This document shows positions 1-55,866 of a stretch of DNA of 55,866 bases, one piece after another. The DNA comes from Archangium sp. (GTDB taxonomy: Bacteria; Myxococcota; Myxococcia; Myxococcales; Myxococcaceae). The translations under genes and the position numbers were made by a program. Numbering within the stretch: the first letter of the stretch is position 1; each line of letters begins with the position of its first letter. A model generated the notes under the pieces. It was given only the letters and a program-made list of their open reading frames with translations. It was not told where the DNA came from and did no database searches. The DNA lies in assembly GCA_030695565.1 (NCBI GenBank), contig JAUYRZ010000050.1, forward strand, positions 1 through 55,866. Reading direction: 5' to 3'.

Positions 1-519
1 GCCGCCACCCGAGCCGCCGCCCGTCGCAACGCCGCCACCTGAGCCGCCGCCGGTGGAAACGCCGCCACCCGAGCCGCCGCCCGTCGCACCACCACCACCA
101 CCCGAGCCACCGCCGGTCACCGCGCCGCCACCCGAGCCGCCGCCGGTGGAGACCCCGCCACCTGACCCACCGCTGCCGCCACCGCTGGACCCGCCACTCC
201 CGCCGCCGCTGCCTCCCGTGACCTCGAGGCCGCCGAGGCAGGTGCAGTCGAAGCCGCACGACTGCCCGGCGCAGAGCGGATCGGCGCAGTCAGCGAGCGT
301 GTCGTTGTTGTCGTCGATATCGTTGTCGCAGCGTTCAGCCATGCCCCGGCACGCGGCGTCGCCGAAACACTTCGGGTCGAGGCAATCGACCTTGCCGTCT
401 CCGTTGTCGTCCGCCTTGTTGTTACAGGTCTCAGGTCCCAGCGGGCCGGGCGCAGGCGTCTTGGTGCCGCAGCCCGCTCCCAAAAGCGCGAGGACGAGGA
501 TCGAAAGGCGACACGACAT
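1..519 (-). CDS. Gly/Ser-rich Cys-module lipoprotein (3' end outside window)
   Basis: The ATG at 519 opens a protein with a lipoprotein signal peptide (MSCRLSILVLALLGAGC, lipobox LGAGC). Two Cys/Asp-rich modules follow, CNNKADDNGDGKVDCLDPKC and CDNDIDDNNDTLADCADPLC; their D-x-D/N-x-D spacing resembles EF-hand-like calcium loops. After them comes a long Gly/Ser/Thr low-complexity tail with repeats of GGGSGGG that runs off the window edge. Such lipoproteins are common in myxobacteria, and a surface-exposed, calcium-binding or spacer role is inferred. The Pro-rich reading on the other strand is the shadow of this repeat. No enzymatic domain is visible in the part present. Confidence 0.75.
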   Translation of the reverse strand, partial: MSCRLSILVLALLGAGCGTKTPAPGPLGPETCNNKADDNGDGKVDCLDPKCFGDAACRGMAERCDNDIDDNNDTLADCADPLCAGQSCGFDCTCLGGLEVTGGSGGGSGGSSGGGSGGSGGGVSTGGGSGGGAVTGGGSGGGGGATGGGSGGGVSTGGGSGGGVATGGGSGGG

Positions 520-572
520 GGAGAGTCCTCAGCGAGCGGCCAACGGCCGCCCACGCTACCACACGGACTCGG

Positions 573-1538
573 CTATTCCTCCGCTTCGGCCGCCGGAGCG
601 CCGCCCATCTTCGCGAGATCGTCCTTGTTCACCTTGGAGGGATCGATCTTCCTGGTCGCGTCGATCATCTTCTGGATCGTCTCGTCGAACTCGAACTCGC
701 CGTCCTTCTTGAACCGGAGGAAGTTCACGCGGGCGACCACGTAGTTCTTCAAGTAGGGCGACTGCAGGCCCCTGGCCTTGAGCGCCTCGACCACGCGCAC
801 CACTTCGTCATCCCACTTCAGCAAATGGTCGGCGCGCGCTTCACGCGAGGCCAACGCTTCGTCGACCGGCTCGTCGAGGAAGCCCTCGAGGCGTTTGACC
901 ACCGAGGTGTACGCACCCGCGGAGAACCGGGGCCGCTTCTCGTACGCCGCGCCGAAGGTGATGAAGTGCGGCTCTTCGAAGAAGCCGATGTAGTCGCTCT
1001 CGTTGCCCGCTTTCGCGCCGACCAGCCCGCGCAACATGCGGATCACCTCGAGCGAACGCTCCTTCAGGTTGTGCGCCTTCTCGGTGTTGAGCGCGAGGAT
1101 CTGAAAGGCCACGTCTTCTTCGGGGATCACCAGGGCCACGATCGACTTGAGGCCGAGCAGTTTGGCCGCGCCCAGGCGGTGGTTGCCGTTCGGAGTCCAG
1201 TACTGGCCGTCTTTTCTCACCGCGATGATGGGGTCGAGGAACCGGCCCACGCGCTCCATCGCGTTGGCGAGCTTCTTCACGTGCGCCTCGCTCCGATCGC
1301 GCTGGTAGGGCGTGGGCTCGACCTTGTCGATCGGCAACGCTGCGATCACCACGTGTTTGCCGCCGAGCGGCTCCTTGTAGCTGCCGACGATGGTGCCGCC
1401 GTCACTCTCGATCAGCCTGGCCAGCTCGAGGCCGTCGAGAGATGCCGACATCTCCTTCGCGCCCAGGCCCTTGCTCTTCGCTTCGACCTTCTTCCTGCGC
1501 GCAGCCTTCGGCTTCTTGACGATCTTCTTCGCGGCCAT
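573..1538 (-). CDS. ParB/sulfiredoxin-fold nuclease-like protein
   Basis: This 321-residue protein starts with a Lys/Arg-rich tail (about residues 1-25), followed by a ParB N-terminal-like domain: the PxPYQRD strand near residue 75, then DPIIAVRKDGQYWTPNGNHRLGAAK, where NGNHR replaces the usual GERRxRA. No parA lies nearby and no ParB helix-turn-helix is obvious, so a chromosome-partition role is unlikely. The fold is also used by nucleases, sulfiredoxin and CTP-binding regulators. It starts 6 bp after pmbA and probably shares its transcript. The basic tail suggests DNA or RNA contact (inference). Confidence 0.75.
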   Translation of the reverse strand: MAAKKIVKKPKAARRKKVEAKSKGLGAKEMSASLDGLELARLIESDGGTIVGSYKEPLGGKHVVIAALPIDKVEPTPYQRDRSEAHVKKLANAMERVGRFLDPIIAVRKDGQYWTPNGNHRLGAAKLLGLKSIVALVIPEEDVAFQILALNTEKAHNLKERSLEVIRMLRGLVGAKAGNESDYIGFFEEPHFITFGAAYEKRPRFSAGAYTSVVKRLEGFLDEPVDEALASREARADHLLKWDDEVVRVVEALKARGLQSPYLKNYVVARVNFLRFKKDGEFEFDETIQKMIDATRKIDPSKVNKDDLAKMGGAPAAEAEE

Positions 1539-1544
1539 GTGTGG

Positions 1545-2891
1545 TCACTCCCCCGAGACGGTCAGCTCTTTGAAGCGGATGGTCGATGCGCCGGTCGAGC
1601 CGTGGAAGGTGAGATCGTTTCCGATGGCGTCGAGCTGCATCAGCATGTCGTTCAGGTTGCCGGCCACGGTGACTTCCTGCACCGGGCGGGTGAGCTCACC
1701 GTTCTCGATCCACAACCCGTTCGCGCCGCGCGAGTACTCGCCGGTGACGGTGTTCGCGCCGTGGCCGAGCATGGCGGTGACGTAGAACCCGTTGGGGATC
1801 TCCTTGATGATCTGCTCCGGCGTCTTCGTGCCGGGCTCGAGCACCAGGTTGTTCGCGCCGATCGACGGGAGCGAGCGGTACCCGCGTGACGCGTTGCCGG
1901 TCGTCTTGGTCTTCGCCTTCCTGGCCGTGAAGGCGTCGTACAGGAACGCCTTGAGTACGCCGCCCTCCACCAGGCTGGTTCGGCGCGTCGGCACGCCTTC
2001 GCCGTCGAAGGGCGAGGTGGCCAGGCCCCGCTTGCGCAAACCGTCGTCGGTGATGGTCACGTGCGCCGGGGCGATCTTCTTTCCCAGCTTCTCAGCGAGG
2101 AACGACGACTTCTTGAACACCGCGTCGCCGTTCGCCGCGCCCGCGATGCTCGAGATGAAGCCCGCCGCCATCGTCGGGTCGAGCACGATGGCGCACTTCT
2201 GCGACTTCACCTTCTTCGCGCCGAGCAGCCGCACCGCGCGCTCTGCCGCCTTCTTCGCCACGCTCTCGGGGCTGGCGAGATCTTCGAAGAACCGCTTCGC
2301 GTCGTACCAATACGAGGTCTGCAGGCTGCCGTTCTCGGACGCGACCGGCGACGCGTAGAGATACACGCTGGTGCCCTGGTAGCTGCCGCTCATGCCGGCG
2401 CTCGTGGCGAGGTACACCTCGCTGACCGACTCGCCCGCGCCCACCGAATCCATCGCGGTGATGCGGGGGTCGAAGGCCTTGATCACCTTCTCCATCTCGA
2501 TCGCCGCCTTGATCTTCCAGTCGGGCGGCAGGTTCGCGACCTTCTCGTCGAACAGCTCCCCCACGTCGGGGTATTTGCGGAGCGCATCCTTGTCAGGAAG
2601 ACCGTTGAGCGGGTTGGGCGCCGACATCTCGGCCAGCGCGATGGCGCGGTCGATCAACGTGTCGAGCCCGGTCTGGTCGAAGTCGCTCGTCCACACGAAG
2701 CCGAGGCGGTTTTTTACGAACACCCGAATGCCCACGCCCTTGCTGGTGGCCTGGGTGAGATCTTCGATCTCTCCGTCGCGCACCCGAACGTCGGCCGAGC
2801 GGCCCACCTGCAAGAACGCTTCGGCCTGGTTGGCGCCACGCTTGAGCGCTCGCTGCATGATCTTCTTTGCCAGCGCTTCGTAGCCGCTCAT
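1545..2891 (-). CDS. pmbA: TldE/PmbA subunit of the TldD-TldE metalloprotease
   Basis: A 448-residue protein of the TldD/PmbA family. It is the partner lacking the zinc HExxxH motif, while keeping family features such as VRDGEIEDLTQATSKGVGIRVF near the N-terminus and the C-terminal GHGANTVTGEYSRGANGLWIENGE segment. TldD and TldE form a cytoplasmic protease that degrades unfolded peptides and in some bacteria matures modified peptides or removes CcdA antitoxin. Its start overlaps the tldD stop by four bases (ATGA), indicating translational coupling and matched subunit levels. Family assignment is secure; the substrate is unknown. Confidence 0.93.
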   Translation of the reverse strand: MSGYEALAKKIMQRALKRGANQAEAFLQVGRSADVRVRDGEIEDLTQATSKGVGIRVFVKNRLGFVWTSDFDQTGLDTLIDRAIALAEMSAPNPLNGLPDKDALRKYPDVGELFDEKVANLPPDWKIKAAIEMEKVIKAFDPRITAMDSVGAGESVSEVYLATSAGMSGSYQGTSVYLYASPVASENGSLQTSYWYDAKRFFEDLASPESVAKKAAERAVRLLGAKKVKSQKCAIVLDPTMAAGFISSIAGAANGDAVFKKSSFLAEKLGKKIAPAHVTITDDGLRKRGLATSPFDGEGVPTRRTSLVEGGVLKAFLYDAFTARKAKTKTTGNASRGYRSLPSIGANNLVLEPGTKTPEQIIKEIPNGFYVTAMLGHGANTVTGEYSRGANGLWIENGELTRPVQEVTVAGNLNDMLMQLDAIGNDLTFHGSTGASTIRFKELTVSGE

Positions 2892-4348
2892 CGTGCACCC
2901 ACCTTGGTTCCGCCCACCGTCATGTTGTCGATGCGCAACGTCGGCAGACCCACGCCGACCGGCACGCTCTGACCGTCCTTGCCGCAGGTGCCCATGCCCG
3001 GGTCAGGTCTGGGATCGTTGCCGACCTTGCTCACGTTCTTGAGCGCCTCGGGCCCCACGCCGATCAACGTCACGCCCTTGAGCGGCCGCCCCAGCTTGCC
3101 CTTCTTGATCTCGTAGGCCTCGCTGACCTCGAACACGAAGTTGCCGTTGGTGATGTCCACCTGGCCGCCGCCGAAGTTCGCGCAGTAGACGCCCTTGTCG
3201 ACCGAAAGGAGGATGTCTTCGGGCGTGTCTTCGCCGGGCGCGAGGTAGGTGTTGGTCATGCGCGGCATCGGCAGGTGCTTGAACGACTCGCGCCGCCCGC
3301 TGCCCGTCGTCTGCTGGCCCATCAACTTCGCGTTGAGCGAATCGTACATGTAGCCCTTCAGCTCGCCGCGCTCGATGAGCACCTTGAACTGGGCCGCGTT
3401 GCCCTCGTCGTCGACGTTGAGCGAGCCGCGCGCGTTGGCCATGGTGCCGTCGTCGATCACCGTCACCAGATCGCTGGCGACCTTCTGGCCGAGCTTGCCG
3501 GCGAACAGTGAAGTGCCTTTGCGGATGAAGTCGGCCTCCAGCCCGTGCCCGACCGCTTCGTGGAGCAGAATGCCGCTCCAACCCGGCGCGAGCACCACCG
3601 TCTGCTGGCCCGCTTCGGCGTCGGCTGCGCCCAGCCCGGCGATCGCCTGGCGGGCCGCTTCACGGGCCACGAACTCAGGGGTGAAGGTGTCGAAGTGTTT
3701 GAACGAGACGCGCCCGCCACCACCGTACGAGCCGGTGCGGCGTTCGCCCTTCTTGCCCTCGGCCACCACCATCGTGGAGATGCGGCAGAGATCCTGAATG
3801 TCTTCCGCCAGCCGCCCCACGGTGTTCGCCACCAGCACACGTTTGGTCGAGTCGGCCCAGCTGCACATCACCTGCTTGATGCGCTTGTCGTAGGCCCGCG
3901 CCGCCTTGTTCGCGCGCACCACCAGGTCACGCTTCAGGGCCACGTCGATGTCGGCCAGGTGGTTGTCGAGCCGGTAGAAGGTGGGCAGCGGGGTGCGTGC
4001 CACGGGGAACGATTTTTCGCTGCCACCACCGTGCGCGATGAAGGCCGCAGTGCGCGCCGCGCGGAAGAGCGCCTCTTCGTCGAGATCGTCGGAGTACGCG
4101 TAGCCGACCTTCGCGCCCGAGATGACCCGCATGCCCACACCCTGCGAGAGGCCGTTCTGCGCGCTCTTCACCTTGTCTTCTTCGAGGGTGACCGCGGTGA
4201 ACTCGTTTCGCTCGACGTAGATCTCCGCGAAGTCGGCGCCCCGTTCCATGCCCGCGGAGAGCAGGCGTTCACACAGCTGAACGGGGAGTAAGGGCTGGTA
4301 ACCAGTCGGTACCGGAGCCCGCTTCGGGGCAGTCGAAGTGCGAGACAT
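2888..4348 (-). CDS. tldD: TldD zinc metalloprotease subunit
   Basis: This 486-residue protein carries the TldD zinc signature HEAVGHGLEADF (HExxxH) in the middle of the chain and the conserved GxCGKDGQxVPVGVG segment near the C-terminus. It is the catalytic partner of PmbA/TldE encoded next. Length fits the family. It is first in a leftward operon tldD-pmbA-parB-like and is divergent from the FHA gene at 4405, so the 56 bp between them must hold both promoters. No operator was recognised. Confidence 0.95.
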   Translation of the reverse strand: MSRTSTAPKRAPVPTGYQPLLPVQLCERLLSAGMERGADFAEIYVERNEFTAVTLEEDKVKSAQNGLSQGVGMRVISGAKVGYAYSDDLDEEALFRAARTAAFIAHGGGSEKSFPVARTPLPTFYRLDNHLADIDVALKRDLVVRANKAARAYDKRIKQVMCSWADSTKRVLVANTVGRLAEDIQDLCRISTMVVAEGKKGERRTGSYGGGGRVSFKHFDTFTPEFVAREAARQAIAGLGAADAEAGQQTVVLAPGWSGILLHEAVGHGLEADFIRKGTSLFAGKLGQKVASDLVTVIDDGTMANARGSLNVDDEGNAAQFKVLIERGELKGYMYDSLNAKLMGQQTTGSGRRESFKHLPMPRMTNTYLAPGEDTPEDILLSVDKGVYCANFGGGQVDITNGNFVFEVSEAYEIKKGKLGRPLKGVTLIGVGPEALKNVSKVGNDPRPDPGMGTCGKDGQSVPVGVGLPTLRIDNMTVGGTKVGAR

Positions 4349-4404
4349 GGCGCGAACACTAACAACGCGCCACGGCTCGTCCTGCTAGAGTTTTCCTCAC
4401 GTTC

Positions 4405-6630
4405 ATGGCCCCTCCCCGGAAAAGTGTTTCGCGCGGAAATGGCGATCTCGAGAACGATCCCGAGCGGGAGAACCGTACGCAGGCGCGCGCGGCCAACCCG
4501 GTCGTCGAGGATCCCGAGGTCAACAACTCCACCCAGGCCCGGGCGCCCAACCCGCTGGCGAAGCAGAAGATCCGCGCGAAAGACCCCGAGCAGAACAACA
4601 AGACCCAGGCCCGCGCCAAGGCGCCTCCGGTCTCGGAAGACGAAGGCTCGTACCGCACCGGCCAGAACTACCAGGCCGCCGAAGATGAAGAAGAGGGGCT
4701 CGCCGGCGACATGAGCCTCGACGGTGATGGCCTCGAGGCCCTCGACCCGGAGTTGGGCTCGCGCACCAAGGCCCTCCCGGCGCTCGAGACGGAGACCCCG
4801 GCTGGCGGCGGCAGTGACGAGGAAGAAGGCGCCGACGACGAGAACGCCACCCGCGCCGGCCCACCGCTCAAGCTGGAGATCATCGCGGGCCCCGATGCGG
4901 GCAAGAAGAAGAAGTTCAAAGGCGTGCGCATGGTCATCGGGCGAACGCCCGGCGTCGACCTGCTCCTGACCGATCAATCCGTCTCGCGCCGCCACGTCGA
5001 GCTCATCTACGGCGACGACGGCGTGCTGATGAAAGACTGCGGGTCCGGCAACGGCACCAAGGTCAACGGCGTCAAGGTCGCCGAGAAGATGCTCGAACAC
5101 GGCGACGAGATCGCCATCGGCAAGACCCGGATCCGCTTCGTCGACGAGCTGGCTGCCTTCAAGAAGGCCCGCGAAGAGAACGAGAAGAAGGAAGAAGAGA
5201 AGAAAGCCGCTGCTGCCGAGAAGAAGGCCTCGGGCGAGAAGAAGGCGGTCTCCGCCGCCGAGGGCGAAGAGGCCGCGGCCGAGGGTGAAGCGGCGGAAGG
5301 CGAAGAGCTGGCCAAACCCGAGAAGAAGCCCGGTGGCCGCGTTCGCCCCGTGCGCACCTCGCGTTCGGCCGGTGGGGATGGTGGTTTCGCCGCCAAGTTC
5401 AAGGCGCTCCCGCCCCCCATGCGCTACGGCATCGTGGCGTTGGTGGCGGTGGTGCTGCTGATTCTCATCGGCGGCATCGCGCTGCGGCCGCCGCCGCCCG
5501 CGCCGGTCGATCCCGCCAAGGCGATCGCCGACTCGAAGATGCAGGACGCGCGCAACGCCGCCCGTGATGGCGACTACGAGCGGGTCGTGAGCCTGGTCAA
5601 CGAAGCCGAGAAGCTTCAGCCGGGCATCGACAAGACCCGGCTCGCAGCGCAGGCCAAAGAAGAGCTGACCTTCATGAACGGCCTCGAGGCGGCGAAGAAG
5701 GCCATCGAAGAGAAACGTTTCGAAGACGCGAAGAAGGCCCTCGAGAAGACCGGCAAGGGCAGCGTGAAGAGCGAAGAGGCCAAGCTCAAGGTGAGCGCGG
5801 CGCTCGACGACGCAGAGATCGCCTACAAGCTCGAGAAGATCGACGAGTTCATCGCGGCGGGTGAAGTCGAGGCCGCGAAGGATCTGGTGCGAGGCCTGCC
5901 CGTGGAAAAACAGGGCCCGCCCGCCGAGGCCATCGCCGCCTTCGAGCGCCAACTGGAGGAGCAGAAGCTGCTCGACGCCAAAGATTCAGCCGCGGCCGCC
6001 CGCAACGCCGCTGCCGCTGCCAAGGCGCGCCGCGAGCAGGACATGAACGAGGCGATGGTGGTGGTGGAGCGCAAGTTCGGCGGCGGCGAGTGGGATCGCG
6101 CGGCCAGCGAGTGCGCCCGGGTGATGGACTCCTTCGCCAACGACAAGGAGATCTACCAGCGCGCCAAGAAGCTCCAGGGGCTCCTTCCCAACTTCGGCCG
6201 CAACTACGACGAGGGCATGAAGAAGTTCCGCCAGGGCTCGCTGGCCCAGGCCGCCAAGCCGCTGCGCGTCGCCTACGGGCTCTACGGTCAGATGAACCTG
6301 CGCGCGAACAAGTACGGCCAGGAGCTGGAGGACAAGATCGGCGCCGCCGCCATCGTGGCCGGCAAAGAAGCGCTGCTGCGCGACGATCTGGTCACCGCGT
6401 GGCAGATGTTCAAAGACGCCTCGAAGTTCGATCCCAACGACGCCAAGGCGCGCGCCGGGCTCGATGACGTGCAAGGCAAGGCCGACGATCTCTTCCAGTC
6501 GGCGTACATGATCAAAGACCGCGACCCGCGCGACGCCATCCGCAAGTTCAAGATCGTGGTGCAGGTGACCGACGCCGGCTCCACCGTGCACGAGAAGGCC
6601 AAGAACCAGCTCGCCGCCATGGCGCCCTGA
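4405..6630 (+). CDS. FHA domain / transmembrane / TPR-like protein with N-terminal TQARA repeats
   Basis: 741 residues. Residues 1-75 contain three copies of an N-[R/S/K]-TQARA motif (NRTQARA, NSTQARA, NKTQARA). An acidic stretch follows, then an FHA domain at about 155-250 with canonical IGR, SVSRRH and GNGT-NG phosphothreonine-binding motifs. A Lys/Glu/Ala-rich linker leads to one membrane helix near 340-362 (YGIVALVAVVLLILIGGIAL), then a C-terminal half of TPR-like helices. The FHA should be cytoplasmic and the TPR part periplasmic. The topology recalls Myxococcus GltG (FHA-TM-periplasmic), but no TonB-like end is seen. The next two genes are closely spaced and probably co-transcribed. Confidence 0.85.
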   Translation: MAPPRKSVSRGNGDLENDPERENRTQARAANPVVEDPEVNNSTQARAPNPLAKQKIRAKDPEQNNKTQARAKAPPVSEDEGSYRTGQNYQAAEDEEEGLAGDMSLDGDGLEALDPELGSRTKALPALETETPAGGGSDEEEGADDENATRAGPPLKLEIIAGPDAGKKKKFKGVRMVIGRTPGVDLLLTDQSVSRRHVELIYGDDGVLMKDCGSGNGTKVNGVKVAEKMLEHGDEIAIGKTRIRFVDELAAFKKAREENEKKEEEKKAAAAEKKASGEKKAVSAAEGEEAAAEGEAAEGEELAKPEKKPGGRVRPVRTSRSAGGDGGFAAKFKALPPPMRYGIVALVAVVLLILIGGIALRPPPPAPVDPAKAIADSKMQDARNAARDGDYERVVSLVNEAEKLQPGIDKTRLAAQAKEELTFMNGLEAAKKAIEEKRFEDAKKALEKTGKGSVKSEEAKLKVSAALDDAEIAYKLEKIDEFIAAGEVEAAKDLVRGLPVEKQGPPAEAIAAFERQLEEQKLLDAKDSAAAARNAAAAAKARREQDMNEAMVVVERKFGGGEWDRAASECARVMDSFANDKEIYQRAKKLQGLLPNFGRNYDEGMKKFRQGSLAQAAKPLRVAYGLYGQMNLRANKYGQELEDKIGAAAIVAGKEALLRDDLVTAWQMFKDASKFDPNDAKARAGLDDVQGKADDLFQSAYMIKDRDPRDAIRKFKIVVQVTDAGSTVHEKAKNQLAAMAP

Positions 6631-6653
6631 CGTTCCACTGAAGGTCACCCACC

Positions 6654-7976
6654 ATGAGTCAATCGCTTCGAGACCTGGGGTTGGATTTCGTCGAAGACCA
6701 GAAGTGGGAGCGAGCCCTGGGCGTGTTCGCCGAAGCCGTACGCCGGCAGCCTTCCGATCACCGCGCCCGCATGCTCGCGGCCCGCTGCTACCAGAAGATG
6801 GGCGAGGCTGAACGCGCGGTGGCCGTGCTGCACGCGTGCGCCGAGGGCCTGCTCAAGCGCGACTACCTCTTGTCGGCCATCGCGGCGTGCCTGCAGGCGC
6901 TCCCCATGGCGCCGCGCGAGAGGCGCATTCGCGAGACGCTCACCCGCATTCACGCGCGTGCGGCGAGGGTGATCGGTGGCCGCGCCGGTGGGCCGCCTCC
7001 GTTGCCTCCGGAGAGCATGTACGACGGCAAGACCGAGCTCGACCTGATGACGCTGCAGGGGTCGGAGCTCTCGGACCAGGCGATCAGCGTGCTGGGCGCC
7101 GTCGACTCCAGCGCGACCAGCGATCCCGAAGCGCGCCCGCCGCTGCCGCTCTTCGCCGATCTCGAGCGCGATGCCTTCGTCGACCTGGTCGAGCTGCTCG
7201 ACTACCGCGAGCTGAAAGAGGGCGAGGTCATCTGCACCGAGGGCCAGACCACCGATCGCATCTTCGTGCTGGTGGCCGGCAAAGCCGAAGTGAGCCGCCA
7301 GGTGGAGGGCGAAGCGAAGACCCTCGCGTTCCTCGGTGGTGGTTCGATCTTCGGTGAGATCTCCATGCTCACGGGCGCCGCGCCCACCTCGACCATCACC
7401 GCGGTCAGCGCGTGTGATCTGCTCGAGATTCAGCGCGAGGATCTCAACCAGATCGCCCGCACCTATCCTTCGGTGCCCGCGGTGCTGGCCACCTTCGCGC
7501 AGCAGCGCATGGCGCGAAACCTGATCGCCACTTCACCGCTGTTCGCGATCATCCCCGAGGCCGATCGGCCCGAGCTGCTCACCCGCTTCGACTTCAAGGC
7601 GCTGGCGGCGGGCGAGAAGGCGATCAGCGAAGGCGCTCCAGTCACGGGCCTGGTGTTGGTGCTGGCCGGTGAATTGGTGGTGCAGAAAGAAGACGGGGAG
7701 GGCGGGTTGGTCAGCCTCTCGATTCTGCGTGAAGGCGACATCGCCGGTGAGATCGCGCTGATCAAGGGCCTGCGCGCCACGGCCACGGTGGCCGCCAGCC
7801 GCAAGACGGCCGTCGCCATTCTCGGGCGCGCCGCCTTCGAGGCGCTCATCAAGCAGCACCCGAAGATCCGCGAGTACCTCGACGGCCTGGGCGATCGCCG
7901 GCTCAAGATGATCGGCGAGGCCATGCGCCCGCTGGAGATCCTCGACGCCGACGAGCTCGTGGTGGAATCGACGTGA
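6654..7976 (+). CDS. TPR plus two cyclic-nucleotide-binding-fold domains
   Basis: 440 residues, cytoplasmic. The N-terminal 100 residues form TPR-like helices (DLGLDFVEDQKWERALGVFAEAV). Two cNMP-binding folds follow at about 165-280 and 300-415. Their phosphate-binding cassettes are GEISMLTGAAPTST and GEIALIKGLRATATV. Neither has Arg at the usual position (GE-x(8)-R-x-A): the first lacks it and the second has it one residue early, so cAMP or cGMP binding is uncertain. No helix-turn-helix or catalytic output is visible, which suggests a scaffold. It lies 23 bp after the FHA gene and overlaps the next start by four bases. Confidence 0.85.
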   Translation: MSQSLRDLGLDFVEDQKWERALGVFAEAVRRQPSDHRARMLAARCYQKMGEAERAVAVLHACAEGLLKRDYLLSAIAACLQALPMAPRERRIRETLTRIHARAARVIGGRAGGPPPLPPESMYDGKTELDLMTLQGSELSDQAISVLGAVDSSATSDPEARPPLPLFADLERDAFVDLVELLDYRELKEGEVICTEGQTTDRIFVLVAGKAEVSRQVEGEAKTLAFLGGGSIFGEISMLTGAAPTSTITAVSACDLLEIQREDLNQIARTYPSVPAVLATFAQQRMARNLIATSPLFAIIPEADRPELLTRFDFKALAAGEKAISEGAPVTGLVLVLAGELVVQKEDGEGGLVSLSILREGDIAGEIALIKGLRATATVAASRKTAVAILGRAAFEALIKQHPKIREYLDGLGDRRLKMIGEAMRPLEILDADELVVEST

Positions 7977-8407
7977 ACGGGCGGCAGCTCGCCGGCCCGC
8001 TGCTCGCCATTCTGGTCGCCGTGGGCGTCTACGCGCTCTGGCCGAAGGAGAAGGTCTCTCCAGAAGACGAGATCCGCGCGCTGGTGGCGCGGGTGGTGGG
8101 GCAGGCCGAGAAGCGTGATTCAGCCGGCGTGACCGAAGCGCTCTCCGACAGCTTTCGCGGAGGTGGCCTCTCGAAGCAGGAGGTCAGGCAGCTGGTACTG
8201 GGGCAGTTCTTCAAGGCAAAGCAGATCGTCGTGCTCAACCCGCTGTTGGAGGTGACGGTGAAGTCGCCCACCGAGGGCCGCTTCAAGGGCACCTTCTTGT
8301 TCGGGCGAGATGGCGCCGGGCCCGAAGCGAGCCGCTACACCATCGAAGCTGACGTGCTGAAGACCGGCGACGGCTGGCACATCATCGCCGCCACCTGGTC
8401 GAGGTAG
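7973..8407 (+). CDS. Small membrane-anchored protein, NTF2-like fold suspected
   Basis: 144 residues from a GTG start that overlaps the upstream stop (GTGA). One N-terminal membrane helix or uncleaved signal (LAGPLLAILVAVGVYALW) is followed by an alpha+beta domain resembling NTF2/SnoaL-like proteins: helices EDEIRALVARVVGQAEKRD, then strands ending TGDGWHIIAATWSR. The same build is seen in the lipoprotein at 10183-10656. No catalytic residues can be named. Coupling to the cNMP-fold gene suggests a shared envelope task (inference). Confidence 0.7.
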   Translation: MNGRQLAGPLLAILVAVGVYALWPKEKVSPEDEIRALVARVVGQAEKRDSAGVTEALSDSFRGGGLSKQEVRQLVLGQFFKAKQIVVLNPLLEVTVKSPTEGRFKGTFLFGRDGAGPEASRYTIEADVLKTGDGWHIIAATWSR

Positions 8408-8410
8408 CGC

Positions 8411-8452
8411 TCCCTCTCCTCGCGAGAGCGGGGAGAGGGTTGGGGTGAGGGG
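8411..8452. repeat. GC-rich palindromic repeat, copy 1
   Basis: Inverted repeat CCCTCTCC ... GGGGAGAGGG followed by the tail GGGGTGAGGGG. It lies between the convergent genes ending at 8407 and 8487, a position suited to a bidirectional stem-loop or terminator. It belongs to the family seen at 13941, 22543, 24736, 26457, 32104, 32596 and 49672. Confidence 0.75.
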
Positions 8453-8486
8453 CCCACTTCGACCACCAGCAGGGAGAGGTGAACAC

Positions 8487-10070
8487 TCACTGAATCAGCG
8501 GCTTCGCCTCGTCGACCCAGACCTTCGCGACTTCGCGCTGGTTGGCCGCCTTGAGGCGCTTCTCCACGTCGGTGAGCAGCTCGTTCAGCTTCTCGCGGGG
8601 CTCCTGCGCGGCCTTCATGCGGGTCAGCGCGAACGCGTAGTTCTGGCAGCCCGGGCCGTATTCCTTCTTCTGGAAGAGGATCTCGCCCATCGCCATGTAC
8701 GCCTCGGCGATACGACCCGACCCATCCGGAGGCGTGATGTCGACGAGCAGCTCGCCTGCCTTGTCGAACTCCTTCTTCTCGATGAGCAGGGCGGCCTTCG
8801 AATAGTACGCGCGGCTCAGGTTGAGGCTCTTCGCGGCGATCGCCTTGTCGAACGCAGCCATCGCGTCGTCGGGCTTACCGGCGGAGCGCAGCAGCTCACC
8901 ACGGGCCAGCCAGTACCGATCGTCGCGGTCGAGGTAGACCTCTTCCTTGCCGTCGATGGTCTGGTTCTTCACGTTGCGGAAGAACTCCTCGTACTTCGAG
9001 AGCAGCGCCATCGCCGCGTCAGGCTGACCGGCCTTCTGCAGGTTGGCAGCGCCTTCGAAGTAGAAGGTGGGCGCGTAGGGCGCCTTCTTCACGGTCGCGT
9101 CGTAGGCCGCGGGAGCGCCCGGATCCTTCTTCAGCGCCAGCGCGTTGGCCTTCGCCAGCAGGGCCCACGCGTCGTCCGGGTTGAGCGCCAGCGCCTGGTC
9201 GGCGGTGGTGATGGCCTGGTCGTGTTGCAGCTCGATGTTCAAGATCGCAGCGCCGATCGCCATCAGGCGCGCCTTCTGGGGGGCGGAGAGCTCGTCGCTC
9301 CGGCCCTGCAGCTCCTTGAGGATGGCGGCCGCATCTCCGACCCGATCCTTCCGCTGCACCCGCGCGAGCGCGAGACCCAGGCGCGCGCGGAAGTTCTCGG
9401 AGTTCTGCCCCGAGGCCTTGGTGAAGAGGTCCAGCGCGCCGGGAATGCCTTCTTCCATCAGCTGCTCGCCGTAACCCGAGGCGTAGTTCAGATCCTTCCA
9501 CGCCTTGTCCATCGCGGACTTGAAGCCCACGCCGGCCAGCTTCAGGTTGCCCTGCTGCTTCATCGCCTCGGCCTGCGCGAAGAAGATGCGAGCGCCAGAG
9601 CCGCCCTTCTTGCGAAGTTCTTCGACGAAGTTCTCGGCCTCTTTCGCCTTGCCCGCGGCGATCAGGTGCATCGCCTCGGCGCCGTAGCGATCCTCGGTCT
9701 GCGCCTGCGCGCTCTTGGCCTTCTCGAGGAACTCCTTGGCCTTCGCCTCGGCGCCCGGCTCGTGATGAACGAGCCACAGGTCGGTGTACGTCGCGGCGAT
9801 GAAGGCGTTCGGGTCGCCGGCGTTCGCGTCTTTCTCGAGCGCCTCTTCGGCCTTGGCGATCGCCTTCTTCATGTCGGCTGCGTTGCCCCTCACGGCGAGC
9901 GCGCGGGCCTGCTGCATGAACTCAGCGATGTCCCGCTTGTTCGAGCCGCGGCGGTAAACGAGGAAGACGGTCGCTGCGAGCAGCGCGCCGACGATGATGA
10001 TCTGCACCATCGCCGAGCCGAAGCTCTCGCGCTTCTTCCAGCCGCCGGAGTTCTCTGTATCGGTTGCCAT
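8487..10070 (-). CDS. Membrane-anchored TPR protein
   Basis: 527 residues from the ATG at 10070; an upstream extension in the same frame is less protein-like. A short N-terminal tail precedes one membrane helix (VQIIIVGALLAATVFLVY, about residues 21-39). The rest is a superhelix of TPR-like units with repeated A-x-A-xx-LxP patterns, for example TADQALALNPDDAWALLAKANALAL. The fold implies protein-protein scaffolding on one face of the inner membrane. No partner gene is obvious. Family membership is clear; function is unknown. Confidence 0.85.
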   Translation of the reverse strand: MATDTENSGGWKKRESFGSAMVQIIIVGALLAATVFLVYRRGSNKRDIAEFMQQARALAVRGNAADMKKAIAKAEEALEKDANAGDPNAFIAATYTDLWLVHHEPGAEAKAKEFLEKAKSAQAQTEDRYGAEAMHLIAAGKAKEAENFVEELRKKGGSGARIFFAQAEAMKQQGNLKLAGVGFKSAMDKAWKDLNYASGYGEQLMEEGIPGALDLFTKASGQNSENFRARLGLALARVQRKDRVGDAAAILKELQGRSDELSAPQKARLMAIGAAILNIELQHDQAITTADQALALNPDDAWALLAKANALALKKDPGAPAAYDATVKKAPYAPTFYFEGAANLQKAGQPDAAMALLSKYEEFFRNVKNQTIDGKEEVYLDRDDRYWLARGELLRSAGKPDDAMAAFDKAIAAKSLNLSRAYYSKAALLIEKKEFDKAGELLVDITPPDGSGRIAEAYMAMGEILFQKKEYGPGCQNYAFALTRMKAAQEPREKLNELLTDVEKRLKAANQREVAKVWVDEAKPLIQ

Positions 10071-10182
10071 GTCGGGACGCCTCAGTGAGCGAACAACAAA
10101 ACCATCAGGAAGCGCGGCCATATATCGACCGCGTTTCGGAGGTGTCAACGAGTGTTCGCGGGCGTTTCGCCGATCCGGGCAG

Positions 10183-10656
10183 TCAGATACCCGAGGTGAT
10201 CTTCCATTCCTGGTCGCCAACGCGCTTCAGGAGCATCTGCTTGATGTCGTTTTCGCTCTGAGTTCGGGAGCTGTACTCCGGCATTTTGAAGGACAGCTGG
10301 TAGCTGTAGGTCACCCGGGCGACCTTGGTGTCGTCGTCGAACTCGATGCGCCGCACGGTCACGTCGAGCTTCAACTCGCTGACTTTCGCCATTCGTTGCT
10401 GGAGCTTGCCGCGCAGCGACCCGTAATCCAGGTCGTCATCGGGGGCAGAGCTGCCGCCATCATCGCGGAACGACTCGTCTGCGAGCTGCACCACGGCTTC
10501 CGTGTTCTTCGCTTCGACCGCCAACCGGTACTTCTGAAGCACCTCGATGACCGCGCGGGTGTCGCTGGTGTCGTCGAGATCGGTCCCCGGGATCTTCTTG
10601 GGCGAGCAGCCGGTGAGGGCCAGAGCCAGAACTGCCAGGGGAATCACCATCCGCAT
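10183..10656 (-). CDS. Putative lipoprotein, small alpha+beta domain
   Basis: Starting at the ATG at 10656, preceded by GGAG six bases upstream, this gives 157 residues with a clear lipoprotein signal (MRMVIPLAVLALALTGC). The mature part resembles a small NTF2-like domain: helix TRAVIEVLQKYRLAVEAKN, then alternating strands such as LDVTVRRIEFDDDTKVARVTYSYQL. The pattern matches the small protein at 7973. Alternative in-frame starts at 10668 and further upstream lack a comparable ribosome-binding site. Function unknown. Confidence 0.8.
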   Translation of the reverse strand: MRMVIPLAVLALALTGCSPKKIPGTDLDDTSDTRAVIEVLQKYRLAVEAKNTEAVVQLADESFRDDGGSSAPDDDLDYGSLRGKLQQRMAKVSELKLDVTVRRIEFDDDTKVARVTYSYQLSFKMPEYSSRTQSENDIKQMLLKRVGDQEWKITSGI

Positions 10657-10787
10657 CGTGTGCTCCATCAGACTGAATGGCCGGGTCTCGAGCACCCGGC
10701 TTGCCAAATTGTCACTGCACGGCCCTGCAACCCTACGAAACAGCCGGTCGCGCCGCGGATTGTGCAGCCGACGTGCCGGGACCGCTT

Positions 10788-12971
10788 TCACCACGCGAAG
10801 GCGCACCGCTCAACCCAATCGGCGGCGCGCGCGTCGAAGGCGGCGCCGAAGCGGCCGGGCGCGGCGTACTTCGCCAGGGTGTCGCAGCGGCCGAGGGCGA
10901 AGGCCGCTTCGATGGTGAGGCGCGTGGTCTCCTTCGCGACGGCGGGCGGCAGCTCTTGTGCGAGCAGCTTCTCGAGCACCGGGAGCGCCGCACCCGATTC
11001 CCCGGCCAGCTGGAGCTTGCGCCCCATGAGGTAGCGAACGCTCCACGCCTCGGGGTGGGCCTCGCTGGCTTCGCGCAGAAAGAACAACTTCACGTCGTCT
11101 TCGCCGGGTTGGAAGTAACGGTGCACCGCTTCGACGCCCAGTCCGTTGATCCGCACCTGCGAGGTGCGCTCCATGGTGGGGGAGATCTGTCTTTCCACCA
11201 CGCGCCTCCACAACGTCTCCGCCGTGGCGAGATCCCCTTCTTCTTGCGCGAGATCGGCCCGGGTGAGCGCCGCTTCGGCCCACGGTGCCGGTTCGCCTTC
11301 CAGCCGATCCAACTCGGAGTCGAGCAGCGCCCGGCTCGCTTCTTCTTGCGAGAGCCGCCGCAGCGCGTGGGCTTCGGCCAGGGCGTGTGAGGGCTCGTCG
11401 GGTTGCAGCGCGCGGCAGCGGGCCAGCAGGTCACGCGCGCGTTGAGGATCGCTGGCGATCGCCGCGCCGGCCTCTGCAGCCAGACGGCCCACCTCTCGCG
11501 CGCACGGCCGCTCGAACAGGCTGCCGCGGCGGAAACGCCCGAAGGCCTGATTCACGGCGTCGGCCAAAAGCGGCACGCCGTCGAGAAAGGTCTCGTACTT
11601 CGCGGCGAGCGCGGGCAGCGGTTCCCCGAAGGCGCGCTCGAAGTCGCCGTCGCGGTAGAGCGAACGCAGCTTCTCCTTGCCGAACTGTTCGCCCAGGAAG
11701 CGCAAGAAGCTGCCGGCCGTGGTGTACGCGCGGCTGGGCGGGGCGCCGTAGAAACCCTGCGGGGTCATCAGGCTCGCCACCGGGGGGAGCAGCTCCTTCT
11801 TCTTCATCGCCGCGGCCCACTCGTGCAGCGAGAGATCGTCGACCGGGTTGTCGGCGGCGACCGCGAAACCTTCGATCACGCCCACGTGCGGAGACAGCCC
11901 TCCCAGGCTCGCCGTCACGCCGAACGGAGGGGCGCCCCACGGCGCCGCCATCGCGTGCACCAACTCGTGCTTGATGACCGGGTGAGGAAAGCCCAGGCCG
12001 TTGACGTGCACTTCACGCCGCCAGGGCTTGGCGAACTGGGTGTGCGCCGCGCCGACCAGTCGCTGTTTCTCTTCAGCCGAGCGGTACAGCCACACCTTCA
12101 CCTTGCCGGGTGGGGGAGCGCCGAAGAAAGCGGTGATCTGATGATGGCGAAAGCGCACGTCGCCCAGCACCCGCGAGACGTCCTGATCGGAGAGCCCGCT
12201 GGGGTAGTGGAGGATGAGCTCGTCGGTCTCCACCACGCCGCCCAGCGCCTCGGCGAGCGCGGCGTCGGTCATGCGGAAGCCGAGCGGTGTGCCCCCCAGC
12301 TCGATGGCCGCGAACAGCGTCAGCAGCAACGCACCTCGTTTGTGCTTCCGTTGCAGCAGCGCGCCCACGCCCACCGCGAGCAACACCGTCGCCAGGCGGA
12401 ACCAGAGCAACGAAGCGGGCACCGAGAGCTCTTCGTCGTAGAGCGGGCCGGGCAGGTAGCCGCCCAGGTGATTGAACGCGAACACCTGCGGCCCGGCGAT
12501 CAACGGCCACGCGGTGGACACCGCGGTGAGCACGATCAGCCCGGCGTAGAGGGCGGCCGCCAGCCAACGGCGTGGGGTCAAGTAGACCGCGAGCGCCCCG
12601 AAGATGGACACCAGGCCCGCGGTCGGCAGGATCAAGAGGGGGACGAAGGCGACACCGGCGAAGGGGTCGCAGGGTGTGCCGAAGCGGGTGCGCAGGGTGG
12701 CCACCAACAAGGCAGGAACGGTCGAGAGCGCCAGCAACACCGCGGAAGCAAGGGGGCCTGCGTGTGCGCGCGCCGAGGTGATCGCCAGGCCCGCTCCCGC
12801 AAACGTGAGGAGCAGCGTGAGCCCTGCCGACAACTCGTAGCCCGGCTGACCCATCAGGGGGACCCACGTGAGCGCGATGCCCACAGTGACGAGGGCCACC
12901 CACCAGGCGACCACGGCCCGTCGGGAAAAGAGCTGGGTCACGCGAAACAGGACTTCGCGCATCGAGCGCAC
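10788..12971 (-). CDS. Polytopic membrane protein with HExxH gluzincin-type peptidase domain
   Basis: 727 residues. Roughly the first 230 contain about seven hydrophobic helices. A soluble domain then carries the zinc motif HELVH near residue 332 and a likely third ligand Glu in VIEGFAVAADN about 30 residues later, as in peptidase-MA-type gluzincins. The C-terminal 270 residues are TPR-like helices. A GTG at 12971 is preceded by GGAG at five bases; an ATG at 12962 is the alternative. The gene is divergent from the PilZ gene with only 16 bp between starts, so the promoters must lie inside one another's coding sequence. Substrate unknown. Confidence 0.82.
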   Translation of the reverse strand: MRSMREVLFRVTQLFSRRAVVAWWVALVTVGIALTWVPLMGQPGYELSAGLTLLLTFAGAGLAITSARAHAGPLASAVLLALSTVPALLVATLRTRFGTPCDPFAGVAFVPLLILPTAGLVSIFGALAVYLTPRRWLAAALYAGLIVLTAVSTAWPLIAGPQVFAFNHLGGYLPGPLYDEELSVPASLLWFRLATVLLAVGVGALLQRKHKRGALLLTLFAAIELGGTPLGFRMTDAALAEALGGVVETDELILHYPSGLSDQDVSRVLGDVRFRHHQITAFFGAPPPGKVKVWLYRSAEEKQRLVGAAHTQFAKPWRREVHVNGLGFPHPVIKHELVHAMAAPWGAPPFGVTASLGGLSPHVGVIEGFAVAADNPVDDLSLHEWAAAMKKKELLPPVASLMTPQGFYGAPPSRAYTTAGSFLRFLGEQFGKEKLRSLYRDGDFERAFGEPLPALAAKYETFLDGVPLLADAVNQAFGRFRRGSLFERPCAREVGRLAAEAGAAIASDPQRARDLLARCRALQPDEPSHALAEAHALRRLSQEEASRALLDSELDRLEGEPAPWAEAALTRADLAQEEGDLATAETLWRRVVERQISPTMERTSQVRINGLGVEAVHRYFQPGEDDVKLFFLREASEAHPEAWSVRYLMGRKLQLAGESGAALPVLEKLLAQELPPAVAKETTRLTIEAAFALGRCDTLAKYAAPGRFGAAFDARAADWVERCAFAW

Positions 12972-12987
12972 GTATACTCCGAGGACA

Positions 12988-13383
12988 ATGGTGGCTGATC
13001 AGAAAGCAGGACCTGAAGATCGAGAGCACTTCAGGGCGCCGATTGAGTTGAAGGTCGACTACAAAAAGCTGAACTCGTTTTTCGCCGACTACACGAAGAA
13101 CATCAGCAAGGGCGGAACCTTCATCAAGACGAAGAAGCCGTTGCCGATCGGCACGCGCTTTCTCTTCAAGCTGTCGGTGCCGCAGCGCCCGGCGCCCTTC
13201 GAGTTGATCGGCGAAGTGGTGTGGGCCGCGAACGACGGCGACGAGCCCGGCATGGGCATCAAGTTCGTCTACTCCGATGACTCGCAGCGCACCGACTTCG
13301 AGACGGTGGTCGAGCACTTGATGACCGACAGCCTCGGGGCTGATCTGGCAGGCCGGCTGCTGAACAAGCCGATGAAGACGTGA
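12988..13383 (+). CDS. PilZ domain protein (myxobacterial TIGR02266-like)
   Basis: 131 residues from the ATG at 12988, preceded by GAGG. A single PilZ-type barrel spans most of the chain: REHFRAPIELKVDY at the start, the NISKGGTFIKT strand, and GEVVWAANDGDEPGMGIKF. PilZ domains bind cyclic-di-GMP via RxxxR and D/NxSxxG. Here the second motif is NISKGG, but the first is reduced to a single Arg pair (REHFR), so ligand binding is uncertain. The next gene overlaps by four bases. Confidence 0.88.
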   Translation: MVADQKAGPEDREHFRAPIELKVDYKKLNSFFADYTKNISKGGTFIKTKKPLPIGTRFLFKLSVPQRPAPFELIGEVVWAANDGDEPGMGIKFVYSDDSQRTDFETVVEHLMTDSLGADLAGRLLNKPMKT

Positions 13384-13940
13384 GCCGTTCGTTTTCGGTG
13401 TGCTGTGCGGTCGCCCTGGCGCTGACCGCGTGCGAGTCGCAGGGCAGCAAGCCGGTCACTCCGGCCGCTGCGCCGCCGCCCGTCGTTCAACCGAAACCCG
13501 TCGTCACCGACATCACCGCGCAGGACTACCCGATGCCGCCGCTGCCCCGCGCGCGCGTCATGCTGGTCGATGCGTTCGGTGGCAAACACCCCGTCGAAGT
13601 GGAGGTCGCGTGGACGCGCGATCAACGCACCCGCGGGCTGATGTGGCGCACCGAGCTCGCTGAGGGCACGGGCATGTTGTTCATCTTCCAGAAGGACTCG
13701 TGGTTGTCGTTCTGGATGAAGAACACCCTCATCCCTCTCGACATGATCTTCATTCGTTCTGATCTCACCATCGTGGGAATCGTGGCGAAGGCAGAGCCGA
13801 AGACCCTCACCGGTCGCGCGCCTGATGCAGAGTCGATGTACGTGCTCGAGGTGCCGTCGGGGTGGAGCGAGAAGATCGGCCTCAAGCCCGGGCTCAAGGT
13901 GAAGCTCGAAGGCATTCAGAGCATCCAGCCCCAGCCTTGA
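13380..13940 (+). CDS. DUF192 family lipoprotein
   Basis: 186 residues from a GTG start overlapping the PilZ stop. The N-terminus is a lipoprotein signal (SFSVCCAVALALTAC). A Pro-rich linker leads to a DUF192 domain (about residues 60-180) with the family hallmarks TRGLMWRTELAEGTGMLFIF and FWMKNTLIPLDMIFI. The biochemical role of DUF192 is not established. Translational coupling to PilZ suggests co-expression. The gene ends just before a paired inverted copy of the palindromic repeat. Confidence 0.9.
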   Translation: MSRSFSVCCAVALALTACESQGSKPVTPAAAPPPVVQPKPVVTDITAQDYPMPPLPRARVMLVDAFGGKHPVEVEVAWTRDQRTRGLMWRTELAEGTGMLFIFQKDSWLSFWMKNTLIPLDMIFIRSDLTIVGIVAKAEPKTLTGRAPDAESMYVLEVPSGWSEKIGLKPGLKVKLEGIQSIQPQP

Positions 13941-14052
13941 TCCCCCTCGCCCTGCGAAGCGGGGAGAGGGTCGGGGTGAGGGGACAATTCGAGCACCGAA
14001 GCCCCTCACCCGGCGCTGCGCGCCGACCTCTCCCCGCGTCGCAGGGAGAGGT
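13941..14052. repeat. Two inverted copies of the palindromic repeat
   Basis: A copy in forward orientation (13941-13983, GGGGAGAGGG and GGGGTGAGGGG) is followed by an inverted copy (14001-14052, CCCCTCACCC ... CCTCTCCCC). The pair fills the gap between convergent genes. Together they can form a long stem, so a bidirectional terminator is plausible. Confidence 0.75.
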
Positions 14053-14054
14053 TT

Positions 14055-15290
14055 CTAATTCTTGATGCCCGTGTCGCTGGGAACGATCGACTCGCCCGTC
14101 GAGCTCACCGGAGAAACGGCCTGCTGCAACGACGCCTCGGCCGCCTGCGCCTCGAGCGCACCCAGCTCGGCGCTGGTCGCGACCTCATGAGCGAGCTTCG
14201 CCTCGTCACCCTGTGACAGCGCCAGCGAGTTCAACTTCCGCGCGACGGCCGACATCTCTGCCGCCCGCACCGTCGCGTGCGTCGAACGCATGCCAATCAA
14301 CGCCACCCGCGCCCGCTCGAGCAACGCCACCTGTGACTTGAGCCGCGCGAGCACCCGCTCGCGCTTGAGCCGCAGCTCACCCAGCCGCCCCAGCTCTTCG
14401 GTCAACGAGCTCGCTGCCGCCTCGAGCTGCGCCCGGGCCACCGCATCGCGCGCCGCCTTCGCGCTCTTCTTGAGCTCCTCGATCTCCTTCTGCAGATCGG
14501 CGTGCGCGTTCTCCTGCACCTGGGCCTCGACGCCTGCCCATTCACCGGCGAGCTCGGCCGCGTCCTTCGTCAGCTTCTGCAGGGTACGAGCGAGCTCTTC
14601 CCGAGCGGCGTCGCGGGGAAGCGCGGCCAGCTGCATTCCTGCCTGGCGATACAACGACAACGCCCGGGTGATCTGCGCCGCGAACTCATCCGACAGGGTG
14701 GGAATCAGCTCCTCACACTTCGCCTCGACGGGGTCCGACTTCAGCGCGATGTGTGAAGCGAGCGAGCCGATGCCGGCGAACAGGGCAATCACCACGCCGC
14801 TCGCCGCGAAGTTCAGCACCGACGGCGTCGCGAGATCCTGCAGCCGCGACGACAAAATCTTCGCCACCTCGGTACCCGCCACCGCCAGCCCACCGGTGGC
14901 CAGCGCCGTGCCGGCGTAGTGCAGCGCGCCCGGGCGATCCGCCCCGACGCTGCCTTCTTCACCACGCTCCGCCAGGCGCGCCTTCACCATCAGCGCACCG
15001 GCCGCGGCCCCCGCCAGCGCCACCGTCCACCCCGCGGAGAACCCGAACAACCACGGCACCGCCGGCAGAATCACCGACATCGCCATCAGCAGCATCCGGT
15101 CGAACTTGTCGCCGCGCACGCAGGCCAACGACGTGGCCACCAGCGCGAGGAACGACAGCGGCACCTGCAGCTGCAGCCGCTGGGCGGCGAAAGCGAGCAC
15201 GCCCGCACCCGCTCCGGCGGCCAGGGCCCGGGTGACGTTTCGCTCGAAGGCTTCACGATGCTGCAACTGGATGACGGCCGTGTTTGACAT
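14055..15290 (-). CDS. Membrane protein with C-terminal coiled coil
   Basis: 411 residues. The N-terminal 190 hold several hydrophobic segments (ALAAGAGAGVLAFAA, MLLMAMSVILPAVPWLFGF, VLNFAASGVVIALFAGIGSL). Residues about 200-385 are a long Ala/Glu/Lys/Arg helical region with heptad character (KEIEELKKSAKAARDAVARAQ), predicted coiled coil. No recognised domain or catalytic motif. It lies 21 bp after the VWA gene on the same strand, so the two are probably an operon. Confidence 0.75.
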   Translation of the reverse strand: MSNTAVIQLQHREAFERNVTRALAAGAGAGVLAFAAQRLQLQVPLSFLALVATSLACVRGDKFDRMLLMAMSVILPAVPWLFGFSAGWTVALAGAAAGALMVKARLAERGEEGSVGADRPGALHYAGTALATGGLAVAGTEVAKILSSRLQDLATPSVLNFAASGVVIALFAGIGSLASHIALKSDPVEAKCEELIPTLSDEFAAQITRALSLYRQAGMQLAALPRDAAREELARTLQKLTKDAAELAGEWAGVEAQVQENAHADLQKEIEELKKSAKAARDAVARAQLEAAASSLTEELGRLGELRLKRERVLARLKSQVALLERARVALIGMRSTHATVRAAEMSAVARKLNSLALSQGDEAKLAHEVATSAELGALEAQAAEASLQQAVSPVSSTGESIVPSDTGIKN

Positions 15291-15311
15291 GGCGTTGGGG
15301 ACCCTGACCCT

Positions 15312-16736
15312 TCAGTACGTGGAGCCCATCAAGCCGTAGTCGCGACGGGCCTGAGTGCGAATCTGCTTCTGGAGAAGCTTGCCTTCTTCCTGCGTGCTCG
15401 CCTGGTCGATGCCGACCTCCAGCTTCTTCTGGTTCTGCCGATCTTCTTCCATCGCGGGCGCGCCGGCGACCGAACCCGCCTCGTCGAACAACACCTCGTT
15501 CGCCTGCAGCCACTTGCGCGCACCATCGCGGTCACCCTGCTCGATCGACTCCGCCGCTTTCGCCGTGTTGTCGGCCGCCCGGGCACGCGCCGCGAAGACG
15601 ATGGCGTCCTTGTCGCGGTTGTCCATCACCACCTTCACCTGGTCGGTGGTCATCGCCGACAGCCGCGCTTCACCGTGCACCGCGCCGTCGGCCAGCACGT
15701 CGAGGTACGAAAGATCGAGCGCGCTCACGTCGATGGTGTCACCCGCGGTCACCGCGTCGACGGTGAAGTGCGCCACCACGCGCTCCTGCTGGGCGGCGGC
15801 GAAGTCGGGCAGGGCGACGGTCACCAGCTCGGAGTCGCCCTCCATGCGCCGGGTGACCTGCGAGTACCCCAACACGCGCTGAAGCTGCGCGCCCTTCGGC
15901 ACGCGGAAGGTGAGGCTGACGCCGCGCGCGACCTGCGTGCCGGCCGCGTTCAGATCTTTCTGGAAGATGGCGGCGAGCTGAGAGGCATCTTGCAAGTACG
16001 CATAGGCACCCGCGCCCACCTCGGCGAAGCCCGACATCAGCTGCTCGTTGAAGTCGTCGCCCACACCCACGCTGCTGACCGACACGCCGTAGCTGCGGAT
16101 GTCCCTGACGATCGCGGTCAGGCCATCGAACTCGATGAGCCCTTCGGTGGGCTGGCCATCGGAGATGAGGATGAGGCGGTTGACCTTGAACTCGTTGCGC
16201 GCGGCGAGCAACACGTCACGGCCGGTGGTCAGGCCCGCGCCGATGTTGGTGCCGCCGTCGTCCCAGATGCCGTCGACGTAGGCGAACATCTTTTCTTTGT
16301 TGCTGGTGGTGGCCAACATTCCATCGAGCGACTTCACGTCGCTGCCGTAGTGCACGATGGCCAGCCGGTCGGTGGGCGAGAGCTGGCTGATGAGCTGACG
16401 GGCCGCCTGCTTGGCCTGGTTGAGCTTGAACCCCGACATCGAGCCGGAGCGATCGATCACCAGGGCCAGGTTCACTGCCGACCGCGCCGCACCCGGAACT
16501 TCAGCCGCCCGCAGGTCGACCGTGGCGAACACATCTTGATGGCCCAGGCCCACGAAGGGGTGTGACAGGCGCCCGGTCATCGTCAGGCTGCCGTTCGAGA
16601 CCGTCTTCGGGGTGGGACGAACGAGCGGATCGGGGGTGGTGATGACGGTGGGCCGCGAGAGACGAGGCACGCCAGCCACGAGTGCGATGAGGGCCAGCAC
16701 TCCGGCGACAGCGAGGAAAATCCCAGTGCGATTCAT
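15312..16736 (-). CDS. von Willebrand factor A (VWA) domain protein, membrane-anchored
   Basis: 474 residues from the ATG at 16736 (MNRTGIFLAVAGVLALIALVAG: an anchor or signal). A VWA domain begins near residue 88 with an intact MIDAS motif DRSGSMSG and later ISDGQPTEG. The domain order resembles the YfbK/VWA family. Metal-dependent adhesion or protein binding outside the cytoplasm is expected. The gene is divergent from the beta-barrel operon at 17007 across a 270 bp gap. Confidence 0.88.
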   Translation of the reverse strand: MNRTGIFLAVAGVLALIALVAGVPRLSRPTVITTPDPLVRPTPKTVSNGSLTMTGRLSHPFVGLGHQDVFATVDLRAAEVPGAARSAVNLALVIDRSGSMSGFKLNQAKQAARQLISQLSPTDRLAIVHYGSDVKSLDGMLATTSNKEKMFAYVDGIWDDGGTNIGAGLTTGRDVLLAARNEFKVNRLILISDGQPTEGLIEFDGLTAIVRDIRSYGVSVSSVGVGDDFNEQLMSGFAEVGAGAYAYLQDASQLAAIFQKDLNAAGTQVARGVSLTFRVPKGAQLQRVLGYSQVTRRMEGDSELVTVALPDFAAAQQERVVAHFTVDAVTAGDTIDVSALDLSYLDVLADGAVHGEARLSAMTTDQVKVVMDNRDKDAIVFAARARAADNTAKAAESIEQGDRDGARKWLQANEVLFDEAGSVAGAPAMEEDRQNQKKLEVGIDQASTQEEGKLLQKQIRTQARRDYGLMGSTY

Positions 16737-16900
16737 GCGTGACCCCTGTTTGGCCGTGTGCCGACCCGGTGGAACCCATGACAACCCCAACGACGTCCCC
16801 GTTGCACGTTCGGGAACGCCGTTCGATCTGGTCTGCGAAGAGCAGGCCAGCGAAATGAGTGATTCCGCGCGGGTGGGAAGCCTCGACCCGAGATCCAGAC

Positions 16901-16928
16901 TTCACAATGCAGCCCTAACGGGTAGAGT
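16901..16928 (+). promoter_or_regulatory. Possible sigma-70-type promoter
   Basis: TTCACA (16901-16906) and TAGAGT (16923-16928) are 16 bp apart, about 80 bp upstream of the beta-barrel operon. The match is weak and by eye only. Confidence 0.25.
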
Positions 16929-17006
16929 CCGCGCCGCTGTACCGGCAAGGGGCTCGGCGTCGTCCTGAGGCCGAGAAGAAACACCTAGCGTCGCGGAGAT
17001 GCACAT

Positions 17007-17870
17007 TTGACTCGGAATCTGGCTGCGGCGTCGCTCGTCGCGCTCCTTTTCATTGGGGAACGCGCCTTCGCTCAGAATTCGTTCGAGGGCGTCGATCTCA
17101 CGGGCGATGAGCCCAAGAAGGATGAACCCGATGTGGCTGCCCCTCCACCGACCCAGGTGAAGACGGCGACCGACGCGGCGCCTTCGGCCGCGAAGAAGTC
17201 TGACAACCCCGCCGTCGAGCGCGACACGACGCAAGACGACCGCGTGAAGTCGGTGCAGCGCAAGCTGTACACCAAGCGCGGCCGCTTCGAGCTCGCGCCC
17301 TCGTTCATCATCAACGTCAACGACGCCTATTATACGAAGCTCGGCGGGGCGATCCGGGCGGCCTTCTACCCGCACGACTCGCTGGCCATCTCGGCGCGCT
17401 TCTCGTTGATGCAGACCACGCCCACCGACGACGTGAAGACGGCCAAGCAGAACCTCTTCTCTCGCATCTTCTTCTCGGTGCCCGTCTGGTCCGTGATGGG
17501 CGACATCGAGTGGAGCCCGCTCTACGGCAAGGTGGCGATGTTCAACTCCATCCTCCACCTCGACGGCTACCTCATCGGTGGCGGCGGCGTGGTCTACACC
17601 GAGACCTCGGCGGTCGCGCTCCCGGGCGCGCCTGCGCAGGCCAACGGCAGCCCGGCCGCGCCTCGTGGCGTCAACCCCGCCTTCGATCTCGGCGTGGGCC
17701 TGCGCTTCGTCGTCAAAGACTTCATCGCCGTCAACGTCGCGTTGATCAACACCACCTACATCGATACGCCGACGGGCACGACGAAGGGCGTCACGCAAAA
17801 CCTGATGCTCGTCAACGCGGGCCTCTCGATCTTCTTCCCCTTCAAGTCGACCTATAAGGAGGCCGAGTGA
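17007..17870 (+). CDS. Outer-membrane beta-barrel protein, GltA/GltB-like
   Basis: 287 residues from a TTG start with GGAG eight bases upstream; the nearby ATG at 16999 hits a stop after three codons. Signal peptide MTRNLAAASLVALLFIGERAFA, then a mature N-terminus QNSFEGVDLTG, a charged linker and about eight amphipathic strands. It looks like the myxobacterial OMP family TIGR04565, which includes GltA and GltB, outer-membrane parts of the Myxococcus gliding complex. The next gene is a paralogue (shared VDLQWAPLYGK / DIEWSPLYGK). Start codons overlap in the operon. Which Glt paralogue it matches cannot be told by eye. Confidence 0.82.
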   Translation: MTRNLAAASLVALLFIGERAFAQNSFEGVDLTGDEPKKDEPDVAAPPPTQVKTATDAAPSAAKKSDNPAVERDTTQDDRVKSVQRKLYTKRGRFELAPSFIINVNDAYYTKLGGAIRAAFYPHDSLAISARFSLMQTTPTDDVKTAKQNLFSRIFFSVPVWSVMGDIEWSPLYGKVAMFNSILHLDGYLIGGGGVVYTETSAVALPGAPAQANGSPAAPRGVNPAFDLGVGLRFVVKDFIAVNVALINTTYIDTPTGTTKGVTQNLMLVNAGLSIFFPFKSTYKEAE

Positions 17871-18628
17871 TGCAGCGGCTTTCGTTGTGGCTGGCGCTGG
17901 CCAGCCTGGTCGCGACGCCGGTGTTTGCGGCCTCTGAAGATGAAGCAGGCGACGTCTCCGAAGTAGACAAGGACTCCTCGGGCCCGCTGAAGGATCGCGT
18001 TCGCCCGGTCTCCGGCCACCTCTTCTTGATGGATGGCCGCTTCGAAGTGAGCCCCGGTATCGGGCTCTCGTTGCGCGACGCCTTCTGGCAAAAAGTCGGC
18101 TTCGGCGCGGCGTTCACCTACCACTTCACCGAAGAGGTCGGGCTGTCGGCCCGGGCCAGCTACAACCTGGCGCTCATCTCAGGCGCAGCGCAGATCTGCG
18201 ACCCGGTCGGCGGCGGTTGTGCGACGCCCACCGAAGCCGAGCTGTCGACCTTCGACGGCCGGGCGGCGAACGTCTCCTTCGGCCGCATGTCGCTGCTGAC
18301 CAGCGTCGATCTCCAGTGGGCCCCGCTCTACGGCAAGCTCGCGTTGTTCTCGGAGAAGATCCTCAACTTCAACATGTACGTGTTGGCCGGCCCCAGCTTC
18401 CTCATGTACGGCCCGCCCGCCGCCAGCCGCTTCACTGTGGGCGGCAACGTGGGCGTGGGTTTCCGCTTCTTCTTCAACGAGTGGCTGACGCTCCGCCTCG
18501 AGGTGCGCGACGTTCTCTATTTCGAAGAGAACGACCGCGATCCCACCAAGGGCTCCTTCCGAAACCAGCTGATGACCGAGGTCGGGTTCTCGATGTTCTT
18601 CCCCACCATCTTCAAAGAGGAGGGCTGA
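17870..18628 (+). CDS. Outer-membrane beta-barrel protein, paralogue of the upstream gene
   Basis: 252 residues from the ATG at 17870, which overlaps the upstream stop (TGATG); AAGGAGG lies seven bases upstream, favouring this over the GTG at 17867. Signal peptide MQRLSLWLALASLVATPVFA. Mature strands alternate, with FEVSPGIGLSLRDAFW and VDLQWAPLYGKLALFSE matching the upstream protein. The GltA/GltB-like assignment is by layout (two barrels then a TPR protein) and fold. It sits 3 bp before the TPR gene. Confidence 0.82.
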   Translation: MQRLSLWLALASLVATPVFAASEDEAGDVSEVDKDSSGPLKDRVRPVSGHLFLMDGRFEVSPGIGLSLRDAFWQKVGFGAAFTYHFTEEVGLSARASYNLALISGAAQICDPVGGGCATPTEAELSTFDGRAANVSFGRMSLLTSVDLQWAPLYGKLALFSEKILNFNMYVLAGPSFLMYGPPAASRFTVGGNVGVGFRFFFNEWLTLRLEVRDVLYFEENDRDPTKGSFRNQLMTEVGFSMFFPTIFKEEG

Positions 18629-18631
18629 ACC

Positions 18632-20482
18632 ATGCGCCTGACTCGACTGCTCACGCTGGTGGTGGTGGCCTGCTTCGCCGCGCCGTCTTTCGCTCAGATG
18701 AACTTCGAAGGCCTCGATCTCGGGGGCGGCAAGAAGAAGGGCAAGGGCAAGAAGAAGAACGGCGACAAGAAGAGGCCGACCGAAGACAAGAAGCCCGAAG
18801 ACAACGGCGAGGTGCCGCTGCCTGAAGGGGGCCTCGATCTCTCCAAGCCCACGCCCGTCGCCGAAGAGAAGCCCAAAGACACCAAACCCGCCGCGACCAT
18901 GTCGTTCGACGCGGTCGACGTGTCGGGCAAGACGGGCGATCGCCAGAAGATGGACGCGGCGATCACCCAGTTCAAGAACGACAACTTCGAGCCGGCCGCG
19001 CTGGCGTTCTTCGACATGAGCCAGGATCCCGCGATGGCGGGGCTGGTGGTCGAGTCGGAGTACTGGCTGGGTAAGAGCCTCTACAAGCTGGGCATGTACC
19101 ACTCGTCGCTCCAGATGTTCTCCAAGGTGCTGGCGCGTGGCCCGGCCACCAAGTTCTTCAAGAGCTCGCTCGAGTGGCTGTTCTTCATCGCGCGCAAGAC
19201 CGTCAACGAGACGGTGGTGCTCGACGAGATCGCCCGCTACTCGAACTACGAGTTCCCCGAGCGCTTCCGCAACGAGTTCCGCTACCTGCTGGCCCGCTAC
19301 AACCTGGTGCGCGGCAAGGCGCTCGACGACGCGGAGCAGACCGGTGAAGCGACCAAGGCCTTCGACGAAGTGAAGCGCCTGGCCCTGATGATCCCCAGGG
19401 GCGACGTGTTCTACCCGCGCGCGAAGTACCTCGAGGGGCTCGCCTACTTCCGCGAGAACAAGCTGGAGACCGCGCTGGAGGCGATGAAGGAGGTGGTTCG
19501 CTCCACCCGCCAGGCCGAAGGGCCGACCACCGCCGAGAGCAAGCAGCTCAAGGCGCTGCGCGAGATGGCCTTCATGCAGCTGGCCCGCACCCACTACGGC
19601 GCCAAGCAGAACCGCTACGCCATCACCTACTTCGACAAGATCGAGCGCGGCGGCGTGCAGTGGCTCGAGTCGTTGTTCGAGGCCTCGTGGGCGCATTACC
19701 GCATCGGTCAGTACGAGCAGGCGCTGGGTAACCTCATCACCCTGAGCTCCCCGTTCTTTCGCGACGAGTACTTCCCCGAAGCGCTCATCTTGAAGGCGGT
19801 CGTCTACTTCGAGAACTGCCGCTACCGCGAGTCGCTCACCATCATCGAAGACTTCGAGAGCATCTACGGGCCCGTGCAGGACGAGCTCGACGTGCTGGTG
19901 AACAAGAACATGGAAGCGACCGAGTACTTCAACGTGCTCGACGAGGTTCGCAAGAAGAACAAGGCGGGCCAGAAGCTCAAGGGCACCGACGAGATCCTCG
20001 AGCGCATCTTGAACCTCGCGCTCACCGACAAGGACCTCAAGAAGACGGTCGACTCGATCGCTGAGCTGGAGACCGAGATGGATGCCGTGGGCGAGAAGGG
20101 TGACACCTTCAAGTACTCAAATCTCTCCAAGCAGCTCATCGAGCGGCTCAAGGATCAGCGCCAGGGTCTCATCGGCAAGGCCGGCCTGATGGCCAAGGCC
20201 AAGCTCGACTTCGAGCTGGGTCAGCTCAAGACGCTCCGCGCGAACGGTCTGCGTATCAAGTTCGAGACCACGTCGATGGAGAAGGAGTTCCTCGAGGAGA
20301 TGCTCAAGGCCGGTGGCCAGCAGTCGGTGGTCAAGAAATACAAGTACCGCACCGACGTGTCTGACGATCAGCTGTACTGGCCCTACGTCGGTGAGTACTG
20401 GCGCGACGAGCTGGGCACCTACCAGTACACCCTGACCAAGGGCTGCATCGACCGCGACGGCGCCAACAAGCAGAAGGAGTGA
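18632..20482 (+). CDS. Periplasmic TPR protein, GltC-like
   Basis: 616 residues with signal peptide MRLTRLLTLVVVACFAAPSFA. The mature protein starts QMNFEGLDLGG, followed by a very Lys/Gly-rich linker, a second MSFDAVDVSG motif near residue 90, then TPR-like helices (about 105-480) and a C-terminal region with a charged helical stretch. Two outer-membrane barrels followed by a periplasmic TPR protein is the arrangement of GltA, GltB and GltC in Myxococcus gliding machinery. Non-gliding relatives also keep such genes, so motility is not proven. plsX follows immediately. Confidence 0.82.
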   Translation: MRLTRLLTLVVVACFAAPSFAQMNFEGLDLGGGKKKGKGKKKNGDKKRPTEDKKPEDNGEVPLPEGGLDLSKPTPVAEEKPKDTKPAATMSFDAVDVSGKTGDRQKMDAAITQFKNDNFEPAALAFFDMSQDPAMAGLVVESEYWLGKSLYKLGMYHSSLQMFSKVLARGPATKFFKSSLEWLFFIARKTVNETVVLDEIARYSNYEFPERFRNEFRYLLARYNLVRGKALDDAEQTGEATKAFDEVKRLALMIPRGDVFYPRAKYLEGLAYFRENKLETALEAMKEVVRSTRQAEGPTTAESKQLKALREMAFMQLARTHYGAKQNRYAITYFDKIERGGVQWLESLFEASWAHYRIGQYEQALGNLITLSSPFFRDEYFPEALILKAVVYFENCRYRESLTIIEDFESIYGPVQDELDVLVNKNMEATEYFNVLDEVRKKNKAGQKLKGTDEILERILNLALTDKDLKKTVDSIAELETEMDAVGEKGDTFKYSNLSKQLIERLKDQRQGLIGKAGLMAKAKLDFELGQLKTLRANGLRIKFETTSMEKEFLEEMLKAGGQQSVVKKYKYRTDVSDDQLYWPYVGEYWRDELGTYQYTLTKGCIDRDGANKQKE

Positions 20483-20487
20483 CCAGC

Positions 20488-21519
20488 GTGAGCCAGCGGC
20501 CGGTCACCATCGCGTTCGATGTGATGGGGGGCGATCACGGCCCGCTGGAGATCGTGCGGGGCGCGGCGCAGTTGACGCTCGACACCCCGCACATTCACGC
20601 CCTCCTGGTGGGCGATCGCGCGCTCATCGATCAGGCGCTGAGCCAGGTGAAGCACCACGCCGAGCGGGTGGCGGTGCATCACGCGGCCGACTTCGTGGGC
20701 ATGCACGAGAAGCCCAACGCCGCGCTGGAGAGCAAGCCCGATTGCTCGGTGATGGTGGCCGCGCGGCTGGTGCGTGAAGGAGAAGCCGACGCGATGGTCT
20801 CGGCCGGCAACACCGGGGCAGGCGTACTCGCGTGCGCGCGCAACTTCAGCCTCATTCCCGGGGTGCGGCGCGCGGCGCTGGCCACCGTGTACCCGACGGC
20901 CGTCGGCCGCGGCGAGAAGAACGATCCGTTCAGCCTCATCCTCGACGTGGGCGCCACCGTCGATGCGTCGGCCGATGATCTGGTGGCCTTCGCCATCATG
21001 GGCTCGGCGTACGCGCGCATCATCTCGAAGAACGAGCACCCCACCGTGGCGCTGCTCTCCAACGGCACCGAGGCGCAGAAGGGCCCGGCGCGCGTGGTGG
21101 AGGCGAACCAGAAGCTGCAGCACATCGCGGGCCTGCGCTTCATCGGCAACGTGGAGGGCGTCGACATTCCCAAGGGCACCGCCGACGTCGTGGTGTGCGA
21201 CGGCTTCGTGGGCAACGTGTGCCTCAAGATGCTGGAGGGCGTGAGCGAGACGGTGATCGAGCTCGCCCGCTACGCGTACAAAGAAAAGCTGCTCTGGCGG
21301 GCGGGGCTGGCGATGCTCTCGTCAGGCATCGAGCGGATCAAAGAGGTGACCGACTGGGAGCAGTACGGCGGCGCGCCGATTCTCGGGTTCGATCGACTCT
21401 TCATCAAGGCGCATGGGCGCTCGAAGTCGCGGGCCATCACCAACGCGGGGAAGGTGGCGGCCCGGGCCGTATCGAAAGACCTCGCGAACGCGATTCAAGG
21501 CATGCTCCCGAAGGCGTGA
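20488..21519 (+). CDS. plsX: Phosphate acyltransferase PlsX
   Basis: 343 residues from the GTG at 20488 (AGGAG eight bases upstream; the in-frame GTG at 20479 overlaps that site). PlsX converts acyl-ACP and phosphate into acyl-phosphate for phospholipid synthesis. Family features seen: IAFDVMGGDHGP at the N-terminus, VSAGNTGA, and VCDGFVGNV. It directly follows the Glt-like genes and overlaps the next gene by four bases. The usual partners fabH, fabD and rpmF are not in this window. Confidence 0.96.
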   Translation: MSQRPVTIAFDVMGGDHGPLEIVRGAAQLTLDTPHIHALLVGDRALIDQALSQVKHHAERVAVHHAADFVGMHEKPNAALESKPDCSVMVAARLVREGEADAMVSAGNTGAGVLACARNFSLIPGVRRAALATVYPTAVGRGEKNDPFSLILDVGATVDASADDLVAFAIMGSAYARIISKNEHPTVALLSNGTEAQKGPARVVEANQKLQHIAGLRFIGNVEGVDIPKGTADVVVCDGFVGNVCLKMLEGVSETVIELARYAYKEKLLWRAGLAMLSSGIERIKEVTDWEQYGGAPILGFDRLFIKAHGRSKSRAITNAGKVAARAVSKDLANAIQGMLPKA

Positions 21520-22541
21520 ACGAGCTCGAACCAAAGCTTCCCGTGCGGCGCATCTACCGCTGGGATCTCGACAAGACGTACCTGCAGACGGACTTCGACA
21601 CCTTCCGTCAGCTGGTGCGCACGGCGTTCCAGAAAGCCCACGAGAAGAAGGCCATCCCCGGGGCGGCGGCGCTCATTCGTGAGCTGCGCGCTTCGGGTGA
21701 TTCGCGGCTGTGCATCGTCTCGGGCAGCCCCACCCAGATGCGCACCGTGCTCACCGAGAAGCTCAAGCTCGACGGCGTGGAGTTCGACGAGCTGGTGCTC
21801 AAGGACAACCTGCGCAATCTGGTGCGGGGTCGGTTCAAGGCGATGCGCGGGCAGGTCGGCTACAAGTTGCCGGTGCTGCTCGAGAGCCGCGCGCGTGCGC
21901 CGGTGGAGGCCGAAGAGGTGCTCTTCGGCGACGACGCCGAGGCCGACGCCTTCATCTATTCGCTCTACGCCGACATGGTGGCCCACCGGGTGTCTGAGCC
22001 CGTGGTGCACCGCGTGCTCGAGGCGGCTGAGGTCTACAGCGACGACATCGAGCGGGTGATCAAGCAGTGGAAGGAGATCCCCCAGGCCGACCCCGTGCGG
22101 CGGATCTTCATCAACCTCGATCGCCTCACGCCGCCCGCCGCGTTCGCGCACTACGGGGCGCGGGTGGTGCCGATCTTCAATTATTTCCAGGCGGCGCTGG
22201 TGCTGCTGGGCGACAAACACCTCACCGCGCCCCAGGTGCTCAGGGTGATGATCGAGTTGGTGCAGACGTCGGGCTACAACCTGCTGACGCTCTCGAACTC
22301 GTTTCAGGACCTGCTGCGGCGCGGCCTGCCCATCGCGGGCGTGGCCGAAGCCCTGCTCGAGGCGTTGCAGGGGCCGGCCGCCGTGTTCCAGATGGTGCGC
22401 CCGGTGCCCGACATCATCGCGGCGTTCAGCAAGCGGGTGGTGGCCCTGGGCGCTCAGCCGCCGCCGCCCAAACACAGAGACATCGACTACCTGTCACTGC
22501 TCGACGACGCCCGGCCGCGAACTCACAAGAAGCGACGCTAG
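21516..22541 (+). CDS. HAD-like / App1-type phosphatase-like protein
   Basis: 341 residues from a GTG overlapping the plsX stop. The N-terminus IYRWDLDKTYL gives the HAD nucleophile pattern DxD-K-T, VSGSPTQ resembles motif II, a Lys lies in LVLKDN, and FGDDAEADAFIY fits motif IV. This is close to the App1/DUF2183 phosphatidate-phosphatase catalytic class; coupling to plsX makes a lipid-phosphate substrate attractive, but that is inference. The C-terminal 150 residues are helical and unassigned. Confidence 0.7.
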   Translation: MNELEPKLPVRRIYRWDLDKTYLQTDFDTFRQLVRTAFQKAHEKKAIPGAAALIRELRASGDSRLCIVSGSPTQMRTVLTEKLKLDGVEFDELVLKDNLRNLVRGRFKAMRGQVGYKLPVLLESRARAPVEAEEVLFGDDAEADAFIYSLYADMVAHRVSEPVVHRVLEAAEVYSDDIERVIKQWKEIPQADPVRRIFINLDRLTPPAAFAHYGARVVPIFNYFQAALVLLGDKHLTAPQVLRVMIELVQTSGYNLLTLSNSFQDLLRRGLPIAGVAEALLEALQGPAAVFQMVRPVPDIIAAFSKRVVALGAQPPPPKHRDIDYLSLLDDARPRTHKKRR

Positions 22542-22542
22542 C

Positions 22543-22577
22543 GCCCCCTCTCCCGAACCGACGGGAGAGGGGGCTTT
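22543..22577 (+). terminator. Perfect 12-bp hairpin with short T tract (repeat-family member)
   Basis: GCCCCCTCTCCC and GGGAGAGGGGGC flank an 8-base loop, followed by CTTTC. It lies two bases after the HAD-like stop, closing the beta-barrel-plsX operon. It belongs to the same palindromic repeat family, which here probably serves as a terminator. Confidence 0.6.
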
Positions 22578-22686
22578 CAGCGCTGGCCTCTCCCCCTCCT
22601 TTTCGGGGTATAGGGAACGCGCACCTCGTGACGGCCCCGGCTCTTCAGCCATGCGGCTTTGCGATCGGGGCTGCGTCAGGAACGTG

Positions 22687-24213
22687 ATGACCACCGACAA
22701 CTCCGCCACCTCCGCGTCGCAAGACACCGCGCGTGAGGAGACGAACGCCCCCCCCCAGTCCGCCGAAGCAGCCGCGGCCGCCCACGCCAACCGAGGCCCC
22801 GACATCGAGCCGGAGCGACTCGATCCCGATGCGGTGCGCGTGTTGCTCCGCCTTCGCCAGCACGGCCATGAGGCGTACCTGGTCGGCGGCTGCGTGCGCG
22901 ACCTGCTGATCGGCCACGAGCCCAAAGACTTCGACATCGCCACCAGCGCGACGCCGAACCAGGTGAAGGGCCTCTTCCGCAACTGCCGCCTCATCGGGCG
23001 CCGTTTCCGCCTCGCCCACGTGTACTTCAAGGGCGGGAAGATCCTCGAGGTCTCCACCTTCCGCGCGATGCCCACCATCGTCGAGGAGCCGCAGCCTTCT
23101 GAAGCGGCTGAAGGCGAAGTGCACTCGGAGGGTACCGAGCACATCGCCGTCGCCGACGCCGAAGCGCTCGACGCAGTGGAGGAGGGTGTCGAAGTGCCCT
23201 CCACCCCGGTCGCCGACGTGCAGGACGAAGTGGAGGAAGCGCCCGACCTGCTGATTACCGAAGACAACACCTTCGGCACCGCGGTCGAAGACGCGCGCCG
23301 CCGCGACTTCACCATCAACGGCCTGTTCTACGAGCCGTCGGTCGGTCGCGTGTACGACTACGTCAACGGCCTGCGCGATCTGGCTCGCCGCGAGATCCGC
23401 ACCATCGGCGACCCCGAGGTGCGCATGCGCGAAGACCCCGTGCGCATCCTGCGAGCCGTTCGTTTCGCCGGGAAGCTCGGCCTGGACATCGAGTCGCGCA
23501 CCTACGCCGCCATGGAAGGCGCGGTGGAAGATCTTCAACGCTGCTCCGCGCCCCGGTTGCTCGAGGAGACCTTCCGCCTGCTGCGGGGTGGGTACGCGAG
23601 GCCCGCGCTTCAGCTGGTCGGTGCGCTCGATGCGCTGCGCTCGCTGCTGCCGCCCGTGCACGAGTACATCGCGGGCCAGGACGTCGAAGGCCAGACTGAG
23701 TACTGGCGCTTCGTCGACGCGATGGATGCGTCGGTGCGCCGCAAGGCCAACTTCGACGACTCGATGCTGCTGGCGAGCATCCTGCTCCCGATCTCGCTCG
23801 ACGAGCCGGAGCAGGCAGGCGCCGATGACGAGAACGGCAAGCCGCCCACCGTGGCGCAGGCCATCGAGCAGCTGCTCTCGGAGCTGGTGCAGAAGGCGCG
23901 GTTGCCCCGCCGCATCGCGGAACGTTGCCGGATGATCCTGATGGCGCAGCGCACGCTCGCCGGGTTGCGCCGCCGCCGTGGTGGCCTGATGGGTTTCCGC
24001 GGGCACCCGCTCTTCAATGAGTCGTTGGCCGTCTTCGAGGTGTGGGTCGCCGCGACGGGCGAGCACCAGGAGCAGCTCGAGAAGTGGAAGACCGGCGCCG
24101 CTCCGCAGCCGACCAGTGATGCACCCGGTCCCCGTCGCCGCCGCCGTCGTCGCCGTCGTGGCGGTGGGGGTGAGGCTGGTGGTCCGCCTGCTTCTTCTCC
24201 CACCTCGGAGTGA
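22687..24213 (+). CDS. pcnB: Poly(A) polymerase I (PcnB-type nucleotidyltransferase)
   Basis: 508 residues from the ATG at 22687 (AGGAA upstream). Class II nucleotidyltransferase: LVGGCVRDLLIG, catalytic DFDIAT near residue 82, the EVSTFRA strand, RRRDFTINGLFYEP (poly(A)-polymerase-like form), and the EDPVRILRAVRFAGKLGLDIE helix. It adds 3' A tails to RNA, promoting decay. Unusual: an acidic insert of about 65 residues (about 128-192) in the palm domain, and a C-terminal run of nine Arg followed by a Gly-rich end. A CCA-adding role is possible but less likely. The stop overlaps the next start. Confidence 0.9.
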   Translation: MTTDNSATSASQDTAREETNAPPQSAEAAAAAHANRGPDIEPERLDPDAVRVLLRLRQHGHEAYLVGGCVRDLLIGHEPKDFDIATSATPNQVKGLFRNCRLIGRRFRLAHVYFKGGKILEVSTFRAMPTIVEEPQPSEAAEGEVHSEGTEHIAVADAEALDAVEEGVEVPSTPVADVQDEVEEAPDLLITEDNTFGTAVEDARRRDFTINGLFYEPSVGRVYDYVNGLRDLARREIRTIGDPEVRMREDPVRILRAVRFAGKLGLDIESRTYAAMEGAVEDLQRCSAPRLLEETFRLLRGGYARPALQLVGALDALRSLLPPVHEYIAGQDVEGQTEYWRFVDAMDASVRRKANFDDSMLLASILLPISLDEPEQAGADDENGKPPTVAQAIEQLLSELVQKARLPRRIAERCRMILMAQRTLAGLRRRRGGLMGFRGHPLFNESLAVFEVWVAATGEHQEQLEKWKTGAAPQPTSDAPGPRRRRRRRRRGGGGEAGGPPASSPTSE

Positions 24214-24734
24214 ACCCGATTGTCCACGCCGAGCTCTCCTGGCTCGGCGCGCAGAAGCTCGCGGATCGGCGTGATCGCATTCTGGTCACGCTCGCGGGCG
24301 TGCTGCCGGATCTCGACGGGCTGACGCTGCTGGCCGGAGAGGAGCTCTACGGTCAGTGGCACCACGTGCTCACGCACGGCATTTTTTCGGCGCTGGCCAT
24401 CTCGGCCGGGCTGGCGGTGATGGCGAAGCGCAGGTGGGCCGTGTTCGGTCTCGCGCTCGCGGCGTTCCACCTGCACCTGCTGTGCGATCTCGCGGGCAGC
24501 GGGCCGGGGTGGCCGATCTCCTACCTGTGGCCCCTCAGCACAGAGCAGCTGATGTGGAGCGGACAGTGGAACCTGGCCAGCTGGCAGAACACCCTCATCG
24601 GCCTCAGCGCGACCATGGCGGTGTTGGCCTGCGCGCTGCCGTTCGGGAGAACCGCGGTCGAGCTCTTCTCCCTGAAAGCCGACGGCAAAGTCGTCGCCGC
24701 GCTGCGCAATCGCTTCAAGTCACGCGCTCCCTGA
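24210..24734 (+). CDS. YdjM-like inner-membrane metal-dependent hydrolase
   Basis: 174 residues from a GTG overlapping the pcnB stop. It matches the YdjM/LexA-regulated membrane-hydrolase family: PIVHAELSWLGA, LAGVLPDLDGL, HHVLTHGIF and HLHLLCDL supply the conserved His/Asp ligands, with several membrane helices between them. The true activity of the family is not settled. Confidence 0.85.
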   Translation: MNPIVHAELSWLGAQKLADRRDRILVTLAGVLPDLDGLTLLAGEELYGQWHHVLTHGIFSALAISAGLAVMAKRRWAVFGLALAAFHLHLLCDLAGSGPGWPISYLWPLSTEQLMWSGQWNLASWQNTLIGLSATMAVLACALPFGRTAVELFSLKADGKVVAALRNRFKSRAP

Positions 24735-24735
24735 A

Positions 24736-24773
24736 CTCCCTCTCCCCGAGGGGGAGAGGGTCGGGGAGAGGGC
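24736..24773. repeat. GC-rich palindromic repeat, 10-bp perfect stem
   Basis: CCCTCTCCCC GAG GGGGAGAGGG followed by TCGGGGAGAGGG, directly after the YdjM-like stop. Confidence 0.75.
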
Positions 24774-24838
24774 TGACGAAAAGAGTGCTCCCCAGTCACA
24801 GGCCAGCGCGAGCGGATCGCCCACCCTTACTGCTGACG

Positions 24839-25165
24839 ATGCCAACCTATTTGACCCGCTTCAGCTACGCGCCTGCGACCTGGGCGAAGCTCATGCAGCG
24901 CCCCGAAGATCGCAGCGCCGCCGCCAAGCAGTACATCGAAGCCAGCGGAGGGAAGCTGCACGGCTTCTGGTACGCGTTCGGCGAGCACGATGGCGTCATC
25001 CTGTGGGACGCGCCTGACAACGTCTCCATGGCTGCCACTGCGTTGGCGATCACCGCAGGTGGCGCGCTGACCTCGATGCAGACGACTCCGTTGATGAGCG
25101 TGGAAGACACGCTGAAGGCGCTGCAGAAGGCGTCGACCATCAAGTACCGAGCGCCCGGCACCTGA
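24839..25165 (+). CDS. GYD domain protein
   Basis: 108 residues from the ATG at 24839. The pattern MPTYLTRFSYAP, AAKQYIEASGGKLHGFWYAFGEHDGVILWDAPD and AATALAITAGGALTSMQTTPLMS is that of GYD-domain proteins, a small ferredoxin-like (Dabb-type) fold whose function is unknown. It ends one base before the convergent dinB. Confidence 0.88.
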   Translation: MPTYLTRFSYAPATWAKLMQRPEDRSAAAKQYIEASGGKLHGFWYAFGEHDGVILWDAPDNVSMAATALAITAGGALTSMQTTPLMSVEDTLKALQKASTIKYRAPGT

Positions 25166-25166
25166 T

Positions 25167-26453
25167 CTAACTGTCTTCTGGAGGCAGCTCCTCATCGCGC
25201 TCGAAGCGGGGCTGCTGCTCACGCCGTTCTCTCTCCGCCCGAGCGGCCGTCTCGCGTTTGTCCTCCGAATAAAAGCCATCGCGAGCCTCATCCGGATCAT
25301 CTTCACGAAGGTCGGCCGTCACCACCGCCTTGTTCCCGAACTTCGAGGCGATCGCATCGAGCGCGAGGTTCAACTTCTCGCTCTTCTTCGGAGGCTCCTC
25401 CGCGGCGAACAACCCGAGCTGATCCTCGCCGCCCACCAGCTCCTGACCGGAGACGCCGGTGAGCCGAATGCGCCGCCGCAGATCGGCCTTCTGCAGCAGG
25501 GTCAGCGCTTCCCGGTACAGCTGCTGCCCATCATCCGTCGCGCTCGCCAGGGTCACCCGCCGGGTGATCTGCGTGAAGTCCGAATACTTCACCGTCAGCT
25601 GAACGCAGCGCGCCTTGAGGCCACACTTCCGCAAGCGTCTTCCCACGCGCAGCGCCTGCGAGTGCAGATGCGGCTTGAGCGGCGCTTCACCGAGCAGGTC
25701 TTCTTCGAACGTGTCCTGGGCGCCGACCGATTTCGCGTACCGATCCGGCACCACCACGCGCTGGTCGATGCCACGCGAGAGATCCCAGAAGTGCTGCGCA
25801 GACGAGCCCAGCCGCGCCGCGAGCCACTCCAGCTCGTGCGAGGCGACGTCACCGATGGTGTGGAGCCCGTGCTTCTTGAGCACCTCTTCGGTCTTCGGCC
25901 CCACGCCCCACAGCCGGGAAATCGGCAGCGGCGCGAGAAAGGCGCGTGCAGTGCCCGGCGCGACCTCGTGCTGGCCGTTGGGCTTGGCGAAGTCAGAGGC
26001 GATCTTCGCCACGAACTTCACCTCGGCGATGCCGGCCGAAGCGGGCAGCTCGATCTCGTTGCGGATCTCTTCGCGAATGCGCTTGGCGATCTGGCCGACG
26101 GTGCCGAACAGGCCCAGCGAGCCCGTCACGTCGAGGAACGCCTCGTCGAGTGAGAGCGGCTCGATCAGCGGCGTGTAGCGCTCGAAGATCCGGAAGACCG
26201 CTTCGCTCGCGTCGACGTAGGCGGAGAAGCGGGGTGGCACCACGATCGCGCGGGGAGCGAGTTTGATGGCGCGCGCCATGGGGATCGCGCTGCGCACTCC
26301 GAAGGGGCGCACTTCGTAGGAGGCCGCGAGCACCACGCCGCGTTGCGGGTGACCTCCGACGATGACCGGCTTGCCGCGGAGCTCGGGCGCGTCTCGTTGT
26401 TCGACGGACGCGTAGAAGGCGTCCATGTCGATGTGAATGATGGCTCCGGTCAT
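25167..26453 (-). CDS. dinB: DNA polymerase IV (Y-family)
   Basis: 428 residues. Catalytic residues are visible: IIHIDMDAFYASVEQ at the start and PLSLDEAFLDVTGS near residue 100. Little-finger motifs follow. A perfect sliding-clamp-binding motif QLGLF lies near residue 346, ahead of an unusually long charged C-terminal tail (DLREDDPDEARD onward) that has no assigned role. It performs low-fidelity translesion synthesis. It is the last gene of a leftward group with the pseudouridine synthase and kinase, separated by a repeat copy. Confidence 0.96.
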   Translation of the reverse strand: MTGAIIHIDMDAFYASVEQRDAPELRGKPVIVGGHPQRGVVLAASYEVRPFGVRSAIPMARAIKLAPRAIVVPPRFSAYVDASEAVFRIFERYTPLIEPLSLDEAFLDVTGSLGLFGTVGQIAKRIREEIRNEIELPASAGIAEVKFVAKIASDFAKPNGQHEVAPGTARAFLAPLPISRLWGVGPKTEEVLKKHGLHTIGDVASHELEWLAARLGSSAQHFWDLSRGIDQRVVVPDRYAKSVGAQDTFEEDLLGEAPLKPHLHSQALRVGRRLRKCGLKARCVQLTVKYSDFTQITRRVTLASATDDGQQLYREALTLLQKADLRRRIRLTGVSGQELVGGEDQLGLFAAEEPPKKSEKLNLALDAIASKFGNKAVVTADLREDDPDEARDGFYSEDKRETAARAERERREQQPRFERDEELPPEDS

Positions 26454-26456
26454 TCG

Positions 26457-26494
26457 GCCCTCACCCCGACCCTCCCCCGAAGGGAGCGGGAGGC
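26457..26494. repeat. GC-rich palindromic repeat, degenerate copy
   Basis: CCCTCACCCCGACCCTCCCC with a partial right arm GGGAGCGGGAGG, between dinB and the upstream pseudouridine synthase gene. Confidence 0.55.
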
Positions 26495-26495
26495 A

Positions 26496-27413
26496 CTACT
26501 TCGGCTCGGCGCTCGGCAGGCGCGCATCGAGCACCTTCGCGAGGTCGGCCGGGAGCGGGCTCTCGACGCGGATGAAGTCACCCGTGATCGGGTGACGCAC
26601 ACCCAGCGAGACCGCGTGCAGGAAGAAGCGCTCGAGCCCTGGTTCTGCAGCACCGCCGTACAGCGAGTCACCGACGATCGGCGCGCCCACCGCTGCTAGA
26701 TGCGCACGCACCTGGTGCAGCACGCCGGTGATCAACTTCACGTCGACCAGCGCGTACGAGCCACGCCGCGCCCGCACGCTGAACTCGGTGATGGCCGGCC
26801 GGCCGTCGGGCATGCCGGGCACCACGTGATCGCCCGCATGGGTGAGCGGCACGTCGATGGTCCCTTCATCTGCCAGCGGGCCCTTCACCAACGCCAGGTA
26901 CTTCTTCTCGACCGCGCGCTCTTCCGAGAACGCCGCGCGCAGCTTCTCCCACGCGTCGCGGGTGCGAGCGGCCAGCAGCACGCCCGAGGTCTCCACGTCG
27001 AGGCGGTGACACAGCCCCGCTTCACGCGGATCGTCGCCGACCGAGCTCATCTCGGGGTACTTCGAGATCAACGCGTTGGCGACCGTGCCTTGTTCTCCCG
27101 GCTGCAGCGGCTGCGAAGGCACGCCGGCAGGCTTGTCGACGAACACCAGCGCTTCGTCCTCATGGAGGATTCCCACCACGAGGTTCGCGTCGGCGGTCGC
27201 CGCGGTCGAGGCCTGGGCTTCAGGCACGTCGATCTCCAGCGCGTCGCCAGCCGCCACCATCAGGCCCTTCTTGGCCTTCTTGTGGTTGATGCGCACCAGC
27301 CCGTCTTCGAAGAGCGCCTTCACGCGCGCCCGTGAGAGCCCGAGGGCCTCGCCCACGACGAGGTCGATCCGCTTACCAGCCGTCGTCAAATCAACCTTGA
27401 TGTCATGCCTCAT
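26496..27413 (-). CDS. RluA-family pseudouridine synthase with S4 domain
   Basis: 305 residues. An S4 RNA-binding domain ([26 protein letters not shown], residues about 10-70) precedes the RluA/RluD catalytic domain, with the catalytic Asp in [13 protein letters not shown] and [13 protein letters not shown]. It isomerises uridine in rRNA; RluD-like layout, but the exact site cannot be told by eye. The start overlaps the kinase stop (ATGA), an unusual coupling of a modification enzyme to a Ser/Thr kinase. Confidence 0.93.
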
Positions 27414-28582
27414 TCGATGAGGGCCTCGTACACCTCTTCGGCGGTCTGGAAACGATCATCAGGCTCTTTGCGAATCAATCGGTGCGCCACGCGCGAGAGC
27501 ACCCGGTCGCTGCGCGAGTTGAGCGCGCTGATGGGCGTCGCTTCGGTCTCCAGCACCTTCTGCCAGAGCTCGTACGGCGTGCGCGCCTCGAAAGGCGGCC
27601 GGCCCGCGAGCAGCTCGTAGAGGATCACGCCCAGCGAATAGAGATCGGTGCGGGTGTCGAGCTTCTCTCCGAGGATCTGCTCGGGCGCCATGTAGCGGAA
27701 GGTGCCCACCAGGCGGCCGTCGGCGGTCACCGCGCCGTCGTCGCTGATGTACTTGGCGAGGCCAAAGTCCATCAGGCGCACGGTGCGATCTTCATCGACC
27801 ATCACGTTCGAGGGCTTCAAGTCGCGATGAATGAGCCCGTAGCCGTGGATGTACGCGAGCGCCTCGCACAGCTGCAGCATGGCGTCCTTCAACCGGCCGA
27901 TGCGCTCGGGGGTGTTGAGCCGCTCCAACTCGCTCTCGCTGAGCTTGGCGCCGATGGGGCGCTCTTCGCTGGCCGGGAGATCCCAGGGCACCTTCAGCTC
28001 ACCCGACATGGAGACCGGCGTGTCCGGCTCATCGGCGAGATCGGCCCAGGCCCGCACCTGCTCGGGGCCCTCGATGAAGCGTTCGTCTTCGGAGAACTCC
28101 TCGCTGGGCGCCTCTTCACCGAACGCAGACAGATTGAACACGCCGCTGTTGGCGTCTTCATCTTCTTCATCCGCGTCAGAATCGTCTTCGCGCACCACGC
28201 CGGTCTCCGGGGACGAGCCCACGTGCCGATGGGCCGAGATCGCCCGGGCCAGGGCCGCGTCGCTGGCGAGATCTTCTTCGGCCAGCGCGAGGTAGTGGCG
28301 AAGCGTCAGCCCCTCCACCAGCTCCATCGCCAGATACGGGTAGCCCTGGAAGACGCCCGTGTCGTAGACCTTCACCACGTTGGGGTGCGACATGTGCTGC
28401 AGCGTCTCGAACTCGCGGGCGAGGCGGCGGGCGGCACGGGGATCGAGGGCGGGGCCGGTCGACAGGAGCTTGAGCGCGGCCACTTCGCCCGTGCGGCGAT
28501 CAATCGCACGATAGACGGTGCCCACGCCCCCGCTGCCGAGCGTCTCCAGCACACGGTACGGACCGATCACTTTGGGGGCCAT
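27410..28582 (-). CDS. Soluble Ser/Thr protein kinase with acidic insert
   Basis: 390 residues from the ATG at 28582; a longer upstream frame is rejected. Hanks-type motifs: [41 protein letters not shown]. All catalytic residues are present. Between the hinge ([14 protein letters not shown]) and helix alphaE lies an acidic, Ser-rich insert of about 115 residues with [15 protein letters not shown]. No membrane helix. It may be an autophosphorylation or docking segment (inference). Confidence 0.92.
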
Positions 28583-28731
28583 TGCGCGCGCGGATGGTAG
28601 GGACGGGTGACCACGCGGGTCAAACGAAGTGGTGAATTGGAAATGTGGGGCTGCCCAGAAGAACCGCTCACCCTCATCAGGCGACCGTTCGAAGGGCGGC
28701 AGGAAGTGCGCGGACCCCGGCCGTGTCACTG

Positions 28732-28748
28732 TTGGCACACCCGAAGCA
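28732..28748 (+). promoter_or_regulatory. Possible sigma-54 -24/-12 promoter
   Basis: TTGGCACACCCGAAGCA has the GG-N10-GC spacing typical of sigma-54 promoters (GG at 28734-28735, GC at 28746-28747), about 65 bp before uppS. Consensus match is incomplete (AAGCA instead of TTGCA). Such matches arise by chance in GC-rich DNA. Confidence 0.3.
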
Positions 28749-28813
28749 GTTTCACACTCGACGGCGAGCCCCTTTCGGGTAGGTTGGCTCGCTCGCGGAA
28801 GCCGGTCGTATCG

Positions 28814-29593
28814 ATGGAATCAACCTCTGAACTCGAGAGTCGGCTGAAGACGCGCCCCCTGCCGCGGCACGTCGGCATCATCATGGACGGCAACGGCCGC
28901 TGGGCCGAGGGCCGGGGCCTGCCTCGCGTGGAGGGCCATCGCATCGGCTCCGACAGCGTGCGCGAGGTCACCCGCTGCGCCCGCAGGCTGGGGGTCGAAG
29001 CGCTCACCCTCTACGCTTTCTCTTCCCAGAACTGGGCCCGGCCCGCTGATGAAGTGGCCGCCTTGATGGATCTGCTGCGCGAGTACCTCCTCAAGGAGCG
29101 CGAGGAGATCTTGAGCAACGGCATTCGGCTCAACGCCATCGGCGAGCTCGACAAGTTGCCGAAGTACGTGCGCGAGCCGCTCGAAGAGATTCGAGAAGCC
29201 TCGAAGGCCAACACCGGCATGACCCTCACCCTCGCGCTCTCCTACGGCGGCCGGGACGAGCTGGTCTCCATGGCCCGGCGCATCGCCGAGCAGGCGCGCA
29301 GTGGTCAGCTCGAGCCTGCGGCGGTGAGCGAAGCCCTGGTCGACGCCCTGATGTGGACCTCGGGCCTGCCGCCGGTCGACCTGGTCATCCGCACCTCGGG
29401 TGAACGCCGGTTGTCGAACTTCATGCTCTGGCAGACCGCGTACGCCGAGCTCATCTTCTCCGAGATCCTCTGGCCTGATTTCAGGGCCCGCGAGCTGGTC
29501 GACTGCCTCGCCACGTTTCAACAGCGGGAGCGTCGCTTCGGCATGACCGGAGCCCAGGCGCAGACGCTGCCCTTCCGCAGAGCGAGTTCGTGA
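28814..29593 (+). CDS. uppS: Undecaprenyl diphosphate synthase UppS
   Basis: 259 residues from the ATG at 28814. Cis-prenyltransferase motifs: [13 protein letters not shown] (catalytic Asp, phosphate-binding Asn/Gly/Arg), FSSQNWARP, and [20 protein letters not shown]. It makes the C55 lipid carrier for peptidoglycan and O-antigen. It heads the uppS-cdsA-rseP group; the stop overlaps the cdsA start (GTGA). An in-frame upstream extension to 28607 lies in promoter DNA and is rejected. Confidence 0.96.
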
Positions 29594-30423
29594 CGGACAA
29601 GAACAAGAACCTCCTCGTACGGGTGATCTCCGGGTTCACGCTGCTTCCCGGTGTTCTGTACCTGCTCTACCTGGGCGGTTGGTGGACGGCCGCCTTGCTG
29701 GGCTTCGCCGCGGGTGCCTGCGCCTGGGAGTACATCAGCATCACCCTCAAGGGCCCGTTCACCCCCGTGGCCGTGCTCACCGTGGGCATGGCGTCCGCGA
29801 TGCCCATGTTGCCCATCGCGGTGCCGCTGCACGCCAACGCGCTCATCTCGGGTGCCACCGGCATCGTCTTGTTCTCCGCGTGGGCGTGGCACCTGCTGCG
29901 GGGCCCGTTGCCCGAAGCACCGCTGCGCACCGCTCACCTGTTGATGGCCTTCATCTACGGCCACGGCGGTCTGACCGCGCTGGCGGCCCTGCGCCTGGTT
30001 CCGGACAATGGGCTGATGTGGGTGGTCTCGGCGCTGGTGATCACCTGGGGCAACGACACGATGGCGTACTTCGCCGGTCGCCTCTTCGGGAAGCACAAGC
30101 TCTACCCCGAGGTCAGCCCCAACAAGACCTGGGAGGGCTTCGCCGGCGGCTTCGTGGGCGCCATCGGCTTCCTCTTTTTGCAGCGCGCGTTTTTCTTCCC
30201 TCAGATGACGGTCGTCGATTGCTTCGTGCTCGGGGGGCTGGGCAGCTTGCTGGGCCCCGCGGGTGACCTCTGCGAGTCGATGCTCAAGCGCGCCTACAAC
30301 GTGAAGGACTCGGGCGTGATCATCCCCGGGCACGGCGGCATGCTCGATCGCATCGACGCGCTCATCTTCAACGCGCCGATGGTGTTCCTGTACGTGCAGT
30401 TCGTCCGGGGCGCTTTGGCCTGA
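29590..30423 (+). CDS. cdsA: Phosphatidate cytidylyltransferase CdsA
   Basis: 277 residues, polytopic, GTG start. Signature near the C-terminus: SPNKTWEGFAGG and the conserved GDLCESMLKRAYNVKDSGVIIPGHGGMLDRIDAL, with Mg-binding Asp residues. It converts phosphatidic acid and CTP to CDP-diacylglycerol. Between its stop and rseP are 47 bp, with a small 7-bp hairpin (30437-30456) and no T tract. dxr, often found here in Proteobacteria, is absent. Confidence 0.96.
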   Translation: MTDKNKNLLVRVISGFTLLPGVLYLLYLGGWWTAALLGFAAGACAWEYISITLKGPFTPVAVLTVGMASAMPMLPIAVPLHANALISGATGIVLFSAWAWHLLRGPLPEAPLRTAHLLMAFIYGHGGLTALAALRLVPDNGLMWVVSALVITWGNDTMAYFAGRLFGKHKLYPEVSPNKTWEGFAGGFVGAIGFLFLQRAFFFPQMTVVDCFVLGGLGSLLGPAGDLCESMLKRAYNVKDSGVIIPGHGGMLDRIDALIFNAPMVFLYVQFVRGALA

Positions 30424-30470
30424 CGAGCGCGGATGAAACCGGCGTCGCAGCCGGTTAACGTCCCCACCAC

Positions 30471-32102
30471 ATGGGCGCCTTTCAGAACGCGATCTACTTC
30501 GCCATCTTCCTGGGCGTCCTCGTCACCGTGCACGAGGCGGGACACTTCTTCGCGGCCAAGTGGGCCGGGGTGAAGGTGCTCAAGTTCTCCATCGGCTTCG
30601 GGCCCAGGCTCTTCAGCTTTCGGCGCGGCGAGACGGAGTACCAGATCGCTGCGTTGCCTCTGGGCGGCTTCGTGGCCATGGCCGGCCATCACCCCGGTGA
30701 AGACGTCGCTGAAGAAGATGCGGGGCGCACGTTCCTGGGGGCCGTGTGGTGGAAGCGGGTGATCATTCTGCTCGCGGGCCCCATGGCGAACCTGGTGTTC
30801 CCGATCATCGCGTTGTTCTTCGTCTACCTGGGCGACTCCACCGAGTTCACCCCGCGCGTCGGTGCGGTCGAGCCTGGGTCTCCTGCGGCGGTGGCAGGGC
30901 TGCGCCCGGGGGATCTGATCCTCAGCATCGATGGCACTCCGATTCGCACCTTCACCGAGCTGTCGAAGATCGCCGCGGCCAGCGCCGACAAGGAGCTCGC
31001 GCTGGTGGTCGATCGCGCCGGCAAGCAGGAGTCGTTGCGCGTCACGCCTTCGAACGTCGAGACCCTCGGGATGATCGAGATCTCCCGGAAGGGGCGCATC
31101 GGCATCTCGCTGGCGGAGCAGGCGGCGGTGCTGGGGGTGCCCGCGGGTTCGGCGGTGGAGAGCGCGGGGCTGCGCACGTTCGATCGGGTCATTCAGCTCG
31201 ACGACGAGCCGGTGCGTACGGCGCGTGAGCTCGAGCTGGCCCTCGAGAAGGCGACCGGGCCGGTGAAGTTGAAGGTGGTGCGGTTCTCCGCGCTGCACGA
31301 CGGCCTGGTGCTGCCGGAGATCGTCGAGGCAGAACTGCCGGTCGGTGAAGGCACGGGCCTCGCTCGCATCGGGGCTGAAGGCGGCGACGCGTACGTGTGG
31401 GAGGTGCGGCCCAATACGCCCGCCGCTGCGCTGGGCATCAAGGTGGGCGACCGGTTCACCGCCGTGAGCGGGCAACAGGTGCACTCGGTCGGCGCGGTGG
31501 AAGATCGCATGGCGCTGGCTCGTAAACGCCAGGTCGACATCGAGTGGCGCTCAGGCGGGGAGAAACACACCGCCGCGGTCGGGCCGTTCGTGCCGGAAGG
31601 CAACGCGAAGTACTGCATGGCGCCGACGGATTTCGGCGTGCGCTTCGGTGCGCCGGGGCTGCCCATGGCACCGATCGCGGGCGATACGATCACGCTGCAC
31701 TTCGGGCCGGTGGAGGCGTTGGGCGCGAGTTTGAAGAAGCTGCCGGAAGGCATCATGTTGATCGGGCGCATCCTGGCCAAGCTGCCCACGGGTGAAGTGC
31801 CGCTCGAGTCGATGGGTGGGCCGGTGCAGATCTTCCAGGTCGCCTCTCAGACGGCAGAGGCGGGGCTGGGCGCGTTCTTGAGCGCGATGGCGATCGTCTC
31901 GGTCAACCTGGCCCTGGTGAACCTGTTGCCCATTCCGATCCTCGATGGGTTCGGCATTCTGACCGCGCTGTGGGAAGCGGTGCGGCGGCGCCCGGTGCCG
32001 ATGCGGGCCCGCGAGATCGCGACCTATTTCGGCTTCGCAGTGCTGGCGCTGTTGATGGTGGTGGCCTTCAGAAACGACATCGCAAGACTGCTCTTCTGCT
32101 GA
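30471..32102 (+). CDS. rseP: Site-2 intramembrane metalloprotease RseP
   Basis: 543 residues, longer than E. coli RseP (about 450). Zinc motif HEAGH at residues 21-25 in the first helix and the second metal motif NLLPIPILDGFG near residue 490. Several PDZ-like segments lie between (GSPAAVAGLRPGDLILSIDG, GSAVESAGLRTFDRVIQL, NTPAAALGIKVGDRFTAV), i.e. three rather than two. It cleaves anti-sigma factors in the membrane. Downstream lies a repeat copy. Confidence 0.95.
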   Translation: MGAFQNAIYFAIFLGVLVTVHEAGHFFAAKWAGVKVLKFSIGFGPRLFSFRRGETEYQIAALPLGGFVAMAGHHPGEDVAEEDAGRTFLGAVWWKRVIILLAGPMANLVFPIIALFFVYLGDSTEFTPRVGAVEPGSPAAVAGLRPGDLILSIDGTPIRTFTELSKIAAASADKELALVVDRAGKQESLRVTPSNVETLGMIEISRKGRIGISLAEQAAVLGVPAGSAVESAGLRTFDRVIQLDDEPVRTARELELALEKATGPVKLKVVRFSALHDGLVLPEIVEAELPVGEGTGLARIGAEGGDAYVWEVRPNTPAAALGIKVGDRFTAVSGQQVHSVGAVEDRMALARKRQVDIEWRSGGEKHTAAVGPFVPEGNAKYCMAPTDFGVRFGAPGLPMAPIAGDTITLHFGPVEALGASLKKLPEGIMLIGRILAKLPTGEVPLESMGGPVQIFQVASQTAEAGLGAFLSAMAIVSVNLALVNLLPIPILDGFGILTALWEAVRRRPVPMRAREIATYFGFAVLALLMVVAFRNDIARLLFC

Positions 32103-32103
32103 A

Positions 32104-32150
32104 GCCCCCTCTCCCTGCGCGAGCGGGGAGAGGGTTGGGGTGAGGGGCCC
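32104..32150. repeat. GC-rich palindromic repeat, well-preserved copy
   Basis: CCCCCTCTCCC ... GGGGAGAGGG then GGGGTGAGGGG, two bases after the rseP stop. Confidence 0.8.
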
Positions 32151-32209
32151 GTCTCCGGCGCTCGAACGCGAAGGGCTTTCCGTCCGCCTCTCCGATAAAG
32201 GCACCCGCA

Positions 32210-32956
32210 GTGATCCTCTCTCTCGACTGTTCGACGCTGACCCTCTCGCTCGCGCTGCTGCGCGCCGATGGGACTCTGCTCGAGCACCGTCTCGTGGGGC
32301 CTCCGCAGCGTCAGAGTGAGATCCTGCCCGGAGAGATCGAAGCGATCCTGAAGGCACAAGGTCACACGCTCCAGGACGTGACGGGCTTCGTCGTCGGGCT
32401 GGGCCCGGGCAGCTTCACCGGTCTGCGCATTGGGCTCGCCACGGCGAAGGGCCTCGCTTACGCGCTCAAGGTGCCCATCGCGGGTGTGTCGTCGCTTGCG
32501 GCGCTCGCGCTCGAGGGTCCCTTTGATACTGAGCTCTTCTGCTGCGCCGTCGTGAAGAAGGGTGAGTTGTATGTGGGGCGGTACACGCGCTCGGCCCCTC
32601 ACCCCGACCCTCTCCCCGCTTTGCAGGGAGAGGGAGTTCCTGAGATTTCGATGACGCTCGCTCAGGTCGCCGAGGCGCTGAAGGCTTCACCCAACGCCCG
32701 CATGATCGGCCCCGCGTTGACTGATTGGCGCGCACCCCTCGAAGCGCTCGGTGTTCCCGCGGCGAGTTTTCTTCCCGGCCCGCTCGTGCCCTCCGCCGTC
32801 TGCCTCGCGCGTCTGGCCACCATCCCCACCACCTTCAGCGCAGAAGCGCTCTACGCCCTCGAACCGCACTACATCCGCGGCTCGGGCGCTGAAGAGAACC
32901 CGAAGTTCCCACCGCTCCCCGGCGTCGAGCCGAAGGCGCGCCTGAAAGAGGACTGA
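32210..32956 (+). CDS. tsaB: TsaB, tRNA threonylcarbamoyladenosine synthesis scaffold
   Basis: 248 residues from a GTG start. ASKHA fold: LSLDCSTLTLSLAL, GLGPGSFTGLRIGLATAKGLA and GVSSLAALA are conserved. TsaB partners TsaD and TsaE to make t6A37 in ANN-decoding tRNAs. Unusual: residues PHPDPLPALQGEG in the middle are encoded by an in-frame copy of the palindromic repeat (about 32596-32637). The gene after it starts one base downstream of the stop. Confidence 0.92.
   Translation: MILSLDCSTLTLSLALLRADGTLLEHRLVGPPQRQSEILPGEIEAILKAQGHTLQDVTGFVVGLGPGSFTGLRIGLATAKGLAYALKVPIAGVSSLAALALEGPFDTELFCCAVVKKGELYVGRYTRSAPHPDPLPALQGEGVPEISMTLAQVAEALKASPNARMIGPALTDWRAPLEALGVPAASFLPGPLVPSAVCLARLATIPTTFSAEALYALEPHYIRGSGAEENPKFPPLPGVEPKARLKED
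32596..32637. repeat. Palindromic repeat inside tsaB coding sequence
   Basis: CCCCTCACCCCGACCCTCTC with the right arm GCAGGGAGAGGG, read in frame as PHPDPLPALQGEG. It is the only family copy in this window lying inside a coding region. Confidence 0.85.
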
Positions 32957-32957
32957 C

Positions 32958-33959
32958 ATGTCCGATCCCGTCATCGCCGTCGTTGGTGCCAGTGGCACCG
33001 TCGGCCGCCAGATCATCGCCTCGTTGCAGCTCCACGACGTCGAGCCCGATCAGGTTCGCTTCTTCTCGAGCGAACGCTCTGAAGCAGAAGAGCTCGAGTA
33101 CGAAGAAGAGACGCTCCCCACCGAGAAGCCGGGCCCCGATGCGTTCCGCGGCGTGCAGGCGGTGATCCTCGCCACGCCGCCCGATGTCGCGCGAAGGCTC
33201 GGTCAGCAAGCGCAGCAACAAGGTGCGTGGGTGGTCGATCTCTCCGGCGCCTACCGCGTCGACACCACCGTGCCGCTCGTCGCGCCGGGCGTGAATGACG
33301 GCGTGCTCGATCGCCCGTTTGCCGGCCGCATCGTGGCCATCGCGAACCCCGCCACCCAGGCGCTGCTCTCCGTGCTCGCCCCGTTGCGCGCGAAGTTCGG
33401 GCTGGTCTTCGCCGACGTGACCATGCTCTTCGGCACCGCCTCCCGAGGTCAGGAAGGCCAGGAGCAGCTCTCGAAACAGACCGCCGCGTTGATGAACGGC
33501 AAGGACCCCGAGGTCGACGTCTTCCCGCACCGCATCGGCTTCAACGTCATCCCCGCGATGGGTGGTTTCGAAGGGCCCCTGTGCGATGCCGAGCGCCACG
33601 TGCTGGTGGAAGCCGCGCGCATCTGGAGCGGCGACGCGCTGCCCGCGCTCACCGCCACCGCGCTGACCGTGCCGACCTACCACGGCCTGACCCTGGTGCT
33701 CTCCGCGCACCTGGGCCGGCCTGTCGATGCCGATGGCATCCGCGCGCTGCTCAAAGAAGAGCCCGGCCTCAAGCTGCTCGACGATCCGGCGCAGAACATC
33801 TACCCGATGCCCATGCTCACCACCGACGACGCCACCACCCACGTGGGCCGTGTGCGCGCGCTGGGAACCCGGGTTCAGCTGGTCGCCGCCACCGACAACG
33901 TCTTCCGGGCCGCTGACACCGCCGTCGACCTCGCGCTCAAACTCGCCAACCGCACGTGA
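32958..33959 (+). CDS. Aspartate-semialdehyde-dehydrogenase-like protein lacking the catalytic Cys
   Basis: 333 residues. N-terminal Rossmann VVGASGTVGRQIIASL, central VVDLSGAYR, and C-terminal IGFNVIPAMGGFEG place it in the ASADH family (USG-1-like branch suspected). In active enzymes a Cys follows the conserved Asn-Pro (NPNCST); here near residue 130 it reads ANPATQALLS. The only Cys in the chain is in GPLCDAERH. It is therefore probably not an active dehydrogenase; a binding or structural role is inferred. It is one base from tsaB. Confidence 0.85.
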   Translation: MSDPVIAVVGASGTVGRQIIASLQLHDVEPDQVRFFSSERSEAEELEYEEETLPTEKPGPDAFRGVQAVILATPPDVARRLGQQAQQQGAWVVDLSGAYRVDTTVPLVAPGVNDGVLDRPFAGRIVAIANPATQALLSVLAPLRAKFGLVFADVTMLFGTASRGQEGQEQLSKQTAALMNGKDPEVDVFPHRIGFNVIPAMGGFEGPLCDAERHVLVEAARIWSGDALPALTATALTVPTYHGLTLVLSAHLGRPVDADGIRALLKEEPGLKLLDDPAQNIYPMPMLTTDDATTHVGRVRALGTRVQLVAATDNVFRAADTAVDLALKLANRT

Positions 33960-34064
33960 CAAAATGTCAGCAGTTCGGGCAGCCTCGAACGCGAATCGTG
34001 TGTAGTTTCAGCGGCTTGAATGGGCTTGTCGGTGGCCTTCAACTTGCTCAAAAGTGAGCCCCTC

Positions 34065-35009
34065 ATGACGCTGCGTCTCGCCACACTGTGTTCGTTTCTC
34101 GTCGGCTCGGTTGCGCTCGCGCAGAACACGACGCTCAGTCCTCAGATCTCCATTACCCGGGTCGACGATCCGAACATCGACACGTACACGTTTGGCGCTG
34201 CCAACTGCAACGACACGATCACCCTGCGCTGGTCGAACACGCTCCTCATTCCCACCACCGCCTGCGGTGCGCCCCCTTTGAAGCTGTGGTCGACCTCCGG
34301 CGAGTGTCAGAAAGAGCCTGGCACCAGTGATGTGCGGTATTCCGAAGTGCCTTCGTTGACGTTCAGCTCGATCCGACAGGGCAGCTTCACGGTGAAGATC
34401 TCCGAGTTGCCCGACTTCAAGAACACCACCACCGCCGACGGCGGCATGTTGCAGGCCTGTGGCGGCGCCGAACAGTTCACCAAGACGCATCGCGTGTGCG
34501 GCAGTGTGGAGTACGCGATCAACACTGGCATCGGGTGCGGCACCCCGACGTTCCAGGCCGCGACGCCGTTCAAGCTCGTCTACGACACACAGCCCCCCAC
34601 GGCGCCGGTGATCACCGGCGACACCGCGCAGGATCAGGCTGTGAAGTTGAACTTCACAGTCGACTCCGACACGACCACCGTGTTGCTCGAGGTCAAGGGC
34701 CCCACCGATGCCGACTATGTCCAGATCGCCCAGGGTGCTTCCAGCAACCTCTCCGTCCGCGGCGACGGCCTCCAGAACAACGTCTTGTACTCGGTGCGGC
34801 TGCGCGCCAGCGACGCGGCTGGCAACGTGAGCGAGCCTTCCGTCGAGATCGAGATGAGGCCCATCAAAACCATCGGCTTCTTCGGTGTGTGGGGTCAGGC
34901 CGGCGGCACGGAGGCAGGCGGTTGCTCCACCAGCGCCGGCATCATGCCGCTGCTGCTGCTGGCCTTTGCCTTCCGTCGAGCGCGCAAGCAGGTAAGGAAG
35001 GACTCCTGA
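34065..35009 (+). CDS. Fibronectin-III-like exported protein with MYXO-CTERM-type anchor
   Basis: 314 residues from the ATG at 34065, with signal peptide MTLRLATLCSFLVGSVALAQ. A beta-rich region follows, and about residues 185-280 (PPTAPVITGD ... YSVRLRASDAAGNVSEPSV) look like a fibronectin type III domain. The C-terminus GGCSTSAGIMPLLLLAFAFRRARK is a Cys, hydrophobic helix, Arg cluster: the MYXO-CTERM layout processed by a myxosortase-type rhomboid peptidase. It appears to match the NCBI MXAN_2561-type family, paired with the next gene. Confidence 0.85.
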   Translation: MTLRLATLCSFLVGSVALAQNTTLSPQISITRVDDPNIDTYTFGAANCNDTITLRWSNTLLIPTTACGAPPLKLWSTSGECQKEPGTSDVRYSEVPSLTFSSIRQGSFTVKISELPDFKNTTTADGGMLQACGGAEQFTKTHRVCGSVEYAINTGIGCGTPTFQAATPFKLVYDTQPPTAPVITGDTAQDQAVKLNFTVDSDTTTVLLEVKGPTDADYVQIAQGASSNLSVRGDGLQNNVLYSVRLRASDAAGNVSEPSVEIEMRPIKTIGFFGVWGQAGGTEAGGCSTSAGIMPLLLLAFAFRRARKQVRKDS

Positions 35010-35011
35010 AC

Positions 35012-35779
35012 ATGAAGACCTCACTCACCATCGCCTGTGCCCTGTTCGCCTCGGTGGCTTCCGCCCAGGGCCTCGAGCTGAGCGGCGCGAACCCCGCCTT
35101 CGAGATCGCCGGAGCCAAGAAGGCCCTCGAGTCACCCCGCACCATGTTTCTCGAGGTGAAGCTCTCTCCGTTCACGCCGCTGCTCGACCGCCCGTTCCTG
35201 AGCCGTGAGGAGGCCCAGCGCCCCTACTACACGGTGTACGGCGGTGGCCCGATGTTGCTGGGCGAGCTCGAGGTCGACTACCAGTTCTTCCAGAAGTTCG
35301 GCTCGCTCGCGGGCGCCGTGTCGCTCGGCTACGCGGAGAAGTACGGCCGCTCGCTCGACGCGGTGACCATGCAGCGCGTGGAGCAGAGCACGGGCCTGCA
35401 CATCGTGCCCATCAAGGCGCTGCTGGTGTACCGCTTCGATTGGGCCAAGCAGAAGTTCCACATCCCCCTGGTGCCCTACGCGAAGGGCGCCTTCGTGATG
35501 ATGCCGTGGTGGGTGACCAACGGCAGCAAGATCGAGATCGACGGCACCGAGCGCGGTGAAGGCGTGAAGTTCGGTTTCGCGGGCGTGCTGGGTCTCTCGC
35601 TCGAGCTCGACTTCATCGACCAGCGGCTGGCGCGCGACTTCGACAGCAGCGTGGGCGTGAACCACACGTACATCTTCGCCGAAGGCACCATCCAGGAGAT
35701 GAACCTGTTCGACCCGGTTCCGTTCGGGTGGGACCTCAGCTCCGCGCACTTCATGTTCGGTCTGGGCTTCGAGTTCTGA
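35012..35779 (+). CDS. Outer-membrane beta-barrel protein (MXAN_2562-like)
   Basis: 255 residues from the ATG at 35012, two bases after the MYXO-CTERM gene. Signal peptide MKTSLTIACALFASVASA. The mature chain has alternating amphipathic strands (YYTVYGGGPMLLGELEVDYQF, LVPYAKGAFVMMPWW) and ends in SSAHFMFGLGFEF with the terminal Phe typical of outer-membrane proteins. Family naming by gene order (MXAN_2561/2562) is from memory. Confidence 0.83.
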   Translation: MKTSLTIACALFASVASAQGLELSGANPAFEIAGAKKALESPRTMFLEVKLSPFTPLLDRPFLSREEAQRPYYTVYGGGPMLLGELEVDYQFFQKFGSLAGAVSLGYAEKYGRSLDAVTMQRVEQSTGLHIVPIKALLVYRFDWAKQKFHIPLVPYAKGAFVMMPWWVTNGSKIEIDGTERGEGVKFGFAGVLGLSLELDFIDQRLARDFDSSVGVNHTYIFAEGTIQEMNLFDPVPFGWDLSSAHFMFGLGFEF

Positions 35780-37467
35780 TCCGCGGCGGGCTGCTCGCGT
35801 TCCTCCTGGGGCTGAGCGGCTGCGTCCGCCCGGTTCACGTGGAGACGCGAGAGACACCCGTCGAAGCGGGGCTCGAGGTTCCCTTCGTCGCCGAAGCGCC
35901 GCGGCGGTGGGACTTCGGAGACGCCACCCCGCCCGTGACCGCAGCCCAGACCACGCACGCCTTCGCGAAAGCGGGGCGCTACGTGGTGCGCGGCTTCGAG
36001 GGTGAGTCGCTCCGCGAAGAGCTGACGATCATCGTCTCGCCCCGCGCCGCGTTTCACCTGGTGCCGCCCGATGCACGTTTCGCGGTGATCGCCCGCGGGT
36101 TGGAAGACCTCGCGCCGGCGATCGACTTCGGCGAACGCATGGCCGGGCCCGAGAGCACGCAGGCCTGGCTCGATGGTTCACCGTTGCTCGGCTGGGCTTT
36201 CGAGCAGGCGAGCGCGGGCACTTCAGGGTGGGTCGACCCTCGAGAAGGCCTCGCCACCTTCGCCTGGGCCGACACGGAAGACACCCGGCTGAGCGTGGTG
36301 GGCACCATCGACGCGCCGAACGCGCTGAAGTCACTCACGGCCTGGCTTCTGGATCGGGGCTGGTCGCCCATCGCGCCCGTGCTGGGGCTGTGGCGTTTCG
36401 AGCAGGAAGATCGGGCCCTCGATGTGTTCGTGGATCGCGGCGCCCTGTACGCGGTCGACACCCCGGTGGCCGGCCGGCTGCCTTCGGCGCAGAGCCGCAT
36501 CGCCGCGGCCTCTTCCCAGGGCCTGGAGACGGATGGCGCGGTGGCCACGGCGCTCGATCGACTGCCCAGCGGGGGGCTGGTGATCTTCTCGCGGGCGCCG
36601 GAAGCGTTGAGCTGGCGTTTCGCCACCGCGGCCGTGCGCATCTCAGGCGATGAGGCCCGGTTGGAAGGCCGCCTTCATGGCGCAGCGCCCTTGTGGACGG
36701 TGCCCACGCAGCCGAGCGGAGTTCGTTTCTTGAGTCACGCGCCGGAGGGCCCGGTGCTGGTGGCGTCGGCGAGTGTTCCGCCAGCAGAGCTCGCCGCGCT
36801 CGCGCTCGGTACGCCCGGCACGCCGCGCCGCAAACAGCTCGAGCTCGAGCTGCTCGCGCAGAACACGGATGTGGATCGGGTCAGCTCTGCGTTCGCCGGT
36901 CTGTTCGAGCTGTGCGTGTACGCCGACGTCCCCGGCTTCATCCGCAGCACGCTCCAGGGCAATGGCCGGCCGAGTCCGCAGGGCACGATCCTGTTCGAGG
37001 CGCCGGTCACCACGGCCGAGCCCATCGAAGCCTTTGTCGATGCGTTGGCTCGCCGGTGGGATCTGTCGCTGAACAAGAATCGCGAGAAGCAGCTGCGGCT
37101 CTGGCGGGGGCCACTGGTGGGCCGGCCGCTCGAGGTCGCGCTGACGGAAGACTCACTCTTCGCGAAGGCGGGCTCGGTCATCGACGAGCGCGAGCCGGTG
37201 GATCTCAGCAGCACGCTCGGCTCGCGGTTCGACGGCGCCTTCGGGCCGAGGCATGTGTCGGTGTTGCTCGACGTGGGGCAGCTGCGGCGTGAGCTGCTCC
37301 AGCCGCGTTTGATGACGGACATCGATCCCCGGCGCGCGCTCCCGGCGCAGGCGCTGGCGGTGACGTTGCTCGATCGGCTCTCGCAGCTCGACGTGGCGAT
37401 GGTGGATCTCGCGCCCGCGCCCGACGGCGCCGTGGTGCAGGCGCTGCTCAAACTCCGCAAACCCTGA
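35728..37467 (+). CDS. PKD-domain lipoprotein
   Basis: 579 residues if it starts at the GTG at 35728, overlapping the previous gene by 52 bp; there is no other ATG, GTG or TTG before the signal sequence. The start region gives an unusually long basic segment and then the lipobox LGLSGC. A PKD-like domain follows (RRWDFGDATPPVTAAQTTHAFAKAGRYVVRGF). The remaining 480 residues are alpha+beta without a recognised family. A surface or periplasmic role is inferred. The start is the weak point. Confidence 0.75.
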   Translation: MGPQLRALHVRSGLRVLIRGGLLAFLLGLSGCVRPVHVETRETPVEAGLEVPFVAEAPRRWDFGDATPPVTAAQTTHAFAKAGRYVVRGFEGESLREELTIIVSPRAAFHLVPPDARFAVIARGLEDLAPAIDFGERMAGPESTQAWLDGSPLLGWAFEQASAGTSGWVDPREGLATFAWADTEDTRLSVVGTIDAPNALKSLTAWLLDRGWSPIAPVLGLWRFEQEDRALDVFVDRGALYAVDTPVAGRLPSAQSRIAAASSQGLETDGAVATALDRLPSGGLVIFSRAPEALSWRFATAAVRISGDEARLEGRLHGAAPLWTVPTQPSGVRFLSHAPEGPVLVASASVPPAELAALALGTPGTPRRKQLELELLAQNTDVDRVSSAFAGLFELCVYADVPGFIRSTLQGNGRPSPQGTILFEAPVTTAEPIEAFVDALARRWDLSLNKNREKQLRLWRGPLVGRPLEVALTEDSLFAKAGSVIDEREPVDLSSTLGSRFDGAFGPRHVSVLLDVGQLRRELLQPRLMTDIDPRRALPAQALAVTLLDRLSQLDVAMVDLAPAPDGAVVQALLKLRKP

Positions 37468-37468
37468 A

Positions 37469-37487
37469 CTCCCTCGCCCTGAAGCGG
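37469..37487. repeat. Decayed palindromic repeat fragment
   Basis: CTCCCTCGCCCTGAAGCGGG after the PKD lipoprotein stop looks like a truncated member of the repeat family. Confidence 0.35.
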
Positions 37488-37560
37488 GGTGCTCGGTTCG
37501 CCGCAATCATTTCCTCCGATGGAACAGACGGTGGGCCGCTCTCCGGTCGGGTGAACGGTT

Positions 37561-39036
37561 CTAGTTCCCCTTGTGCCGAGGCCGCCGAGGAGGAGGCGGA
37601 GGCGCCACCTCTTCTTCAACCACAGGCGCAGGTTCAGGTTCATCGGCAGGCTCAATGACGTCGGGCTCCGGCTCGTCCTCCGGAGCGACCTCGACCGGAG
37701 TGACGCTCGGCGCCGGAGTCGGCTGCGCCACCTCGTCATCATCCGCCGCCGCCGCGCTGGCGATGACGCCGCACGTGCAGCAGCCACCCGCCATGAACAG
37801 CACACCCAACACGATCAACACCCACTTGAGCCCCGAGCTCTTCGCAGGCTGCGGCGGAGCAACCGGCGGCTGCGTGGCCTGCGGCGCCACCACCCATCCG
37901 TTCTGTTGCGGCTGGGGCGGGGGCGGGGTGACCGCCAGCGGCAAACCCGTGTTCGCCGAGCCGCTCGAAGGCACCACCCACGCCGCCGGAGTCGCAGGCT
38001 GAGGGGTGTGCGTCTTCTCCAGGCCCTCCACCGGCACCGGTTGGAACGCCGCGCCACTCTGCGAAGGAAGGAACGCGGGCGTGCTCCCCGCTTGCGGCAG
38101 CCCGAGCGCCGACCGCAACGCATCAGCGAACTCACGCGCCGACTGCCACCGCTGCTGCGGCTCCTTGGCGAGCCCCACCATCACCACCTGCGCGAGCGGC
38201 AACGGCACGTTCGGGGCGATCTGATTGAGCGGCGGCGCCTGCTCAGTGCGCACCTTCACGATCAAGTGCGCGTAGCTCTCGGCGTCGAACGGCAGCTTCC
38301 CCGAGAGCAGCTCGTAGAGCATCGCCGAGACCGAATAGAGATCGGCGCGGGCATCGACACTGCGCGCGTCGAAGAACTGCTCGGGCGCCATGTACGAGGG
38401 CGTGCCCATCGCCACGCCGGTCATGGTCAGCCCCGACGTCGCCGCGTCGCCGTGCATCTTGGAGATGCCGAAGTCGAGCAGCTTGACGAAGTCGCGCTCC
38501 ACGCCGCGTTCATCACGCCGCCGCACCACGAAGACGTTGGCCGGCTTCATGTCGCGGTGAACGATGCCCTTGGCGTGCGCGGCCGAGAGCGCGTCGAGCG
38601 CCTGCAACACCACCATCACCAACCGCAGCGGCGCGAGCGGCCCCTGCTGCGCGTTGAGCTCCTTGAGATCGAGCCCGTCGAGAAATTCGAGCGCGAGGAA
38701 GGCCTGGCCGTCGGTCGACAAGCCCGCGTCCATCACCCGCACGATGTGCTCGCTGCCCACCGACGCTGCCGCACGCGCTTCCCGCAGGAAACGTTCGAGC
38801 ATCTGCTGATCGGCGCCGAGGCTGCGCTTGAGCAGCTTCAAGGCGACCGTGCTGTCGGTGTGCACGTGCGTCGCCAGGTAGACCGAGCCGAAGCCACCCG
38901 AGCCGAGCAACTTGCCCAGCTGGTATCGATCGACGCGGGTGCCCACCAGCCCAGGCGACTGCATCGACTCACCCGTCGCCGGACACTTCGGGGCTCCGGG
39001 CGGGTGTTCTCTCCCGCAGTGCTGGCACGCGTTCAT
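37561..39036 (-). CDS. Membrane Ser/Thr protein kinase with N-terminal zinc-ribbon-like segment
   Basis: 491 residues. Residues 4-18 ([15 protein letters not shown]) resemble half a zinc ribbon. The kinase domain (about 37-310) has [37 protein letters not shown] and YMAPEQ, all active-site residues present. A Pro/Gln linker is followed by one membrane helix ([20 protein letters not shown], about 402-422) and an acidic Pro/Glu tail expected outside the cytoplasm. It is divergent from the GT22-like gene; the 47 bp between the starts must hold both promoters. Confidence 0.93.
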
Positions 39037-39083
39037 CGGAGCCGCAGTTGTAGCCGTTCAACGTGCTATTCGTGCGCGCGAAA

Positions 39084-40667
39084 ATGACGTCGCCTCCCGC
39101 TTCGCAGCCGCGCACGCCCTGGGTGGAGATCGCCATCGCTGCGTTGCCCGCCGCCCTCCACGCGCTGCTGCTGCTGGGCCGGCTGCACCCCGACGAGCTC
39201 TTTCAGTCGCTGGAGATCGCCCTTCACCGCGCGTACGGCTTCGGCGTCGTGCCCTGGGAGTGGCAGGTGCCCCCCAACGCTGCGACCGCCACCCAGCCCT
39301 GGGGCATTCGCAACCACGCGGTGCCCATGCTGCTGGCGGCGTTGTTCAAGGCCGGCGATCTCATCGGGGTCAGCTCGGTGATGGGCCGGCGCGTATTGGC
39401 CGAAGTGCCGCAGTTCTTCCTGCACCTGGCCATGCTCGGAGCGGTGTGGCGCGTGGCTGCCCGGCGGGTGAGCGTGCCCATGGCCCGCGCGTGCCTCTGG
39501 CTGGTGGCGCTCTACGGGCCGCTGGTCTGGTTCGGAGGGCGCACCATGTCCGAGGCGTTCTCCACCGCTTTCCTCGTCTGGGGCCTGGAGCGCCTCGACG
39601 ATCAAGACGCCAAAGCGGGCTGGTGGGTGTGGGGCGGGGCGCTCTTAGGCTTCGCGCAGGTCACCCGCTATGGCTCGGCGGCGGTGATCGTGCCCGCGAT
39701 GCTCTGGCTGCTGATCACCCGGCGCTTCCGCACCTTCGCGCTCGCGACGCTGGGCGGTGTGGTGGTCGCCTTCGGCCTGGGCCTGCTCGACAAGCTCACC
39801 TGGGGCGATTGGTTCCACTCGCTCATTCACTACGTGCGTTTCAACGTCGTCTCGGGCTCCGCCGCCGCTCAGTTCGGAGCGCACCCCTGGTGGACCTACG
39901 CGCCCCGGCTGCTGCTGGCGCCTTTCGCGTTCATCGGGCTGTTCTTCACGGCGAGGCGTGATCGCGGCCTGGGCCCGGCGTCGACGGTGTTGGTGCTCGC
40001 GGTGGCGCTGGCGGTGATCTTCACCCGGTACCCTTCGATGAACGCGGCGGCGCCCTGGTTCGGCTTGATCGCCGTGGCGGCTTTGGGTTTCCTCCTGCTC
40101 GAGCCGGGCACCAAGCGGCCCTCGATCTTCATCGCCGCGGCGCTGGGCTACGTGGTGATCCTCTCGGCCACCGCCCACAAAGAAGATCGCTTTCTCTACC
40201 CCGCGCTCATCCTGCTCACCGTGGCCGCCGCGCCCACCTTCGTGGCCTGGGCCGCAGAAGCGTGGTCGCGCCGGGTCGCCAACCGGGTGTTGGTCGGGGT
40301 GATCGTCGCGTCGGGTCTGTTCTTCTTCTTGTTCCCCTCGCCGTATGACGTCTTGCGCAAGGAGCAGTTTCAGCTCACCGCCAAGGCCAGCAAGGGCGTC
40401 ACCGGCTACGTGCTGATGAACGAAGGCATGTGGGGCTCTCCGGGTTTCTTCTACCTGGGGCAGAACGTGCCCTGGTGCCCCTGCGATTTTCCGCAAGACG
40501 GCTGCTTCCAACTGGCCGCTCGCGATCCGCGCTTCAACCGCGGCGTGTACGTGAGCAACGGCGGCGAGGCCGAGAAGGCGCGTGATGCGTCGTCGAAGGC
40601 GGCGTTCGAAGCCGCGGGTTTCCGCCTCGTGGAGCAGCGCGGGCTCGCCTCGCTCTTCGAGCGGTAG
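39084..40667 (+). CDS. GT22-like (Alg9/PIG-B-type) membrane mannosyltransferase
   Basis: 527 residues from the ATG at 39084, polytopic. The luminal-loop motif HPDELFQSLEIALHRAYGFG, followed by VPWEW and IRNHAVP, is characteristic of family 22 glycosyltransferases, which use polyprenyl-phosphate sugars. About ten hydrophobic helices follow. The sugar and acceptor are unknown; a role in cell-surface or protein glycosylation is inferred. Confidence 0.88.
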   Translation: MTSPPASQPRTPWVEIAIAALPAALHALLLLGRLHPDELFQSLEIALHRAYGFGVVPWEWQVPPNAATATQPWGIRNHAVPMLLAALFKAGDLIGVSSVMGRRVLAEVPQFFLHLAMLGAVWRVAARRVSVPMARACLWLVALYGPLVWFGGRTMSEAFSTAFLVWGLERLDDQDAKAGWWVWGGALLGFAQVTRYGSAAVIVPAMLWLLITRRFRTFALATLGGVVVAFGLGLLDKLTWGDWFHSLIHYVRFNVVSGSAAAQFGAHPWWTYAPRLLLAPFAFIGLFFTARRDRGLGPASTVLVLAVALAVIFTRYPSMNAAAPWFGLIAVAALGFLLLEPGTKRPSIFIAAALGYVVILSATAHKEDRFLYPALILLTVAAAPTFVAWAAEAWSRRVANRVLVGVIVASGLFFFLFPSPYDVLRKEQFQLTAKASKGVTGYVLMNEGMWGSPGFFYLGQNVPWCPCDFPQDGCFQLAARDPRFNRGVYVSNGGEAEKARDASSKAAFEAAGFRLVEQRGLASLFER

Positions 40668-40675
40668 CAGCGCAC

Positions 40676-40718
40676 AAAAGAAAATCCCCGTGGCGGCACC
40701 AGGCCAACCACGGGGACT
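40676..40718 (-). terminator. Rho-independent terminator of ffs
   Basis: On the minus strand: TCCCCGTGG, a loop, CCACGGGGA, then a T-rich run (TTTTCTTTT). It lies just 3' of the SRP RNA and faces the GT22-like stop. Confidence 0.85.
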
Positions 40719-40727
40719 CTCAGAAGG

Positions 40728-40813
40728 GACGGCCAGGACACACGCGAAGTAACGCTACCGTTGCTTCCTTCCGGACCTGGCGGGGTTCACGGCCCCGCGT
40801 TGCCCTGACCAGA
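40728..40813 (-). ncRNA. ffs: Signal recognition particle 4.5S-type RNA
   Basis: The minus strand contains the SRP helix-8 core: CCAGGTCCGGAAGGAAGCA with a GGAA tetraloop closed by CC/GG, preceded by GTGAACCCCGCCAGG. The ends GGTCAGG and CCTGGCC pair. Length (about 86 nt) fits the small bacterial form, and a terminator follows. It lies next to tRNA-Ser and tadA. Confidence 0.93.
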
Positions 40814-40847
40814 AGATGCTGCTTTGGAACCTTCTACTCCTTAACAG

Positions 40848-40934
40848 CGGAGAGGGTGGGATTCGAACCCACGATACCCTTTCAGGTACACACGCTTTCC
40901 AGGCGTGCGCCTTCAGCCACTCGGCCACCTCTCC
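40848..40934 (-). tRNA. tRNA-Ser(GGA)
   Basis: Cloverleaf with acceptor GGAGAGG/CCTCTCC, long variable arm, TTCGAAT loop and anticodon loop CTGGAAA (anticodon GGA, decodes UCC/UCU). No CCA is encoded. Confidence 0.97.
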
Positions 40935-40963
40935 AACGAACGAAGCGCCCGTGTCTGCGCCAG

Positions 40964-41050
40964 CGGAGAGCGTAGGATTCGAACCTACGGTACCGTTACC
41001 GGTACGCCTGATTTCGAGTCAGGTGCCTTCGACCACTCGGCCAGCTCTCC
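40964..41050 (-). tRNA. tRNA-Ser(CGA)
   Basis: Acceptor GGAGAGC/GCTCTCC, long variable arm and anticodon loop CTCGAAA (anticodon CGA, decodes UCG). No CCA is encoded. Confidence 0.97.
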
Positions 41051-41066
41051 AGATTGCTCTGTTGCT

Positions 41067-41534
41067 CTATTCAGTTTTGTTCGCGCGACGAAGCTGCGCG
41101 AAGAACGTCTTGAGCGCCTGACTGCACGCTTCCTTCATCACACCGGAAGTCACTTCGACTCGGTGGTTATGCCTCGGATCCGCTGCCAGGTTGTAGAGAG
41201 ATCCCACGGCGCCTGCTTTTGGATCGCTCGCCCCGAAGACCAACCGGGTCACCCGCGATTGAACCAGGGCTCCGGCGCACATCGCGCAGGGCTCCAGGGT
41301 GACGAAGATTGAGACACCGGTCAGCCGCCACGCTCCGACCGCTGTTGCGGCCTCACGCATGGCGATGAACTCGGCATGAGAGAACGGGTCTCGGTCGACT
41401 TCGCGGCGGTTGTAGCCACGCCCGATGATCTGCCCGTCTTTGACAGCGACCGCACCGACGGGCACCTCGCCCATCGACGCTGCAGTCGCCGCAAGCTCGA
41501 GCGCAACGCTCATGAACTCTTCATCGGTGGTCAT
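41067..41534 (-). CDS. tadA: tRNA adenosine deaminase TadA
   Basis: 155 residues. Zinc and catalytic motifs: HAE (residues 53-55, Glu as proton shuttle) and PCAMC (Cys83 and Cys86). TadA converts A34 to inosine in tRNA-Arg(ACG), and that tRNA gene lies just upstream on the same strand (41555-41628), which strongly supports the assignment. Size fits TadA and not free cytosine deaminases. Two serine tRNAs follow. Confidence 0.96.
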   Translation of the reverse strand: MTTDEEFMSVALELAATAASMGEVPVGAVAVKDGQIIGRGYNRREVDRDPFSHAEFIAMREAATAVGAWRLTGVSIFVTLEPCAMCAGALVQSRVTRLVFGASDPKAGAVGSLYNLAADPRHNHRVEVTSGVMKEACSQALKTFFAQLRRANKTE

Positions 41535-41554
41535 CGTTTTTGTAGGCCTGCTTG

Positions 41555-41628
41555 CGCTCCGTGGAGGATTCGAACCTCCGGCCTTTGGATTCGTAGTCCA
41601 ACGCTCTATCCAGCTGAGCTAACGGAGC
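41555..41628 (-). tRNA. tRNA-Arg(ACG)
   Basis: Acceptor GCTCCGT/ACGGAGC, short variable loop and anticodon loop CTACGAA (anticodon ACG, TadA substrate for I34). It ends 21 bp before the tadA start. No CCA is encoded. Confidence 0.97.
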
Positions 41629-41653
41629 TTTACTTCTCAACGACACCGATTTG

Positions 41654-41740
41654 CGGAGTGAGAGGGATTCGAACCCTCGATACACTTTCGCGTATACAGG
41701 TTTAGCAAACCTGCGCCTTCAGCCGCTCGGCCATCACTCC
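41654..41740 (-). tRNA. tRNA-Ser(GCT)
   Basis: Acceptor GGAGTGA/TCACTCC, long variable arm and anticodon loop TTGCTAA (anticodon GCT, decodes AGC/AGU). No CCA is encoded. Confidence 0.97.
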
Positions 41741-41796
41741 ACAGCGAAATGACGAGACGTCCTGTCAAAGAACTGCGCTCCCACTACCACGTCCTA

Positions 41797-41883
41797 CGGA
41801 ACAGGTAGGATTCGAACCTACGAACGCCTTTCAGCGTCTGCGGTTTTCAAGACCGCCGCCTTCAGCCGCTCGGCCACTGTTCC
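41797..41883 (-). tRNA. tRNA-Ser(TGA)
   Basis: Acceptor GGAACAG/CTGTTCC, long variable arm and anticodon loop CTTGAAA (anticodon TGA, decodes UCA/UCG). No CCA is encoded. It lies about 90 bp after serS. Confidence 0.97.
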
Positions 41884-41973
41884 AGACTGCGTGGACCGAC
41901 GCCCCTGACGACCAACTTCGGACGGCAGAGGGCGCCTCCAGTACAGCAACCACTTCGGGACTGCAAAGGGTTT

Positions 41974-47911
<5,938 letters not shown>

Positions 47912-47999
47912 GCGTCTCCTTCGAAGAACCGACGAGCGTGAGCAGGCTACTCGACGAACATGACGCTGGTCATTGTCCGTGTTAGCTGCCCCCCCGCTC

Positions 48000-48716
48000 A
48001 TGGCTGCTTCCCCGCAGGTGTCAATCGTCATCCCCGTCTACAACGAGGAGGCCATCGTCGAGCAGGCGGCGACGGAACTCTGTGCCGGCCTCGATGCCCG
48101 TGGGTGGGACTACGAAATCATCTTTGCCGAGAACGGCTCTCGCGACCGCACGCAGGAGATTCTCGAGCGGCTCACGAAGGCCAACCCCCGGCTCAAGTGG
48201 TTCCATTCAGACCGCCCGAACTACGGGGTGGCGCTCAAACGGGGCATCGAACTGGCCCAGGGTGAGATCGTGGTGTGTGACGAGATCGACCTGTGCGATC
48301 TCGTGTTCTACGACCACGTGGTGCCGCCGCTCCTTCGGGGCGAGGCCGACCTCATCATCGGCTCGAAGGCCGCCAAGGGCGCCAGTGATCGCCGGCCGCT
48401 CATTCGGCGGGCCGCCACCCGGGTGCACAACGGGCTCTTGCGCTTCACCCTGGGCTTCAAGGGCACCGACACGCACGGCCTCAAGGCCTTCCGCCGGGAG
48501 CGCCTGATGCCGGTCATCCAGCGCTGCGTGGTGGACATGGACGTGTTCGCCTCGGAGTTCGTGGTGCGCGCCTGGCGCGAGAACCTCGACGTGCGCGAGA
48601 TCCCCATTCAGCTGGAAGAGAAGCGGCAGCCCTCGATTCACCTCTTCCGGCGCGTGCCCAACGTGCTCAAGAACGTGGCGCGGCTGGTGTACGTGATCCG
48701 CGTTCGCGGCGAGTGA
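48000..48716 (+). CDS. Family 2 glycosyltransferase
   Basis: 238 residues from the ATG at 48000. GT-A fold: VSIVIPVYNEEAIVEQA, FAENGSRDRTQEIL, GVALKRGIELAQGEIVV and an acidic metal-binding DEIDLCD in the DxD position. No membrane helices, unlike many polyprenyl-phosphate GT2s. Its stop overlaps the deacetylase start (TGATG), so the two probably act on the same glycan. Confidence 0.9.
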   Translation: MAASPQVSIVIPVYNEEAIVEQAATELCAGLDARGWDYEIIFAENGSRDRTQEILERLTKANPRLKWFHSDRPNYGVALKRGIELAQGEIVVCDEIDLCDLVFYDHVVPPLLRGEADLIIGSKAAKGASDRRPLIRRAATRVHNGLLRFTLGFKGTDTHGLKAFRRERLMPVIQRCVVDMDVFASEFVVRAWRENLDVREIPIQLEEKRQPSIHLFRRVPNVLKNVARLVYVIRVRGE

Positions 48717-49648
48717 TGCGGCTCTCGGCGCTGTCGGTCGATCTCGACTCGCTGCCGCACTACTGCCGCATTCAGGGGCTGCCTGAGACCCTGCTCGATG
48801 AGCAGGCGCGCGGCCTGGTCGCCAGCAAGGCGATCCCCCGGCTGCTCGAGCTGTTCGCCCGGCACCATTCGCCCGCCACCTTCTTCGTGATCGGCGCCGA
48901 CGTGGGTTTGCCGGGCATGCGCGAGGCTCTGCGGGCTTCCCACGCCGCGGGCGTCGAGTTGGCCAGCCACAGCTTTTCCCACGACTACGCGATCTCCCGC
49001 CGGCCACTCGCCGAGATCGAAGCCGATCTGGTGCAGTGCGAAGCGGCGCTGGAAACGGTCGGCGTGAAGCCGAAGGGTTTTCGGGCGCCCGGCTACACGC
49101 TTTCGCCGGCGTTGCTGCAGGCCGTGGCAGCGCGCGGCTATGAGTACGACTCCTCGGCGTTTCCGGCAGTGCCGTACTACCTGGCCAAGGGTTCGGTGAT
49201 GGGCGTGCTCCAGGCGCTCGGCCGGCCGTCACGAGCGATCCTCGATTCACCGCGGGTGTTGTTGGCGCCGCGCACGCCCTATCGGCCTTCGTTGCAGGCG
49301 CCGTATTCGAGAGGTGACAGCGCGCTGGTCGAGCTGCCGATGGCGGTGGCGCCCTTCACGCGGTTGCCCTTCATCGGCACGTTCGCCACCTCAGCGCCGT
49401 GGGTGGTGGTGGAAGCTGCCTTTCGTTCGTTGCGCCGGGACGTGTTGTTCAACTTCGAGATGCACGCGCTCGACGTGCTCGATCACACCGACGGCATCCC
49501 GAAAGAGCTGGTGCGCCAGCAGCGAGATCTTCAAGTGCCGGCGCGGGTGAAGCTGGAGCGGCTGGGCAAGTTGTTCGCCTGGCTCGGGGCCGATCGGGAT
49601 CGCGTCACCGTGCTCGACGCCGCCCGCCGCCTGAGTTCAAAACTCTAA
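48716..49648 (+). CDS. Polysaccharide deacetylase (NodB homology)
   Basis: 310 residues from the ATG at 48716. NodB motifs: SVDLDSL (catalytic Asp region), FFVIGAD, ELASHSFSHDY (metal His pair) and FRAPGY. Without a signal peptide it is expected to work on cytoplasmic lipid-linked sugars, the product of the coupled glycosyltransferase (inference). Confidence 0.9.
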   Translation: MRLSALSVDLDSLPHYCRIQGLPETLLDEQARGLVASKAIPRLLELFARHHSPATFFVIGADVGLPGMREALRASHAAGVELASHSFSHDYAISRRPLAEIEADLVQCEAALETVGVKPKGFRAPGYTLSPALLQAVAARGYEYDSSAFPAVPYYLAKGSVMGVLQALGRPSRAILDSPRVLLAPRTPYRPSLQAPYSRGDSALVELPMAVAPFTRLPFIGTFATSAPWVVVEAAFRSLRRDVLFNFEMHALDVLDHTDGIPKELVRQQRDLQVPARVKLERLGKLFAWLGADRDRVTVLDAARRLSSKL

Positions 49649-49667
49649 ATTCAGTTCACGCAAGGAG

Positions 49668-49705
49668 CTCCCTCTCCCTTCGGGAGAGGGGCGGGGTGAG
49701 GGTCT
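49668..49705. repeat. GC-rich palindromic repeat
   Basis: CCCTCTCCC TTC GGGAGAGGG then GCGGGGTGAGGG, between the deacetylase and the PEGA kinase. Confidence 0.75.
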
Positions 49706-49773
49706 CGCAGCGGTTTCACCTGAGCAAACGGGCATCCCCTCCACAGATCCACCGAGTAGGGTGCACGAGCTCG

Positions 49774-51300
<1,527 letters not shown>

Positions 51301-51307
51301 TCGCGCC

Positions 51308-52771
51308 ATGAACCGATGGACGGTGGTGATCGGCGCACCCGGGAGGACCTGGTCGGTCGAGTTGCCCGGCGGCCGCAGCGCGGTGGTCGGTCAGGCCAAA
51401 GGCAGCGCGCTCGAGATCACCGACGCCGGAGTCGCCGATCGTCACGTGTCGTTGTTGCCGCGAGACGAAGGCGTGGTGGTCGAGCCGCTGCGAGGTGGCG
51501 GTGAGGTGTTGATCAACGACGTACCCGCCAGCGCGCAGAGCGTGGTGCGCTCGGGAGACGAACTGCGAATCGGTGAAGCGCGGTTGCTCTTCACCATCGT
51601 TCCCACGGCGCCTCAGCCGAGGCCGCGCATGACGGGGCCGGAAGAGCTGATGAGCCGGCTGGAAGAAGAAGTGCGACGCGCCGGCATCGCGCGGCCGTTG
51701 GGCCTGGTGCTGGTCGCGTCACCCGGCCTCAACGTCGCCGCCCGGCAAGCGCTCGTGCGGCGCGTGGTCGACGAGGTGCAGCGCACGGGTGGTACTGCGT
51801 GTTTCGGCGAGCTGACCAGCGAAGTGCTCGCGGTGGTGTTGCCGGAAGTCGCGGCGACGGCCTTGAGCACGCTCTTCACCCGCTTGCCCGAGTTGGTCGG
51901 ACCGCGAGCCGCCGTCGCCGTGGCGCGCGCACCTGAAGACGGTCTCGACGCGGAGACGCTGCTGGGCGTCTGTTGGGATTCGTTGATGGGCGAGGCGGCG
52001 GAGCGGGGTGAGCCGGTCTACGTCGACGCGTCGATGGTGCGGCTGGCGGGGCTCTTCGAGTCGCTCACGGGCGATGAAGGCGCAGTCTGCGCAGTGGGCT
52101 CCCCGGGATCCGGCAGGCGCACCTTGCTCGAGGGTCTCGCGAGAGCCGCAGGACGGCGCCTCTTCGTGGTCTCTGCGCTCGACGGACCCGCTCTGACACG
52201 CGCCGTTGCCCGGACCGGCGACTGGGTGCTCGCGCGCGACGTCGATCGACTCGAGCTGACGGCACTTCGTGAACTGGTCTCCCGAACGAAGACACGCCTG
52301 CTCGCCACGGCGACGCGAGCGCCCGCGGGGAATCACTTTCTCCACGTGATTGAAGTGCCGCCGCTGAGTGCGCGCCGTGACGACGTGCTGCCGCTCGCCG
52401 AAGCGTTCGTCTCACGTGCGCGAGTCGCCGTCGGACGCCCTCGGCTCACCCTGAGCGCCGAGGCCCGCACGATGCTGCAGGCATGGCGGTGGCCGGGCAA
52501 CGTGCGTGAGTTGGCGAACGTGCTGGCCCGCGCAGCCCGAGCCGCCGTGCGCGACGAAATCGGCCGCGATGCTCTGCCTGCGCGCATGTCGAACGAAGCG
52601 CCCGCCGACGATTTCCGGGGTGCGATGGAATCAGCCGAACGCGAGGTACTGCTGGAGACGCTCGCGAGAACACGCTGGAATGTCTCCGCCGCCGCGCTGC
52701 GTCTGGGCATGCCGCGAAGAACGATCGTTCACCGCATGGCGAAGCTCGGCCTCAAACGACCAGCCCGATGA
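51308..52771 (+). CDS. Degenerate FHA - GGDEF-like - AAA+ - Fis HTH regulator
   Basis: 487 residues. An N-terminal FHA-like domain (about 18-98) has lost the usual GR and SRRH motifs (VGQ, ADRH). A central stretch (about 125-225) resembles a degenerate GGDEF: FGELTSEVLAVVLPE for the active-site strand and VAVARAPEDGLDAETLLG for the IGVA-PEDG segment. An AAA+ core follows with altered Walker A GSPGSGRRTLLE and no GAFTGA, then WPGNVREL, and a Fis-type HTH (about 450-485). Descent from sigma-54 activators is likely, but sigma-54 contact is not. It probably works with the adjacent kinase. Confidence 0.8.
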   Translation: MNRWTVVIGAPGRTWSVELPGGRSAVVGQAKGSALEITDAGVADRHVSLLPRDEGVVVEPLRGGGEVLINDVPASAQSVVRSGDELRIGEARLLFTIVPTAPQPRPRMTGPEELMSRLEEEVRRAGIARPLGLVLVASPGLNVAARQALVRRVVDEVQRTGGTACFGELTSEVLAVVLPEVAATALSTLFTRLPELVGPRAAVAVARAPEDGLDAETLLGVCWDSLMGEAAERGEPVYVDASMVRLAGLFESLTGDEGAVCAVGSPGSGRRTLLEGLARAAGRRLFVVSALDGPALTRAVARTGDWVLARDVDRLELTALRELVSRTKTRLLATATRAPAGNHFLHVIEVPPLSARRDDVLPLAEAFVSRARVAVGRPRLTLSAEARTMLQAWRWPGNVRELANVLARAARAAVRDEIGRDALPARMSNEAPADDFRGAMESAEREVLLETLARTRWNVSAAALRLGMPRRTIVHRMAKLGLKRPAR

Positions 52772-52971
52772 CGGCGGCTTTCTGCGCTGCGCACATCGGG
52801 CTGCTGCTTCCCGGATCGGTAGGGCGGCTGTAGAGTTGTTTACGGATTAGAGCGTGAGCTCTTGATTCAACTACGCTCACAAACGAACATCGAACCGCCG
52901 AATAAACCGGCAACCGGCACGGCAATAGGAGAACTCAGCCCCCACGAATCAAGTCTGCGGTGGGTGAACCG

Positions 52972-53289
52972 CTAACCCCTCGGGAAGGCGGAGCGAAGAA
53001 TCAAACTCCATCCCCTCTCACGGGCGCTCGCCTCAAGCATAGAGACGAACCCTTCTACAGTGGCAATCGTGGGTCGATTCGAGTGGTCTGCAATCGTAAG
53101 GACAAAACCCAATATGCGGTGAATCGTTTCATTGCAGGATCGGGCCTCGCCGAACTTTTCCTCGAGAAAGTAGCCCCGAGCGAGAATTGTGAGTTCGTGG
53201 GCATAGACGAGAAGGAACTCTTGGCGTAACTCGTCTGACATAGCGACGAACTGAGTAGCCACGGTCGTAGCATCGGAACGATCACTCAC
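52972..53289 (-). CDS. Small helical protein of unknown function
   Basis: 105 residues from a GTG; GGGAG lies about 12 bases upstream. Largely helical: DELRQEFLLVYAHELTILARGYF, ARSCNETIHRILGFVLTI. No family was recognised. It lies in the less GC-rich accessory region, downstream of the insertion sequence and, before that insertion, 3' of the barstar-like gene on the same strand. An antisense frame at 52960-53229 is less protein-like. Confidence 0.6.
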   Translation of the reverse strand: MSDRSDATTVATQFVAMSDELRQEFLLVYAHELTILARGYFLEEKFGEARSCNETIHRILGFVLTIADHSNRPTIATVEGFVSMLEASARERGWSLILRSAFPRG

Positions 53290-53411
53290 CGACTATCTCC
53301 CAACGAGTCCCTAGCTACAGGTTGTCCGGAAATTGAGCCACGTTTCCGAGGGCGCTGAAGCGCGCGAGGTGCGCGACGCGGAAAATCCCGCAGCAAATTC
53401 CGTCGCATACC

Positions 53412-53442
53412 CGAGGGGATCGACAAGCTCGATCCTCTCTGG
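53412..53442 (+). other. Hairpin in the insertion sequence leader
   Basis: GAGGGGATCGA CAAGC TCGATCCTCTC, a near-perfect stem about 35 bp before the transposase start; it may limit read-in translation. Confidence 0.45.
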
Positions 53443-53477
53443 CACCTCCTCGTGCGTGTCGTCAGAGGAGATTCGCC

Positions 53478-54869
53478 ATGAGCAAGAAGACGCGCGGCGG
53501 CAGCCGCCAGCCCGAGTTGTTCGGTCGCTCGAAGAGCCCCACGATTCCCATCGAGGAGAACCACCGACTTGTTCAACTGGCCGACAGGCTGGACTGGACG
53601 GAGTTGGAGCTGCGCGCCGAAAACATTCGGGCCAGCAAACTGAAGAATGGCGCTGGTCGGCCGCCACGGCTGCGCGCGCTCTTGGGCGCGATGGTGTTGA
53701 GAGCGACGAGGTACATGCCTTACCGAGTACTGGCCGACCAGATTCAGCACTACGCGCCAGCGCGCTACCTCTGCGGCCTGACCGAGACGGAATGGTCGCC
53801 GGACCACAACACGCTCCACGACTTCATGGAGTTGATGGGGGAGGAGGGAATCCGCTTCATCAACGAGTACGCGGTGGAGTGGGCGGTGGAGGAGAAGCTG
53901 GCCGACCCGAAGGTGTTGGTCGCGGATACGACGGCGCAGGAGGCGGCGATCCCGCATCCGAACGAAATTGGGTTGATGGCTGGCTTCCTGACGACGGTCG
54001 CCGCGGCGAGCCCTTCTGCTGGCGAGGTCTTCAAGGAGTTCGTTCAGGAGGCGGCCCCGCACCTCGATGCTGCGAAGAAGACAGCGCGCGAGTACCGGCT
54101 GTTCGCCAAGACGAAGGAGCTCAAGAACAAGGTGATGGGGCAGATGGCGACCATCGTCGAGAAGGTGCAACGGCAGCTGAAGAGGGCGATCGCCGCCGCG
54201 GCGATGCAGACGGCGCGGGTGAGCAAGTACGGCAAGGTGGCGCGGGCGAAGGTGCATCAACTCCACGAGACGATGACGAAGCTCCTGCCTCAAATCCGCT
54301 ACTGGTTGAAGACGGGGTGGGTGGCTGCGGGAAAGGTCATCTCACTGCACGTCCCGGAGCTGTATTCCATCGTTCGAGGCAAGGTCGGCAAGACGGTGGA
54401 ATTCGGCCTGTCTTGGGGCATCCGCCGTCTCAAGGGCGGCTATCTGCTGGCGACGGTCGCGACGACGAAGAAGGAGTTGCTCGACGCCAGGTTCGCGCTG
54501 AGCGCCGTCGACGAGCACATCGCGCTCTTCGGCAAGCCGCCCATCGCGTACGCCTACGACCGTGGTGGCTGGAGCAAGGGCAACGTTGCCGCACTGAAGA
54601 AGAGGGGCGTGAAAGAAGTCGGGCTGGCCCCCCGAGGGAGGGCGGAGTGGAAGGTCAGCGAGGCCACCAGGAAGAAGCTCGTGAACGAGCGCGCGCAAGT
54701 CGAAGGTGGCATCGGAACCATCAAGCACGCGAAGTACGGTTTCAACCGGCCGGCTGCTCGCTCCGCGAGGATGATGGGCTTCTGCGGTCAATCCGCGACG
54801 CTGGGTTTCAACTTGAACAAGCTGGTGCGGGAGTTGGCGAAGAGGGAAAAGATGCAGTTGGTCGGCTGA
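53478..54869 (+). CDS. IS transposase (IS5/IS1182-like DDE)
   Basis: 463 residues, intact, start preceded by GAGGAG. The N-terminal RALLGAMVLRATRYMPYRVLADQ and WSPDHNTLHDF resemble the DUF772-type domain of IS5/IS1182 transposases. Putative catalytic residues: Asp in VLVADTTAQEA (about 150), Asp in YAYDRGG (about 360), Glu in AQVEGGIGTIKHAKYGF (about 410). A Lys/Arg-rich central region likely binds DNA. No frameshift, so it could be active. Confidence 0.9.
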   Translation: MSKKTRGGSRQPELFGRSKSPTIPIEENHRLVQLADRLDWTELELRAENIRASKLKNGAGRPPRLRALLGAMVLRATRYMPYRVLADQIQHYAPARYLCGLTETEWSPDHNTLHDFMELMGEEGIRFINEYAVEWAVEEKLADPKVLVADTTAQEAAIPHPNEIGLMAGFLTTVAAASPSAGEVFKEFVQEAAPHLDAAKKTAREYRLFAKTKELKNKVMGQMATIVEKVQRQLKRAIAAAAMQTARVSKYGKVARAKVHQLHETMTKLLPQIRYWLKTGWVAAGKVISLHVPELYSIVRGKVGKTVEFGLSWGIRRLKGGYLLATVATTKKELLDARFALSAVDEHIALFGKPPIAYAYDRGGWSKGNVAALKKRGVKEVGLAPRGRAEWKVSEATRKKLVNERAQVEGGIGTIKHAKYGFNRPAARSARMMGFCGQSATLGFNLNKLVRELAKREKMQLVG

Positions 54870-54996
54870 CCGAACGCGGTCGATGCGAAACATATGGTCA
54901 CGCGTCGGCCAGTCGATCGCGCAACATCAACGAAATCAAATAGATAACAGCCGATTTTCGGGGAAATGACTCGCCGAATTTCCGGACAACCTGTAG

Positions 54997-55050
54997 CTAG
55001 TGTGAGGCATTCACAATACGAACCGCCCGCGGAAGCTTGTTGATATGCAT
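54997..55050 (-). other. Very short ORF with good ribosome-binding site, ending at the IS target site
   Basis: MHINKLPRAVRIVNASH, 17 residues, preceded by AGGAG nine bases upstream. Its stop TAG is formed with the CTAG target and would also be present before the insertion. Either a leader peptide or a remnant of a decayed gene. Confidence 0.3.
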
Positions 55051-55094
55051 ATTTCCACGCTCCTTAAGAACTAGCGTGCGGGCATTTCCATTCA

Positions 55095-55208
55095 TCATTC
55101 GCCCCGTAAGTCGATGTGCGCAGGGCGTTCGGTATGGATGCACATCCTCGACTCACTCAGTAGCCGGCCCAAAGCCACCTCAACCGCATGCGTCAGTAAT
55201 ATCCGCAT
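55095..55208 (-). other. Short ORF downstream of the barstar-like gene
   Basis: 37 residues from the ATG at 55208 (MRILLTHAVEVALGRLLSES ...), stop overlapping a further ATG. Possible remnant: adjacent frames also look protein-like (MSAEVARRIFACGYY from the ATG overlapping the barstar stop), which suggests a frame-damaged gene. Confidence 0.3.
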
Positions 55209-55236
55209 GCAAATATTCGGCGAGCAACCTCGGCGC

Positions 55237-55674
55237 TCATTGAATCAGAGTGCACGGGGGGAGGAGGCCAGCCACCACCTTGCGGTCTCGCTCAGCGAAC
55301 ACCACAGATAGTTCGTGGGATGTCTTCCGTGGTCGCGCACTTGCTGACGCGAGGATGTCCACGTAGATACGAAGTTCCTTCTCAGAAAGTTGCGGCAGTT
55401 CGTCATGAATCAACATGACGGGACCCGCGGCAAGCCAGGATAAATCACAAAGGCAATCAGATAGCGCATCCCAGTTTCGACCGAAGTAGTTCGGAAAATC
55501 AAGAGCATCTTTCAGCAAGCTCATGAGTTGACCCTTGTCTGACACACCCCCAGGGACCCGCGCCACGAAGGCTGGCTCGATCAGAGGCATCCTCGGGTCG
55601 GCAACGAAACGAAAATTCGGCGGGAGCGCTCTCACTGGGGATTGGCGACCGCGACTATTTGTGCCGACAGCCAC
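55237..55674 (-). CDS. Barstar-family ribonuclease inhibitor (immunity protein-like)
   Basis: 145 residues from a GTG. The barstar core is clear: LLKDALDFPNYFGRNWDALSDCLCDL, where FPNYFGRNWDAL matches barstar's toxin-binding face. Barstar-type proteins neutralise secreted ribonucleases of barnase or polymorphic-toxin type. No ribonuclease is seen in the window; the gene upstream runs off the edge. GC content is lower than in the main chromosome, and an insertion sequence lies nearby. Confidence 0.85.
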   Translation of the reverse strand: MAVGTNSRGRQSPVRALPPNFRFVADPRMPLIEPAFVARVPGGVSDKGQLMSLLKDALDFPNYFGRNWDALSDCLCDLSWLAAGPVMLIHDELPQLSEKELRIYVDILASASARPRKTSHELSVVFAERDRKVVAGLLPPCTLIQ

Positions 55675-55705
55675 CCTGAAACTGGAACACCGAAGGCGCC
55701 TAAGG

Positions 55706-55866
55706 TTACCCTTGAAGTGACGCGGCTAGCACTACTGCGGTGAGAGGCCCGCGGGCGTGATCGACCACTCGGAGATGCAGGCTGTAAATCGCCTCTGCGA
55801 GCTGAGTTCCTGATCGCGGTTTTGTCCCTCTTGCTCGGCGTTTCGCTCGGTGATCGAAGGCGTGCA
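55706..55866 (-). CDS. Possible gene end at window edge
   Basis: An open minus-strand frame enters from the edge and ends RSGTQLAEAIYSLHLRVVDHARGPLTAVVLAASLQG-stop, 31 bp before the barstar-like start. It reads like the C-terminus of a protein; a toxin partner is conceivable but nothing in the visible part shows it. Confidence 0.35.
   Translation of the reverse strand, partial: HAFDHRAKRRARGTKPRSGTQLAEAIYSLHLRVVDHARGPLTAVVLAASLQG

Follow-up and report, generated by a model that had tools for sequence, protein, structure and literature searches.

The gene at positions 51308–52771 of the DNA analysed here (55,866 nucleotides of Archangium sp., hereafter the window) encodes a regulator of 487 residues with enhancer-binding protein (bEBP) ancestry, which has lost the parts for catalysis and for contact with sigma-54, is kept under purifying selection and is linked to a kinase and to envelope-glycan genes. 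The explanation we favor, and which we regard as probable though far from certain, is that this bEBP descendant would be catalytically dead, would work independently of sigma-54, and would bind DNA close to its operon's sigma-70-type promoter. The first-pass annotation had proposed four joined parts (FHA-like, GGDEF-like, AAA+, and Fis), all of which are present in the ORF:

51308–52771, forward strand: regulator gene, 487 aa, with FHA-like domain, GGDEF-like domain, AAA+ remnant, lid, and Fis helix-turn-helix (ORF; the start agrees with the orthologues).
51308–51607, forward strand: FHA-like domain, residues 1–100, phosphothreonine pocket residues lost (Yop-YscD_cpl 1.6e-07 and FHA 0.0014, both below the Pfam cut-offs; motif table).
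51626–52003, forward strand: GGDEF-derived domain, residues 107–232, without the active-site motif and the I-site RxxD (profile chain to GGDEF via the intact relatives).
52013–52345, forward strand: shortened AAA+ core, residues 236–346 (83 residues from Walker A to the lid vs. 137 in the intact relatives; no GAFTGA).
52097–52120, forward strand: altered Walker A, GSPGSGRR, residues 264–271 (motif comparison across orthologues).
52226–52243, forward strand: Walker B position, VLARDV, residues 307–312, with DE changed to RD (motif comparison across orthologues).
52346–52612, forward strand: AAA+ lid, residues 347–435, with sensor II GNVREL kept (PF25601, 9.7e-18).
52625–52747, forward strand: Fis-type helix-turn-helix (HTH), residues 440–480 (PF02954, HTH_8, 8e-12).

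The FHA-like domain does lack the GR and SRRH motifs, as had been reported: GQ (residues 28–29) stands in place of GR and ADRH (43–46) in place of SRxH, and the NG pair is also changed, to GE (65–66). Its Pfam FHA score of 19.4 bits does not reach the curated cut-off of 20.7, which two orthologues exceed (31.4 and 32.6). The GGDEF-like part is likewise without its active-site motif, since GELTSE is found at the GG[DE]EF position. The RVVD at residues 152–155 was considered as a c-di-GMP I-site and rejected, as it lies off the I-site column, which reads QRTG.

The changed Walker A and the missing GAFTGA of the AAA+ part had been recognized correctly, but the extent of the loss had been understated: about 54 core residues, including GAFTGA and the Arg-finger stretch, are missing. 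Hence, the idea of a protein that kept its shapes and lost its catalysis holds for the enzymatic motifs, which are gone, but not for the AAA+ core, where about 40% of the residues between Walker A and the lid have disappeared. Among the sigma-54 activator features tested, the GAFTGA loop, Walker A GxxGxGK, Walker B hhhhDE, and the PF00158 match are all absent, and the AAA lid and the Fis HTH are present. Neither PF00158 (Sigma54_activat) nor GGDEF was found among the Pfam matches of the regulator at E values up to 1; the intact relatives described below match PF00158 at 1e-62 or better. Judged by its sequence, the regulator lies outside the sigma-54 activator family, as it does not show the features that define that family, and it is a clear member of the Fis/NtrC-type DNA-binding domain family (PF02954).

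The middle region did not match another fold in the profile comparison; its residues link to GGDEF via the intact relatives. The orthologue profile matched the profile of the intact relatives with an E value of 5.6e-12, and the latter matched GGDEF domains of the window's own genome at 4.3e-12, with controls (reversed, column-shuffled, and other domains) at 0.047 or worse. The direct comparison of the orthologue profile with GGDEF is weak (E 0.018–0.12) and, therefore, the homology claim rests on the intermediate family, two members of which match PF00990 on their own at about 1e-3, below the cut-off. According to these profiles, the middle domain is homologous to GGDEF, indirectly through the intact relatives. 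In the best of five models of this domain alone (pLDDT 72), alpha and beta elements alternate in an order that would suit GGDEF; in a fold search with this model, GGDEF chains reached Z values of 4.2–4.4 (VIA-align 2), together with unrelated rows of like Z, and Foldseek gave no match at E ≤ 0.001. This absence of a clear fold match is not taken as a new fold. A whole-regulator AlphaFold model computed with four close orthologues had a pLDDT of 40.5, too low for use.

The nearest relatives that the searches disclosed are intact FHA/GGDEF-like/sigma-54 AAA+/Fis activators with open frames of 600–900 aa (e.g., L150, L148, and L003), which share the domain order of the regulator and are homologous to it in every domain. 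Unlike the regulator, the eight intact relatives retain the FHA motifs GR, SRxH, and NG, a Walker A GxGK with its Lys, the Walker B DE (8/8), and GAFTGA or a close variant; seven out of eight (the exception being L003) have RxxD at the I-site position, and none has the shortened core. GG[DE]EF is absent from all eight and, therefore, GGDEF catalysis was most likely lost before the regulator family arose. The absence of the active-site motif is ancestral and shared with intact sigma-54 activators. Later losses, specific to the regulator family, were those of the I-site, GAFTGA, Walker B, some 54 core residues, and the NG pair of the FHA. As for the intact relatives themselves, L148, L150, L151, and L153–L156, without GG[DE]EF and with RxxD kept at the I-site position, are candidate c-di-GMP-responsive sigma-54 activators. 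In another respect, the open frame of one intact relative (L153:1-2496) runs on into a Ser/Thr kinase domain.

The phylogenetic distribution of the regulator was checked with a profile of residues 1–346 in 145 genomes of the order. This search retrieved 21 orthologues, including the regulator of the window, all within the family of the window and distributed over nine genera (g1, g2, g3, g5, g6, g14, g18, g37, and g40); relatives of the genus to which the window belongs have been submitted as Archangium sp. or as Myxococcales MAGs. A 22nd match above the profile threshold (G015, 7e-31) is an intact relative and was excluded from the count, and g19 carries a fragmentary copy. The profile search disclosed no orthologue in g8, g12, g16, g34, and g38, each represented by several genomes, where far weaker matches (E 1e-13 to 1e-30) correspond to an intact relative or to an FHA-like stretch. 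In the phylogenetic tree, the orthologues form one clade (100/100) with respect to the eight intact relatives, L063 (G017) being a long branch of uncertain placement at its base.

Pairwise dN/dS values are 0.08–0.25 for the whole gene and, by domain, 0.00–0.06 for the HTH, 0.00–0.13 for the lid, 0.10–0.27 for the FHA-like domain, 0.03–0.27 for the GGDEF-like domain, and 0.13–0.54 for the AAA core. Purifying selection acts on the regulator, with dN/dS below one in every domain compared; the lid and the DNA-binding end are the most constrained parts and the AAA core the least, so that the DNA-binding end is preserved, as had been claimed. The many lost motifs might recall a decaying pseudogene, a reading that is scarcely credible given a frame open throughout in the copies examined, the overall dN/dS values, an HTH value near zero, and the conserved synteny. 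The regulator is not decay debris, because 21 genomes share it and its dN/dS is below one; selection and presence in 21 genomes also rule out an assembly artefact. The two g40 loci (L164 and L165) belong to genomes of only 2.1–2.7 Mb, which keep the order TPR, kinase, regulator, nucleotidyltransferase; the FHA of their regulator is hardly recognizable.

What the reduced AAA+ core might still do can be discussed on the basis of its residual motifs. GxxGxG is present in every orthologue covering Walker A, with Lys replaced by Arg in all but two (L060 and L063); in 17 orthologues, Arg occupies the position of the Walker B Asp (13 RD, 2 RE, and 2 RS), and most orthologues retain the sensor II Arg. 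From the conserved P-loop and sensor II, nucleotide binding may remain. If so, the core could bind a nucleotide without hydrolysing it and thereby set dimerisation or DNA affinity, a possibility that deserves consideration and that we nevertheless regard as doubtful: no domain is under weaker constraint than the AAA core, with dN/dS up to 0.54, and in L061 this core is reduced to only 52 residues. Moreover, the change of the Walker A Lys to Arg usually weakens nucleotide binding. A broader and rather unlikely version draws on GxxGxGR, on the derived Arg-Asp in the place of Walker B, and on the kept sensor II; according to it, the core would have been rebuilt as a small non-hydrolysing ligand pocket that, together with the dead GGDEF-like module, senses a nucleotide and controls envelope-glycan genes at a sigma-70 promoter.

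The genes preceding the regulator in the window are the following:

43250–47911, reverse strand: zinc-ribbon and TPR protein, divergent from the operon (Zn_ribbon_4 and TPR matches; conserved synteny).
47973–48716, forward strand: glycosyltransferase family 2, likely start at 47997 (PF00535, 3e-17).
48713–49648, forward strand: polysaccharide deacetylase (PF01522, 1e-14).
49774–51300, forward strand: membrane Ser/Thr kinase, 508 aa, with a weak C-terminal PEGA (PF00069, 6e-35; K, HRD144, DFG164, and APE189 intact; one TM, 360–378).

The PEGA kinase described 7 bp upstream is indeed there, its ORF ending at 51300, but the PEGA match is weak (14.9 bits vs. a cut-off of 20.8). The order TPR protein/glycosyltransferase/deacetylase is widespread in the family, also where the regulator is absent; in the regulator-bearing genera, the kinase and the regulator lie behind these three genes, and in g40 the kinase directly follows the TPR gene. 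In most orthologues, the regulator is embedded in an envelope-glycan cluster (glycosyltransferase, deacetylase, kinase, regulator, nucleotidyltransferase, UDP-glucose dehydrogenase, and UbiA), the genes 3' of it in most loci being NTP_transf_5, UDP-glucose dehydrogenase, and UbiA. Directly behind the stop codon of the regulator, the window carries an insertion, and the expected downstream genes are on another contig of the same genome (C24), which is collinear with L054 up to the end of the regulator. The inserted DNA (52772–55866) contains a transposase-like ORF (53478–54869, DUF772), placed inside 24-bp perfect inverted repeats (53311–53334/54977–55000), and a barstar-like ORF (55237–55674). 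Several genera share a short divergent ORF (about 45–80 aa), found upstream of the regulator on the opposite strand in L157–L162, L166, and L061; its product has a hydrophobic start and ends in a charged tail such as PDGGKKRRDGKDDEDVR. No Rfam family was found in 46000–55866.

The linkage between kinase and regulator is genuine in most genera, but it is not obligatory, because one genome (G005) has lost the kinase, its best kinase elsewhere being 36% identical, and retains the regulator. This bears on the view that the neighbouring kinase makes a phosphothreonine which the FHA-like domain reads. The two genes are adjacent or near each other in most genera, and six genera retain the FHA Arg (VGRG), as that view would have it; this Arg is lost in the window's genus (replaced by Gln), in g37, and in g40, no orthologue retains the NG pair, most also lack the Ser, and the G005 regulator persists without a kinase, so that we deem a switch of this kind unlikely. 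It is very unlikely, too, that the regulator acts as a dominant-negative partner, blocking the intact FHA/GGDEF-like/AAA+ relatives via mixed oligomers. An intact relative (L003) does occur in its own genome and the lid is strongly conserved, but the two families are well separated in the tree, their HTHs differ, and the ring-assembly surfaces of the AAA core are largely gone.

Upstream of the glycosyltransferase gene, the following feature was detected:

47961–47984, forward strand: sigma-70-like operon promoter with a GAC-N10-GTC dyad, candidate operator (block shared by some of the regulator-bearing genera).

In almost all family members examined, whether or not their genera bear the regulator, the glycosyltransferase gene has a sigma-70-like promoter (in the window, ATGACG, 17 bp, and TAGCTG), and no sigma-54 site (GG-N10-GC with up to three mismatches) was found upstream of the glycosyltransferase, kinase, regulator, and NTP genes. 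GAC-N10-GTC, whose N10 spacing resembles that of NifA-type sites, occurs in the promoter spacer of the window, L053, L054, L166, L059, L060, and L118. It is absent from ten genomes without a clear orthologue and also from g5, g6, and G002, all of which bear the regulator. In the searched genomes of g1, g3, and g18, the promoter block has one exact site per genome, and a blind search for shared inverted repeats upstream gave no dyad motif above the shuffles. That GAC-N10-GTC is the operator of the regulator is only suggestive, because the genera are related (and their promoters shared by descent) and the GAC overlaps the -35 box.

Returning to the sigma-54-independent descendant that we favor, it would bind DNA in dimeric form, using the Fis HTH and the conserved lid, with GAC-N10-GTC as the candidate site at or close to the sigma-70-type promoter of the operon to which it belongs. 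Because this candidate site covers the -35 box and the spacer, the simplest role would be that of an autorepressor or a promoter-proximal modulator. The FHA-like and GGDEF-like modules might serve as binding surfaces for a partner or a ligand, and the kinase would modulate the regulator in some way that does not involve classical FHA-phosphothreonine recognition.

There are precedents for bEBPs that lack GAFTGA. VpsR of Vibrio cholerae, TyrR, DhaR, HupR, and the NtrC proteins of R. capsulatus and Caulobacter, that is, of Alphaproteobacteria, are descendants of this kind; several such proteins have been shown to act at sigma-70 promoters, and VpsR controls polysaccharide genes (PMC3162934, PMC10274813). 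The regulator shares with them the bEBP ancestry and the loss of GAFTGA, and by analogy it most likely works as these sigma-54-independent proteins do; its action with the sigma-70 RNA polymerase is putative and suggested by the sigma-70-like promoter of the linked operon. Their changes are substitutions or a deletion around loop 1 (PMC3162934, PMC10274813), whereas the regulator has been stripped of some 54 core residues, of Walker B, and of the Arg-finger stretch, and carries an FHA-like and a GGDEF-like part at its N-terminus. It thus represents a known type of protein taken to an extreme. In the open-licence literature searched, no papers on myxobacterial FHA/GGDEF-like/AAA+/Fis proteins were found.

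The loss is much deeper than the change at or around one loop in the sigma-54-independent bEBPs of the papers cited above, and yet the lineage is under selection. The intact relatives in the same family complete a natural series in which one can ask what a bEBP still requires when the remodelling of the sigma-54 polymerase ends. Lastly, the analysis names a candidate regulator, together with a kinase, for a conserved myxobacterial envelope-glycan cluster.
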